A DNA stretch of 45,992 nucleotides from Oscillospiraceae bacterium. Lineage in GTDB: Bacteria; Bacillota; Clostridia; Oscillospirales; Ruminococcaceae. A program made the translations under genes and the position numbers. Where the stretch lies: the NCBI GenBank assembly GCA_009783205.1, contig WRHO01000013.1, forward strand, positions 1 through 45,992, in the 5' to 3' direction. Positions 1 through 45,992 of the stretch are shown in pieces; position 1 is the stretch's first letter; each line of letters begins with the position of its first letter. The notes under the pieces were generated by a model. It saw nothing but the letters and a program-made list of their open reading frames with translations, ran no database searches and was not told where the DNA came from.

Positions 1-212
1 TGTAACTGTTATGAAAGACATAATCGACAAGAAAGATTTTGACCCGGCAGAAGGCATAATCCGACATTCAGAGGGGGTTGACATACTTCCGGCGAACGAC
101 AGCTTGACAGGCATGGAGATTGTTCTTGCGCCGATTATGGGGCGGGAAATTATTCTGAAGAAGTACATCGAAAAGGTGAAGTCATTATATAATTTTGTCT
201 TGATTGACACTT
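1..212 (+). pseudogene. ParA/MinD-type ATPase, internal fragment
   Basis: The frame is open from the left window edge. It reads as the middle of a ParA-family partition ATPase: LPANDSLTGMEIVL, then MGREIILKKYI, then the Walker-B-like YNFVLIDT. In intact ParA proteins IDT is followed by a CPP/CPS-like loop. Here the frame changes at about position 210 into unrelated low-complexity residues and stops at 334. The first ATG at 11 is internal to the domain, so the real start lies outside the window. The ATPase is truncated on its 3' side and almost certainly inactive. Family identity is from motifs only; a related Soj-like protein is equally possible. Confidence 0.6.
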
Positions 213-231
213 TATGTGCTTATGCACATAA
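212..231. repeat. Inverted repeat at the ParA break point
   Basis: TTATGTGC and GCACATAA form a perfect 8-bp dyad around a TTAT loop, exactly where homology to ParA ends. It may be the end of an element, a terminator without a T-tract, or a breakage hotspot. The 98 bases up to the integrase fragment are A+T-rich with no credible gene. Confidence 0.5.
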
Positions 232-330
232 GGTATCTAATGCAGAGATTATTATTATGTTGAGTTTACATTTGAATCGTTGTATAGCCATGTTTTTAGC
301 CTCCTTATTAGTACGCATAATAATATTGGT

Positions 331-558
331 TTAAACTATAGTTTTTAGCCATTCAAGAAGCTCATCTTTCTTTTGAGTTGGATATTTGCTGACAGGAACA
401 ATGTTTTTACTTGCAGCAGCGAGTGCGTTTCGCTTTGCTTCAGAATCTGCTTTGGCGTAAACTTCAGTGGTCTGAACAGAAACGTGTCCGAGTAAATCGC
501 GGATATAGATAAGATTTACGCCTGCCTGAACTAAGTGCATTGCTTTACTGTGCCTAAA
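331..558 (-). pseudogene. Tyrosine recombinase (phage integrase), C-terminal fragment
   Basis: The minus-strand frame encodes the C-terminal catalytic part of a tyrosine recombinase. It shows FRHSKAMHLVQAG (the HxxR-type motif), then IRDLLGHVSVQTTEVYAKAD, which carries the LLGH box and the tyrosine of the TxxxY motif. The protein ends at KTIV. The frame is open upstream to about 558, but the N-terminal and central domains with the first catalytic Arg are absent. The sequence beyond is phage tail DNA read on the other strand. No start codon with a ribosome binding site precedes the fragment. It is a non-functional remnant of an integrated element. Confidence 0.75.
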
Positions 559-571
559 AATTAACGAGAAA

Positions 572-763
572 GTGGAAACGCGGGAAGAGGCTCATCAAAA
601 GGCGAAAAAGCGGCTTCGTGAGAAAAATAAGAACGAGTATCAAGCGAGCTTTACCCTTGTCGGCGATGTTAAATATGTGGCAGGGGCTACGGTGGATATT
701 GCGGGTTGGGACGGTTTCGAGCGTGGACGCGGCAAGTCGGACGGCGCGGGTGGCGTTTCATGA
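572..763 (+). pseudogene. Phage late-control gpD-like protein, fragment
   Basis: ETREEAHQKAKKRLREKN followed by TLVGDVKYVAGATVDI resembles the C-terminal part of phage gpD/late-control proteins, the tail hub of contractile tails. Similarity ends near GWDGFE (about position 716). The remaining residues (RGRGKSDGAGGVS) are the baseplate gpV frame read out of phase. Both ends are therefore truncated. The join to the next fragment occurs inside a GGTTGGGACGGTTTC segment, which could be a short homology used in a deletion. Not expected to be functional. Confidence 0.6.
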
Positions 764-995
764 CAAAAAAGATTCTGTGGGGAATCCGCATATTTCCGCA
801 CCGTTGCCCGTTTTGAGGAATTTCCCCTTCATTCCTGCACAAAAAGTCCCGCAGCAGACGGAGATTGCTGTTGAGCATAGGCATGATGTAAAAATATCGC
901 CGTGGTTGCCGGAAGTGGGCGAGTTGGTTTTGTGTTTGTTTTTGCCGAATGGAGAGAGTGATGGGTTTGTGTTGGGCACTATAAACAATAAATAA
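702..995 (+). pseudogene. Phage baseplate assembly protein V-like, fragment
   Basis: From RVGTVSSVDAASRTARVAFH onward the third forward frame reads as a gpV/gp45-like baseplate protein, with the conserved PEVGELVLCLFLPNG and GFVLGTI strands of its OB-fold domain. There is no start codon of its own; it is joined out of frame to the preceding gpD fragment. It stops at NNK immediately after GTI, where intact proteins continue into a C-terminal repeat region, so the 3' part is also missing. The toxin-antitoxin promoter begins 25 bp later. Confidence 0.65.
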
Positions 996-1019
996 TTTTA
1001 AAATATTTTCAAAAACATC

Positions 1020-1048
1020 TTGACATATTGTACAATGTAATGTACAAT
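1020..1048 (+). promoter_or_regulatory. Promoter and palindromic operator of yefM-yoeB
   Basis: TTGACA (1020-1025) and TACAAT (1043-1048) are separated by 17 bp, a near-consensus sigma-A promoter. A perfect dyad, ATTGTACA-6 nt-TGTACAAT (1027-1048), fills the spacer and covers the -10 box. Operators of YefM antitoxins in other bacteria contain TGTACA palindromes, so this is the expected autorepression site for the YefM-YoeB complex. Confidence 0.85.
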
Positions 1049-1069
1049 ATAATTTAAGAGGTGAAACTT

Positions 1070-1327
1070 ATGATAGCAATTAATTACACTACTGCACGGC
1101 AAAACTTTAAAGATTTCTGCGATAAAACCGTAAATGATTTTGAAACAGTCATTATTACACGCGAACGCGGCGAAAATGTTGTATTATTATCTGAAAGCGA
1201 GTACAACAATATGATTGAAAACCTATATGTCAGAAGCAATTCAAAAGACTATAAAGAACTTCTTGAATCAATTCAACAGTTAAAAAAAGGGCAAGGCAAA
1301 ATTAGGGAGCTTATAGAAGATGAATAA
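1070..1327 (+). CDS. yefM: YefM/Phd-family antitoxin
   Basis: This is the antitoxin of a type II toxin-antitoxin pair. The N-terminal half (MIAINYTTARQNF, then ITRERGENVVLLSESEYNNM) is the YefM/Phd DNA-binding fold. The C-terminal half is a charged helix that would wrap around the toxin. The start is taken at ATG 1070 because AAGAGGTG lies 6-7 nt upstream; the GTG at 1061 would overlap that ribosome binding site. The protein has 85 residues, the usual size. The stop overlaps the toxin start by 8 bp, indicating translational coupling. The upstream TGTACA palindrome implies autoregulation. Unlike all its neighbours this gene is intact. Confidence 0.9.
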   Translation: MIAINYTTARQNFKDFCDKTVNDFETVIITRERGENVVLLSESEYNNMIENLYVRSNSKDYKELLESIQQLKKGQGKIRELIEDE

Positions 1328-1583
1328 AGTGTTTTCTGAAATTGCGTGGGAGCATTATCAATATTGGGTTGTTACTGACAAGAAAGTTTTGAAAAAAATT
1401 AATGAACTAATCCGCGATATTGAACGCAATGGGAATTACGGTATGGGGAAACCGGAAGCGTTAAAACATGAGTTATCCGGGTTTTGGAGCAGACGCATTA
1501 CCGATGTTCATCGTTTAGTATACAGTATTGATGAAGACAACATTTATATTGCAAAATGTAAAGGGCATTACAGTGATAAATAA
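1320..1583 (+). CDS. yoeB: YoeB-family ribosome-dependent mRNA endonuclease toxin
   Basis: This 87-residue protein aligns closely with E. coli YoeB from memory: KPEALKHELSGFWSRRI, then VHRLVYSI, ending in KGHYSDK. Residues matching the catalytic Glu46, Arg65, His83 and Tyr84 are all present at the same numbers, so the toxin looks catalytically competent. YoeB cleaves mRNA at the ribosomal A site and is neutralised by YefM. It starts inside the antitoxin stop region, without room for a strong independent ribosome binding site. The pair sits between phage tail gene fragments and may be what keeps this degraded region in the chromosome (inference). Confidence 0.93.
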   Translation: MNKVFSEIAWEHYQYWVVTDKKVLKKINELIRDIERNGNYGMGKPEALKHELSGFWSRRITDVHRLVYSIDEDNIYIAKCKGHYSDK

Positions 1584-1587
1584 ATTA

Positions 1588-1614
1588 ACAACCGTCATTA
1601 AGGCGGTTGTTTTG
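1588..1614 (+). terminator. Hairpin after yoeB
   Basis: ACAACCG and CGGTTGT form a 7-bp stem five bases after the yoeB stop codon, followed by TTTG. It is a short, weak intrinsic terminator at best. Confidence 0.45.
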
Positions 1615-1634
1615 CTTTGAAATGAGGTGATAAA

Positions 1635-1787
1635 ATGGCAATAGTAGGCAGTCTTGGCGATATAGTGTTTAGCGTTTCGCCGAAGCAAGTTAAGACTTTT
1701 GATAATATGCAGTGGAGCAGTTCAATGCGGTATGCTACCCATAATCGGCACTTGAAAGACCTGGTGAGAGCAAAACGGCGGGAGTAA
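1635..1787 (+). pseudogene. Phage tail protein gpU-like, N-terminal fragment
   Basis: A 50-codon frame with a good ribosome binding site (GAGGTGAT) begins MAIVGSLGDIVFSVSPKQVK, the typical start of P2 gpU-like tail proteins, and continues through MQWSSSMRYATHNRHLKD. After KDLV the homology ends. The last residues (RAKRRE) are encoded by the stem of a terminator hairpin (1777-1794) whose loop supplies the TAA stop. The gene has lost its 3' two thirds and been joined to unrelated DNA. A product could still be translated but is unlikely to assemble into a tail. Confidence 0.65.
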
Positions 1788-1799
1788 TCCCGCCATTTT
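1777..1799 (+). terminator. Intrinsic terminator inside the gpU/amidase junction
   Basis: GGCGGGA-GTAA-TCCCGCC is a perfect 7-bp G+C-rich stem followed by ATTTTC. It probably belonged to a gene now deleted and ended up fused to the gpU fragment. Confidence 0.65.
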
Positions 1800-2072
1800 C
1801 GTTATGCAAGCGTAAAAACAATAACAACAGTCAGGGAAGGGCGGGAATTGCCGCCGCTTTGGAATTCCAACCCCAAACGCGGAATCAAGAAAAATAACGG
1901 CAATGTTGACCGTCTTGAAAGCCTGAATCCGCATATGCCGTGCGTATTGACCGAGCATGGTTTTGTTTCTAATTCGAGCGATAATGCTAAATTTGACAAT
2001 TCCTTGATTGCACAATCGAAGGCGATTGTTGACGGGTTGGACGAAATCTACGGCAAGGCAGGCATACTTTAA
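1788..2072 (+). pseudogene. N-acetylmuramoyl-L-alanine amidase (Amidase_3), C-terminal fragment
   Basis: The frame is open from the terminator at 1788 and reads ELPPLWNSNPKRGI, then LNPHMPCVLTEHGFVSN, then a final helix ending DGLDEIYGKAGIL. TEHGFVSN matches the strand of zinc amidases that carries the catalytic Glu. The N-terminal zinc ligands are missing, and no ATG with a ribosome binding site precedes the fragment (a TTG at 1848 has none). In prophages such amidases serve as endolysins and lie near tail genes, so this is probably another piece of the same prophage. Non-functional. Confidence 0.6.
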
Positions 2073-2120
2073 GAAATGATAACTTGTTTTACATAAAATA
2101 ATTAATTATAATCTGAAATA

Positions 2121-2156
2121 AAAAACCGCTCTATCCCTCTGAAAGAGCGGTTTTAT
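2121..2156. terminator. Intrinsic terminator downstream of the tRNA pair
   Basis: AAACCGCTCT and AGAGCGGTTT form a perfect 10-bp stem with T runs on both strands. It lies just past the 3' end of tRNA-His on the minus strand, so it would end that transcript and also isolate the phage remnants. Confidence 0.85.
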
Positions 2157-2161
2157 TCAAG

Positions 2162-2236
2162 GGTGGATAGTGGGAATTGAACCCACGACCTCCAGAGCCA
2201 CAATCTGGCGCGCTAGCCAACTGCGCTATACCCACC
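2162..2236 (-). tRNA. tRNA-His (GTG)
   Basis: The minus strand folds as a cloverleaf with acceptor GTGGGTA/TATCCAC, D-arm AGCGCAGTTGGCTAGCGC, anticodon arm CCAGA-TTGTGGC-TCTGG (anticodon GTG) and T-arm GTGGGTTCAATTCCCAC. An extra 5' G opposite the discriminator C is the tRNA-His hallmark. CCA is not encoded. It is transcribed together with tRNA-Arg, 8 bp upstream. Confidence 0.96.
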
Positions 2237-2244
2237 ATAAATAC

Positions 2245-2318
2245 CACGCCATAATGGATTCGAACCATTGACCTACCGCTTAGAAGGCGGTTGCTCTATC
2301 CGGCTGAGCTAATGGCGC
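2245..2318 (-). tRNA. tRNA-Arg (TCT)
   Basis: The minus strand folds with acceptor GCGCCAT/ATGGCGT (a G.U pair at 1-72), D-arm AGCTCAGCCGGATAGAGC, anticodon arm ACCGC-CTTCTAA-GCGGT (anticodon TCT) and T-arm AATGGTTCGAATCCATT. It precedes tRNA-His in the same transcript. CCA is not encoded. Confidence 0.96.
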
Positions 2319-2437
2319 GTGTGTATAGAAAGCCTATGCCATAATCGACACGAATGATATATTATCATATATTTTATTATTTGTCAAGGTTTTTATACAA
2401 TTATTTAATATTTTTGTCTAAAGGGACAATCGGTATA

Positions 2438-3697
2438 TTATACGTCGTTCATTCTTACACAGTGCAGCTCGTCGTTCATCGTAAACGACTGACCATCAAT
2501 TTCGACGATTGAATTAAGCGGTTTTCTCGTATTGACAAAGCGGATTTTCGCTATCCTGTCGTCGTTCATAACAACCTCCTTCCCCTTCAAATCCTCCGCC
2601 ATACAATCAATAAAGGTGTCTACATAGCTTAAATCGAGTTCAGAAAACGCACCGAGCATAAATTGGTCTAATATGGAAAACGGCGATAACGGGTCTTTGT
2701 AACATCGTTTTGTTACCATAGCGTCATATATATCCGAAATGGAGGTTATTCGCGCAAAAACACCTATGCTTTTCGCGCCGATGCCTAAGGGATAACCCGT
2801 TCCGTTAAGCTTTTCATGATGTTGTATAACCCCCTCGAGAACTTCTTTATGGTCGACATTTGATTTTACAAGCATTTTGAGCGAAAGGTCGGGGTGTTTC
2901 TTTACCACCTCAAACTCTTCGGCGGTAAGCCGTTCGGGTTTGTTCAGAATTATTTGGTCGATTTTAAGCTTTCCTATATCGTGCAGTAAGCCGGCTAAAG
3001 CCAAATCCGACTGTCTCTCGGGGGTAAACCTCAACCACTTGCCCATTAAGCCGTTCAAATATGCAACATTAAGACTGTGCGTATATAGGTACTCGTCAAC
3101 AGAACGGACGCGGTTTATTGTCTGTATAATAAGCGACGAGTCGGAATCGTTAATTTGTTTTTGCACGTCCGACACAATCTGCTCGCTGTGTTCGGTGTCG
3201 ATTATACCCGTGCTTTTTGCGCGCTCCATCATACGCATGGTAGAAGACCGCGCCTCATCATATCGCTCCATGGTTTTCTTAAGCTTTGAATCGCTTTTAT
3301 AACAAACTGTATCGGAATTATCAACGGCATTAAACCCTTTGGTTATATGCTTAAAAAACTGCGGAATATTAGGCTGCTCCTTTTTCTTCCGCCAGGGAGA
3401 CTCGCCGCGTTTAATCGCCTCGGCGTCCTCATAATTGTAGCCGAGAGGATAACCCTTGTCGAAAAAGAACGAAACAATTGATTCCCTCTTTACATAAATT
3501 TTAGAATCGGGGAAAACGGCTTGTTTCAATTTCGCAATCAATTCCTCGGTTATTTTACGGTTTGAACAAAGTAAAGCAAACTCTATACTCTCCTCGCCGT
3601 ATAATTCATTAAACTTTTTCGAATAAATATCACAATTGAACTCAAAATCAATCGGCAATTCATCGAGCTTAATAGGAACAAAATCAAACATAGGCAT
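2438..3697 (-). CDS. HD-GYP domain protein, predicted cyclic-di-GMP phosphodiesterase
   Basis: This 419-residue protein has an N-terminal region of about 170 residues that I do not recognise, then an HD-GYP domain. Visible motifs are HSLNVAYLNG, LLHDIGKLKID, KKHPDLS, IQHHEKLNGTGYP (the GYP box) and ITSISDIYDAMVTKRCY. The metal-binding His/Asp set is present, so hydrolysis of cyclic di-GMP is likely. The start is placed at 3697, where AGAGAGG lies 7 nt upstream; the frame extends 18 codons further to a TTG at 3751 with no such site. There are no membrane segments, so it is cytoplasmic. It is transcribed alone. CheV elsewhere in the window also points to a motile, signalling lifestyle. Confidence 0.9.
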   Translation of the reverse strand: MPMFDFVPIKLDELPIDFEFNCDIYSKKFNELYGEESIEFALLCSNRKITEELIAKLKQAVFPDSKIYVKRESIVSFFFDKGYPLGYNYEDAEAIKRGESPWRKKKEQPNIPQFFKHITKGFNAVDNSDTVCYKSDSKLKKTMERYDEARSSTMRMMERAKSTGIIDTEHSEQIVSDVQKQINDSDSSLIIQTINRVRSVDEYLYTHSLNVAYLNGLMGKWLRFTPERQSDLALAGLLHDIGKLKIDQIILNKPERLTAEEFEVVKKHPDLSLKMLVKSNVDHKEVLEGVIQHHEKLNGTGYPLGIGAKSIGVFARITSISDIYDAMVTKRCYKDPLSPFSILDQFMLGAFSELDLSYVDTFIDCMAEDLKGKEVVMNDDRIAKIRFVNTRKPLNSIVEIDGQSFTMNDELHCVRMNDV

Positions 3698-3813
3698 ACT
3701 AAAGCCTCTCTTTTTTATATTGTTGAGAAAGTCACTTTCAGAAAGTTCCAACGGGAAACCGCCGCCCTAATTTCCAAGGGCGGCGAGTCTGATTCAACGT
3801 AAATCCGTGTCGG

Positions 3814-4092
3814 TTAAACGCTGTCTCTCTTGTTTGCGAAACATTCACTACAGTAAACAGGTCTTTCGTCGCGGGGTTTGAACGGAAGCTTTGCTTCTCC
3901 CCCACATTCTGCACAGGTTGCAATAAAAGGCTCTCTGTTTCTCATAGAACTTTTCTTTGCATCGCGGCAGGCTTTACAACGCTGCGGCTCATTTACGAAT
4001 CCTTTTTCTGAAAAGAATTCCTGTTCTCCTGCTGTGAACACGAAATCCGCGCCACAATCCTTGCACTGAAGGGTTTTGTCTTCGAATTGCAT
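3814..4092 (-). CDS. Small zinc-ribbon protein
   Basis: This 92-residue protein carries four CxxC pairs: LQCKDCG, RCKACRD, TCAECGG and YCSECF. They form two zinc ribbons, the second ending in the characteristic LPFKPRDERPVYC. The family is common in Clostridia and is annotated only as a zinc-ribbon domain protein; binding of nucleic acid or protein is plausible but unproven. GAGGT lies 8 nt before ATG 4092. It has no operon partner: the next gene on this strand is the HD-GYP protein 116 bp downstream. The decayed tRNA immediately upstream would lie in or near its leader. Confidence 0.85.
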   Translation of the reverse strand: MQFEDKTLQCKDCGADFVFTAGEQEFFSEKGFVNEPQRCKACRDAKKSSMRNREPFIATCAECGGEAKLPFKPRDERPVYCSECFANKRDSV

Positions 4093-4117
4093 TTGATATA
4101 CCTCATTTTAAAATTTT

Positions 4118-4209
4118 CCGACCCCGGACGGACTCGCACCGACACCTTTGTACAGGAACCCGCAAGAAACGAGCCCCTTATCAACGCTCTGGAATTAAGC
4201 TACTGGTCA
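4118..4209 (-). pseudogene. Decayed tRNA-like sequence
   Basis: On the minus strand a D-arm-like TAGCTTAATTCCAGAGC and a T-arm-like GTCGGTGCGAGTCCGTC are bracketed by GACC...GGTC. This resembles a clostridial tRNA of the CCAGTAGCTTAATTGGTAGAGC type. It departs from a working tRNA in several ways: the D-loop GG is CC, the T-loop has G for T55, the acceptor is poorly paired, and the stretch between the arms is too long and holds a private GAGC/GCTC hairpin instead of a proper anticodon arm. I read it as a tRNA pseudogene with an insertion, but an unusual structured leader RNA of the zinc-ribbon gene cannot be excluded. Confidence 0.45.
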
Positions 4210-4211
4210 AA

Positions 4212-4249
4212 TACTATATAAATAATAATCAACTATTATTTATATAGTA
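4212..4249. repeat. 16-bp perfect inverted repeat
   Basis: TACTATATAAATAATA and TATTATTTATATAGTA are perfectly complementary around a 6-nt loop. The dyad is entirely A+T-rich apart from one C/G pair and sits directly upstream of the tRNA-like sequence on its strand. It lacks a G+C core and a T-tract, so it is not a classical terminator. The rest of 4250-4410 is A+T-rich with no gene. Confidence 0.8.
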
Positions 4250-4411
4250 GATTGTAACATTATATAACGCGCTTTGTCAATATAAAAAAATAAATTCTAT
4301 ATATCTTGCATATTTTTTTCTTTTTCGATACGTAAAATGTTAAACTTGCACAAAAAAAGCTTGTATTAAATTCATATTTTAACCAAAAAAATTTTAATTA
4401 TACAAAAAGGC

Positions 4412-4440
4412 TTGATAAAAAAAGTTTCTTAGTGTATAAT
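4412..4440 (+). promoter_or_regulatory. Sigma-A promoter of ireB
   Basis: TTGATA (4412-4417), a 17-bp spacer and TATAAT (4435-4440) precede the ireB start by 26 bp. Confidence 0.85.
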
Positions 4441-4466
4441 ATATATAAGAATCGGAGGAATTTATT

Positions 4467-4715
4467 ATGTTAGATAAAACAATTGCTTTTAAGGCGGTTG
4501 ACCAGGAACGCGAAAGCGAAATGAAAAAAATCGTTTTTGAGGTATACGAAGCGCTTCAGGAAAAGGGCTACAACTCTATAAATCAACTTGTGGGGTACAC
4601 CCTTTCCGAGGACCCGACCTACATAACGACTCATCATAACGCGAGAAATTTAATAAGGCATATTGACCGCGACGAGCTTATGCAGGAGCTTTTTAAAAAC
4701 TATTTGGGGATATAA
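4467..4715 (+). CDS. ireB: IreB family regulatory phosphoprotein
   Basis: This 82-residue protein matches the IreB/YrzL (former DUF965) family along its whole length: FEVYEALQEKGYNSINQLVG, then LSEDPTYITTHHNARNLIR. In Enterococcus IreB is phosphorylated by the Ser/Thr kinase IreK and negatively influences cephalosporin resistance, so a role in envelope-stress signalling is expected. GGAGGAA lies 7 nt before the ATG. In many Firmicutes ireB is followed by ruvX and mltG; here that linkage is broken. mltG lies 9 kb away and a deacetylase follows instead. No strong terminator separates it from the next gene. Confidence 0.93.
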   Translation: MLDKTIAFKAVDQERESEMKKIVFEVYEALQEKGYNSINQLVGYTLSEDPTYITTHHNARNLIRHIDRDELMQELFKNYLGI

Positions 4716-4813
4716 AGGGAACAGGCTTTAAAACATTTGGATAATTTTTCTTAGAATTATTATTGTTCTTTTCGGTAAAATAAAAGCATAAACCCGAAAG
4801 GAAAATTTTTAAA

Positions 4814-6181
4814 ATGAGAAAACTTACCTCTGGGCTGATTTTAGCCTTATTTGTGGCTTTAGCCGCAATGCTTACCGGTTGTGAGCCTAATGTCCCCGAG
4901 AATAATAACACAAATAATGATGAAATTACTATAATTCCGTCAAACGACAACGACAGAGCAACAGAAAGACTCGATGAAACGGACAACTTATTTGATGAAA
5001 CAGACCGCCTCGAAGAAGACCCGTTTGATGACGAATTTGAGCGAGAGCGCGACGAAGACGGAAACTTGTTAGATGAAGAACGTGACATCGACGACACGTC
5101 GGCAGTTGAGGGTGATACCCCGACTGCCGATTTTTACGATAACACTATCGAAGACGCTATCATGACGCTCTCCACCCCAAAAACGGGTTTCTGCCACTCG
5201 CAACAAAGCCGCATAACCCCGCTCTTTTCAAAAAAACTCACAAAAAGCCTCACAAAGTCGGCAAATACGGAAAATAACCCGAATCGCGGCAATACGAGCG
5301 ACTTCCCGCATTTGTACAACACAAAAATCGGTTGGGGACTCGGTGCTCTCGTCGACGACGACAACCGCCCTACGGATGCAATTAACGCTAACGATGAATA
5401 CGGCAAATACGGGGCGACCTTTATCGGTGAAAGCCCCCACGAAAATCCGACAATATACCTCACCTTTGATGAAGGCTATGAAAACGGCTGTACTGCGGCA
5501 ATCCTCGACGCGCTTAAGTGGCGTAATGCGCGCGCAACCTTTTTCGTGACCTATGATTACTGTAAAAGCGCGCCCGATTTAATTCGGCGTATGATTGATG
5601 AAGGGCATACGGTGGGCAATCACAGTTATACCCACCCGTCGTTCCCCGATTGTTCCGTTTCGCAGATACAAGAGGAAATAGGTCTTCTCCACGATTATGT
5701 TAAAGCAAATTTCGATTATGAAATGAATCTCATTCGTTTTCCTATGGGTGAATTTTCCGAAAGAAGTCTCGCTGTTGCACAATCTATGGGCTATACAACC
5801 GTTTTTTGGAGTTTTGCATATATGGACTGGAATGTGAACAATCAACCCGACACCACCGCTTCATTTGAAAAAATCACAAATGCGACCCACCCCGGCGGCA
5901 TATTCCTTCTTCATGCCGTTTCCTCTACCAATGCGAAAATTCTCGGCGACGTGCTGGATTTTTGGCGCAAGGAGGGGTATAGCCTCGGTATAATTGGCGA
6001 AAAATCAGAAGAGTCAGAAAAATCAGAAGAGTCAGAAGAATCGGAAGAGTCAGAAGAATCGGAAGAGTCAGAAGAATCGGAAGAGTCAGAAGAATCGGAA
6101 GAGTCAGAAGAAACGAAAACGGGGGACGATGTTGAATCGTCCCCCGCATACATATTTTTTTTCAACCCCCTCAACCGATAA
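4814..6181 (+). CDS. Polysaccharide deacetylase lipoprotein (PdaA-like) with Ser-Glu-Glu tail
   Basis: This 455-residue protein has a lipoprotein signal ending LTGC (Cys23) and an acidic low-complexity linker. A NodB deacetylase domain follows from about residue 180 to 390: TFDEGYENG (metal/catalytic motif 1, PdaA-style), NHSYTHP (metal-binding His pair), RFPMGEF and FLLHAVS. PdaA enzymes deacetylate N-acetylmuramic acid during spore-cortex muramic lactam formation, which suits this spore former. The last 60 residues are a (SEE)n repeat that runs without a stop straight through the intrinsic terminator at 6121-6163, so the final ~20 residues ([17 protein letters not shown]) are terminator-encoded. 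The 3' end overlaps the convergent ATPase gene by 11 bp. GAAAGGA precedes the ATG. Confidence 0.88.
6001..6112 (+). repeat. In-frame 9/18-bp tandem repeat encoding (Ser-Glu-Glu)n
   Basis: The 18-bp unit GAAGAGTCAGAAGAATCG repeats about four times, preceded by variant 9-bp units. Because 9 is a multiple of three, slippage changes length without changing frame. The result is a strongly acidic, serine-rich tail on the deacetylase. Confidence 0.95.
6121..6163. terminator. Strong terminator embedded in the end of the deacetylase gene
   Basis: GGGGGACGAT-GTTGA-ATCGTCCCCC is a perfect 10-bp stem followed by a run of eight T on the plus strand. On the minus strand it lies just past the ATPase stop codon and is followed by GTTTTCGTTT, so it may work in both directions. 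Confidence 0.9.
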
Positions 6182-7313
6182 GCGAATGTTCATCATCAAT
6201 ATCGAAAAGATGAATAGAATTCGGGTCGAGCGCAAGTCTTACAACGTCTTGCGGGCGCGCCTGTGACCGGGAGGATACCCGAACGGTGATAGGATACTGT
6301 TCACAGGTAAGGTAGAGGTAGGTTTCCGCCCCCATCATTTCGGTAACGTCTACTATTGCTTCAATAACGCCGGTTTTAGCGTCATAAATGTCCGCTTCTT
6401 CATCGCTTATATCTTCGGGACGTATACCGAGGATTACATCTTTATCAATATAATTCTTTAAAACCGCGTCATCGCATTTATACGCGGGTATTTCAATATA
6501 GAATTTCTGCCCGCGGGTGGTCTTTGTGTCCTCTGAGCCAAACTCTACCGTGTATTTATTATTAAGCATAAGAAGTTTTGACTCAATAAAGTTCATCTGT
6601 GGCGAACCTATGAACCCCGCGACAAATTTGTTTACGGGATTTGCATAAAGATTCATAGGCGAATCAATCTGTTGAATATATCCGTCCTTCATAACAACAA
6701 TTCTGTCGCCCATTGTCATAGCCTCTATTTGGTCATGGGTTACGTACACAAATGTCGTTCCTAATTTTTTATGGAGCTTTGAAAGCTCGGTTCTCATCTG
6801 TGCGCGCAATTTTGCGTCGAGGTTAGACAACGGCTCGTCAAGAAGGAAAACCTGCGGGTCGCGTACAATCGCACGCCCTAACGCCACACGCTGTCTCTGT
6901 CCGCCGGATAAAGCCTTTGGCTTACGGTCGAGCAAATGCGCTATATCGAGTACCTTTGCCGCCTCGTCAACCAACATCTTTATTTGGTCTTTCGGTACCT
7001 TTCTTAACTTCAAACCGAACGCCATGTTCTCAAACACGGTCATATGCGGATAAAGCGCGTAATTCTGGAACACCATCGCAATATCTCTGTCCTTCGGGGC
7101 AACATCGTTGACAAGACGGTCGCCTATGAACAATTCACCTTCAGAGATTTCTTCAAGACCGGCAATCATGCGGAGGGTCGTAGATTTTCCGCAACCGGAC
7201 GGCCCTACAAGGATAATGAACTCCTTATCCTTAATGTTCATGTTGAAGTCTTTTACAGCCGTTACCCCTCCGGGATAACGCTTATAAATTCCTTTCAATG
7301 ATAAACTCGCCAT
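6171..7313 (-). CDS. msmK: Sugar ABC transporter ATP-binding protein (MsmK/UgpC type)
   Basis: This 380-residue ATPase of carbohydrate (CUT1) importers shows Walker [11 protein letters not shown]-loop [14 protein letters not shown], signature [14 protein letters not shown], Walker [13 protein letters not shown] and H-loop VTHD. A C-terminal TOBE/OB regulatory region starts around residue 240 (FIGSPQMNF, then LGIRPEDI). AGGAGGAATTTTTAAA precedes the ATG. No permease or binding-protein gene is adjacent. In Gram-positive bacteria a single MsmK often energises several oligosaccharide importers, so an orphan gene fits that role. It would take up glucan or cellodextrin fragments of the kind the GH9 enzyme releases (inference). 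Confidence 0.93.
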
Positions 7314-7480
7314 TTTAAAAATTCCTCCTCTGTCGTTTGTATAAATATTTTACCATATATATATCATAACAGATTTTTTTCAAAAAGAAAAGAATCTATT
7401 TAACTAAACTTTTGAGCAATCTTTTATGTAAAATTACCAACCGTTCCAAAAATTTCATGTTTTTTTGCCCGATTATTCGT

Positions 7481-7486
7481 TATAAT
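7481..7486 (+). promoter_or_regulatory. Candidate -10 element in the 7314-7618 intergenic region
   Basis: TATAAT at 7481-7486 is the best plus-strand promoter element upstream of the DUF4830 gene; no convincing -35 is seen at 17 bp. The rest of this 305-bp divergent region holds A+T-rich DNA and the upstream signals of the minus-strand ATPase gene. No gene or strong hairpin was seen. Confidence 0.4.
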
Positions 7487-7618
7487 ACACAAATAATTGT
7501 GGTACGCCAATATTTTACTTCTCTTATGTTGTAGGTTGTCTGTATTAAGTCGGACACCTTGTACATATATTTAAGTATTGAAACAAAGATTCCAATAAAT
7601 ATCGGAGGTTCCCGTCAA

Positions 7619-8101
7619 ATGTCTAATAAGCTTAAATCAAATCTGCCTTTAATCGTAATCGGTTTTATTTGTATCCTTTTAATTGTTCTTTTTGCGGCTT
7701 CGCGGCTCGCGACCGCACAAAAAGAAGAAAAAAGCGCGCAATACGCAATAACCGAAATGAACTCTGCCGCCGATGTCGCAAAATTCCTCACAGAATACGG
7801 TTGGGAGGTTCGCGACGAGCCGTCGGCTGTGAAAAGCGTTAGAATCCCCGCCGAATTTGACGCGGTGTACAATAAGTATAATCAACTTCAAATATTACAA
7901 AACTTCGACTTGACCGAATACCGTACAAAAACCGCCGTAATGTACACCTTTCGCATACTTAATCACGTTTCTCATAATAACGTATTCGCAAATGTTTTAG
8001 TTTACGAGGGTAATGTCATAGCGGGCGACGTTATTTCATACGCAATTGACGGATTTATAACCGGACTCGATGGTCAGTATATGCCCGAATTAATTACATA
8101 G
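7619..8101 (+). CDS. DUF4830-like membrane-anchored protein
   Basis: This 160-residue protein has one N-terminal membrane segment (LPLIVIGFICILLIVLFAAS). An extracytoplasmic domain follows with VAKFLTEYGWEV, then SVRIPAEFDAVYNKYNQLQ and GFDLT-like NFDLTEYR, the pattern of DUF4830. The function of the family is unknown. ATG 7619 is chosen because ATCGGAGG lies 10 nt upstream; the longer frame from 7559 has no such site and adds 20 residues before the membrane segment. The 3' end overlaps the convergent 3D-domain gene by 28 bp. Confidence 0.75.
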   Translation: MSNKLKSNLPLIVIGFICILLIVLFAASRLATAQKEEKSAQYAITEMNSAADVAKFLTEYGWEVRDEPSAVKSVRIPAEFDAVYNKYNQLQILQNFDLTEYRTKTAVMYTFRILNHVSHNNVFANVLVYEGNVIAGDVISYAIDGFITGLDGQYMPELIT

Positions 8102-9366
8102 ACGTCGACTTCCTGTAGTCCCCAGCGAAGTGCGTCCCCCAAATTCTCCGAGGTTCGCCCCATAAAAACATCAACCACTACGAAACGGTCGGTATGATGT
8201 ATAAATCCACCCGTATCGGCGGCTATTGCCGCGCCGTATACCTTTGTGCCGCAGGTAGACATTATATATACGAGCGAGCCGTAGGGAATGATTTTGGGGT
8301 TGACGGCTACCGTCCCTATCTCGAGTCTTCTTCCGCTCGCCGTACCCGCACCCGACGGTGCGGTATAAGCGGTTGCTTTTCCGGTGTGCTTTGCTATATA
8401 ATCAATCGGGACGCCGTTTTCAAGGCGAATTTCGGGAAAGTCTTTCTTTGAATACGGTTCGCGTAACGCCATTCCGTGCGTAATAACCTTTGTTACCGCT
8501 TCCTTAGTTACCTTTTTGGATAAAACCTCCGAGGTCACAACTACGCCGTCAATCATCTTTTCGCGAAGCTTAATAGTGTATTCGCCGTCGCTTCCTTTTG
8601 AAATATCTGTATCGCCGATTGCCAACAGATTTGAAAACTCTACAGATGTTTCATAAGGTATTTCCTCATGATAGACTCTTTCGCGGGTAGTAACTCTGTT
8701 TATAACGACCTCGTCTCCTTGTGAAACGAACTCATCGAAGGGCATATTGATTATATCCCCTTTTCCTACAGACACGTCCGCCCTTTTTAAAATTTCGTCA
8801 ACCGTCGTTTCACCGTCCTTGAGAGTTCTGACCTTAACGCTTTCGCCGTCCGCTTTTACCTCAACGCCGAACCCCCGTATAATGTCAATTTTATTTTCGC
8901 CGGTTATAATAACATCAAATTCGCCTATTTCAACATCGCTCGCATCTAATATATCATTATAAGTCTCGCCGGGAACGGCACAAGTCGTAAAGGTATTTCC
9001 GTCGGCGGTTATATCAACGCCGAAGCCTTTCACAATCTCAATAGAGTTTTGTCCGTCTTTGTTTTTTTTGTGTACTACTTTGTCAAATTCACCGGGCAGA
9101 TACCCAAATTCTACAAGAATATCGTCCGCATCTTCTTTCATTGTGAAATATTTTTTTGTATACCCGTCATCCGTTATATAAACATCATTTCTGAAAAACA
9201 ACACACCCGTTAAAAGCGTTATCATAACGATGCAGGTTGTGGTTGCGACTATGCCGATGACCGCGTGTTTCCCCCATAATCGGTGTTGTCGTTTTATTCG
9301 GCTTAAACTTTGACTCAAACTTTGAAGAGTATTCTCGAGTCGGATAAGCCATATCTTTGGTGCCAA
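8074..9366 (-). CDS. YabE-like cell-wall protein: DUF348 repeats, G5 and 3D domains
   Basis: This 430-residue protein has an N-terminal membrane anchor (VIGIVATTTCIVMITLLTGV) and three DUF348 (YabE-type) repeats at about residues 60-230. A G5 domain follows (ERVYHEEIPYETSVEFS through EAVTKVITHG), then a C-terminal 3D domain. The 3D domain shows ASGRRLEIGTVAVNPKIIPYG, AIAADTGG and VVVDVFM, with the Asp residues that name it. This architecture is shared with Rpf-like and MltA-like resuscitation and lytic transglycosylase proteins, so peptidoglycan cleavage at the surface is expected. The start is a TTG at 9366 with AGGGGAG 7 nt upstream; a nearby ATG is out of frame. Confidence 0.9.
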   Translation of the reverse strand: MAPKIWLIRLENTLQSLSQSLSRIKRQHRLWGKHAVIGIVATTTCIVMITLLTGVLFFRNDVYITDDGYTKKYFTMKEDADDILVEFGYLPGEFDKVVHKKNKDGQNSIEIVKGFGVDITADGNTFTTCAVPGETYNDILDASDVEIGEFDVIITGENKIDIIRGFGVEVKADGESVKVRTLKDGETTVDEILKRADVSVGKGDIINMPFDEFVSQGDEVVINRVTTRERVYHEEIPYETSVEFSNLLAIGDTDISKGSDGEYTIKLREKMIDGVVVTSEVLSKKVTKEAVTKVITHGMALREPYSKKDFPEIRLENGVPIDYIAKHTGKATAYTAPSGAGTASGRRLEIGTVAVNPKIIPYGSLVYIMSTCGTKVYGAAIAADTGGFIHHTDRFVVVDVFMGRTSENLGDALRWGLQEVDVYVINSGIY

Positions 9367-9435
9367 AATGCATCTCCCCTTCCATATGTTGGGTATTATA
9401 CTTCATGATTCTGTTAATGTCAATACTTTGAAAGC

Positions 9436-9470
9436 AAAAAGGGCAGATTGTACAAATCTACCCTTTTATA
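9436..9470 (-). terminator. Terminator of cheV
   Basis: AAAAGGGTAGATT and AATCTGCCCTTT (minus-strand sense) form a ~12-bp stem with one C.A mismatch and flanking T/A runs, 40 bp past the cheV stop. It separates cheV from the 3D-domain gene. Confidence 0.75.
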
Positions 9471-9507
9471 TTTAAAAACATTCTATACTTTCTTGTTTAT
9501 ATCTTGT

Positions 9508-10422
9508 TCATCTCTCCGACATTAATTCAATCATCGTCTTTATACATTCGCTTAACTGCGCCCTTGAATACTGTGCGTCGGCACCCGCCGAATCGCCTTT
9601 TTGTCGCATATTGTCGTGAATAAGCGAGGAAAACATGATTATAGGCGTATTTGTCAATTCCTTATCCTTCTTGACTAATCGCACCAAGGTATGCCCGTCC
9701 ATCTGCGGCATTTCTATATCACAAACAATCCCGCCCAAGGTTTGTCGAAGCTCTGTGCCTTTAAGCCCCGAAATATGCGTCCACGCATCCTTACCGTTAT
9801 AAAATTGTGAAATATTTGTAAACCCGACCTTTTTAAAAGCGTCCGAGACTACCTTATTAAGGAACACCGAGTCTTCAATGATTAAAAGCTTCCTGCTGTA
9901 GTCAAATTCCGGCGGCGAGTAAATCTCACTGACCTCGCCTATTTCAAAATCTTTACCCGCGTTCATATCGCAGACAATCTTTTCGAAATCAAGAATCATT
10001 ATTATTTTTTCGTTAATTTTTGCGACGCCCGTAGCAAGACTGTTTTCGGTATTGCCGCTTATTGCCGGCGGTTTTTCCACCTGTGCCCATTTAAGCCGTT
10101 GAATCCCGTTGACGTTAGTAACGTCAAACGCGACGCTCACCTGGTCAAAATCGCACACAACCAAAAGCGTTCTCTCTCTCTCCGGTTTTTCAATTTCGAG
10201 AATCTCATGAAGGTCAATAACAGTCACGAGCTTATCCCTGTGCATGAAAACCCCTTCAACCGCTCTCGGTGCGCTCGGAACATGGGTTACATCACAATGT
10301 ATAATTATTTCGCTGACCTTTGCTATGTTAATGCCGAAGGATTCTTCACCCACTAAAAACTCAAGCAACTCAAGCTCACTCGGGTCAATCTCATTTTCAA
10401 CGCCGATATTTTCCATATTCAT
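9508..10422 (-). CDS. cheV: Chemotaxis protein CheV (CheW-REC fusion)
   Basis: This 304-residue protein has an N-terminal CheW-like domain (LLEFLVGEESFGINIAKVSEI through residue ~160) joined to a receiver domain. The receiver shows LLIIEDSVF, the phosphoacceptor region IVCDIEMPQMDG, IIMFSSL and a K/R-containing loop near QYSRAQL. CheV couples chemoreceptors to CheA and its receiver serves in adaptation. The gene stands alone with its own terminator; other chemotaxis genes are outside the window. The start has only a weak ribosome binding site (AAAGGACGG, 12 nt upstream). Confidence 0.93.
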   Translation of the reverse strand: MNMENIGVENEIDPSELELLEFLVGEESFGINIAKVSEIIIHCDVTHVPSAPRAVEGVFMHRDKLVTVIDLHEILEIEKPERERTLLVVCDFDQVSVAFDVTNVNGIQRLKWAQVEKPPAISGNTENSLATGVAKINEKIIMILDFEKIVCDMNAGKDFEIGEVSEIYSPPEFDYSRKLLIIEDSVFLNKVVSDAFKKVGFTNISQFYNGKDAWTHISGLKGTELRQTLGGIVCDIEMPQMDGHTLVRLVKKDKELTNTPIIMFSSLIHDNMRQKGDSAGADAQYSRAQLSECIKTMIELMSER

Positions 10423-10549
10423 AATAGTATATAACCGTCCTTTCCGTATATCTAACTAATTATACTATACTTTTTTAATAAAATCAAGTGTTTATTGTGA
10501 TTTTACATAAATTTTTTTGTTATCGAAAAATGTTTTTAGATGTTCCCTA

Positions 10550-10578
10550 TTGACAAGCGTTAAAAAACGTGTTATACT
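10550..10578 (+). promoter_or_regulatory. Promoter of tRNA-Ser
   Basis: TTGACA (10550-10555), 17 bp, TATACT (10573-10578), followed 24 bp later by the tRNA 5' end. Confidence 0.88.
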
Positions 10579-10602
10579 GTCCCTTGTCAAAATCGGTTAT
10601 AC

Positions 10603-10688
10603 GGAGGCGTATCGAAGTGGTCATAACGAGCTCGACTCGAAATCGAGTAGCCTTAACCGGCACGGAGGTTCGAATCCTCTCGCCTCCG
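10603..10688 (+). tRNA. tRNA-Ser (CGA)
   Basis: Acceptor GGAGGCG/CGCCTCC with discriminator G, anticodon arm CTCGA-CTCGAAA-TCGAG (anticodon CGA), a long class-II variable arm and T-arm GGAGGTTCGAATCCTCT. CCA is not encoded. Confidence 0.95.
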
Positions 10689-10689
10689 C

Positions 10690-10840
10690 TTTAAATTTTA
10701 TAAGTTGTGTTCATAGACGAATCGTTTAGATTTTCGAGTGAAAGATTAGCGGTGATGTCTATGAATACAGTTTTTTAATCAGCGAATCGGCTCTGTGGGC
10801 AGAGAGGGTGAGCTATAAAAAAATCTCACCGCCTTTTTTA
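10690..10840 (+). ncRNA. Structured RNA downstream of tRNA-Ser, two terminator-like hairpins
   Basis: A 13-bp stem (TGTGTTCATAGAC, 10706-10718, with GTCTATGAATACA, 10757-10769, one G.U pair) encloses a shorter inner stem (AATC-g-TTT/AAAGATT) and is followed by TTTTTT. A second hairpin GGTGAG/CTCACC (about 10808-10830) is followed by GCCTTTTTTA. A small CTCTG/CAGAG hairpin lies between. The two could be tandem terminators of the tRNA transcript, but the long compound first stem suggests a stable small RNA. The SRP RNA that often follows tRNA-Ser in Firmicutes was looked for; its GGAAGGAAGCA-like core is absent. Confidence 0.4.
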
Positions 10841-10995
10841 ACATATGTGTATAAATATATTACCCACCCAATTGTATCTAAAAGAGCGGTGATTGATAAA
10901 ATTATCCCTGCTCTTTTATATTTAATTCCATTGTAATCGTAAATGGTATTCCTTGAATTAAGCTGAGTTAAATGAAAAATCTTAATTACAAACAT
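10813..10995 (-). CDS. Putative 60-residue membrane protein, leaderless
   Basis: The frame encodes MFVIKIFHLTQLNSRNTIYD, then a hydrophobic helix AGIILSITALLDTIGWVIYL and a basic tail. It is supported by a strong minus-strand promoter (TTGACA 11027-11032, 16 bp, TATACT 11005-11010) whose expected start point falls within a few bases of the ATG, so translation would be leaderless. There is no ribosome binding site. The 3' end overlaps the terminator hairpin of the tRNA-Ser transcript on the opposite strand. I do not recognise the family. The promoter could instead drive an antisense RNA. Confidence 0.35.
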   Translation of the reverse strand: MFVIKIFHLTQLNSRNTIYDYNGIKYKRAGIILSITALLDTIGWVIYLYTYVKKGGEIFL

Positions 10996-11004
10996 TATTA
11001 GATT

Positions 11005-11032
11005 AGTATATCATAAATTAGACAATTGTCAA
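11005..11032 (-). promoter_or_regulatory. Minus-strand promoter in the tmk upstream region
   Basis: TTGACA and TATACT (minus-strand sense) with a 16-bp spacer, pointing away from tmk toward the small membrane ORF. Confidence 0.7.
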
Positions 11033-11064
11033 TAGTTTCAGACTTATATGTTTGAAACTAAAAG

Positions 11065-11093
11065 TTGACTATTTCCAAATAATATGATATAAT
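11065..11093 (+). promoter_or_regulatory. Promoter of the tmk operon
   Basis: TTGACT (11065-11070), 17-bp spacer, TATAAT (11088-11093), 32 bp before the tmk ATG. Confidence 0.85.
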
Positions 11094-11125
11094 TACCTGC
11101 ACAATCTTTAGAACGAGGGAGAGTA

Positions 11126-11812
11126 ATGTCGGGAAAATTAATAATAATAGAAGGATTAGACGGCTCGGGTAAGTCTACCCAATGGGAAATGCTAAAAAAA
11201 ACAAACGGGTTTAAAAAAAAGCCTTTATTTTTAACCTTCCCCGACTATGACTCCGAAAGCGGAAGGATAATTAAACGATATTTAGCGGGCGAGTTCGGCG
11301 GAAAGGGCGGAATGATTATCCGCGGGGGCGACGCCCCGAGCGAGCATACCGCTTATTCGGCGAGCAGCTTTTATGCAATTGACCGCTATATAAGCTACAT
11401 GACGTCATGGGGGAAGGCGTATAAAGACGGCGTTGATGTTATTTCGGCGCGTTACACCTCATCAAACGCAATTTATCAAATGACAAAGCTCCCCGAGGAA
11501 CAATGGTGCGAATTTCTCGACTGGCTCTATGATTATGAACACGAGAAGCTCAAAATCCCCGTTCCCGATTTAACAATTTTCCTCGATGTTCCGGTCGAAA
11601 TGTCACAGGAGCTTTTGGCAAAAAGATACGAGAAGGAAGGGGCAAAGGATATTCACGAGGGTGACGTTTTGTACTTGAAAAAGTGCAGAGAGGCGGCTCT
11701 TTATGCGGCGCAACGCGACAATTGGGTGAAAATAGACTGTGTTAAAGGCGGCGTTCTAAGAAGCCCGGACGATATAAACCGCGAGTTGACGAAGGTCATC
11801 GGAGGTGTATAA
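11126..11812 (+). CDS. tmk: Thymidylate kinase-family protein
   Basis: This 228-residue protein starts MSGKLIIIEGLDGSGKSTQW, the P-loop of thymidylate kinases, followed by TFPDYDSESGRIIKRYL (the substrate-binding DR-like segment) and later PDLTIFLDVPVEMS. dTMP kinases phosphorylate dTMP to dTDP. It is slightly longer than the usual ~210 residues and has an insertion around residues 55-75 (GGKGGMIIRGGDAPSEH). It may therefore be a paralogue with related nucleotide specificity. GAGGGAGAG precedes the ATG. It heads an operon with the DUF2156, DJ-1 and cyclo-ligase genes (gaps of 3 bp, 9 bp and an overlap). Confidence 0.85.
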   Translation: MSGKLIIIEGLDGSGKSTQWEMLKKTNGFKKKPLFLTFPDYDSESGRIIKRYLAGEFGGKGGMIIRGGDAPSEHTAYSASSFYAIDRYISYMTSWGKAYKDGVDVISARYTSSNAIYQMTKLPEEQWCEFLDWLYDYEHEKLKIPVPDLTIFLDVPVEMSQELLAKRYEKEGAKDIHEGDVLYLKKCREAALYAAQRDNWVKIDCVKGGVLRSPDDINRELTKVIGGV

Positions 11813-11815
11813 CAA

Positions 11816-12694
11816 ATGCTTGATTTTAAGCGGGTTGACGCGGGCGACAAGGAATGGGTTGTCGAACTGTTAAAAAAAGACCGTTTTCGCGGTTGTGAGT
11901 ACACCTTCGGGAACATTTATATGTGGAGTCCCGTTTATGATATAAAAATTGCGCGATATAAGGATTTTTGTTTAATAAAAAACAAGTATGGTTTTTTATT
12001 TCCCGCAGGAGCAGGAGATGTTTTTGAGGCGGTTGAGGAGCTTCGCGGCTTTTGTTGTGATAATTGTATGCCGCTTTATATAACAAATGTCGCGCCCGAA
12101 TCGACAAAAATGCTCGAACGCTTGTATGGGGATAAGCTTCAAATAAGCACAAATCGAGATTTGTACGATTATGTATATGAATTTGAAACGCTCGCGGAAT
12201 TGCGGGGGAGAAAGCTTCACGCAAAACGTAATCATCTAAATCGCTTTTATGAGAACAATTGGTGCTTTGAACCCATTACTCCCGATAATATTGAGGAATG
12301 TACCGATATGCATAATCGGTGGTGCGACGAAAAGGACATTTATCGCGATAAAGACAAATTGAAGGAGGCGGGGGCGGTCGTTCGCGGACTTGAGCGTTTT
12401 TTTGAATTGGGGTTAATCGGCGGTATAATTCGCGTAGACGGCGCGATACAAGCGTATACATTCGGCGAGCCGTCGGGAAATATCCAAAACGACACCTTTG
12501 TCGTCCATGTGGAAAAAGCGTTCGCAGAGGTTCAGGGGGCGTATACGGCAATAAATCGCGAATTTGTCAAATACGCTTGTAACAAATACCGGTACATTAA
12601 TCGCGAGGAGGATATGGGCGCGGAAAATCTCCGTAAAGCAAAAATGTCGTATTGTCCCGCGTTTTTGATTGAGAAGTATTGTGTGAAAATATAG
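11816..12694 (+). CDS. DUF2156 (phosphatidylglycerol lysyltransferase C-terminal-like) protein
   Basis: This 292-residue cytoplasmic protein carries the DUF2156 double GNAT-like fold. Visible are YTFGNIYMWSP near the N-terminus, YEFETLAELRGRKLHAKRNH in the middle, and HVEKAFAEVQGAYTAINREF with INREEDMGAENLRKAK toward the end. Related domains in MprF transfer aminoacyl groups to lipids and other stand-alone members are uncharacterised, so an acyl or aminoacyl transfer reaction is likely but the substrate is unknown. The start lies 3 bp after the tmk stop, with GGAGGTG just upstream, implying coupling. Confidence 0.85.
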   Translation: MLDFKRVDAGDKEWVVELLKKDRFRGCEYTFGNIYMWSPVYDIKIARYKDFCLIKNKYGFLFPAGAGDVFEAVEELRGFCCDNCMPLYITNVAPESTKMLERLYGDKLQISTNRDLYDYVYEFETLAELRGRKLHAKRNHLNRFYENNWCFEPITPDNIEECTDMHNRWCDEKDIYRDKDKLKEAGAVVRGLERFFELGLIGGIIRVDGAIQAYTFGEPSGNIQNDTFVVHVEKAFAEVQGAYTAINREFVKYACNKYRYINREEDMGAENLRKAKMSYCPAFLIEKYCVKI

Positions 12695-12703
12695 GAGGGA
12701 TTT

Positions 12704-13246
12704 ATGGTATACATTTTATTGGCAAACGGGTTTGAAGACATTGAGGCGTTATACCCCACAGACGTTTTGAGACGGTGCGGGGTTAATGTAGTCACGGTTG
12801 GGGTCGGCGGGGAATACATTACCTCGTCAAATAAGGTCATTGTTAAACCCGATATTGGTATAGACGAGGTAAAGCTCGAAAATCATATTGATATGCTCGT
12901 TTTACCGGGCGGCCCGGGGAGAGGGAATCTTCGCGACAATGATAAATCTTTAGAGCTGATTAAACATTGTTGCGGTTCGGACGTTCCTATAGCGGCAATT
13001 TGCGCCGCGCCCGAAATATTGGGGGGGATAGGCTTCCTAAAAGGTAAGAAAGCCACCTGTTTCCCCGGTATTGAGCCAAAGCTGAACGGGGCGGAGTATG
13101 TCGACGCGCCCGTTGTCGTCGACGGAAAGCTCATTACCGCTAAAGGCGCGGGTTGTTCCGAAGCGTTCGCGTTCGCGCTTGCGGAATTTTTATGCGGGAA
13201 GGAAAAGGCGGACGAGATTAAACGGAAAATATGCTCAATAAAATAG
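12704..13246 (+). CDS. DJ-1/PfpI family protein
   Basis: This 180-residue protein of the DJ-1/ThiJ/YajL class shows LLANGFEDIEA (conserved Glu15 region), LVLPGGPGRGNL and the nucleophile elbow AAICAAPEIL with Cys100. The size matches YajL-like DJ-1 proteins, proposed to act as redox-responsive protectants or in glyoxal and acylphosphate detoxification; a specific substrate cannot be read from sequence. AGGAGGG lies 7 nt before the ATG. The stop overlaps the start of the cyclo-ligase gene by 16 bp. Confidence 0.9.
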   Translation: MVYILLANGFEDIEALYPTDVLRRCGVNVVTVGVGGEYITSSNKVIVKPDIGIDEVKLENHIDMLVLPGGPGRGNLRDNDKSLELIKHCCGSDVPIAAICAAPEILGGIGFLKGKKATCFPGIEPKLNGAEYVDAPVVVDGKLITAKGAGCSEAFAFALAEFLCGKEKADEIKRKICSIK

Positions 13247-13746
13247 AGCTTCAAAATAAAAAACAAGCTTTCAGAAAAAAGCTTATCAAAAATCGCAAAA
13301 AAATGCAGAATAAAGCAAAGAAGGATTCGATAATTTTTAAAAAGCTCATTGCTTTACCCGAGTTTGCCGACGCGGAATTGATTTTGACATATGTATCAAC
13401 GACATTTGAAGTCGACACGAAAAGGTTGACGGATTATTGTTTTAACAAAAAAATAGCCGTAGCCGTTCCCGCGATAATAAACGAAAAGCTTTGTTTTTAT
13501 AGTCTTAACCCCGATTTTACATTAGACCTCGATTATCAAGTATCAGCCGTTAATTATCAACTTTGCGTTGTTCCGGGGTTGGCGTTCGATACGGACAATA
13601 GGCGGCTCGGATACGGCGGGGGATATTACGACCGCTTTTTGCGGGAATATACGGGCGTAAAAGTAGGATTGTGTTACGGCGAATTTGTACTTGACATTCC
13701 GGTTGAGGAACATGACGAAAAGGTTGATATACTTATAGCAGATTGA
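13231..13746 (+). CDS. 5-formyltetrahydrofolate cyclo-ligase
   Basis: This 171-residue enzyme has the N-terminal KKQAFRKKLIKNRKKM region, TYVSTTFEVDTKRL, VVPGLAFD and the signature RLGYGGGYYDRFL of the ATP-dependent cyclo-ligase that converts 5-formyl-THF to 5,10-methenyl-THF. Its start overlaps the DJ-1 gene (GGAAA a few bases upstream), so it is translationally coupled as the last gene of the tmk operon. A FolT-like folate transporter gene lies 5 kb downstream, consistent with folate salvage. Confidence 0.92.
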   Translation: MLNKIELQNKKQAFRKKLIKNRKKMQNKAKKDSIIFKKLIALPEFADAELILTYVSTTFEVDTKRLTDYCFNKKIAVAVPAIINEKLCFYSLNPDFTLDLDYQVSAVNYQLCVVPGLAFDTDNRRLGYGGGYYDRFLREYTGVKVGLCYGEFVLDIPVEEHDEKVDILIAD

Positions 13747-13794
13747 CATTTTGTATACTATATCTTTACGACTGATTTTTCGCAATACAGCGTT

Positions 13795-13834
13795 GAATTT
13801 TGCTTAAATATAAGCGTATATTCGCACAAAATTC
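13795..13834. repeat. Hairpin in the cyclo-ligase/mltG gap
   Basis: GAATTTTG and CAAAATTC enclose an inner AATATA/TATATT dyad. There is no T-tract. It is the only structure seen in the 173-bp gap. Confidence 0.5.
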
Positions 13835-13919
13835 GCCTTGTCTTGCAAAAAATCTGTTCGCCAATCTACAGCACACAAAAAGTCAAACTGCTATATTACA
13901 GATTCAATAGGGGGGTTAA

Positions 13920-15449
13920 ATGGAAACAAACGGAAGAAAACCGCCACAGGTTAAGCTCGATTCTGATGAAAGCATTAGGATTGATAATGAAATAGAGTCG
14001 GACGCGGCGTTTTTTGCGAGCGATAACGCATACGCTACGCGACAGCTTGATGCGGTTAAGCCGCTTTCGCCGATTCATTCTTCGAGGGTTGCGGATATTG
14101 ATGACGATGAGCGGGCGACGAGAAAACCGCAAAAAGTATCAAATAAACGAGATAAAGCGGAAAAGAAAGAGAAACGCGAGCAAATACAACGGCAACAAGA
14201 CGCACCAAAAGAAGCCTCCCCAAAAAATCCGGAACAGGTGAGGGAGGAAAAAAAGCGACAGGCTATTAAAAAGCGGCAAAAAAGAAAAAAGGAACAAATA
14301 AGAACCTTTTCACACATTTTAGGAAGCGTTGTGTTGGTCGTTTTTATTCTATCGGTGTCGGCTTTTTTGTCACAATTTTTGGTCAAGGCGTTTCTCGATT
14401 TTACGGGGATTACCGTTGTTGAATATCCCGTAACGGTACAGATTCCGCCCGACGCGACAACCGACGACATTATTGATATATTAATCGATTATGAATTAAT
14501 CGAAATGCCTAAGCTTTTTGCGTTTTATTCGAGAATAAGCGAAAGCGACGGAAAGTATTTAAGCGGCTTATTTTCGCTCAACTCAACAATGTCATACAGT
14601 CAAATAGTAAACACGCTCCAAAACCGCCCGCAAAGCACGCAAACCGTTGCGATTAAAATTACCGAGGGAATGACGGCTTTAGACGTAGGCAGAACGCTTG
14701 AAGAAAACTATGTTTGTCGCGCCGACGATTTTATGAAGTTCTATAAGACTAAAATGAATCTGTTCAATTTTGAAAGGCGTCTTAATCATAACCCTTTGAA
14801 ATTTAATCAGCTTGAGGGGTATTTATTCCCCGATACGCATGAGTTTTTTATTGTCAACGGACTCGAAGACGACCCAAATATGGATACAGAAAAATATGCC
14901 GAGGTCGCCGCGCGAACAATTTTTTCACACTTTAACTCACAAATGACCGCGGAAATATATAAACGCATCGGCGAAATAGCCGAAACGCTTAATATCGAAT
15001 TCGGACTCGATGAATTTATAACTTTAGCGTCAATGGTTCAGTTAGAGGCGTCCGAGCCGGAGGATATGCGTAAGGTTGCGTCTGTATTTTTCAATCGGCT
15101 GCGAAACCCCGATGACTTTCCGAGGTTAGAGTCCGATGTGTCGCGAGAGCTTTACGGGAACGATAACATTTTACCGTTCAGAACAAAGGATAACGAAACG
15201 CTTATCGACAACATGATTCTGTTATACAACACCTATGAATCCGACGCAATCCAAAACGGAAAGTTAGTATCGCCGCCCGGCCCGGTCTGTAACCCGGGAA
15301 TGTCGGCTATGTTAGCCGTTCTTGACGCGGTAAAAACGGATTATTTTTACTTTTGTGCCAATATTGAGACCGGTGAGGTTTTCTTTGCGGAGAATATTGT
15401 GGAGCATGAAGAAAACGAGATAAGAGCGGGGTTACGGAGCGTTGATTAA
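13920..15449 (+). CDS. mltG: Endolytic murein transglycosylase MltG
   Basis: This 509-residue protein has a long charged cytoplasmic N-terminus (residues 1-125, Lys/Glu/Gln-rich), one membrane segment (SVVLVVFILSVSAFLSQFLV) and a YceG domain. The domain includes IKITEGMTALDVGRTLEENY (LysM-like part) and TLASMVQLEASEPEDMRKVA, where Glu376 corresponds to the catalytic Glu of MltG, and ends with PPGPVCNPGMSA and a final strand. MltG cleaves nascent glycan strands and so sets their length. GGGGGG precedes the ATG. The stop overlaps the U32 gene start by 8 bp, the same order as yrrL and its U32 neighbours in Bacillus. Confidence 0.93.
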   Translation: METNGRKPPQVKLDSDESIRIDNEIESDAAFFASDNAYATRQLDAVKPLSPIHSSRVADIDDDERATRKPQKVSNKRDKAEKKEKREQIQRQQDAPKEASPKNPEQVREEKKRQAIKKRQKRKKEQIRTFSHILGSVVLVVFILSVSAFLSQFLVKAFLDFTGITVVEYPVTVQIPPDATTDDIIDILIDYELIEMPKLFAFYSRISESDGKYLSGLFSLNSTMSYSQIVNTLQNRPQSTQTVAIKITEGMTALDVGRTLEENYVCRADDFMKFYKTKMNLFNFERRLNHNPLKFNQLEGYLFPDTHEFFIVNGLEDDPNMDTEKYAEVAARTIFSHFNSQMTAEIYKRIGEIAETLNIEFGLDEFITLASMVQLEASEPEDMRKVASVFFNRLRNPDDFPRLESDVSRELYGNDNILPFRTKDNETLIDNMILLYNTYESDAIQNGKLVSPPGPVCNPGMSAMLAVLDAVKTDYFYFCANIETGEVFFAENIVEHEENEIRAGLRSVD

Positions 15450-16647
15450 AATTGAACTTCTTTCACCCGCGAGAGACGCGGAAGCACTTGAGGCGGGGTT
15501 TCTTTACGGTGCCGACGCCGTATACATTGGGGGCGAAGCGTTCGGGCTAAGAGCAAATTCCGGTTTTAATGCGGACGAATTGGCTTTTTCGGTTAAGTAT
15601 GCACACAAATTAGGAAAAAAAATCTATCTCACCTGTAACATTGTTGCCGATAATTCGGATATTGACGCGTTTTTATCATTTATCTCGTTCGCCGATGAAA
15701 TAGGCGTTGACGCGATTATTGTATCGGATTTGGGGATTTTCGATATAGCAAAAATCTACGCGCCGAATATCCCGATTCACGTCTCGACACAGGCGGGGGT
15801 AATGAATTACGCCTCCGCAAATATGCTTTATAAGCTGGGTGCAAAACGGGTCATTTTGGCGAGGGAGATTTCTTTAGAGGATATAAAGCGTATTCGAAAG
15901 GAGACGCCGCCCGAACTCGAAATAGAGGTATTTGTTCACGGGGCAATGTGTATGGGGTTTTCGGGGCGTTGTCTCATTTCGTCTTATTTGACCGAAAGAG
16001 ACGCCAACCGCGGAGAATGTTCACAACCGTGCAGGTGGAAATACTATCTAATGGAGGAAACTCGCCCCGATGAATTTTTTAAGGTATTTGAGGAGGATAA
16101 CGGCAGTTATATATTAAACTCAAAGGATTTGTGCATGATTGAGCATATTGAGGAATTGGCGGAATGTGGTATCACCTCGTTCAAAATTGAAGGGCGCGCA
16201 AAAACCGCATATTATACGGCGATAATTACGGGGGCATACAGAGCCGCAATTGACGCATATGAAAAGTGGAAGCCGGTACCCGCTTGGGCAAAAAAAGAGG
16301 TTAATTGTGTAAGTCATCGTCCGTATTGTACCGGATTTTACTTCAAAAATGAAACCGTTCACAGCTATGTGAATAGCGGATATATAAGGGATTGTGATTT
16401 TGTTGGGGTTGTTGACGGGTATTGTGACGGCGTTCTCGAGATAATACAACGGAATTATTTTGCCGCTAATGATTATCTCGAAATAGTTATTCCCGGCGAG
16501 TCTTCTGAACATCTCAAAATAAAAGAAATGCGTAACTCAAAAAACGAGGTCGTTACAATCGCGAATCATGCGGTCGAAAGACTTTACATTCGCTGTGAAA
16601 AAGAATACCCGAAAGGGTCTTTGATTAGGAGGGTGAACCTGCGGTGA
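15442..16647 (+). CDS. U32 family protein, TrhP/YrrO-like
   Basis: This 401-residue protein begins ELLSPARDAEALEAGFLYGA and contains GGEAFGLRANSGF, FVHGAMCMGFSGRC and the Cys motif RGECSQPCRWKY, all hallmarks of peptidase family U32. Members of this branch (E. coli TrhP, B. subtilis YrrN/YrrO) hydroxylate wobble uridine in tRNA using an Fe-S-dependent reaction, so tRNA modification is more likely than collagenase activity. The start is a TTG overlapping the mltG stop (TTGATTAA). The stop overlaps whiA by 4 bp. Confidence 0.88.
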   Translation: MIKIELLSPARDAEALEAGFLYGADAVYIGGEAFGLRANSGFNADELAFSVKYAHKLGKKIYLTCNIVADNSDIDAFLSFISFADEIGVDAIIVSDLGIFDIAKIYAPNIPIHVSTQAGVMNYASANMLYKLGAKRVILAREISLEDIKRIRKETPPELEIEVFVHGAMCMGFSGRCLISSYLTERDANRGECSQPCRWKYYLMEETRPDEFFKVFEEDNGSYILNSKDLCMIEHIEELAECGITSFKIEGRAKTAYYTAIITGAYRAAIDAYEKWKPVPAWAKKEVNCVSHRPYCTGFYFKNETVHSYVNSGYIRDCDFVGVVDGYCDGVLEIIQRNYFAANDYLEIVIPGESSEHLKIKEMRNSKNEVVTIANHAVERLYIRCEKEYPKGSLIRRVNLR

Positions 16648-17390
16648 AGTTTTCGCAAAAAGTAAAAGCCGAGCTTACAAAAATACGGGAAACCGGTAAA
16701 GAGTATAAAGGCGCGTTGAGCTACGGTCTTTCATACGGTGTGAAGAACGCGGGCGAGGCGGAAAGTCTTATTATCGACAGAATATTAGGCGGAAATGATG
16801 AAATCGGCGGAATTTTTATGCGCGGCGTTTATTTGTCGTGCGGAAGCGTAAGCGACCCGAATAAAGAATACCACCTCGAATTAGTTCCGCCCAATAAAGA
16901 AAAATGTTCAGAGCTTTTGGAGTTTATAACGGCGCGCGGACTCAACATGAAAAGCTCGGAGCGCAAGGAACAACCGTTTTTATATTGTAAAGAATGTGAA
17001 CAGATTACCGATTTTTTGACCTATATCGGCGCGGTAAAAAACGCAATGGAGCTTATGAACGTGATTATATTGAAGGAAATCCGCAACAATGTTAATCGCG
17101 CGGTCAATTGTGAATCGGCAAATATCGGTAAAACGGCGCGCGCCGCCGGGAATCATATTCGCGATATCGAATATATATTAGATACCGAAACAAAATCGGG
17201 AGAGATGCTTTTATCGGACGCATTAAGAGCGGTTGCGTTTATACGCCTGAAAAACGTAGGAATGTCGCTAATCGAAATCGGGGAAGAGCTTGACCCGCCG
17301 ATAAGTAAAAGCGGCGTTAATCACCGACTTAAAAAAATCGGCGAACTCGCCGAGAATATTCGTATACAAAATATGACAAAAAACACTTGA
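16644..17390 (+). CDS. whiA: WhiA-type DNA-binding protein, short form
   Basis: This 248-residue protein shows MKFSQKVKAELTKI, the homing-endonuclease-like RGVYLSCGSVSDPNKEYHLE, EIRNNVNRAVNCESANIGKT and the HTH end SLIEIGEELDPPISKSGVNH. WhiA influences cell division and chromosome segregation in Firmicutes and sporulation in Streptomyces. Most WhiA proteins are about 310 residues. Here the stretch between ELTKI and RGVYL is only about 50 residues, so roughly half of the N-terminal LAGLIDADG-like domain is missing, while the HTH end is full. The usual partners yvcK and rapZ are absent. It overlaps the U32 gene by 4 bp and its end contains the pfkA promoter. Confidence 0.88.
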   Translation: MKFSQKVKAELTKIRETGKEYKGALSYGLSYGVKNAGEAESLIIDRILGGNDEIGGIFMRGVYLSCGSVSDPNKEYHLELVPPNKEKCSELLEFITARGLNMKSSERKEQPFLYCKECEQITDFLTYIGAVKNAMELMNVIILKEIRNNVNRAVNCESANIGKTARAAGNHIRDIEYILDTETKSGEMLLSDALRAVAFIRLKNVGMSLIEIGEELDPPISKSGVNHRLKKIGELAENIRIQNMTKNT

Positions 17391-17414
17391 CTTTTTTAAT
17401 AAAAGGTGTACTAT
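17387..17414 (+). promoter_or_regulatory. Promoter of pfkA
   Basis: TTGACT (17387-17392), 16-bp spacer, TACTAT (17409-17414), starting within the last codons of whiA. A TATATATAGGG-TATATATAGGG direct repeat follows. Confidence 0.65.
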
Positions 17415-17498
17415 TATATATAGGGTATATATAGGGTTGTATACAAAGGAACGCCTAAAAAAAGAGACACCCAAAAAATAATAAAGGAACTTTAAGCC

Positions 17499-18479
17499 AT
17501 GAAAACAATAGGAGTATTAACAAGCGGGGGCGACGCGCCCGGAATGAATGCGGCGATACGTTCGGTAACTCGGACGGCTTTGGCTATGGATATGTCTGTA
17601 AAAGGAATATACAGGGGGTTTAACGGGCTTCTCACCAACCATATTGACGATTTTTCGCCGAGAAGCGTTTCCAACATAATCGGGCGGGGCGGTACAATTT
17701 TGTATACCGCGAGATGTCCCGAATTTATTCCGATTGAAGGGGTCAGAAAAGGGGTTCAAACCTGTAAAAACGAGGGAATAGACGGAATTGTTGTAATAGG
17801 CGGAGACGGCTCGTTCAGAGGGGCGCGGGATTTGTCAAACGAAGGGGTTCCGTGCGTAGCGATACCCGCGACGATTGATAACGATATCGCGTCGACAAAT
17901 TATACAATCGGCTTTGATACGGCTATGAATACCGCCATGGAGCTTATGGATAAATTAAGGGATACGACACAATCTCACGACAGATGTTCTATTGTTGAGG
18001 TTATGGGGAGGAGAGCGGGCTATATCGCGATACATACCGGAATCGCCTGTGGCGCCAATTCGATTCTCACCTTAGAAACGAAGGACGATTATACTATAGA
18101 CAACGCGATTAAGCGTATTATTAACACAAAAACGAACAGATACCGACATTTTATTATCGTTGTTTCGGAAGGATACACCGCCGAAACAAAGGTAGACGCA
18201 AATAGTCTTGCGAAAAAAATTGAAGCGGCTACCGGAATCGAATCGCGCGCAACAATTCTCGGTCATGTACAAAGGGGGGGGACGCCCTCCGTCCGCGATA
18301 GGGTGGCGGCGAGCCAGTTGGGATATCGCGCGGTTGAGCTTCTTAAAGAAGGTAAGGAAAACCGCGTAGTAGGGTTTATGAAAAATTCGATTGTCGATTA
18401 TGAAATAAACGCCGCGCTCGATATGAAAAAGGATAATAACGACGAATTGTTTAAAATAGCTAAAACAATAAGCTTTTAA
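17499..18479 (+). CDS. pfkA: ATP-dependent 6-phosphofructokinase
   Basis: This 326-residue enzyme commits fructose-6-phosphate to glycolysis. Motifs are LTSGGDAPGMNAAIR (ATP site), IGGDGSFRGA (the GGDGS form typical of ATP-using enzymes rather than PPi-using GGDDT), IPATIDNDIASTNYTIGFDT with the catalytic TIDND Asp, VEVMGRRAGYIA and GHVQRGGTPSVRDR. The length is normal. AAAGGAACTTT precedes the ATG. It has its own promoter in the whiA end and sits in front of folT and proC. Confidence 0.95.
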   Translation: MKTIGVLTSGGDAPGMNAAIRSVTRTALAMDMSVKGIYRGFNGLLTNHIDDFSPRSVSNIIGRGGTILYTARCPEFIPIEGVRKGVQTCKNEGIDGIVVIGGDGSFRGARDLSNEGVPCVAIPATIDNDIASTNYTIGFDTAMNTAMELMDKLRDTTQSHDRCSIVEVMGRRAGYIAIHTGIACGANSILTLETKDDYTIDNAIKRIINTKTNRYRHFIIVVSEGYTAETKVDANSLAKKIEAATGIESRATILGHVQRGGTPSVRDRVAASQLGYRAVELLKEGKENRVVGFMKNSIVDYEINAALDMKKDNNDELFKIAKTISF

Positions 18480-18519
18480 AATGTAAAAATTATCTGTTAT
18501 TATCTGTTAAGGAGTATAA

Positions 18520-19146
18520 ATGTCATTTATTAATATGTTCGGGCGTTCGGCAAACGAATTAAAAAATGTTCGCTGTCTCGCGGTGACGGGCGTTTTGAGT
18601 TCGCTTTATATAGTGCTTAATGCTTATGTCGCTTTGAATATAGGCGCGCCGTTGAGAATCACGTTCGGGTTTCTCGCGCTTGCGATAATCGGTATGCTCT
18701 ATGGCCCCGTCGTTGCGGTTATTGCGGCGATTCCCTGTGATTTACTTGCGGCTACTCTTGACCCGCACAACGCGATGAACCCTATTTTCACACCAAACAG
18801 AGCATTAGAGGCGTTAATATACGGTTTACTTCTTTACGGGCTTTTGAATGTGAGCTATAAGGATTCTGTAAAGCAAAAAGCGATATTTATATTAAAGATG
18901 ACGGCGGCGAGGTTAATTGTGATAATTATTTGTTATTTTTTTGTAAACAATTTTCTGATTTTTACTTTTCTTCTTCCCGCAGAAACGACGCAAAGGATAT
19001 TGTCGGAGGGAACATTTTTCGCATGGGCATGGGCGCGTAACGGCATAAAGAATATCGTTCAATTCCCCGTGGATTTGTCATTGATGTATATAATGCTTCC
19101 CGCCGCGGGAATTGCGTACACGCGGACGATTAGGAGGGTAACATGA
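18520..19146 (+). CDS. folT: ECF transporter S component, FolT-like
   Basis: This 208-residue protein has about six hydrophobic segments and the S-component pattern: TGVLSSLYIVLNAYV, LRITFGFLALAIIGMLYGPV (membrane start of the substrate-binding half), PHNAMNPIFTPNRALEALIY and an AWARNGIKNIVQFP helix. The pattern is closest to folate-type S components, and folate context (cyclo-ligase gene nearby) agrees, but other vitamins cannot be excluded. It needs a shared EcfAAT module located elsewhere. AAGGAG precedes the ATG. The stop overlaps proC by 4 bp. Confidence 0.82.
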   Translation: MSFINMFGRSANELKNVRCLAVTGVLSSLYIVLNAYVALNIGAPLRITFGFLALAIIGMLYGPVVAVIAAIPCDLLAATLDPHNAMNPIFTPNRALEALIYGLLLYGLLNVSYKDSVKQKAIFILKMTAARLIVIIICYFFVNNFLIFTFLLPAETTQRILSEGTFFAWAWARNGIKNIVQFPVDLSLMYIMLPAAGIAYTRTIRRVT

Positions 19147-19949
19147 CACTCGGGTTTATCGGCTTAGGCAATATGGGGTTGGCTATATTAAAAGGTATAA
19201 AAGGCTCAGAAAGCGATATTTCCGTTTATGGATATGATGTATCGTCGTACAAAAAGCCGCTCACAGAAAGCTTAGGCGGAGCGTTTCTTTCGAGCGAAGT
19301 CGAGGTCGTCCAAATGTGTAAATATATCCTTCTCGGCGTTAAGCCGCAGTCGGTTGACGAGGTTTTGGAAAAAATCGCGCCGTCGTTGACCGAGGAAAGC
19401 GTTATTGTTTCGATTTGCGCGGGAATATCTTCCGAATATATACGCTCTCGAACGGGCAAGGGGGTTAAGGTCGTTTTGGTCATGCCGAATATGCCCATGA
19501 TGCTGGGTGAAGGCGCGAGCGCGGTTTCAACCGACGCGTTGACCTCAAATGAGGAACTCGAATTTGTTTGTCGCGTTTTTAAAAGCTGTTGTCCCGCCGT
19601 TGAGATTATACCGCCCGAAAAAATGAATGAGATTATTTGTATAAACGGCTCTTCACCCGCCTTTATTTATCTTTTTGCAAAAAGCTTTACCGATTATGCA
19701 AGGGAAAACGGGATTGACGAGCGGGCGGCAATGAGTCTTTTTTCACAATCGTTAATCGGCGCGGGCAGAATGTTGACGGACGCTTTAAAACGCGAAATAT
19801 CTGTTGATACGTTAATTTCGCAAGTAAGCTCAAAGGGCGGTACAACGGTTGCGGGTTTAGAACGATTGACACAAGGTCAAATGCCCGAGACAATTTTTGC
19901 GGCGTGCGAGGCTTGTACCAAGAGAGCGACAGAATTAGGAAAGCATTAG
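19143..19949 (+). CDS. proC: Pyrroline-5-carboxylate reductase
   Basis: This 268-residue enzyme reduces pyrroline-5-carboxylate to proline with NAD(P)H. It shows the Rossmann start TLGFIGLGNMGLAIL, GVKPQSVDEVL, ICAGISSEYI, VVLVMPNMPMMLGEGASAV and the C-terminal signature QVSSKGGTTVAGLERL. The length is normal. The start overlaps the folT stop, with GGAGG just upstream. Confidence 0.95.
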   Translation: MTLGFIGLGNMGLAILKGIKGSESDISVYGYDVSSYKKPLTESLGGAFLSSEVEVVQMCKYILLGVKPQSVDEVLEKIAPSLTEESVIVSICAGISSEYIRSRTGKGVKVVLVMPNMPMMLGEGASAVSTDALTSNEELEFVCRVFKSCCPAVEIIPPEKMNEIICINGSSPAFIYLFAKSFTDYARENGIDERAAMSLFSQSLIGAGRMLTDALKREISVDTLISQVSSKGGTTVAGLERLTQGQMPETIFAACEACTKRATELGKH

Positions 19950-19996
19950 GAAATGTAAAACATTAGTAAAGCATTAGAAAACTTTAAAAAAAGCGG

Positions 19997-20025
19997 TTGA
20001 AATAAATCTTGTTATATGGTATAAT
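19997..20025 (+). promoter_or_regulatory. Promoter of the SCP2-domain gene
   Basis: TTGAAA (19997-20002), 17-bp spacer, TATAAT (20020-20025). Confidence 0.82.
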
Positions 20026-20060
20026 ATGTATTAAATTAATTTTAGAGGAGGATAATTGAA

Positions 20061-20423
20061 ATGACATATGAAAATATTTATGAAAATGTAAAAAAATCGT
20101 TAATAAAAGCAGACGTTTCAACTCTTGAACAAGAATTTGCAATTCAATGTAATATTCAAGGTGAGGGCGAGGGTTCGTTTTATATTGCGTTTAAAGAGGG
20201 GAAATTAAGCGTCGAGCCTTATGATTATAAGGATAGCGACGCGCAAATGTATGCGAGCGGCGACACCTTTGTTAAAATGTTTTCTAAAAAAATCGACGGT
20301 AAGGAAGCGTTTGAAAAAGGGCTTCTCGGATTTGACGGCGATGTTGGTGTTGTGCTTTTACTCGGAAGCCTTCAACAGAAAAAAACGCCGCCCGCAGCTA
20401 AAAAATCAAATAAAAAGTCCTAA
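20061..20423 (+). CDS. SCP2 sterol-binding domain protein
   Basis: This 120-residue protein has the SCP2 fold: IQCNIQGEGEGSFYIAFKEG, then SDAQMYASGDTFVKMFSKKI, then FEKGLLGFDGDVGVVLLLGS. It ends in a Lys-rich tail (KKTPPAAKKSNKKS). Such domains bind hydrophobic ligands; bacterial members are mostly uncharacterised and unlikely to handle sterols. GAGGAGG lies 10 nt before the ATG. It is a single-gene unit bounded by its own promoter and a strong terminator. Confidence 0.88.
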   Translation: MTYENIYENVKKSLIKADVSTLEQEFAIQCNIQGEGEGSFYIAFKEGKLSVEPYDYKDSDAQMYASGDTFVKMFSKKIDGKEAFEKGLLGFDGDVGVVLLLGSLQQKKTPPAAKKSNKKS

Positions 20424-20440
20424 GTTGTCGAAGCGAAACG

Positions 20441-20477
20441 ACGACCTTTACATTTTAGTAAAGGTCGTTTTTATTTT
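20441..20477 (+). terminator. Terminator of the SCP2-domain gene
   Basis: ACGACCTTTAC-atttta-GTAAAGGTCGT is an 11-bp perfect stem followed by TTTTATTTTT. Confidence 0.93.
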
Positions 20478-20482
20478 TGTTG

Positions 20483-20511
20483 GAATATTCGGTACAACCC
20501 GAACATATTAT
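20483..20511 (+). promoter_or_regulatory. Sigma-E-type (mother-cell) promoter of sipL-spoIVA
   Basis: GAATATT (20483-20489), a 14-bp spacer and CATATTAT (20504-20511) fit the Bacillus sigma-E consensus (KMATATT N14-15 CATACANT), with all seven -35 positions and six of eight -10 positions matching. It begins right after the upstream terminator and precedes a sigma-E-class operon. Confidence 0.7.
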
Positions 20512-20537
20512 TCTTGTAGACAAACTAATGAAAGGAA

Positions 20538-20579
20538 CGCGTGAGATAGTTCCCGCCCGCGAGCGCGGTGGCTCACGCA
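20538..20579 (+). promoter_or_regulatory. Leader hairpin of the sipL-spoIVA transcript
   Basis: GCGTGAG (20539-20545) pairs with CTCACGC (20572-20578), and an inner CCGC-gagc-GCGG stem (20557-20568) stacks within. It lies between the predicted start of transcription and the likely sipL start codon. Confidence 0.55.
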
Positions 20580-20590
20580 TAGCGTGTGTT

Positions 20591-22324
20591 ATGGATTTAA
20601 AAACAACAAAAGAACCCGTCTTCCTCGGCGAAGCGGTATATGACGGGAAGGTCGAGCAGGGGGTGGAATTTGATTATGTGTTACCGGATTATTATCCCGA
20701 CATTTTTAAAGTTTTAAAATGTTCATTAACACCTTGTATCATTTCTCACAGCATATCGGGGAATCAGCTTTATTGTGACGGGGTTGTGTATATTAAGGTG
20801 CTTTATCTTAGTCGCGATAACAACCTTATAAACTGCATTGAACAGCGTTATACCTATTCAAAAACGATTGATTTAATGAAGGACAAATTCGGAGAAATAC
20901 TCGGGGATAACGCGGTGGTTCACATAACGCCTAAAACAGATTATTGTAATTGTCGCGCAATTTCCGGGAGGCGAATTGATGTTCGGGGTGCGGTAAGCTG
21001 TAAAGTGAAGGTGAACTCCGCCCGCGAGACGGGAATGATTACCGGCGCGTCGGGCATGGGGGTCGAAGCGCGCAAAATCGCACTCAATTATTGCGGCGAG
21101 AAATTAACCGCGTCCCGCCAATTTGTTATAAGAGAGGATATCGAGACGGGGGTCGGCGGAAACGGAATAAACAATATTATTCATCACGACGCATTTGTAT
21201 CCGTTACTGATTATAAAATAGTCGCAAATAAAATCATTATAAAGGGTGAAGCGTCAATTAAGGCGTTATACCTCAAAAAGACAACTCAAACCGAAAGCGT
21301 TTCCGCTTATGAAAACGACGACGAGACATCTGAGTTTTCCGCTCCTGAGCATAGGGAGGAAGCCGAGGTGATGGAGGCGGTTGTCCCGATAAGTCAGATT
21401 ATCGACTTAAACGGAATAAGCGAAGACCATGTATGTTATGTAAATATGACAATGATGGATTGTAATTTAGAAATTAAGTCGGGTGACGGAGACGGCGCGG
21501 GTGAAAATCGAATTCTTTCCTGTGACTTAACATTAGGCTGTACCGTTACGGCGCATCTCGAAAAAGAGGTTATGCCTTTAATTGATATGTATTCGGTGGA
21601 TTACGAAAGCTCTTTCACTAAAACGGTTATACGAACCGAAGCAATGCCCAAAATAATCGAACGCCAATTAAGTCTCAAAGGCGTTGTCGAGTGTGACGAA
21701 GCAAATGACACCGGCGGTAATCTCGAAGAGGTATATGATTCCCGTTGCGATATAAACAGCGTTGTGTGCCGTATCAGAGACAAATCCGATTCGGACGGTG
21801 CAGAGGGAAGCGAAGCCGACGCGGGTCATAGTGACAACCAATTGATTATCACGGGACAGGCGACGTTACAGGTAATCGGAAGACTCGACAATAACGCCCC
21901 CGTTTACATCGAAAAAACCGAAGCATTTGAACTAATTACGTCGGTTGAATCGGTGTTCAGGGATGCCGATTCGGAATACAGCATAGAATCCAATCTGCAG
22001 GTGGTCAACACAACCTACAGCGTTTCGGGCAGTAATCAGGTTGAGTTGCGCGTTGTTTTGAAGCTCGGTGCCTGTCTCTATCAAATGCGTTCGATTGAGG
22101 TGATTAAGGAAATCTCGATTAACCGCGACGCACCCAAGCAAAAAGACAATGAGTTTGCCTTAAAGCTTTACTACGCAGAGGCGAACGAAGAGGTTTGGGA
22201 TATAGCAAAGCGATACAACACCGGTGCCGCGGCAATAATCGCCGAAAACGATATGGAGAGCAATTTAGAGGAAGATACCGCTAAGGTTACAAACCCCTGT
22301 ATGCTCTTGATTCCAATAGTGTAG
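20591..22324 (+). CDS. sipL: SipL-like spore morphogenesis protein (SPOCS/DUF3794 + LysM)
   Basis: The protein (577 residues from this start) contains three DUF3794/SPOCS-type repeats, each opening with a pattern like GVEFDYVLPDYYPDIFKVLK, and a C-terminal LysM domain (YAEANEEVWDIAKRYNTGAAA...NPCMLLIPIV). In Clostridioides difficile SipL binds SpoIVA through its LysM domain and is needed for coat localisation around the forespore; spoIVA follows 16 bp downstream, which supports the assignment. The frame is open back to 20477 with ATGs at 20528 and 20591. I chose 20591 because the protein family starts near MDLKTTKEPVFLG, but no good ribosome binding site is seen at either place. Confidence 0.87.
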   Translation: MDLKTTKEPVFLGEAVYDGKVEQGVEFDYVLPDYYPDIFKVLKCSLTPCIISHSISGNQLYCDGVVYIKVLYLSRDNNLINCIEQRYTYSKTIDLMKDKFGEILGDNAVVHITPKTDYCNCRAISGRRIDVRGAVSCKVKVNSARETGMITGASGMGVEARKIALNYCGEKLTASRQFVIREDIETGVGGNGINNIIHHDAFVSVTDYKIVANKIIIKGEASIKALYLKKTTQTESVSAYENDDETSEFSAPEHREEAEVMEAVVPISQIIDLNGISEDHVCYVNMTMMDCNLEIKSGDGDGAGENRILSCDLTLGCTVTAHLEKEVMPLIDMYSVDYESSFTKTVIRTEAMPKIIERQLSLKGVVECDEANDTGGNLEEVYDSRCDINSVVCRIRDKSDSDGAEGSEADAGHSDNQLIITGQATLQVIGRLDNNAPVYIEKTEAFELITSVESVFRDADSEYSIESNLQVVNTTYSVSGSNQVELRVVLKLGACLYQMRSIEVIKEISINRDAPKQKDNEFALKLYYAEANEEVWDIAKRYNTGAAAIIAENDMESNLEEDTAKVTNPCMLLIPIV

Positions 22325-22340
22325 GAGGGGGCATAGAATA

Positions 22341-23825
22341 ATGAACAACTTAAACAATTCTATTTATCACGACATAGCCAAAAGAACCGACGGGAATATT
22401 TATATCGGCGTAGTCGGGCCGGTACGCTCGGGAAAGTCTACCTTTATAAGCAAATTCATGAACAACATAGTTATACCCAACATCGAGTCGGAATTTCGCA
22501 AGGAGCGCGCGGTCGACGAACTGCCACAGTCGTCTGCCGGTAAGACAATAATGACGACCGAGCCTAAATTTATCCCCGAAGAAGCAATTTCGATTACGCT
22601 CGAGGATAATGCCGTTATGAACGTACGCTTGATTGATTGTGTGGGATATATTATCCCGAGTTCAATCGGCTATATAGAAAATGAAGCTCCGCGAATGGTT
22701 ATGACTCCGTGGTTTGATACCGAGATTCCGTTTAATATGGCGGCAGAGGTGGGTACCCAAAAGGTCATTAACGAACACTCTACCATAGGCTTGGTAATTA
22801 CTACCGACGGAAGTATTACCGATATTCCCCGTAGCGAATATGAGGAAGCCGAGGAGCGCGTTATAAATGAATTAGAAGCAATTAATAAGCCTTTTGTCAT
22901 TCTTTTAAACTGTCGCGACCCAAAGTCGGAGGACGCTAAGGAAACGGCAAAAGAGATGTGGGACAAATACGGTAAACCGGTTATCCCGCTTAATTGCATA
23001 GATTTAGACGAGGAGTCGATTAAGGATATAATGACCGAGGTCTTGCTCCAATTCCCCGTTAAGGAAATAAACATAAGGATTCCCAAATGGTTGACCGTTC
23101 TCGAAAAAGGACACTGGCTCAAAACGGAGGTTTGGAACGCGCTTAAAGAGTCGGCGGCTAATATAGTAAGCATTGACCAGGTTAAGGACGTTTCCTGTAA
23201 AGTCAACGACTGTGAATATGTGACGAGCTGTGACGTCGAGAGCATTGACTTAGGGCGCGGCGCGGGATTCATTTCGGTGAATTTGAAAAACGAATTGTTC
23301 TACCGTATACTGGGTGAAACGACCGGACTCGAGCTAAAAGACGAGGGCGACTTAATGCCGTGCATGATTGAATTAGCGAACATTAAAAAGAAATACATGA
23401 AGGTCAAATCGGCGTTAGACGAGGTAAAAGCAACCGGGTACGGAATCGTTATGCCGAGCATAGATGAGCTTACTCTCGAGGAGCCGGAAATTGTTAAGCA
23501 CGGCGGGAAATATGGTGTCCGGTTACAGGCGGCGGCTCCGTCGATTCATATGCTCGCGGCGAATATCACAACCGAGGTTTCACCGGTCGTAGGCTCGGAA
23601 CGCCAAAGCGAAGAACTCATCATGTATCTCCTAAAAGAGTTTGAAGAAAACCCGACAAAAATTTGGGAGTCGAATATATTCGGTAAGTCTTTACATGAGT
23701 TGGTCAACGAAGGGCTGCACAATAAGCTCTATCGTATGCCGGGCGACGCGAGAATGAAGCTGCAGGAGACTATACAGCGGATTATTAACGACGGCTGCGG
23801 CGGTTTGATTTGCATAATACTGTGA
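22341..23825 (+). CDS. spoIVA: Stage IV sporulation protein A
   Basis: This 494-residue protein is the coat-basement ATPase of endospore formers. It begins NNSIYHDIAKRTDGNIYIGV and carries the Walker A GPVRSGKSTFISKFM, DLDEESIKDIMTEVL in the middle domain and the C-terminal end NDGCGGLICIIL typical of SpoIVA. SpoIVA polymerises on the outer forespore membrane using ATP hydrolysis. TAGGAGGGGGC precedes the ATG. It is cotranscribed with sipL and ended by a strong terminator. Confidence 0.97.
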   Translation: MNNLNNSIYHDIAKRTDGNIYIGVVGPVRSGKSTFISKFMNNIVIPNIESEFRKERAVDELPQSSAGKTIMTTEPKFIPEEAISITLEDNAVMNVRLIDCVGYIIPSSIGYIENEAPRMVMTPWFDTEIPFNMAAEVGTQKVINEHSTIGLVITTDGSITDIPRSEYEEAEERVINELEAINKPFVILLNCRDPKSEDAKETAKEMWDKYGKPVIPLNCIDLDEESIKDIMTEVLLQFPVKEINIRIPKWLTVLEKGHWLKTEVWNALKESAANIVSIDQVKDVSCKVNDCEYVTSCDVESIDLGRGAGFISVNLKNELFYRILGETTGLELKDEGDLMPCMIELANIKKKYMKVKSALDEVKATGYGIVMPSIDELTLEEPEIVKHGGKYGVRLQAAAPSIHMLAANITTEVSPVVGSERQSEELIMYLLKEFEENPTKIWESNIFGKSLHELVNEGLHNKLYRMPGDARMKLQETIQRIINDGCGGLICIIL

Positions 23826-23832
23826 GAATATA

Positions 23833-23867
23833 AAAAAGCGCGGTGTTGATTTAACATCGCGCTTTTT
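23833..23867 (+). terminator. Terminator of sipL-spoIVA
   Basis: AAAAGCGCGGTGTT and AACATCGCGCTTTTT form a long stem (one G.T) with a T-tract, 8 bp after the spoIVA stop. The remaining sequence to 23959 shows no gene. Confidence 0.92.
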
Positions 23868-23959
23868 ACGGGAAAAATCGAATAAACTTCTCGCACTCTC
23901 TGTAGGAGACACGGGGAGGGATTTTTGTCATATTAAGTATTCTGCAGGTTAGCAGGCTC

Positions 23960-24169
23960 TTATATATTCGGGCATTTTGATTTCACCTCACCCACCGCAT
24001 GAGCGATAAACTCGCTCGTTGTAGGCGTTGCCCCCTTAGAATAGACTTGTCGCGCGTAAAAGTTCGGCTTTCTGTATGCGTGGGCAATTGCCGCCTGACA
24101 CTCCTCCCGCACTTCCTTAACACTTACGCCGTGTTCTCTTGCGACTCTTCTTGCTAATTTCCTGTTCAT
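23960..24169 (-). CDS. Stand-alone mini protein resembling the Spo0A DNA-binding domain
   Basis: This 69-residue protein reads MNRKLARRVAREHGVSVKEV, then CQAAIAHAY and KGATPTTSEFIAHAVGEVK. The layout VAxxxxxSVxxVxxxxxxAIxxAY...KGxxPTxxEFI follows the C-terminal part of Spo0A and of the response regulator at 26178 (IAKRYNKSVGSVNRAIETAI...KGTPTNKEFIFTLAN). There is no receiver domain. ATG 24169 is chosen because GCAGGAGG lies 9 nt upstream; a longer frame to 24232 has no such site. A strong promoter precedes it, and the kinase gene lies immediately upstream on the same strand. It might compete with the full-length regulator for DNA sites (inference). Other annotators may call it a hypothetical HTH protein. 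Confidence 0.75.
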   Translation of the reverse strand: MNRKLARRVAREHGVSVKEVREECQAAIAHAYRKPNFYARQVYSKGATPTTSEFIAHAVGEVKSKCPNI

Positions 24170-24272
24170 ACTTTCTAACCTCCTGCCGTATATCGGCATT
24201 TTAATATCAATGTTTCGGCAAATCATGAGCAAAAATTAAAAAAACAGAAATTTCGACTTGCCGTTATATGGT

Positions 24273-24301
24273 ATTATACAATCAACGAAAAGGTAAGTCA
24301 A
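24273..24301 (-). promoter_or_regulatory. Promoter of the mini Spo0A-C-like gene
   Basis: In minus-strand sense TTGACT (24296-24301), 17-bp spacer, TATAAT (24273-24278). An AGTCGAA heptamer (one mismatch to the Spo0A box TGTCGAA) lies just downstream at about 24252-24258. A TGCCG-ATATA-CGGCA hairpin abuts the ribosome binding site. Confidence 0.82.
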
Positions 24302-24340
24302 GTAAAAAGGAAAAAGTTGTTGAATTTTCTGTTATCCCTT

Positions 24341-24347
24341 TGTCGAA
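24341..24347 (+). promoter_or_regulatory. Perfect Spo0A-box heptamer
   Basis: TGTCGAA, identical to the Spo0A box core, lies between the kinase stop codon and the mini HTH promoter, about 75-80 bp upstream of the expected transcription start. Perfect heptamers are expected about five or six times by chance in a window this size, so position is the only support. Confidence 0.35.
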
Positions 24348-24354
24348 TTATCTG

Positions 24355-25857
24355 TTATTTTGCCGCCACTTCCAAGCCTTGAATAGTGAATCTTGTGTTC
24401 GCTTTCAGCTTTTTGAGTGTTTTCGCTCGGAATGACTTTATAATGCATTCCGCGTTTCTGTCGAAACAAATCGTTATGTCTTTTGAGTAATCATAGGGCA
24501 TGGGTTCGTATTCGGTGATGATTAGACTCGCTTTATATTCGTCAAGCAAACCGAAAATTGTTTCATAACCATAACCACTTCCGCCGCTGTCCGCGTGTGA
24601 AGTCACCCGCTCTGTCCCCAATTTAAGAAGAACATCAGCATTGAACGGTATCCCGCTGTCAGAAGCGGTCAATTCATAACCGTCATCGCTTTCCGCAATT
24701 ATAAACCGTACTTTACGGCAGGGTTGGGGTTGGTTTAGGTTAAGATTATGAATCGCAATAAAAGCGTTTTCAGCAAAATCCCCGATAATGTTGATTAGCT
24801 CGACTTCATGGATAGTTTCACAAAATCTGCTAACATCGCCGTGGACTTTAAGTTCAAAATCAACACTCTTCAACATCGCCTTTTCAGCTACCGTTTCAAA
24901 TTGTGAATCAATCATCATGATTCCTGTCTGTGGAAGGGGTTGACCGCCGTACATATTTCTATTTTTGTCTGTCTTTTTCTTTGAAAATTCAAGCTGTTCA
25001 AGGAATTTTTGAGCGTCGTCCAAAACATCAGCCTGCTCCGAACGCATGACGAGCTTTTCAACCGTTCGCCGCATACCGTCTAATATTTTCGCATTTTGGT
25101 GGTCTGTCGAAGCCAAGGCGTTTTGCAGATTTTTCAACACAGCAATGTCTTTTTCTTTTTGCTCAAGAATCGTTTGTTGTTTTTTATGAATCACATCATT
25201 AGCGTTTTCGTATTTAGAGATTGTCGTTTCCCGTCTTAGCCAACTGTAAATACCGTACCCGAGCATTGCAAACCCGGCTGTTATCAAAGCAAATCTTTCC
25301 CATGATTCTCCCATTTCAACTCTTGAAAATCCATAAAGAATTATAATAAGGCTGCTTATTGATAAAAAGATTCCGCTTGAAAATTTCTTGAAAAGATGAT
25401 TTAAATTTACTTTAATTTTTGTTAATAAGATAGCGATAATAATACTGATAATACCGGTTATAACAAAACGAATACTATCATAAGAAGCATCTTCTGTTAT
25501 GCCGAATGGTAACAATACAGGATATGAAATCACAATACCAAAAAGATGAACGATATAGCTTGAAGCATAAACAACCGTAAATGCTGTAAGTGTTTTTTCA
25601 ATTCGCTTTTTAAGAAAAAACGAAAAAACAATACTTGCGGCAAAAATCACAATTGCTGTTCTGTACGGTTCGGCAACAACAAGAATATTCGACAATACTA
25701 AAAATGCTGTTGTTGATAAGACGGTAAAAGCCGTATACAGCAACGATTTTTTCTTAATGCTAAGATTCAACGGTCTGACCTTATTAAGAAAAAGAAAGCT
25801 GACCGTTGCAATGGTAAAATGTTTTACAACTTCATTAAATAACGCTATATCTGACAC
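24355..25857 (-). CDS. Seven-TM GHKL-type sensor histidine kinase
   Basis: The 500-residue protein has about seven hydrophobic segments in residues 1-210, a coiled coil (KKQQTILEQKEKDIAVLKN), and an atypical phosphoacceptor region LASTDHQNAKILDGM with a candidate His. The ATPase domain has N-box NIIGDFAENAFIAI, TASDSGIPF and GGSGYGYETIFGLL. This is the layout of AgrC/SpoOB-class kinases that sense peptides through polytopic membrane domains. The gene starts with GTG 25857, with a G-rich run directly adjacent, so the exact start is uncertain. Divergent micro-ORFs and a Spo0A-like response regulator are its immediate neighbours, implying one signalling unit. Ligand unknown. Confidence 0.82.
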   Translation of the reverse strand: MSDIALFNEVVKHFTIATVSFLFLNKVRPLNLSIKKKSLLYTAFTVLSTTAFLVLSNILVVAEPYRTAIVIFAASIVFSFFLKKRIEKTLTAFTVVYASSYIVHLFGIVISYPVLLPFGITEDASYDSIRFVITGIISIIIAILLTKIKVNLNHLFKKFSSGIFLSISSLIIILYGFSRVEMGESWERFALITAGFAMLGYGIYSWLRRETTISKYENANDVIHKKQQTILEQKEKDIAVLKNLQNALASTDHQNAKILDGMRRTVEKLVMRSEQADVLDDAQKFLEQLEFSKKKTDKNRNMYGGQPLPQTGIMMIDSQFETVAEKAMLKSVDFELKVHGDVSRFCETIHEVELINIIGDFAENAFIAIHNLNLNQPQPCRKVRFIIAESDDGYELTASDSGIPFNADVLLKLGTERVTSHADSGGSGYGYETIFGLLDEYKASLIITEYEPMPYDYSKDITICFDRNAECIIKSFRAKTLKKLKANTRFTIQGLEVAAK

Positions 25858-25869
25858 CCCCTAACTCTT

Positions 25870-25913
25870 ATCGACAAAATTCTACACGATTGAATGACGT
25901 TTTTTGCTATAAC
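25870..25913 (+). promoter_or_regulatory. Candidate activated promoter of the micro-ORF transcript
   Basis: An extended -10 (TTGCTATAAC, core 25908-25913, with TG at 25905-25906) has no recognisable -35. ATCGACA (25870-25876), one mismatch from the Spo0A box complement TTCGACA, would be centred near -46. That is a typical position for an activator that replaces the -35. Confidence 0.4.
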
Positions 25914-25951
25914 ATCACTCTTCTTTCTGATAATCTTAGTAGGTAATCGGT

Positions 25952-25988
25952 TTTCACAAACCGAATTGCGGCAAGTAGGTTTGTGAAA
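25952..25988 (+). promoter_or_regulatory. Hairpin adjoining the first micro-ORF ribosome binding site
   Basis: TTTCACAAACC (25952-25962) and GGTTTGTGAAA (25978-25988) form an 11-bp perfect stem with a 15-nt loop. The 3' arm runs into the AAAGGAG ribosome binding site. Only copy 1 has the 5' arm, because the 91-bp duplication begins exactly at the loop (25963). Confidence 0.75.
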
Positions 25989-26001
25989 GGAGCGTTTCGG
26001 T

Positions 26002-26046
26002 ATGTCAGGATTTCTTAGTTGGTTTTTTCGTGCTATGTCGTTTTAA
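26002..26046 (+). CDS. Micro-ORF 1, 14-residue peptide MSGFLSWFFRAMSF
   Basis: ATG 26002 is preceded by AAAGGAG with a 9-nt spacing, and the frame closes at TAA 26046. An in-frame TGA 16 nt upstream of the ATG excludes a longer protein. The peptide is hydrophobic and aromatic with one Arg and no cleavable signal or Cys. It is followed 46 bp later by a near-identical copy. Between the copies the Ala codon differs synonymously (GCT/GCA), hinting at selection for the peptide. It is divergent from a seven-TM kinase gene and convergent with a Spo0A-like regulator gene. I infer a signalling peptide; a small membrane-active toxin or PSM-like peptide is the main alternative. Confidence 0.6.
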   Translation: MSGFLSWFFRAMSF

Positions 26047-26092
26047 TTAAATTGAATTGCGGCAAGTAGGTTTGTGAAAGGAGCGTTTCGGT

Positions 26093-26137
26093 ATGTCAGG
26101 ATTTCTTAGTTGGTTTTTTCGTGCAATGGCACTTTAA
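26093..26137 (+). CDS. Micro-ORF 2, 14-residue peptide MSGFLSWFFRAMAL
   Basis: This is the second copy in the tandem duplication, with the same AAAGGAG ribosome binding site and spacing. Residues 1-12 are identical to copy 1 and the last two are AL instead of SF. It lacks the upstream arm of the hairpin that flanks copy 1, so it may be translated more freely. A 12-bp terminator stem begins 13 bp after its stop. Confidence 0.6.
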   Translation: MSGFLSWFFRAMAL

Positions 26138-26149
26138 TTAAGAACACAG

Positions 26150-26188
26150 GCAGGGCATGACAAGATGGCTACATTAGTCATGCCCTGC
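26150..26188. terminator. Convergent terminator between the micro-ORFs and the response regulator
   Basis: GCAGGGCATGAC (26150-26161) pairs perfectly with GTCATGCCCTGC (26177-26188) around a 15-nt loop, followed by ATAATTTCTT. The right arm encodes the last residues and stop of the convergent regulator gene. The T-tracts are weak. Confidence 0.7.
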
Positions 26189-26975
26189 ATAATTTCTTAA
26201 ACTCATTCGCCAAGGTGAAAATAAATTCCTTGTTGGTCGGTGTCCCTTTTGAGCCGCTGACCGCGGCGGGGTAAAACTCATTCAGAGTTTCGTCGCCGGT
26301 GATACACCACGCTTTGTTGATTGCGGTTTCAATCGCGCGGTTGACGCTCCCGACGGATTTATTGTACCTCTTGGCTATTATAGGGAAAACGTCCCTGTGG
26401 AGATTGATGTCATCTTTGTTAGACTGCGTAACGATTGAAACGGACTCGTTGACGTACTTTTTGCCGAGCATATCGTCAGTGAATCCGATTTTATCTATTC
26501 TCAATTTGATTTCATCTTCTAAGGACAGTTGTTTTTTAACTTTAACAGTCGTTTTAGACTGCTTTTTCGTCTTGTAATCGTAAACGGTGCAAATATGCTC
26601 CATGACTAATTTCGGGGAGTAATCCCGCTTACCCTTCCAAAAGACATAATCAGCCCCGCCTGTTCTTGCGTCTTCCCTCACAACCGGCGAGCGGTTATGT
26701 GTCGCGACAACGACATACGGCTTGTCCGGGAGCTTTAATTGAGTGAGCTTTTTTAGGAAAATCAATCCGTCGCCGTCACTCTCATGCAGTTCGAGGTCGA
26801 GAATAATCGCATCAAATGGGAATTTCTGAACAAGGGAAAGTGCTTCGGATTCACCCTCAGCCATGTAAAAACTGACGGGATAACCCAAAGTCGGACTCAG
26901 TGTTTTTATGTACTCCTTGAACTCAAGACGGTAATGACTTTCGTCCTCAACCAACAGGAGCATCATCTGTTGCAC
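26178..26975 (-). CDS. Response regulator with Spo0A-like output domain
   Basis: The protein (265 residues) has a receiver domain with LLLVEDE (acidic pair), AIILDLELHES (phosphoacceptor Asp), VVVATHN and WKGKRD (conserved Lys). The C-terminal domain runs from about residue 145: LRIDKIGF, then NLHRDVFPIIAKRYNKSVGS, AIETAINKAW and KGTPTNKEFIFTLANEF, closely following the Spo0A DNA-binding domain. It is not Spo0A itself: the linker and receiver are divergent and the usual Spo0A neighbours are missing. I take GTG 26975, which has GAGGTG 6 nt upstream; the frame extends to an ATG at 27011 without a ribosome binding site. A Spo0A box sits inside its own promoter. Confidence 0.85.
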   Translation of the reverse strand: MQQMMLLLVEDESHYRLEFKEYIKTLSPTLGYPVSFYMAEGESEALSLVQKFPFDAIILDLELHESDGDGLIFLKKLTQLKLPDKPYVVVATHNRSPVVREDARTGGADYVFWKGKRDYSPKLVMEHICTVYDYKTKKQSKTTVKVKKQLSLEDEIKLRIDKIGFTDDMLGKKYVNESVSIVTQSNKDDINLHRDVFPIIAKRYNKSVGSVNRAIETAINKAWCITGDETLNEFYPAAVSGSKGTPTNKEFIFTLANEFKKLCRA

Positions 26976-27073
26976 AGCACTCACCTCGCTTTTTCGCGAT
27001 TTTTCATACATACTATAATGTCAAGCGGACTGCTTACCGGCAGAGCCGGCAACACCTCCGCCCTTCTTTTACC

Positions 27074-27102
27074 ATTATACCATTATGTCGAATCAAAGTC
27101 AA
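27074..27102 (-). promoter_or_regulatory. Promoter of the Spo0A-like regulator with an internal Spo0A box
   Basis: In minus-strand sense TTGACT (27097-27102), 17-bp spacer, TATAAT (27074-27079). The spacer contains a perfect Spo0A box (TGTCGAA on the plus strand, 27086-27092). Binding there should block RNA polymerase, so negative autoregulation is expected. Confidence 0.75.
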
Positions 27103-27181
27103 TAGGACGCAAGCAGTTTTTTGAAAATCAATGTTTCGGCAGGTTGAATAACGCAATGTTTTAACGATAGGAGCTGCAAAA

Positions 27182-27547
27182 ATGCGGTCTATAGACGATA
27201 TACAGGAGCAAATTGAAATTGCCGGGCGGCTCCGGATGCTCAGGAATGCGAGAGGGTTCACCCAAAAGGAAATGGCAGAAGCGCTGAATATGTCCTACCA
27301 TACCTATGTCAAGTTAGAAAACGCCTCTCACGGGCTTACCACGAAGAATATTATGAAGCTATGTAAATTCCTAAATGTTTCGGCTGATATGCTGCTGTTT
27401 GGGAGGACGGACAATGACAGCATCAACTTTGACGAGTATGTGAAATGTGCGGAGCTGTTATCCAATGACGGGGTGAAGGCAATTGAGGACAGCGTGGTTC
27501 TTATAAAGAAGCTTAGGGGGTTGGAGTTGAGTAAACAGGTGGAGTGA
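27182..27547 (+). CDS. XRE-family transcriptional regulator
   Basis: This 121-residue protein has an N-terminal helix-turn-helix (LRMLRNARGFTQKEMAEALN then YHTYVKLENASHGL and LCKFLNVSADMLLFG) and a C-terminal helix-rich tail (SNDGVKAIEDSVVLIKKLRG). It is divergent from the Spo0A-like regulator; the 206-bp gap holds that gene's promoter. AGGAG lies 8 nt before the ATG. A weak promoter (TTGAAA, 17 bp, TTGAAT) precedes it. It may add a second input to the peptide locus or control the ABC operon that follows on the other strand (inference). Confidence 0.88.
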   Translation: MRSIDDIQEQIEIAGRLRMLRNARGFTQKEMAEALNMSYHTYVKLENASHGLTTKNIMKLCKFLNVSADMLLFGRTDNDSINFDEYVKCAELLSNDGVKAIEDSVVLIKKLRGLELSKQVE

Positions 27548-27576
27548 GAAAGCTTATTGATTTACCCGCCGATTAT

Positions 27577-28185
27577 TCACAAAGCCTTCCAATAATAAAC
27601 CGCCAACTGCGTTCTGTCACGCAATGACAACTTTTCGAGTATAACCGATACGCTGTTTCGGACAGTCCCCGCCGACAAAAACAGCTTTTCTGCAATTTCG
27701 TTGTTGGATAATCCCGCCGCGACCAATGCAAGAATCTCATTTTCGCGCTCGGTAAGCTCGTCAAAAAACACAGATTTCTCCTGCACGGAATTACCCGACA
27801 GCTTCACGCCTTTATCGAACACCAACGCGCCTTTCTCGACCGCACGAATACGCTCGATAATCCCGTCGGCGGGAGTGCTTTTAAGCAAGTACCCCTCTGC
27901 GCCCGCAGAGATTGCGGAGGAAATGTACCCCTCATCATTAAAAGTGGTGAGCATAATTATTTTAGTACAGGGGAAGTCGGTTTTAATTTTTCGGGTCGCT
28001 TCAACTCCGTCAACTACGGGCATACGAATATCCATCAGAATCATATCGGGCAAATCCGCTACACAAGCGTCATAAGCGGATGAACCGTTCTCGGCGGTGC
28101 GAACGCTCCAGCCCTCTTTTGTTTCAAATAAAATCTTCAAGCTGTCGCGAATAAGCCCGTCATCATCGACTATAAGTAGCTTCAT
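27577..28185 (-). CDS. NarL/LuxR-type response regulator
   Basis: This protein (202 residues) has a receiver domain (KLLIVDDDGLIRDSLKILF, phosphoacceptor in LPDMILMDIRMPVVDGVEAT, IIMLTTFNDEGYI, KSTP) and a C-terminal LuxR HTH (LTERENEILALVAAGLSNNE, IAEKLFLSAGTVRNSVSVIL). ATG 28185 is used because GAGGTC lies 7 nt upstream, 11 bp past the kinase stop; the longer frame to 28221 would run into the kinase gene. It is the last gene of a five-gene minus-strand operon (ATPase, two permeases, kinase, regulator) and probably activates that operon. Confidence 0.92.
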   Translation of the reverse strand: MKLLIVDDDGLIRDSLKILFETKEGWSVRTAENGSSAYDACVADLPDMILMDIRMPVVDGVEATRKIKTDFPCTKIIMLTTFNDEGYISSAISAGAEGYLLKSTPADGIIERIRAVEKGALVFDKGVKLSGNSVQEKSVFFDELTERENEILALVAAGLSNNEIAEKLFLSAGTVRNSVSVILEKLSLRDRTQLAVYYWKAL

Positions 28186-28196
28186 GTTGTTAGACC

Positions 28197-29141
28197 TCAC
28201 CCTCTTTTTGGCAATATACATACGATTTTGAATCCGCTGTCGTTGCTTACGGTAATACTCCCGCCGACGGCTTGAACGCGCTCTTTCATACCCCTCAACC
28301 CTAATCCCAATTTTGGATTGTTTTTTACGCCATTTACATTGCCGTTATCGGAAACGGTCATTCTGATATAATCGGCGTTGGAATCCACGCGGACTTTTAC
28401 TGTGGTCGCGGTTGAATGTCGGACAATGTTCGTCAACGCTTCTTTGAGATTAGCAACCAAAATTTCACCATGAATTACATCACCCGAAGATGTAAAACTT
28501 ATATTGCAAAACTCGAAATTATCGCATAATTCCTGTAATATTTCTAAGTCCGACTTTTTGGCGGGTTTAAGATTATGAACCGTTTCGCGTAGATTTACAG
28601 AAGCCGATTCGAGCCGCTTGACAGTCTGCGAGAGCAATTCACCTGCGCGGCTGTCGCCCGACTCGTACAGCGATAATGCAGTCTGAACGGCAATCAACGC
28701 TCCCGTGACTTCGTGTCCTACATGGTCGTGAATGTCCTGTGCAATTCTTGCGCGCTCGTTGATTTGAGCTAATTGCTCCGCGTTCTTTCTTTCGAGTGCG
28801 ACTGTCGCTTGTTGCTTTTCTAATTTCAGTCGTTGCGCCCTGTCGTCATAGTCTTTCATGAGTAATTCTTGTTCGAGTTCGCTCCACCTGTCTTCGAGTA
28901 ATCCGAGTAAGGGAAGCCACAACCCTAACAAAGCGGGAAGCCAAATAAAAGCGTACCCGACGCATATAAGAATTTCTGCAAGCATCAAGATTTTATATAA
29001 TTTAAATCTGTAACGCGCCGCCGACAGCGCAGTTAAAACCAATATAAACGCAACGCCCGAAAGGGGACTGTCGGTCAGCCCCCAAGTAATGATTAGAATT
29101 GCTCCCGTAAATAATCGGGCGAATATTGCGTAGTTTTTCAT
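28197..29141 (-). CDS. DesK/NarX-type sensor histidine kinase
   Basis: This 314-residue protein has about four N-terminal membrane segments, a short coiled coil (residues ~95-125) and a HisKA_3 domain with ERARIAQDIHDHVGHEVTG (phosphoacceptor His in DIHDHVGH). The HATPase has NLKEALTNIVRHS (N-box), VSDNGNVNG and GLGLRGMKERV. It has no large extracellular sensor domain, the pattern of intramembrane-sensing kinases that work with ABC exporters in envelope-stress responses. It lies between the permease and regulator genes of the same operon. Confidence 0.92.
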   Translation of the reverse strand: MKNYAIFARLFTGAILIITWGLTDSPLSGVAFILVLTALSAARYRFKLYKILMLAEILICVGYAFIWLPALLGLWLPLLGLLEDRWSELEQELLMKDYDDRAQRLKLEKQQATVALERKNAEQLAQINERARIAQDIHDHVGHEVTGALIAVQTALSLYESGDSRAGELLSQTVKRLESASVNLRETVHNLKPAKKSDLEILQELCDNFEFCNISFTSSGDVIHGEILVANLKEALTNIVRHSTATTVKVRVDSNADYIRMTVSDNGNVNGVKNNPKLGLGLRGMKERVQAVGGSITVSNDSGFKIVCILPKRG

Positions 29142-29153
29142 ATAATCGTATTT

Positions 29154-30254
29154 TTAATCTTCCATGCGCTGAACTTTTTTAATCCCACCGATTAACAGTG
29201 TCACAATGGTAAATCCCGCTAAAAACAGCAACGGCATAACAAACCCTTCAAACGTAATATCGCGGACATTGCGTAACCCCTCACCGAACCAGTAACCGGG
29301 GGTAAACCACGCGATTTTCTTCATAAGAGCGGGGACGAGCTCTAATGGCCAAAACAAACCGCCGAGCATTGCCGTCAATGTTGCAATCATGACCATTGCG
29401 ATTGACGCACCGGCAAGACTTTTCGCGATTGAAGTAATCGACAGCACAAGACTGACCGAGAACAAATTGAACAAGCTCAACAACACAAACATCATTATAA
29501 CATTCGGGATTGTTCCTAAAACCAACCACAGCGAAACTAATGTCAACACGACCGTTATTTCGGTGACAAGAAATGCCGCTAACGTGCTTTGTGTGAGGTA
29601 ATTCCGCTGATGAATCGGCAGAACGCCCACACGGTCGGGCATACCGAGCTTCTTGTCGTCAAGCAAGGTTTTGATTACGAAGTAAGCCGTGAAAATTGAA
29701 ATGTAACCGAACATCGAGAGCCATTGCGCGATTGATACCCAGTTGTCGTTAACGGCGGCGACGGTGACTTCGAGCCGTGACGTTTCTTCCCACTGCGAAA
29801 GAATCTGCTCGTTGTTTGTACCGAGAATCATTAAAGCGCGGGTGATGTTTTCTGCAGAAGTTTTACCCATAACCGACACGTCGCTGATTGTCAAAGAATA
29901 GCTTTCGAGCGAGTCAAGCGCGGTATTTCTTGTCATGACGTCGCGTTCATATCCCTCTTTGATTAATATGACGCACGGGAAAAGCTGATTCGTCAATTGC
30001 GCGGCAATATCGGATTCGTCAACCTCTTTAATATTATACCGCAAACCGAGCTGATTTGCAAGCGTTTTAGACAAAACCGAATTATCGTTGTCAACAATTC
30101 CGAAAAAGGCGTCGTTTGTGGTAGCGTCGTTTTGCGTCTCGCCGCCTGTGGACATTGACACTAAAACATAGCACAAAATCGGGAAGACCATTATAAAAAC
30201 CCAGTTGAGCGGCTGTTTTAGAATCCGCTTGAGCGTAGTTGTAAATACCGTCAT
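29154..30254 (-). CDS. ABC-2 type transporter permease
   Basis: This 366-residue permease has one N-terminal membrane segment (PLNWVFIMVFPILCYVLVSM), a large extracytoplasmic domain (residues ~40-165), then five or six membrane segments ending with a helix at FLAGFTIVTLLIGGIKKV. This is the ABC2_membrane_3 layout used by exporters of lipids, peptides or drugs. The start overlaps the preceding permease gene by 4 bp. It would pair with its paralogue at 30251 as a heterodimeric channel. Substrate unknown; export of the nearby micro-peptides is possible but unsupported beyond proximity. Confidence 0.88.
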   Translation of the reverse strand: MTVFTTTLKRILKQPLNWVFIMVFPILCYVLVSMSTGGETQNDATTNDAFFGIVDNDNSVLSKTLANQLGLRYNIKEVDESDIAAQLTNQLFPCVILIKEGYERDVMTRNTALDSLESYSLTISDVSVMGKTSAENITRALMILGTNNEQILSQWEETSRLEVTVAAVNDNWVSIAQWLSMFGYISIFTAYFVIKTLLDDKKLGMPDRVGVLPIHQRNYLTQSTLAAFLVTEITVVLTLVSLWLVLGTIPNVIMMFVLLSLFNLFSVSLVLSITSIAKSLAGASIAMVMIATLTAMLGGLFWPLELVPALMKKIAWFTPGYWFGEGLRNVRDITFEGFVMPLLFLAGFTIVTLLIGGIKKVQRMED

Positions 30255-31360
30255 TTTGAAATCCTCCTTTTGCCGAGTAAAAACGCGAGAATGAACAGCA
30301 CCGCGCTGTATACAAACAGCAGAGCCAAGTCGGACATCATTTTAGTTTCGTTACCGCCAAAAATGCTGCCGAATATAACCGTGTGAGCCAACGAATTCGG
30401 CGAGTATTGAAAGACGTTGTTCATTTCGCCGAAGTCGATTTTTACATAACCGCCCGCAACGAATGTCATGACCCATATGATACACTGCATTCCCCCCATT
30501 GCCGCATTCGGACTTTTTAAGAGCAAAATCATAAAAATCGCAAACACTTGACTGAACAATGTCACGCCGAAAAGTGTCAGCAAAACAAGGTGAATTCGTT
30601 CGCCCCAGTACACCCCATAAACCGCCCAACTAAACAAAAACGTAATCATTCCTTGAATATAAGCGGTCACGGTTGCCGCCGCCAATAATCCGCCGATTAG
30701 GGCGGGTTTGGAAACGGGGGTTGTGAGCGTTCTCGCGCCTGTCTGTGAGAACAGCCCCTTTTCAAAGACGTTCAGTCCGTTCGTCCCCGCGAACATCAAA
30801 ATCATCACGAGCATTGTCACGGCGTAATAGTCGATTGCGCCGGGTACGCGATTTCCGAGAGGCGATTCGACCACCGATATGTTCGACTCAATTAACGGCA
30901 TTAACTCCGCGGGGTTCTCGCCGTTTTTGATTGCCGTTTCCATAGCCGCGCTGATTTGCGAGTAAGAATCAACTACCGACATTGCGATTTGCGTGGAAAG
31001 GTTGCCCACGGGCGGTCTTGTGACAGACAAATCTGTACCGACAATTATATTCACTTCCCCGTCCTCTAACAATTCAAGCGCGGTTAAATTATCGGTGTAA
31101 ATCACGTTTATAATGTTGATTTCTTTCAGGAATGTCCCCAATGCGTTGTGCTCGGAATTCGTTTCCGAAATAACGGCAATACCGATTTTTTCGCCCTCTT
31201 CAAAGTCATATTCGGGCGAAATATATCCGCTTAGAGCGTTACCGAGTACAAAGATAATCAGAATCGGGAACGCGAGCAGCATGACTATGCCCATGCGGTC
31301 GCTCCAACAATACTTGAAGCTGTTTTTGAATACCGTTAAAAAATCCCTCATGCCCCTCAT
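30251..31360 (-). CDS. ABC-2 type transporter permease
   Basis: This 369-residue paralogue of the next permease has N-terminal membrane segment GIVMLLAFPILIIFVLGNAL, an extracytoplasmic domain (residues ~45-170) and about six membrane segments in the C-terminal half, ending with FVYSAVLFILAFLLGKRR. It overlaps the ATPase gene by 4 bp upstream and the second permease by 4 bp downstream, so the three transporter genes are translationally coupled. Confidence 0.88.
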   Translation of the reverse strand: MRGMRDFLTVFKNSFKYCWSDRMGIVMLLAFPILIIFVLGNALSGYISPEYDFEEGEKIGIAVISETNSEHNALGTFLKEINIINVIYTDNLTALELLEDGEVNIIVGTDLSVTRPPVGNLSTQIAMSVVDSYSQISAAMETAIKNGENPAELMPLIESNISVVESPLGNRVPGAIDYYAVTMLVMILMFAGTNGLNVFEKGLFSQTGARTLTTPVSKPALIGGLLAAATVTAYIQGMITFLFSWAVYGVYWGERIHLVLLTLFGVTLFSQVFAIFMILLLKSPNAAMGGMQCIIWVMTFVAGGYVKIDFGEMNNVFQYSPNSLAHTVIFGSIFGGNETKMMSDLALLFVYSAVLFILAFLLGKRRISK

Positions 31361-32295
31361 AAAGAATCCCCCTCGCCGTCACGGAGTTTTTTCCCTGTCA
31401 GTGCCAAAAACGCGTCTTCTAATGTCGCTTTTTTCGCCGAAACGCCGAGGATTACATAAGGCGCGGCAATTTCAAGAATCCTTGCGATATTTCCCGAAGC
31501 GGCTGTGCTTGTGACCGTCACAATCCTGTTTTGTACATCACAATGCAAAACCCCCTGTACTTTCTTTATGCTTTCGGGCAAGCTCGGAGCGGGCTCTTTG
31601 ACTTCTAATGTAACCGTTTCCTCAAAAATCACCGAGCGGGTTAATTCAGCTACGCCGCCGTCGGCGATTACCCGACCCTCGTCCATTATACAGACCCGTG
31701 AACACACCCTCTCGACTTCTTCCATGTAATGCGAAGTGTATAATACAGTCGTACCCTGCTTGTTAATATTGGTGACAAAGTCGAGAATGTGATTGCGGGA
31801 CTGCGGGTCAATGCCCACGGTCGGTTCGTCAAGAATGAGCAGCTCGGGTTTGTGTATAATCGCACAGCCTATGTTGAGTCTGCGTTTCATTCCCCCCGAA
31901 AACTTCTTGGGGGCTTTGTTTGCAACGTCGGAAAGTCCGAGTATTTCGAGCGTTTCATCAACCCGTGATTTTAGCATACTCCCGTGAACGCCGTACAGCT
32001 TGCCGAAATATTCGATGTTATCTCTTGCGGACAGTGTTTCGTATAAAGCCAAGTCTTGCGGAACAGTGCCGATTCTGCGTTTGGCGTCATTCCCGAGTTT
32101 GTCCGCCCCGAATAATGTAACTTTTCCTGCGTCCGCATTTGTCAACCCCGTTAATACGCGGATTGAAGTGGATTTCCCCGCACCGTTCGGCCCGAGAAGT
32201 CCTATGACCTCGCCTTGTTTTACTGTTAAATTAAGATGGTCGAGTGCGGTTTGGTTTTTATAGCGTTTTACTACATCGGTCATTGTTACTATCAT
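31357..32295 (-). CDS. ABC exporter ATP-binding protein
   Basis: This ATPase (312 residues) of the DrrA/CcmA type shows Walker A GLLGPNGAGKSTSI, Q-loop TVPQDLALYETLSARDNI, signature FSGGMKRRLNIGCA, Walker B LLILDEPTVGIDPQS and H-loop YTSHYMEEVE. A C-terminal ~75-residue tail is typical of export ATPases. ATG 32295 (second in-frame ATG) has GGAG 7 nt upstream; the first ATG at 32301 is too close. It heads the coupled exporter/two-component operon. The DrrAB-like layout with a DesK-type two-component system suggests resistance to, or export of, a membrane-active compound. Confidence 0.92.
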   Translation of the reverse strand: MIVTMTDVVKRYKNQTALDHLNLTVKQGEVIGLLGPNGAGKSTSIRVLTGLTNADAGKVTLFGADKLGNDAKRRIGTVPQDLALYETLSARDNIEYFGKLYGVHGSMLKSRVDETLEILGLSDVANKAPKKFSGGMKRRLNIGCAIIHKPELLILDEPTVGIDPQSRNHILDFVTNINKQGTTVLYTSHYMEEVERVCSRVCIMDEGRVIADGGVAELTRSVIFEETVTLEVKEPAPSLPESIKKVQGVLHCDVQNRIVTVTSTAASGNIARILEIAAPYVILGVSAKKATLEDAFLALTGKKLRDGEGDSL

Positions 32296-32340
32296 GGTCA
32301 TTCTCCTCTGCTTATTGTGATGTTGTTAGTATATCATAAA

Positions 32341-32365
32341 AAAAGACACTGTAACAGTGTCTTTT
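32341..32365 (-). terminator. Terminator between the 56-residue ORF and the ABC operon
   Basis: In minus-strand sense AAAAGACACTGT and ACAGTGTCTTTT pair almost end to end and are followed by further T. It lies 10 bp after the small ORF stop. A TATACT -10-like box directly follows it, so the ABC operon may have its own promoter, or the hairpin may act as an attenuator. Confidence 0.75.
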
Positions 32366-32374
32366 ATCATAAGT

Positions 32375-32545
32375 TTATGTGACAAATGTCATGTTTGGGA
32401 ATTTGGAAACAAAAGTGTTAATAGATTTCATCGCCATAACAACCATGAGGTCAACCATTTGTTCTATTTCGCTGTCAGTTTTTAAAACGATTTTTTTAAG
32501 TCTGTCATCGTCATTTTCTTCACAATATTCAAGTAGTCTTTCCAA
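32375..32545 (-). CDS. 56-residue small acidic/amphipathic protein upstream of the ABC operon
   Basis: The frame begins at a TTG (32545) with GGAGG 12 nt upstream and encodes MERLLEYCEENDDDRLKKIV, then EIEQMVDLMVVMAMKSINTF and ends FPNMTFVT. It is predicted helical with a Met-rich amphipathic segment and no membrane anchor. The family is not recognised. It precedes the exporter operon on the same strand and is separated from it by a terminator, so it could be a small regulator, or translation through it could set readthrough into the ABC genes. The start is uncertain because the spacing is long. Confidence 0.5.
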   Translation of the reverse strand: MERLLEYCEENDDDRLKKIVLKTDSEIEQMVDLMVVMAMKSINTFVSKFPNMTFVT

Positions 32546-32622
32546 TGTCGTTTTATACCTCCAGTAAGACCATTCAAATTAGGGTACGAGAATTGATTTC
32601 CGTGAATATTTGTAAATAACTG

Positions 32623-32652
32623 TTGACAAACAATAGTTTATTATAGTATAAT
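32623..32652 (+). promoter_or_regulatory. Promoter of the tyrosine phenol-lyase-like gene
   Basis: TTGACA (32623-32628), 18-bp spacer, TATAAT (32647-32652), 51 bp before the ATG. Confidence 0.85.
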
Positions 32653-32703
32653 CATTAATATATTGTAAAGTAAAAGAAAATGTAAAAGAAAGGGTTATCA
32701 AAA

Positions 32704-34152
32704 ATGGCAGATATTAAATTTTTCGGAAGCTCCGACTTCCCCGTAGAAATGCACAAAGTACGTATTATCCAAAAGCTCAACCTTCTTCCCGTCGACGAGA
32801 GACTCGATTCAATCACAGACGCGGGAAACAACACCTTTCTCCTGAAAAATCGAAATGTATTCCTCGATATGCTGACCGACTCGGGAACCAACGCGATGAG
32901 CGATAAACAGCTCGCGGCAATGATGACCGCAGACGACAGCTATGCGGGAAGCGAAACCTTCTACCGCCTCGAAGCAAAGATTCAAGAGGTTTTCGGAACA
33001 AAATATTTCCTCCCCGCGCATCAAGGTCGCGCCTGTGAAAATCTTCTGTCACAGGTGTTGGTCACCCGCCCGGGAATGATTGTGCCGATGAACTATCACT
33101 TTACCACGACAAAAGCGCATATATCGAGATTCGGCGCGGAGGTTGAGGAGATAGTCGTTGACGAGGGTCTCGTCGTGAAAAGTAAAAATCCGTTTAAGGG
33201 CAATTTAAATGTCGATAAGCTTCGCGAACTCATTAAAACCCGCAAGGACGACATTGCGTTTGTAAGGCTCGAGGCGGGTACAAACCTTATCGGCGGACAG
33301 CCGGTGTCTATGGCAAATGTTAAAGAGGTGAGCGAGCTTTGCCGCAAGGAGGGGATTATATTTGTCCTTGACGCGAGTCTTCTTGCCGACAACCTGTACT
33401 TTATAAAAACACGCGAGGACGCATATAAAAATAAGACAATCGCGCAAATAATGCTCGAAATAGGCGAATTAACCGATATTATATACTTCTCGGCACGAAA
33501 ACTCGGCTTTGCGCGCGGCGGCGGCATATGCGTACACCGTCAGGATTTGATGGAGAGAATACGCGAGCTTGTCCCGCTTTTCGAGGGGTTCTTGACCTAC
33601 GGCGGTATGTCTGTGCGCGAAATGGAGGCGTTGACGGTCGGACTCGACGAAACGCTCGATATGGATATGATTTCACAGGCTCCGCAGTTTATAAGCCATA
33701 TGGTCGACGAATTATCGGCAATGAATATTCCCGTGGTAACGCCGGCGGGCGGCTTAGGCTGTCACCTTAACGCAAAAGAAATACTCTCGCATATACCACA
33801 GGAAAGATACCCCGCCGGCGCGCTTGCCGCCGCGCTGTACATTGTATCGGGTATTCGCGGTATGGAGCGCGGAACGCTTTCGGAACAAAGGAACCCCGAC
33901 GGAACCGAGCCGCTTGCAAATATGGAGCTTGTGCGACTCGCTGTGCCGAGACGTGTTTTCACCCTTTCACAAATCAAATACGCAATAGACAGAATAAACT
34001 GGCTGTATCAGAACAGGGGGCTTGTGGGCGGACTCAAATTCACCGAAGAGCCGAAGATTTTGCGTTTCTTCTACGGCCGACTCGCACCCGACTCCGATTG
34101 GCAGGAGAGATTAGTTAAGAAGTTTAAAGAAGATTTCGGCGAAAGCCTGTAA
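32704..34152 (+). CDS. Tyrosine phenol-lyase-like beta-eliminating lyase
   Basis: This 482-residue PLP enzyme of the tryptophanase/tyrosine phenol-lyase family shows LLPVDERLDSITDAGNNTFL, LTDSGTNAMSDKQLAAMM, SYAGSETFY, HQGRACENLL, NLIGGQPVSMANV, SARKLGFARGG (PLP-binding Lys as the second basic residue) and RLAVPRRVFT. SGIRGMERG and LRFF match tyrosine phenol-lyase (Met379/Arg381 and Phe448 of the Citrobacter enzyme) rather than tryptophanase. Cleavage of tyrosine to phenol, pyruvate and ammonia is therefore the first guess. However, the DATRCVEN segment is DASLLADN here, so the Arg equivalent to Arg217 is Leu, and the substrate may differ. GAAAGGG precedes the ATG. It lies 39 bp before the GH9 gene. 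Confidence 0.85.
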   Translation: MADIKFFGSSDFPVEMHKVRIIQKLNLLPVDERLDSITDAGNNTFLLKNRNVFLDMLTDSGTNAMSDKQLAAMMTADDSYAGSETFYRLEAKIQEVFGTKYFLPAHQGRACENLLSQVLVTRPGMIVPMNYHFTTTKAHISRFGAEVEEIVVDEGLVVKSKNPFKGNLNVDKLRELIKTRKDDIAFVRLEAGTNLIGGQPVSMANVKEVSELCRKEGIIFVLDASLLADNLYFIKTREDAYKNKTIAQIMLEIGELTDIIYFSARKLGFARGGGICVHRQDLMERIRELVPLFEGFLTYGGMSVREMEALTVGLDETLDMDMISQAPQFISHMVDELSAMNIPVVTPAGGLGCHLNAKEILSHIPQERYPAGALAAALYIVSGIRGMERGTLSEQRNPDGTEPLANMELVRLAVPRRVFTLSQIKYAIDRINWLYQNRGLVGGLKFTEEPKILRFFYGRLAPDSDWQERLVKKFKEDFGESL

Positions 34153-34191
34153 TGGAAAGGCTTTAAATATAATAACGGAGGGTATTTTCAA

Positions 34192-37100
34192 ATGAAAAAA
34201 CTAAGAAGCAAAATTCTTTCGGTCTTTTTAGCGATGTCGATATTAGCTTCAATATTGTTACCGTTGGGTGGGGGCAACTCGTTCCTTCTGCTGAAAGCGG
34301 AGGGTATGATAGACGGCAAATTCAGCGGGGAGCAATACAAGAAGGCGTTATGGATGGTAACGCGATTTTATGGGGCACAGCGTATGGGAGAAGGCCCCAA
34401 CTGGCTGACCATGGAGCATAATGTCAACGCAACCTACAACGGCGGAAAAAGCTTTTTGAAGGACGCCGACGGCGCGCACGACCTTACGGGCGGTTGGTTT
34501 GACTGCGGCGACCATGTTTTATTCGGACAGACGTTTTTCTTCTCGGCATATATGCTCGCCTTGGCATATAAAACATTCCCGGAGGGGTTCCACGACCTTT
34601 ACAACGGAACTAATTACAGCGATTATAAGGCGTCCGGCGACTGGAGCATAAATGGGGGAAGTCCGAACAATATCCCCGATGTGCTTGAGGAGTTGAAGTA
34701 CGCAACCGACTGGATTATTAAAGCAACGCCCAACGGCTCGACCTTTTACTCACAAAAGGGCAACGGCGACAAAGACCATAAGCAATGGGTTACGGCGGGG
34801 TTTATGTCAACGCTCACCGAGAATGACGGCGGCGAAAGCGATAAACCCCGTGAATTTACAAAAAACCCGAATGACGGGGTTATGCCGTCGTTCGCGGCGG
34901 GCGCGCTCGCAATTATGTCTGACATATACCGACAATATGACCCTGCGTATGCCGACCTTTGTCTCGCGCACGCAAAAAATGCGTTTGCCTATGCCGAGAC
35001 AAAAAAGAACAACTCGGTGGGCGCGGGCGGATACTACGGCGCGGCAAAAGACCCGCAGACTATATTCGTTATTGCCGCGTCGGAATTGTACATGGCGACA
35101 AACGACAACACATACAGAAGCAAAATTGATACAAGCCAAATTAAACCCAATTACTGGGCTCTTGACTACAGCAACGGACATGACCTCGCCTATTACGCCG
35201 CGGCAATGGCGTTGCCCGACCAAAGAAGCTCTATCTTAAGCAAAATGAGCAATGAGGCATTAAAACCCTACAGAGACAATATAAACGGTGAAAAAATCAC
35301 AACGCGGGGAAGCGATTGGGGGGTGTTGCGGTACCCCGGAAATACCGCGTTCAGTATGGCTCTTTATGCAAATGCGGTGGGTTCGACCTCCGACGACCAA
35401 TATATTTTAAATCAAATCGACTATATTTTAGGCGCGAACAATGCGCGACAATCGTTTGTTACCGGCTTCGACGACAAGCCCACCGGGGTTTCGAGCGAAA
35501 CAAAGACCGTAAAGCTCCCCCACCACAGAAATGTTTTCTTGAACGACCTTAATGTTAACGACTCAATAAAAGCGACCCTTCCGATTCCCGAAAGAAACAG
35601 ATATTTCGGTTATATGGTCGGCGGAAGTCGCACATCGACCTCGTTCCAGGAAAGTATACAACAGTATCAGGTTTCCGAGGGCGGAATCGACTACAATGCG
35701 GGGCTTCTCGGCGCGCTCGGCTATGTCGTTTCGCATAAAGCCCCCGCGCAAAAGACCCAACCCTGCGGCGACGGAAACCACACCCCCGGCGCGGAGGCAA
35801 CCTGCGGAAAGCCGCAAACCTGTACCGTATGCAGTACACAGCTCGCCCCCGCAACCGGCGCGCACGTCCGTAAGGACGAAAACTGTACCTTATGCAAAAA
35901 CTGTACCGTTACCGGTTTAGAGCGCAACTGTGGGACGCAATCCCCTTGTGAAGCGCATAAAGGCGTAACAAAAGCGGAGGTTATCTCTGTATCCGGCTCG
36001 GGTTCGACCCCATCGGTGACGGTAAGGGTTACAAATAACGAAAACGCGGAAATATTGGCGGGTTGGAAGGTACGGTTGATAGCAAGCACGGGACAAATTG
36101 CGTCATCTCCGCGAGACCCACTGATTACATCAATAGGAATTTCTGAGCAAAACGGAAGCACCGCACCCGCATCCAATGCGGCACAATGGTATTTCTCGGA
36201 CAGAAAGGGAAGCACAACGACCCCCGTTAATCCTTCCGAAATAACGCTCAGAACTACCGAAAACGACGTGTTTAAAATCCCGTCCGGCGGCGAAGTTACG
36301 GTCACTATCCCCCTATACAATTCGTCGGGCGTTCCCTTAACTCCGTCGGGGTGGACTGCCGAGTTTTCGTACACCCTCGGCGCGGCGCAAACGACCGAAA
36401 CGACAACTGTGACCACAACGCCCGACATAACGACAACGCTTGAGACAACCGATACAACTACCCCCGACGAAACGACAACCGGATTCGATACGCCCGATAC
36501 ATCTTCCGACACCACAACGCCCGAAGACGCCGTGTTCACAATCACCTTTGACCAAAACTACGACGGTAAACCCGACGACATGGCGATGCACACAAATGTA
36601 AACGGTAACGGAAAGCTGCCGTTTTTGCCGCCCATGCCTACAGAGAGAGGTGACTATGACTTTTTAGGTTGGACAATTATGAAAGACGGAAGCGGCGCGA
36701 GCGTAACCGTGAACACTGTGTTCACCGAGGATACGACCCTCTACGCACAATGGGAATATAGATTCAGCGACGTTTCTTCATATCAGATTGCTTTTAATCA
36801 GAACTATGCCGATTGTCCCGCCGATTTTATTACGTCTACGCATACAAATACGGGTTACGGCGGCCCCGATTATAAGGTTAAAGCAATGCCGCAAAATCCC
36901 GTGCGCGAAAACTATGAATTTGAAGGTTGGTTTGATACAAAAGCCTCCTACGGCGGCACGGAGATAACAGAGAACACAAGATTCTACAAACCCACAACGG
37001 TGTATGCACGCTGGAAATGGGTCGGCGGCGGGGTAATGACCACCGAAACCACCTTTGAAACAACAACTCCCCCTGATACCGATACCGATATCACAACGGA

Positions 37101-37929
37101 TAGCGGCGACATCACTACGACAACGCCCGATTCCGACGTAACGACAACCGACCCGGATATTACAAGCTCGGATTATTCATCAGAAACAACAACGTCCGAT
37201 ATCATAACAACCCTTGATAACACCGACGCAAGCGATACCGCAACCGATACAGACGCAACCGATACAACGGTAACCACCGAGACAATGACCACCGAAACGG
37301 AAACCACCGTAACCACACAGGAGGGTACCGAGACAACCCCCGACATCACAACGACAACTCCGGATATTACAACAACACCCCCGGATATTACGACGACAAC
37401 CCCGGATATCACAACGACAACTCCGGATATCACAACAACAACTCCGGATATCACAACAACAACGCCGAACATCACAACGACGATGCCGAATATAACAACG
37501 ACAACGCCGGATATCACAACAGACACATCGGACGACGGTACAACAACGCCCGATATAACGACAACGCCGGAGGAAAGCGGAACAACTAATACCGTTACGT
37601 CGGACATTACAACAACTAAAACGCCCGACATAACGACAAATCCGCCCGTCACGGTTACAACCCCGCCCGCGACACAACCGCCCCCGCAAATAAATCACGG
37701 CATACTTTCAAGAGAAGGAAGAGCGGCGGGCGAACCGACAATCTTCTGTTTTATAGAGATATTGTTATATCTCGTCAATATGCCGAGCGAGGCAAAGGAT
37801 AACCCCGCCGCTATTTTGAGTCCCGAGGGCGACGCGGCAAACCAACCCACAATATTCTGCGGAATTGAGATTCTGTTGTACATTGTGAATATGCCGACCT
37901 ACAAATCTATTACAAAAGCCAAAATTTAA
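34192..37929 (+). CDS. Secreted multidomain GH9 glycoside hydrolase (cellulase)
   Basis: The 1245-residue protein has a signal peptide (1-37). The GH9 domain (~40-513) has DLTGGWFDCGDHVLFG with Asp104/Asp107, the LPHHRN His and SEGGIDYNAG with general acid Glu496. A Cys-rich segment (~520-582) follows, then a beta-sandwich-like module (~583-725) that could bind carbohydrate, and a Thr/Pro linker. Next come two InlB/Listeria-Bacteroides repeats (~781-855 and ~864-943, ending TLYAQWEY and TVYARWKW), a second long TTTPDI-type linker (~950-1163) and an unrecognised duplicated C-terminal module (1168-1245). Endo- or processive cleavage of cellulose is expected. GGAGGG precedes the ATG. No standard dockerin, SLH or LPXTG signal is present. 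Confidence 0.9.
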   Translation: MKKLRSKILSVFLAMSILASILLPLGGGNSFLLLKAEGMIDGKFSGEQYKKALWMVTRFYGAQRMGEGPNWLTMEHNVNATYNGGKSFLKDADGAHDLTGGWFDCGDHVLFGQTFFFSAYMLALAYKTFPEGFHDLYNGTNYSDYKASGDWSINGGSPNNIPDVLEELKYATDWIIKATPNGSTFYSQKGNGDKDHKQWVTAGFMSTLTENDGGESDKPREFTKNPNDGVMPSFAAGALAIMSDIYRQYDPAYADLCLAHAKNAFAYAETKKNNSVGAGGYYGAAKDPQTIFVIAASELYMATNDNTYRSKIDTSQIKPNYWALDYSNGHDLAYYAAAMALPDQRSSILSKMSNEALKPYRDNINGEKITTRGSDWGVLRYPGNTAFSMALYANAVGSTSDDQYILNQIDYILGANNARQSFVTGFDDKPTGVSSETKTVKLPHHRNVFLNDLNVNDSIKATLPIPERNRYFGYMVGGSRTSTSFQESIQQYQVSEGGIDYNAGLLGALGYVVSHKAPAQKTQPCGDGNHTPGAEATCGKPQTCTVCSTQLAPATGAHVRKDENCTLCKNCTVTGLERNCGTQSPCEAHKGVTKAEVISVSGSGSTPSVTVRVTNNENAEILAGWKVRLIASTGQIASSPRDPLITSIGISEQNGSTAPASNAAQWYFSDRKGSTTTPVNPSEITLRTTENDVFKIPSGGEVTVTIPLYNSSGVPLTPSGWTAEFSYTLGAAQTTETTTVTTTPDITTTLETTDTTTPDETTTGFDTPDTSSDTTTPEDAVFTITFDQNYDGKPDDMAMHTNVNGNGKLPFLPPMPTERGDYDFLGWTIMKDGSGASVTVNTVFTEDTTLYAQWEYRFSDVSSYQIAFNQNYADCPADFITSTHTNTGYGGPDYKVKAMPQNPVRENYEFEGWFDTKASYGGTEITENTRFYKPTTVYARWKWVGGGVMTTETTFETTTPPDTDTDITTDSGDITTTTPDSDVTTTDPDITSSDYSSETTTSDIITTLDNTDASDTATDTDATDTTVTTETMTTETETTVTTQEGTETTPDITTTTPDITTTPPDITTTTPDITTTTPDITTTTPDITTTTPNITTTMPNITTTTPDITTDTSDDGTTTPDITTTPEESGTTNTVTSDITTTKTPDITTNPPVTVTTPPATQPPPQINHGILSREGRAAGEPTIFCFIEILLYLVNMPSEAKDNPAAILSPEGDAANQPTIFCGIEILLYIVNMPTYKSITKAKI
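37693..37929 (+). other. Duplicated PTIFC C-terminal module of the GH9 protein
   Basis: This is the coding region for two ~37-residue repeats after the last Thr-rich linker. Repeat 1 has GRAAGEPTIFCFIEILLYLV followed by NMPSEAKDNPAAIL. Repeat 2 has GDAANQPTIFCGIEILLYIV followed by NMPTYKS. Each has one Cys and a strongly hydrophobic helix. Position, tandem duplication and spacing recall type I dockerins (GDVNGDGxxNxxDxxLLxRY), but the calcium-binding Asp/Asn residues are absent. The same pair occurs in the truncated frame at 45593. Confidence 0.85.
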
Positions 37930-37940
37930 ACAGTAACAAT

Positions 37941-37973
37941 AAAGCCGCGTGAATTTGATTTCACGCGGCTTTT
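37941..37973. terminator. Convergent terminator after the GH9 gene
   Basis: AAAGCCGCGTGAA and TTCACGCGGCTTT form a perfect ~13-bp stem with A/T runs on both sides, serving the GH9 gene and the convergent lipoprotein gene. Confidence 0.93.
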
Positions 37974-37997
37974 GTAATTTTATCTGTATAATTATAA

Positions 37998-38765
37998 TTA
38001 TATACTGCGCCCGGTTATAATGACGATTGTGGAGTCATAAGGCAGGTGACAGGATAATTCCTTAGAAATGGATTTTCCCGGCTTTATTTGGTTGTCAACG
38101 TCGGTGAAATACGCATAATCAAACCAAACGGGTTCGTCCCCGTTAAAGAATAAAACATTAGTCTGAACAAATTCGGCGGCTATATCCCCGTTATTTGTTA
38201 CCGTTATGACTTCTTTTTCGGTCGCGCTCGAGCTTTCGAACGAGAGGTTTTGGGTAACGGGCTTGTACAATCTTTCCTCCGCAACGCTAATATCATACTC
38301 GTTCGTTGAAAATTCATCATCAAAGGAAAAGCCGAGTATCGTTTTCTCCCCCGACGGAACATCATTATTGCCGGAATCGTTCGCGCCGACTGCGTTACCG
38401 GCGGAATCGAAAACCGTCATAGTCGCAGATATAATCAACGTGAATTCAGATGTATTTTCTATAACGAGAAAAGCGTGCGACCTTCGCGAATCCGAAAAGC
38501 TATATTGCTCTACAACTAAATTTGCTATAATTTCTTCCGCGTTAAACAAATTTTTGTCGTCCGCCTGTGGCGATAATTCATCGTCGTTAGAGTTTGGTTC
38601 TTGTTGCTCTTGTTGCTCTTGTGCCTCGTCATCTGTGACGGCGATATTTGAATTGGCGTTTTCGCCATTCGACGGTGCGGAGCCATTGCCGTCGCCGTCA
38701 AAGGCGCAGCCGACTAACACCCCCGCCATAATAACCGCCAATAATACCGATATGCTTCTTTTCAT
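37998..38765 (-). CDS. Putative lipoprotein of unknown function
   Basis: This protein (255 residues) has a lipoprotein signal peptide ending VLVGC (Cys20), a Gln/Glu/Asp-rich linker (residues ~25-75) and a beta-rich domain. That domain has two similar halves: FLVIENTSEFTLIISATMTV with SGEKTILGF, and ITVTNNGDIAAEFVQTNVLF with KPGKSISKELS. The pattern of immunoglobulin-like strands with N-T/N-G turns recalls FxLYD-type extracellular modules; the function is unknown. ATG 38765 has AAAGGAAA upstream and starts the signal peptide directly; the frame extends 15 codons further. Transcribed alone. Confidence 0.75.
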   Translation of the reverse strand: MKRSISVLLAVIMAGVLVGCAFDGDGNGSAPSNGENANSNIAVTDDEAQEQQEQQEPNSNDDELSPQADDKNLFNAEEIIANLVVEQYSFSDSRRSHAFLVIENTSEFTLIISATMTVFDSAGNAVGANDSGNNDVPSGEKTILGFSFDDEFSTNEYDISVAEERLYKPVTQNLSFESSSATEKEVITVTNNGDIAAEFVQTNVLFFNGDEPVWFDYAYFTDVDNQIKPGKSISKELSCHLPYDSTIVIITGRSI

Positions 38766-38864
38766 AAAAATAATTTTTCCTTTCTGATATAAACGGGTTA
38801 TAACCCGCAATTATTATACCACTATTTTTCATATACGTCAAGCTTTATTTTAAAATCTGCAACA

Positions 38865-38896
38865 ACAGCCATGTTCTTAGTAAGGAACACGGCTGT
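38865..38896. terminator. Hairpin downstream of the nucleotidyltransferase gene
   Basis: ACAGCCATGTTC and GGAACACGGCTGT pair over ~11 bp. The T-tract is on the plus-strand side (AACCTTTTTATC), but the position fits termination of the minus-strand gene ending at 38911. Confidence 0.6.
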
Positions 38897-38910
38897 AACC
38901 TTTTTATCTT

Positions 38911-41229
38911 TTATTCGTTCATTTCTTTCATCATATTTTTAATCAAATCCTCGGCATTATCGCACAGTTGGGCGGCGGTCTCGGAGGAGAGGCTCTCGGC
39001 AAAAAGGAAGAGGGAATTGCCGCGTTTAGCCGAGCGAATGAGAACATTCTCGCGACTGTCGCCGATTAAAACGCCCTCCCCTTTGCCGCAACCCGTTTCG
39101 CAAAGGCGGGAGATAATGCGTTGTGGGGGACAGTTGATTGCGACCTCACGCCGTACAGAAGCAAATTGGGGGATTGCTTTAACGGCGGCAGAAATGCTCA
39201 TACCGCTTGTCGAAAGCTCTCTCAAAACGGTCAACGCGAGAACGGCTCCGTCCCGCAAAAACGGCTGTCGCGCCGCCAACTCGCGTGCATACTCGTCGCG
39301 AGAGTCATTTGAGCAAAGGAAATAGCGGTGGATTTGCCTACCATAGCTTGCCGCGAGAAAATCGGCGGCGGCGGCGAAGTCATTAGGAAGCGCGACGTCG
39401 TTTCCGTTCTTCATAACGGCGGCGGCGGCAAGCAAAAGTAGCTGTTCATAACCGACTTTTACGTTGCCCTCGGTGTACATCTCCGCCTTAGCCCCCCCAT
39501 CGGTCAGCGTTACAACAATCACCTCGTCCCCCGACGAATTGTCGCGGTGTATCGACTCAAAAACGGGGGAAAGGCTTTGGGAGAGGTGAACATTGTCGGA
39601 GTTGAGCTTAACCCTGTAGCGACTTTTAAACCCGGTATAACGGTACAACATTGAGGTGTAAAACCGCTCAAACCCGAAGCCGCCATCGCCGTCAAACAAA
39701 GAATGGATTTTACCGAAGCCGTTGCGGTCGGCGTTCTTGTACTCCGAGCGCGCAACGGCGGCTTCGAGTCTACGCTCCTCCTGCCGCGTCAAATAAAGTC
39801 CGCCGCTCCCGAGAATCTCAATCTCGGTCAATAATCCGCAGCTTACCTGGGCGAGTATACCGCAATTGAGCAAACCCGCCGCATAAATCAACTGTGGGAG
39901 AGGGGCGGTTCCTATATCGAATACATCTGCGCCCGCGCCGGACGCACCGGCGAGAATTGCGTGCTTCATGGCGACAGAGGCGTTGTCTTCATCTGAAGAA
40001 ACGGCGATTCGCCGCGAATTAACGCCCGTGGATGTTACGGCTAAAGCCGCACCGAGCCGCGAACAAAGCTCGGGTGTAATATCGGCGTTGGTTTCCCCGA
40101 CAATGCCGCTGTCCGACAACTCGGCGGATGCCGCCCTGTTACCGTACTTGACATCTCGGGTGATATTCGCCCCGGGCGGTACGCTCTTATCGTTCCAAAC
40201 CTTGACGCCACCCGAAACAATCGCCTCGCGCCCGATTATACAGCCCTCGCCGATTACGCTCCCCTCATACGCGCTCGACGAATGAAGAAGGCGCGCCCCC
40301 CGACAGATAATCGCGCCGTTTACGGTCGCGCCGTCTGATATAAACGCCGAATCGAGTACAACCGAATTGATGAGCTTGACATTACTTCCTATACTCACAT
40401 TGTCGCCTATGACGCATGAATCAATCCGCGTCCCCGTCCCCATATCGACGTTTTGCCCGATATAGCTGTTTCCGTGAATACGAGCTTTATCAATGTGACA
40501 CCTGACCTTGCCCGAAATAATATCGAACTGACTTTGCATATAGGTCGAAAAGTCGCCTATATCGCACCAATATCCGCGCTCCTCGTGCGCGTGCATAGGG
40601 CGGTTATCGTTGAGCATTTTCGCGAAGACATCTCGCGCAAAATCACATGGCGCATTGTCCGGTATAAGCTCCATTACGGCGGGGGAAAGAACATACACCC
40701 CCGTATTCGCACAATCGTCAATACAACTCAAATAGGACGGCTTTTCCGAAAACCCCGTTATTCTTCCGTCTCGACTCTTCTCGGTGAGTACAAGACCGTA
40801 TTCGCGCGGGTCGTCAACCCTCTTGGTGATAATAGTCGCCTGTGCGTTCGTTTCCTTGTGTCGGCGAATTGCGGCGGTCAAATTAAAATCACACAATGCG
40901 TCGCCGCTGATTACAAGAAAATCATCGGGAGAGGCGGAGTTGAACATTTTGAAAGCCTTCTTGACGCAACCCGCCGTTCCGAGCGGCGAATCCTCGTGCG
41001 AAAATCGAAGGCGTATGCCTTTATAGCGACCGTTTTCAAACAATTGCTCAATTTGTTCCGCTTTATAACCGAGCGTGAATATAGCCTCGTCAAACCCATG
41101 TTCATCAAGTAAATCGAGTATATAATTAACAACGGGGCGACCGCAAAGAAGACTAAGCGGCTTCGGAACGGAACAGGTCAGGGGGCGCAGCCTCGTCCCC
41201 TGCCCCCCCGCCATGATGATTGCTTTCAT
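38911..41229 (-). CDS. Sugar-phosphate nucleotidyltransferase fused to a degenerate phosphomannomutase-like domain
   Basis: The 772-residue protein starts with an NTP-transferase domain (MKAIIMAGGQGTRLRPLTC, PKPLSLLCGRPVV, DFLVISGDALCDFN, ITGFSEKPS, YWCDIGDFSTYM). A left-handed beta-helix region (~240-355, IGDNVSIGSNVKLINSVVL) follows, then a phosphomannomutase-like domain (~375-772). It resembles clostridial mannose-1-phosphate guanylyltransferase/PMM fusions. In the mutase part the phosphoserine loop (TASHNP in active enzymes) is AQVSCGLL and the DxDxDR metal loop appears as VTLTDGGAKA, so that half is probably structural or regulatory. ATG 41229 has AAAGGGTG 9 nt upstream. Likely supplies an activated sugar for envelope glycans. 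Confidence 0.82.
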   Translation of the reverse strand: MKAIIMAGGQGTRLRPLTCSVPKPLSLLCGRPVVNYILDLLDEHGFDEAIFTLGYKAEQIEQLFENGRYKGIRLRFSHEDSPLGTAGCVKKAFKMFNSASPDDFLVISGDALCDFNLTAAIRRHKETNAQATIITKRVDDPREYGLVLTEKSRDGRITGFSEKPSYLSCIDDCANTGVYVLSPAVMELIPDNAPCDFARDVFAKMLNDNRPMHAHEERGYWCDIGDFSTYMQSQFDIISGKVRCHIDKARIHGNSYIGQNVDMGTGTRIDSCVIGDNVSIGSNVKLINSVVLDSAFISDGATVNGAIICRGARLLHSSSAYEGSVIGEGCIIGREAIVSGGVKVWNDKSVPPGANITRDVKYGNRAASAELSDSGIVGETNADITPELCSRLGAALAVTSTGVNSRRIAVSSDEDNASVAMKHAILAGASGAGADVFDIGTAPLPQLIYAAGLLNCGILAQVSCGLLTEIEILGSGGLYLTRQEERRLEAAVARSEYKNADRNGFGKIHSLFDGDGGFGFERFYTSMLYRYTGFKSRYRVKLNSDNVHLSQSLSPVFESIHRDNSSGDEVIVVTLTDGGAKAEMYTEGNVKVGYEQLLLLAAAAVMKNGNDVALPNDFAAAADFLAASYGRQIHRYFLCSNDSRDEYARELAARQPFLRDGAVLALTVLRELSTSGMSISAAVKAIPQFASVRREVAINCPPQRIISRLCETGCGKGEGVLIGDSRENVLIRSAKRGNSLFLFAESLSSETAAQLCDNAEDLIKNMMKEMNE

Positions 41230-41325
41230 ATAATAAAACACCCTTTCTTATTTTAGTCTTATTTAGCTTAATGCTTATTATTACGGAAAACACAGGTAAT
41301 ATTCGTATAGTTGATACAATCCCTA

Positions 41326-41354
41326 TTGACAAGGTTGAAAAAATGTGATATAAT
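41326..41354 (+). promoter_or_regulatory. Promoter of the membrane glycan operon
   Basis: TTGACA (41326-41331), 17-bp spacer, TATAAT (41349-41354), 53 bp before the DUF2079 ATG. Confidence 0.9.
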
Positions 41355-41407
41355 CCCTAATAATATAAGGAATATTAATATAACTATAATTATTAAAAGG
41401 ATAGAGA

Positions 41408-43240
41408 ATGATAGAGAAAAGAATATTCAAAATCATAGATTTCCTCAAGGTTTATACAACATTTCCGCTGTTAATAACGTCGTTTTTTGCGACAAACACG
41501 ATTATGTTAGTAATCTTTAGGCTCAAAAGTGAAACCGAAACGCCACATTCGTTTTGGAACGAGTTCTTTATACGCGAATTTGCCGAGAATATAAGCACAA
41601 TGTTTGCCGTTTCGATTTTCATATCGGTTACGTTGGTATTTATGGGTATGAACCGCGTATTCCCCAAATTAATAAGAATGAACCCGTTTTTTCTGTTTAT
41701 GAGCGGCTTAATATATTTCACCTTAGCGATACACATGACCCGCCCCGACACCACCTTTACATTAAGCGCGGTGGCGGTTATGGCGGCTATTACTATATAT
41801 ATGGCGTCAAAAAGCGGTAGTCTTCCCGGGCTTCCCACCGTCGGGTTAAGGATAATACTCGTCGTTTTATTTGCGGCGTTGACCGTGTTCATCGGTGTGG
41901 CGACGGTTTTCCGCTATCTGACGTTTAATTCTCCGAACTATGATTTCGGGATTTTCTCGCAAATGTTTGAATATATGAGGACGACGGGTATCCCTTATAC
42001 AACCTGTGAGCGCGATATGCTTTTATCGCATTTCTCGGTACACGTTTCCCCTGCGTTCTATTTAATACTGCCCATATACGCGCTTTTCCCGTCCCCGATT
42101 ACGTTACAAATTGTACAGGCGGTTATTGTCGCGTCGGCGTTGTTTCCGCTTTACTTACTGTGCCGACATAAAAAGCTTCCGAATACGGCGACCCTTCTCG
42201 TATTGGTCACATTCGCGCTTTACCCCGCATTAGCCGGCGGGACAATGTTTGATATTCACGAGAATATGTTCCTTACGGCGTTCATGATGTGGTTGCTGTA
42301 CTTCATAGAAAAGACGGACGAAAACGAAAAAATGCGAATAGGCGTTTTCATCTTCGCTCTCCTTACGTTCGCCGTGAAGGAGACGACCCCGATTGAGGTT
42401 GCGGTAGTAGCTTTATATGTAATAATCGGAAAGAAAAAGTATAAACTCGGAATTGAGCTTTTGGCTCTTTCGATAGCGAGCTTTGTCCTTTCGCTTTGGC
42501 TGCTCTCCGAATTCGGAAACGGGGTAATGGCGGGGTCGAGACTCGGCGTATATGCCGACGACGGAAGTATGGCGGGGGTAATAAGGGCTGTTTTACTGAA
42601 CCCGTCGTTCGTATTAAACCAAATGTTCACCGAAGAAAAGATTATGTATATGGTGTTCATGATGCTCCCGCTTTCCTTGTTGCCGTTTATCAGCAAGAAA
42701 GGGGCGAACTATATATTGCTCATTCCGTGCATACTGATGAACATTATGCCGTCGTGGCCCTATCAATACAGTATCACGTTTCATTATAACTTCGGAAATT
42801 GCGCGATATTCTTCTACCTTTTTGTAATCAACTATTGTAACTTGGATTTAAAATCGTATAAATTGAAAAAGTTCGTTTTAGTCTTTTCAATGGCGGCGTC
42901 GCTTTTGTTGTTCACGTCTGAAATATGGGGAAGGCGCGATATAGTCAAAACATATAATAAAAATGCAGAAACGCTCGCTCTAATGCGCGAAACAATGGCG
43001 GAGGTTCCCGAAGACGCATCCGTAGCGACCTCTACCTTCTTACTCCCGCATATGTATAAGAATAAAATCCTTTACGATTTTGATACGGCGGAAAAAGAAG
43101 CCGAGAGGGGAACCGAATATATAATATTGGATATACGCGGAGGAGAAAGCCGCATACCCGAGATAGAGGAACACGGTTATTACGTCAAAATAAAACATGA
43201 TAATGTAATCGTCGTAATGGCATTAAACAGTGTACAATAA
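41408..43240 (+). CDS. DUF2079 polytopic membrane protein
   Basis: This 610-residue protein has about 13 hydrophobic segments. An extracytoplasmic loop begins after the fifth segment with NSPNYDFGIFSQMFEYMRTT and SHFSVHVSPAFYLILPIYAL, both diagnostic of DUF2079. Later comes GTMFDIHENMFLTAFMMW. The fold is GT-C-like with Asp/His in the first loops, so lipid-linked glycosyl transfer is plausible; no member's activity is known to me. AAAAGGATAGAGA precedes the ATG. It is cotranscribed with the GT39-like gene (22 bp apart) and the PAP2 gene. Confidence 0.85.
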   Translation: MIEKRIFKIIDFLKVYTTFPLLITSFFATNTIMLVIFRLKSETETPHSFWNEFFIREFAENISTMFAVSIFISVTLVFMGMNRVFPKLIRMNPFFLFMSGLIYFTLAIHMTRPDTTFTLSAVAVMAAITIYMASKSGSLPGLPTVGLRIILVVLFAALTVFIGVATVFRYLTFNSPNYDFGIFSQMFEYMRTTGIPYTTCERDMLLSHFSVHVSPAFYLILPIYALFPSPITLQIVQAVIVASALFPLYLLCRHKKLPNTATLLVLVTFALYPALAGGTMFDIHENMFLTAFMMWLLYFIEKTDENEKMRIGVFIFALLTFAVKETTPIEVAVVALYVIIGKKKYKLGIELLALSIASFVLSLWLLSEFGNGVMAGSRLGVYADDGSMAGVIRAVLLNPSFVLNQMFTEEKIMYMVFMMLPLSLLPFISKKGANYILLIPCILMNIMPSWPYQYSITFHYNFGNCAIFFYLFVINYCNLDLKSYKLKKFVLVFSMAASLLLFTSEIWGRRDIVKTYNKNAETLALMRETMAEVPEDASVATSTFLLPHMYKNKILYDFDTAEKEAERGTEYIILDIRGGESRIPEIEEHGYYVKIKHDNVIVVMALNSVQ

Positions 43241-43262
43241 CGAAAGGTTTGAATAAATCATT

Positions 43263-45023
43263 ATGAAAAAAGCGGCAAACACGGGGTTTTATATTATAAT
43301 CATATTAACGCTTTTATTCGCGTCGTTTTTAAGCGTTATAAGTATGTTTCAAACGGTAGATATGAACACCGATAACGATTGGCTCGAAAACGTAGAGTTT
43401 AATTATAACGCGCCAATATTGAGCTGGATTGTGATTTTGGTCGTAGCGGGGTTGTTCTTATTTTTGTACAGATTTTGCAAAAATCGCTCAACGCTTTTAT
43501 ATGAATACAGAGAGCCTATTTTGGATAAGCTTCCGATTGCCTTGGCGTTTTTCGTCTTCGTAATGGGAATAAATTGGGTATACTCGGCACAGGTTTTTCC
43601 GACTCATGACTCGTGGTATATGATAAATGCCGCGCAAACGCTTTCTAAAGGCGATTATTCCTTTATAACGCTCGAAAGCGAAGCATATTTTCATCGTTTC
43701 CCGTTACAGCTCGGATATGTTTTTTTTAACGAAATCATTATTCGCTTTTTTAGGGTGTTTGGCGAAGCGGAAACGACAATATATTTACAATGTATTAACG
43801 TCCTTATGCTCGCTGTAGCATACATGGGGCTTGTAAACATAACAAAGCTTACCTTCCAAAAAAACGCGGTGACGCTTTTCACGTCTCTGCTTTTATTCAT
43901 ATGCTTTCAACCGGTCATGTTTACCACGCTATTGAACGGAAGCACACCGGGCTTTATGTTTGCCGTCCTCGCTATATGGTTCTTATTAAAGTTTTTTAAA
44001 GAGTATAAGCTCGGATACGGAGTCTTGTCTTCGGTTTTTGTGGGATTGGCTGTTTGGTTAAGGCACAGTAATATTATTGTACTTGTCTCTTTTTGTATAA
44101 TCATTATATTGAATTTGTTAAAGCGCAATATATTTAAAAAAGCCCCGCGTATAATGTTCAAATCAATAACGGTTTTGTTATTGGCTGTCATATTCGGCTC
44201 GGTAATAACCTCGCTTACCATTTGGCAATACGAAAAACGCGCAAATATCGAAATGTCTGACGGGGTACCCACAACCGCATATTTGCTTATGGGGTTTAAT
44301 GAGGCGGGAATCGCCCCGGGGTGGCATAATTCGAGTCCCTTCGGCGCGTATGGCGATAATGACCGAAACAAATCTGCGGCGGCGGCTCAAAATATGGAGG
44401 CGTTTAGAGAACGCTTGAAGGAATTGAGCGAAGACCCGAGCTACACAATGGACTTTTTCTTCCACAAATTTACGAGCCAATGGAACGAACCGACCTACCA
44501 AAGCATATGGACGAATCAAGTTCGCGGCTACAATGAAGATAAAACCGGGATAGCCGCTTATGTTTGCGACCCCGATGAAGGTGAACAATCGACAAAAAAG
44601 TTTCTCTCTTTATATAACACTTTTATTTTTACAATGTTTTCGGCGGGTTTGATTTTTATGCTGAAAAAACGTGAAAATAAAATCGTTTTCGCGCTTTTCC
44701 CGTTGATAATATTAGGCGGTTTTTTGTATCATATATTGCTTGAAGCGAAGTCGCAATTCTCTATTTTCTACTTTGTAATGATGCTTCCTGTTGCCGGATA
44801 CGGATTGTTTAATGTTGTTAAGCTTCTTGAAAAATGGACTATAGAAGAGGATAAGTATTACCTAATGGTAATACCTAAATACTATCTCCAAATTCCCGTT
44901 GAAAAGAAATATGAAATACAAATTTTCAAAAAAGACTTCCTTAAAACGGTAAGAGATGATTATAAAGCCTCCTCCGCACCCGACATCGACAATGAGAAAG
45001 ACGAGCAAAATGAAAATTCTTGA
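43263..45023 (+). CDS. GT-C type membrane glycosyltransferase-like protein
   Basis: This 586-residue protein has about 11-12 membrane segments. The first large loop after TM3 contains VFPTHDSWYMINAAQTLSKG, with an Asp where ArnT/PMT-type (GT39/GT83) enzymes carry their catalytic Asp, and later FHRFPLQLGYVFFNEIIIRF. A C-terminal ~70-residue cytoplasmic tail is charged. It probably transfers a sugar from a polyprenyl phosphate donor to an outside acceptor. CGAAAGG precedes the ATG. Its 3' end overlaps the PAP2 gene by 14 bp. Confidence 0.78.
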   Translation: MKKAANTGFYIIIILTLLFASFLSVISMFQTVDMNTDNDWLENVEFNYNAPILSWIVILVVAGLFLFLYRFCKNRSTLLYEYREPILDKLPIALAFFVFVMGINWVYSAQVFPTHDSWYMINAAQTLSKGDYSFITLESEAYFHRFPLQLGYVFFNEIIIRFFRVFGEAETTIYLQCINVLMLAVAYMGLVNITKLTFQKNAVTLFTSLLLFICFQPVMFTTLLNGSTPGFMFAVLAIWFLLKFFKEYKLGYGVLSSVFVGLAVWLRHSNIIVLVSFCIIIILNLLKRNIFKKAPRIMFKSITVLLLAVIFGSVITSLTIWQYEKRANIEMSDGVPTTAYLLMGFNEAGIAPGWHNSSPFGAYGDNDRNKSAAAAQNMEAFRERLKELSEDPSYTMDFFFHKFTSQWNEPTYQSIWTNQVRGYNEDKTGIAAYVCDPDEGEQSTKKFLSLYNTFIFTMFSAGLIFMLKKRENKIVFALFPLIILGGFLYHILLEAKSQFSIFYFVMMLPVAGYGLFNVVKLLEKWTIEEDKYYLMVIPKYYLQIPVEKKYEIQIFKKDFLKTVRDDYKASSAPDIDNEKDEQNENS

Positions 45024-45519
45024 TTTTATTCAAAACAACATCAGAAACGAATTTCTCGATGTATTAATGCAAATAGTGACCCATATCGGCGACTACGGAC
45101 TAATATGGCTGATTACCGCAATTGTTCTAATCGCAATAAAAAAACACCGCGCTTGCGGAATCATAATGGCGGTGTCGCTTTTACTGTGTCTTTTAATCGG
45201 GAACATTATGCTTAAACCGCTGATAGCGCGTCCACGCCCGTTTAGCGAAAATTCGACAATAACGCTTTTAATCGCCCCCCCGTCGGATTATTCGTTTCCG
45301 TCGGGACACACCATGTCTTCGTTTGCCGCGACAACGGTGCTGTTTCTTTCGAGTCTCGGAAGGTATATAAAAATACCCGCGCTTATACTTTCGACAACAA
45401 TTGCCTTTTCGCGTTTATACCTATATGTGCATTATCCGTCGGACGTACTCGCGGGGGCGTTAATGGGCATTATATGCGGCGTTATCGCTTATCTCGGGTT
45501 AAAAACTCGTTTTGAGTAA
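45010..45519 (+). CDS. PAP2 family phosphatase, probable polyprenyl-diphosphate phosphatase
   Basis: This protein (169 residues) has about five membrane segments and the three PAP2 phosphatase motifs: KPLIARPRP, the PSGHTMSS box (YSFPSGHTMSS) and SRLYLYVHYPSDVLAG. Members with this size hydrolyse undecaprenyl diphosphate or lipid phosphates. ATG 45010 is used because the protein then begins MKILDFIQNNIRN, a typical PAP2 start; the frame extends to 44956 inside the upstream gene. Grouping with two GT-C-like proteins suggests recycling of the lipid carrier they use. Confidence 0.9.
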   Translation: MKILDFIQNNIRNEFLDVLMQIVTHIGDYGLIWLITAIVLIAIKKHRACGIIMAVSLLLCLLIGNIMLKPLIARPRPFSENSTITLLIAPPSDYSFPSGHTMSSFAATTVLFLSSLGRYIKIPALILSTTIAFSRLYLYVHYPSDVLAGALMGIICGVIAYLGLKTRFE

Positions 45520-45539
45520 TTTTACAATGACCGACTAAA

Positions 45540-45569
45540 ATTCCCGATGGTTTAATCACCATCGGGAAT
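45540..45569 (+). terminator. Terminator of the glycan operon
   Basis: ATTCCCGATGGT-ttaatc-ACCATCGGGAAT is a perfect 12-bp stem followed by ATATTATTTCTT, 20 bp after the PAP2 stop. It would also serve the minus-strand fragment at 45593. Confidence 0.88.
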
Positions 45570-45592
45570 ATATTATTTCTTCTCGTTTAACT

Positions 45593-45883
45593 TTACCACT
45601 CGCTCCCGTCGGTCAACCCCACAAGATATAATAATATCTCAATCCCGCAGAAGATTGTCGGTTCGCCCGACGACTTACCGGCGGGGCTTAATAATAAAGC
45701 CGCTTGGTTGTCGGTCGCTTTACTCGGCATTTTTACAAGGTGTAAAAGAATTTCAACGAAACAGAATATTGTAGGCTCTTCTGCGGCGATGCCTTGTGAA
45801 GAAATAATACCTTTCTTATACTCGGGTGTTACAGTCGTCGTGGTTGGTTCAGTGGTAGTTATGGTCGGCTCTGTTGATGTTTG
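45593..45883 (-). pseudogene. 3' remnant of a secreted protein with the PTIFC C-terminal module
   Basis: The minus-strand frame is open for 96 codons without a start. It has a Thr/Pro linker (STEPTITTTEPTTTTVTPEY), then repeat 1 AAEEPTIFCFVEILLHLV + KMPSKATDN, then repeat 2 SSGEPTIFCGIEILLYLV + GLTDGSEW and stop. It is clearly homologous to the end of the GH9 protein. A stop codon at 45884-45886 and unrelated A+T-rich DNA replace the upstream part, so the catalytic domain has been lost, unless the assembly is wrong at this junction. The hairpin at 45540 lies downstream. Confidence 0.8.
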
Positions 45884-45992
45884 TTAATGCTATAATAAAA
45901 ACCAGCCAAACCAAGGGGTCAATATAATTAAAAAACCAGCCATTCAAACAATAAAAAACTTCCAAAAACTGACAAAAAATGATATGATGTCA
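45884..45992. repeat. A+T-rich end segment with a repeated AAAAACCAGCCA
   Basis: AAAAACCAGCCA occurs at 45897-45908 and 45931-45942 with 22 bp between. No gene is visible to the window edge. It abuts the break in the fragment above and could be the end of a mobile element, but no inverted termini or transposase are within the window. Confidence 0.5.

Follow-up and report, generated by a model that had tools for sequence, protein, structure and literature searches.

The locus at 24355-27547 of the window, by which we mean the whole 45,992-nucleotide stretch of Oscillospiraceae DNA analysed here, raises the question of whether two ORFs of only 14 codons may encode the signal for the membrane histidine kinase (HK) beside them. 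The initial annotation had proposed a circuit in which these micro-ORFs supply the signal, the kinase is the receptor and a response regulator (RR) with a Spo0A-like DNA-binding domain is the effector, and had added an XRE regulator, a mini Spo0A_C-like protein and the nearby spoIVA gene. An ORF check, Pfam searches and an AlphaFold model located this gene content at the place described (Table 1). The layout was amended in two respects: HK and RR are encoded on the other strand from the micro-ORFs, and the mini protein, whose ORF is present, has its best start at 24169 and not at 24232. The unit of interest comprises the HK, the two tandem 14-codon ORFs, the Spo0A_C RR and the divergent XRE gene.

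Table 1. Features in and around the locus, in window coordinates
Feature	Position	Strand	Basis or remarks
spoIVA	22341..23825	+	ORF list
Mini Spo0A_C-like ORF, probably outside the conserved unit	23960..24169	-	69 aa; AGGAGG before ATG; Spo0A_C score below cut-off; not conserved
Membrane histidine kinase (HK), proposed peptide receptor	24355..25857	-	500 aa, GTG start, seven predicted membrane helices
0A-box-like TTGTCGA between kinase and micro-ORFs	25871..25877	-	Motif scan; weak, 19 such sites in window
Two 91-nt tandem units (leader, ribosome-binding site and most of micro-ORF)	25947..26128	+	91% identity
Micro-ORF 1, MSGFLSWFFRAMSF	26002..26046	+	AAAGGAG at 25986-25992; equivalents at 93/100 examinable kinase loci (window locus counted in)
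Micro-ORF 2, MSGFLSWFFRAMAL	26093..26137	+	AAAGGAG at 26077-26083; second unit of 91-nt tandem repeat
Inverted repeat (pair I2) 3' of micro-ORFs, probable terminator, overlaps RR stop	26138..26200	+	Repeat search, folding
Response regulator (RR), receiver and Spo0A_C DNA-binding domain, proposed effector	26178..27011	-	Pfam; conserved residues
Promoter-like site of RR, TTGACT-17-TATAAT (11/12 matches), TGTCGAA core (27086) in spacer	27074..27102	-	Promoter scan
XRE (HTH_3) regulator, divergent from RR, accessory part	27182..27547	+	Pfam; neighbourhood comparison

The AlphaFold model of the HK (mean pLDDT 85.7) consists of seven long N-terminal helices, which we read as membrane helices, followed by a kinase module. 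Its Pfam match to HATPase_c is weak (E 0.0088; 16.9 versus 26.4 bits) and is the only one of its kind for this protein; among 57 kinases, 49 match HATPase_c and 10 the AgrC-type HATPase_c_5, and residues H253, D400, G402 and G426/G428/G430 are invariant among the 57 relatives. Two structure searches, one with 8 PDB hits and one read for the best 50 of 401, gave hits over the kinase part and, among these, no experimental structure matching the membrane sensor. The RR combines Response_reg (E 7.7e-9) with Spo0A_C (5.2e-19), as does one relative from the large genus g260, and its residues D23, D72, T104 and K126 are invariant in 13 regulators. Hence, the general features of a peptide-sensing two-component system are found here: a linked peptide, a membrane kinase with a phospho-accepting histidine (H253, in 57) and a regulator with a phospho-accepting aspartate (D72, in 13).

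Each window micro-ORF has its AAAGGAG 9 nt ahead of the ATG, and the two repeat units (25947-26037 and 26038-26128) each enclose micro-ORF sequence. The stretch 25890-26200 folds 5.2 sd better than its shuffles, with a contribution from the inverted-repeat pairing; the terminator scan did not list the 26138-26200 repeat, whose loop and tail fall outside the rule of that scan. No known RNA family was found in the leader at gathering scores, and a search of the genome for a further copy of the 14-mer returned weak matches alone (E 0.036 or worse). The top matches of the window kinase share 29-32% identity, and support for the two ORFs of the window thus comes through the family rather than through close orthologues. 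In the kinase tree, the window kinase forms a long branch.

Whether a short aromatic ORF accompanies the kinase in related genomes was a check set beforehand, and it came out in favour of the proposal: of the 100 HK loci that could be examined in related Clostridia, 93 have an ORF of 11-19 codons upstream of the kinase. By set, the counts were 14/15 for the search with the window kinase, 7/10 for the order, 2/3 for the class outside the large genus, 1/1 for the family, 69/70 for g260 and 0/1 for L044. These derive from 105 kinase loci, five of which (L048, L052, G1289, L056, L057) are cut by contig ends and were left out; a further search in 3 of 6 genomes gave no new kinase locus. The L019 micro-ORF, which overlaps the end of the RR, was counted by reading, L015, L017, L055 (a peptide with few aromatics) and the loci without an RR by eye, and L086 and L105 from a looser scan. 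A recognisable peptide is missing at L013, L033, L037, L034, L054, L081 and L044. L033 and L037 are tandem kinase copies, and L034 has no gap, with a stop inside the kinase frame.

An automatic rule, fixed after the first loci had been inspected and skipping L034, found an aromatic short ORF in 47 of 50 HK-RR gaps, against a mean of 6.2 (maximum 14) in 200 shuffle sets; in control regions it found 6/49 downstream of HK and 2/27 upstream of RR. In one large Clostridia genus, where 73 of 146 sampled species possess the kinase, the peptide pattern occurs in 33 of the 73 kinase-positive and 2 of the 73 kinase-negative genomes (p 5e-10). By coordinates, all 33 matches lie no more than about 300 bases from the kinase, while both kinase-negative exceptions place the pattern at a contig end, adjoining an RR. 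Kinase and micro-ORF are also found together in five more families (codes f1, f2, f14, f63, f90), several different peptide-kinase pairs can be present within one genome, and the kinase tree implies two or more changes of the micro-ORF strand. The locus counts, shuffles and genus co-occurrence together identify micro-ORF, kinase and Spo0A_C regulator as a conserved unit.

Comparison between loci supports the view that the micro-ORFs behave as coding sequence. Codon positions 1, 2 and 3 differ at 0.34, 0.28 and 0.41, against 0.62 in the flanks (116 pairs, 49 sequences). The pN/pS ratio is 0.41 in frame and 0.85 in +1 (39 pairs); protein identity guided the choice of these pairs, which biases the ratio and leaves the codon-position count as the better coding evidence. 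The peptides have 11-19 residues and 19% Trp. Their helical moment peaks at 100 degrees (z +2.4, with 72 of 79 peptides above 1), falling to +1.2 at 90 and +1.8 at 110 degrees and to around zero or below at the ten other angles.

Short ORFs are common in AT-rich intergenic DNA, and 6.2 of 50 gaps qualify even after shuffling; for the family, however, a chance origin is contradicted by the shuffle comparison, by the periodicity together with the codon positions and by the co-occurrence within the genus, and is extremely improbable. The high Trp content might instead point to leader peptides that act through Trp/Phe-dependent attenuation or nascent-chain stalling, and the ORF of same-strand loci is indeed preceded by a hairpin that carries a U-run. 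Of 66 same-strand leaders, 64 were located, and the leader alignment comprises the 38 of these that satisfy a TACC/GGTA rule, which tilts its covariation counts towards the hairpin so defined. The U-run hairpin lies upstream, not downstream, of the ORF, and the 100-degree periodicity argues for selection on the peptide and not on codons alone. Furthermore, in the window and at 12 others of the 79 loci, HK and RR are encoded on the other strand and the ORF leads into neither gene, in contrast to the TrpL and TnaC leaders, and we regard a leader function as very unlikely.

A link between peptide and kinase is supported by sequence covariation: in two locus sets, the divergence of the peptides follows that of the kinase sensor, mostly that of its outer half, and not that of the core or the RR. 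With core and RR held constant, the partial Mantel correlation between peptide and sensor was r=0.25 in both sets (n=58 and n=20) at p=0.002, the floor for 499 permutations; neither the kinase core nor the RR was significant in these sets. For the outer half, after control for the inner half, core and RR, the correlation was r=0.23 and 0.28 (p=0.002 in both sets). The inner half, after control for outer half, core and RR, yielded p=0.17 and 0.11; it does correlate (r 0.18; p 0.002 and 0.032) when the control for the outer half is dropped. The outer half is also the more variable of the two, and the test favours it for that reason. When 78 loci were pooled, core and RR were weakly correlated with the peptide too (p 0.015 and 0.01). 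L102, with an incomplete sensor, was left out of both analyses.

Covariation with the sensor would equally be predicted if the micropeptide were not secreted but inserted in the producer's own membrane to regulate the kinase there, in the manner of MgrB or of SafA, a small protein that acts on PhoQ. Amphipathic Trp-rich helices bind membranes, and no exporter was recognised among the recurrent gene families at the loci. This alternative is nevertheless unlikely: 11-19 residues are short for a transmembrane helix, the outer sensor half covaries more strongly than the inner, and the tandem near-identical copies of the window and the several peptide-kinase pairs per genome fit a secreted signal at least equally well. 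It is less probable still that the peptide is itself the effector, an antimicrobial or PSM-like surfactant under two-component control that the kinase senses for autoregulation or self-protection. The aromatic amphipathic character would suit such a role, and leaderless bacteriocins and PSMs are known, but an effector has no need for specific covariation with a sensor, none of the recurrent genes was recognised as one for immunity or transport, and a net charge of -2 to +1 in 68 of 79 peptides is unlike that of cationic antimicrobial peptides.

The outer parts of the locus belong to the unit less consistently. The XRE gene (121 aa, HTH matches alone, HTH_3 E 7.4e-12) and the RR diverge in 11 of 11 g260 loci (at L134 with another gene between), in the window, in L142 and, about 0.7 kb away, in L137; the window, L142, L137, L135, L132, L127, L129, L136 and L133 contributed to the XRE profile and match by construction. 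The XRE gene was not found beside the RR at L038, L039, L042, L043, L138, L140, L141, L143 and L144, while L040 and L041 have just 0.6 and 0.3 kb of sequence there. These nine loci rule it out as a universal part of the circuit, and its inclusion stands for some lineages. The mini protein reaches 19.9 bits on Spo0A_C against a cut-off of 25, over profile positions 37-100 of 104. Searches of family and genome, run with the form two codons longer (23960-24175), matched it in 4 of 70 genomes of the genus, its own counted and the other three at 35-37% identity, and on this count it was rejected as a circuit part, and the antagonist role once suggested is not supported.

In receiver plus Spo0A_C architecture, and in the enrichment of 0A-like cores at g260 loci, the RR resembles Spo0A. 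It is not Spo0A itself, as it scores 83.3 bits on model TIGR02875, where 200 are required, and a genuine Spo0A is encoded elsewhere in the genome. Genuine Spo0A and spoIVA are indeed present in all 22 genomes checked, which says little since these were chosen among kinase-bearing Clostridia. In the 21 genomes other than that of the window, spoIVA lies on another contig or at least 32 kb away, so neither the sporulation link through spoIVA nor, with an RR that is not Spo0A, a sporulation output is supported. TGTCGAA cores are enriched in g260 alone (12/61 loci versus 0.9), the other loci giving a non-significant 2/22 versus 0.5, and 2 of 12 RR-XRE intergenic stretches contain one; the wider 0A pattern was picked after the leaders had been inspected. 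The core in the RR promoter spacer is weak, as the motif occurs 12 times in the window.

Agr systems link a short peptide, a polytopic kinase with an HATPase-type domain and a response regulator, and in this respect the present loci are similar. The Agr regulator, however, is of the LytTR type, whereas Response_reg and Spo0A_C are combined here, and peptides of 11-19 aa leave no room for a precursor leader, with 69 of 79 also lacking a Cys for a macrocycle. At 20 loci, each spanning 11.7-16 kb, the gene families common to at least three were annotated in part and with no separate AgrB model, and none was recognised as serving export or processing; within that scope, none is AgrB or the dedicated ABC exporter/protease of ComCDE/Blp, and the peptide length excludes a double-glycine leader. 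RRNPP and Rgg-SHP systems differ in their cytosolic TPR receptor, since the XRE protein here is short, has HTH matches alone and is not at all loci, and since the peptide covaries with the kinase sensor (the XRE protein being outside that test). SIP, of 8 residues, is encoded beside ropB, and RopB is a cytosolic Rgg-type regulator. In Streptococcus pyogenes, SIP is a secreted leaderless quorum signal (PMC6565748). Our peptides would share the leaderless state and, presumably, secretion, while being longer (11-19 residues) and having a membrane kinase and response regulator as receptor. MgrB is a 47-residue membrane protein that inhibits PhoQ (PMC8404706); a very small protein is likewise matched to one membrane kinase here, but the peptides are 11-19 residues long and amphipathic, with genes fixed beside the kinase.

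The best explanation of the whole, to which we give a probability of about 0.6, is a Clostridia family of peptide-kinase-regulator circuits of which the window holds one member. Conserved linkage, coding character, helical amphipathicity, co-occurrence and covariation with the sensor are its computational support; from these we infer secretion, binding, phosphotransfer, DNA sites and feedback. The leaderless amphipathic micropeptide is probably the HK ligand and a secreted pheromone. The 14-residue peptide, encoded here in two copies, would be translated from its own strong ribosome-binding site and form, without a leader, an aromatic amphipathic helix, to be bound as ligand by the adjoining kinase mainly through the outer side of its membrane domain. 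The kinase would then phosphorylate the adjoining Spo0A_C regulator, which would control the peptide gene and other targets, so that the circuit would act as a feedback switch dependent on density or state; the divergent XRE protein may add further control in some lineages.

Many Clostridia thus appear to possess a tiny gene for an aromatic, mostly Trp-rich peptide of 11-19 residues beside a membrane kinase and a Spo0A-type switch, and no description of such a circuit came up among the publications that the literature searches returned. These circuits appear to be a novel type of peptide signalling in bacteria. The chances are about even that they constitute a new class across several Clostridia families, in which secreted, unprocessed, leaderless and mostly Trp-rich amphipathic 11-19-mers are each read by their own co-evolving membrane kinase via a non-Spo0A Spo0A_C regulator, the locus itself having no fixed gene for processing or export. 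Gram-positive peptide pheromones are usually found via their precursors, processing enzymes and exporters; circuits whose loci have none of these as a fixed part, and whose peptide ORFs span just 11-19 codons, would be missed by ordinary gene callers. The peptide sequences follow directly from the DNA, and synthesis and testing are inexpensive. If true, this reading would suggest an input for one of the non-Spo0A Spo0A_C regulators.

Relatives of HK, the membrane histidine kinase of the window, were recovered in 9 of 99 genomes (15 loci) by a search of the genus and order, in 10 of 394, 11 of 391 and 4 of 396 genomes by further searches of the order, class and family, respectively, and in 73 of 146 genomes of g260, one large genus of the class; all but the last of these counts include the window's own genome, and E cut-offs vary among the searches. 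Of the 105 distinct kinase loci (L044 included), five are truncated at contig ends, leaving 100 that were examinable. At 93 of these, a micro-ORF of 11-19 codons with a ribosome-binding site lies upstream of the kinase, and nearly all of these micro-ORFs encode aromatic peptides, bearing out the suggestion of the initial annotation that a short aromatic ORF might accompany the kinase in related genomes. Examples are the peptides of loci L012 (MQGFLNFFYFFARLL), L018 (MWEWIGRLFGIL), L025 (MWQGFLNFFGAFLAK), L030 (MWDWLFRLMFP), L045 (MSFWEWILYILR), L047 (MNWYEDFLWWLKYWLY) and L071 (MLDWFDAMCKWLSFWL), and L044 is a kinase locus devoid of a peptide.

With a micro-ORF rule that was fixed only once the first loci were known (binding-site match of at least 5, 10-20 aa, at least two of W/F/Y), an automatic search finds such ORFs in 47 of 50 gaps between HK and the response regulator (RR), whereas 200 dinucleotide shuffles give 6.2 on average and never more than 14; among control stretches of equal size, the numbers are 6 of 49 downstream of HK and 2 of 27 upstream of RR. 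Requiring three aromatics, W among them, yields 41 of 50 gaps against 1.1 in the shuffles (maximum 4), and 1 of 49 and 0 of 27 in the respective controls. At the level of whole g260 genomes, a pattern combining the ribosome-binding site with the start codon and the first Trp codon is present in 33 of the 73 genomes with the kinase and in 2 of the 73 without it (Fisher p = 5e-10). In all 33 it matches within approximately 300 bases of the kinase (genome G1240 has an extra match elsewhere), while in both kinase-negative exceptions the match adjoins RR at a contig end, and the kinase is therefore probably absent from the assembly only.

The sequence of the peptide also varies with that of the kinase. 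When peptide distances were compared with those of the membrane sensor (residues 1-212), with kinase core and RR held constant (499 permutations), the partial r was 0.25 for g260 (n = 58) and likewise for the loci outside it (n = 20), with p = 0.002 each, the permutation floor; no significant correlation with core or RR was observed in either set (p ≥ 0.15). Pooling the 78 loci gives weak partial correlations with the sensor (0.21, p = 0.005), the core (0.14, p = 0.015) and RR (0.15, p = 0.01). Both the micro-ORF-kinase linkage and the peptide-sensor covariation are established by computation.

By computation, too, the micro-ORFs have coding character and behave as peptide genes: differences at codon positions 1, 2 and 3 are 0.34, 0.28 and 0.41 versus 0.62 in the flanks (116 pairs from 49 sequences, picked by DNA identity, Trp and Met codons excluded). 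In 79 ORFs, chosen from 84 loci where an RR is adjacent, 19% of post-start residues are Trp, and 76 of the ORFs contain at least one. Their hydrophobic moment at 100 degrees per residue lies 2.4 sd above that of shuffled peptides (+1.2 at 90 and +1.8 at 110 degrees; around zero or negative at ten other angles), a peak which reflects selection for one face of an α-helix. The micro-ORF shares the strand of HK at 66 of the 79 loci and is opposite at 13, the latter being the kind present in the window; the strand has switched at least twice on the kinase tree, where L053, L011 and L035 form long branches.

Gene layout of the kinase locus in the window
Feature	Position	Strand	Remarks
spoIVA	22341-23825	+	First in gene order
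Mini Spo0A_C-like ORF	23960-24169	-	Matches ~60% of Spo0A_C, below Pfam cut-off
Kinase HK	24355-25857	-	Pfam HATPase_c, weakly
Micro-ORF 1	26002-26046	+	Encodes MSGFLSWFFRAMSF; AAAGGAG 9 nt 5' of ATG
Micro-ORF 2	26093-26137	+	Encodes MSGFLSWFFRAMAL; AAAGGAG 9 nt 5' of ATG
Response regulator RR	26178-27011	-	Pfam Response_reg + Spo0A_C
XRE gene	27182-27547	+	Pfam HTH_3

Each unit of a 91-nt tandem repeat bears one of the two micro-ORFs of the window, and a strong inverted repeat 3' of both overlaps the RR stop. A hairpin at 25952-25988 (TTTCACAAACC/GGTTTGTGAAA) abuts micro-ORF 1's ribosome-binding site; the left arm of this hairpin could also pair with the equivalent stretch of repeat unit 2, making translational control possible. 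A 22-nt near-repeat (TCAATGTTTCGGCA core), which is possibly a shared operator, lies 5' of the mini Spo0A_C gene (24199-24220) and 5' of the RR/XRE pair (27120-27141). The adjoining stretch (27577-32301) holds a two-component system of the LuxR type together with an ABC transporter, for which Pfam identifies an ATPase and at least one membrane protein of the ABC-2 kind, with a further ORF beside it.

The AlphaFold model of HK, built from 57 relatives (mean pLDDT 85.7), places seven long helices ahead of the kinase module, which we read as membrane helices. The mean net loop charges over 78 kinases, +5.6 for those presumed inside versus -0.8 for those presumed outside, fit an N-out, kinase-in topology. 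Residues H253, D400/G402 and G426/G428/G430 of HK are invariant among relatives, as are D23, D72, T104 and K126 of RR in 13, with E22 almost so.

The 0A-box-like core TGTCGAA occurs in 12 of 61 g260 gaps versus 0.9 in shuffles, and a 0A-like pattern chosen after inspection in 27 of 61 versus 1.6. Beyond g260, such cores occur at 2 of 22 loci versus 0.5; of 12 RR-XRE intergenic stretches, 2 contain one. These cores fit control by the Spo0A_C protein in g260; for the window itself, such control is weakly indicated. Of 64 same-strand leaders, 38 carry a hairpin, with TACC/GGTA at its base and a U-run, ~40-68 nt 5' of the micro-ORF (L014, L028, L029 and g260 leaders, e.g. L068:1170-1277), with both-sided changes in 5 of 8 pairs of leaders preselected for it; an RR terminator, an attenuator and a protein site are candidate roles.

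Among 20 neighbourhoods of 11.7-16 kb, all with the kinase by choice, most contain RR. An XRE-type gene is recurrent in g260 and diverges from RR at 11 of 11 g260 loci, in the window, and at L137 and L142; it was sought and not found beside RR in nine other loci. Further recurrent families, annotated in part, are common to 3-6 loci and nearly all confined to g260: a YgjP-like metallopeptidase (6 loci), a low-molecular-weight phosphatase, radical SAM and NUDIX proteins, HD-domain proteins, a PD-(D/E)XK transposase, an iron alcohol dehydrogenase, and some without a clear match. They look like shared housekeeping genes, not circuit parts, and no exporter was recognised among the partly annotated families common to at least three neighbourhoods. 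The mini Spo0A_C protein, initially envisaged as a possible antagonist, is not conserved. All 22 chosen kinase-bearing genomes encode true Spo0A and SpoIVA; since spoIVA is not close to the kinase in the other 21, the neighbourhood offers no ground for viewing the circuit as specific to sporulation.

Several loci depart from the common layout. At L201:3676-3927, three tandem micro-ORFs (MYDRIVDIVKDCLRST, MYDRIVNIMKECLRVGG, MWHRIIDIFRDCAGST), each with Cys and few aromatics, sit between the kinase and an RR ~2.8 kb away. L033, L036 and L037 (G294:C1:564180-569900) are three consecutive kinase genes, one with an internal stop, with one RR and one peptide. L043 comprises two complete adjacent kinase-regulator units in one MAG; in L014 and L024, which match these two units, the peptides differ. 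At L126:8762-9691, RR and kinase are separated by a gene for a transposase of the PD-(D/E)XK family, and at L134 by a gene of the same cluster.

In likeness, the locus works as a peptide-sensing two-component system, but Agr, double-glycine and RRNPP systems each have one or more tested defining features that it lacks. Among leaderless signals, the SIP-RopB pair comes closest (PMC6565748). The output-domain section of a survey of two-component quorum sensing (PMC8895600) includes LytTR, GerE, Trans_reg_C and sigma-54 types, and Spo0A_C is not among them. No description of a micropeptide-kinase-Spo0A_C system appeared among the open-licence PMC papers listed by literature searches, an absence which is not proof.

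Where on HK the peptide might act is addressed by comparing the sensor halves, with the caveat that the outer half varies more than the inner one. The outer half, with the inner held constant, correlates with the peptide in g260 and in the other loci (r = 0.23 and 0.28, p = 0.002 each). For the inner half there is no significant correlation with the outer held constant (p = 0.17 and 0.11), but there is one with the outer left free (r = 0.18, p = 0.002 and 0.032). The main rival explanation is that the peptide is not secreted and would tune the kinase from inside the membrane, by analogy with the inhibition of PhoQ by MgrB described in parts of PMC8404706. The most likely reading is that the peptide is a leaderless, released ligand acting through HK and RR. 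We infer that it would be produced and released without a leader and bind the outer face of the HK membrane domain, that phosphotransfer would proceed from H253 of HK to D72 of RR, and that the Spo0A_C domain of RR would control transcription, that of the peptide gene included, thereby providing feedback.
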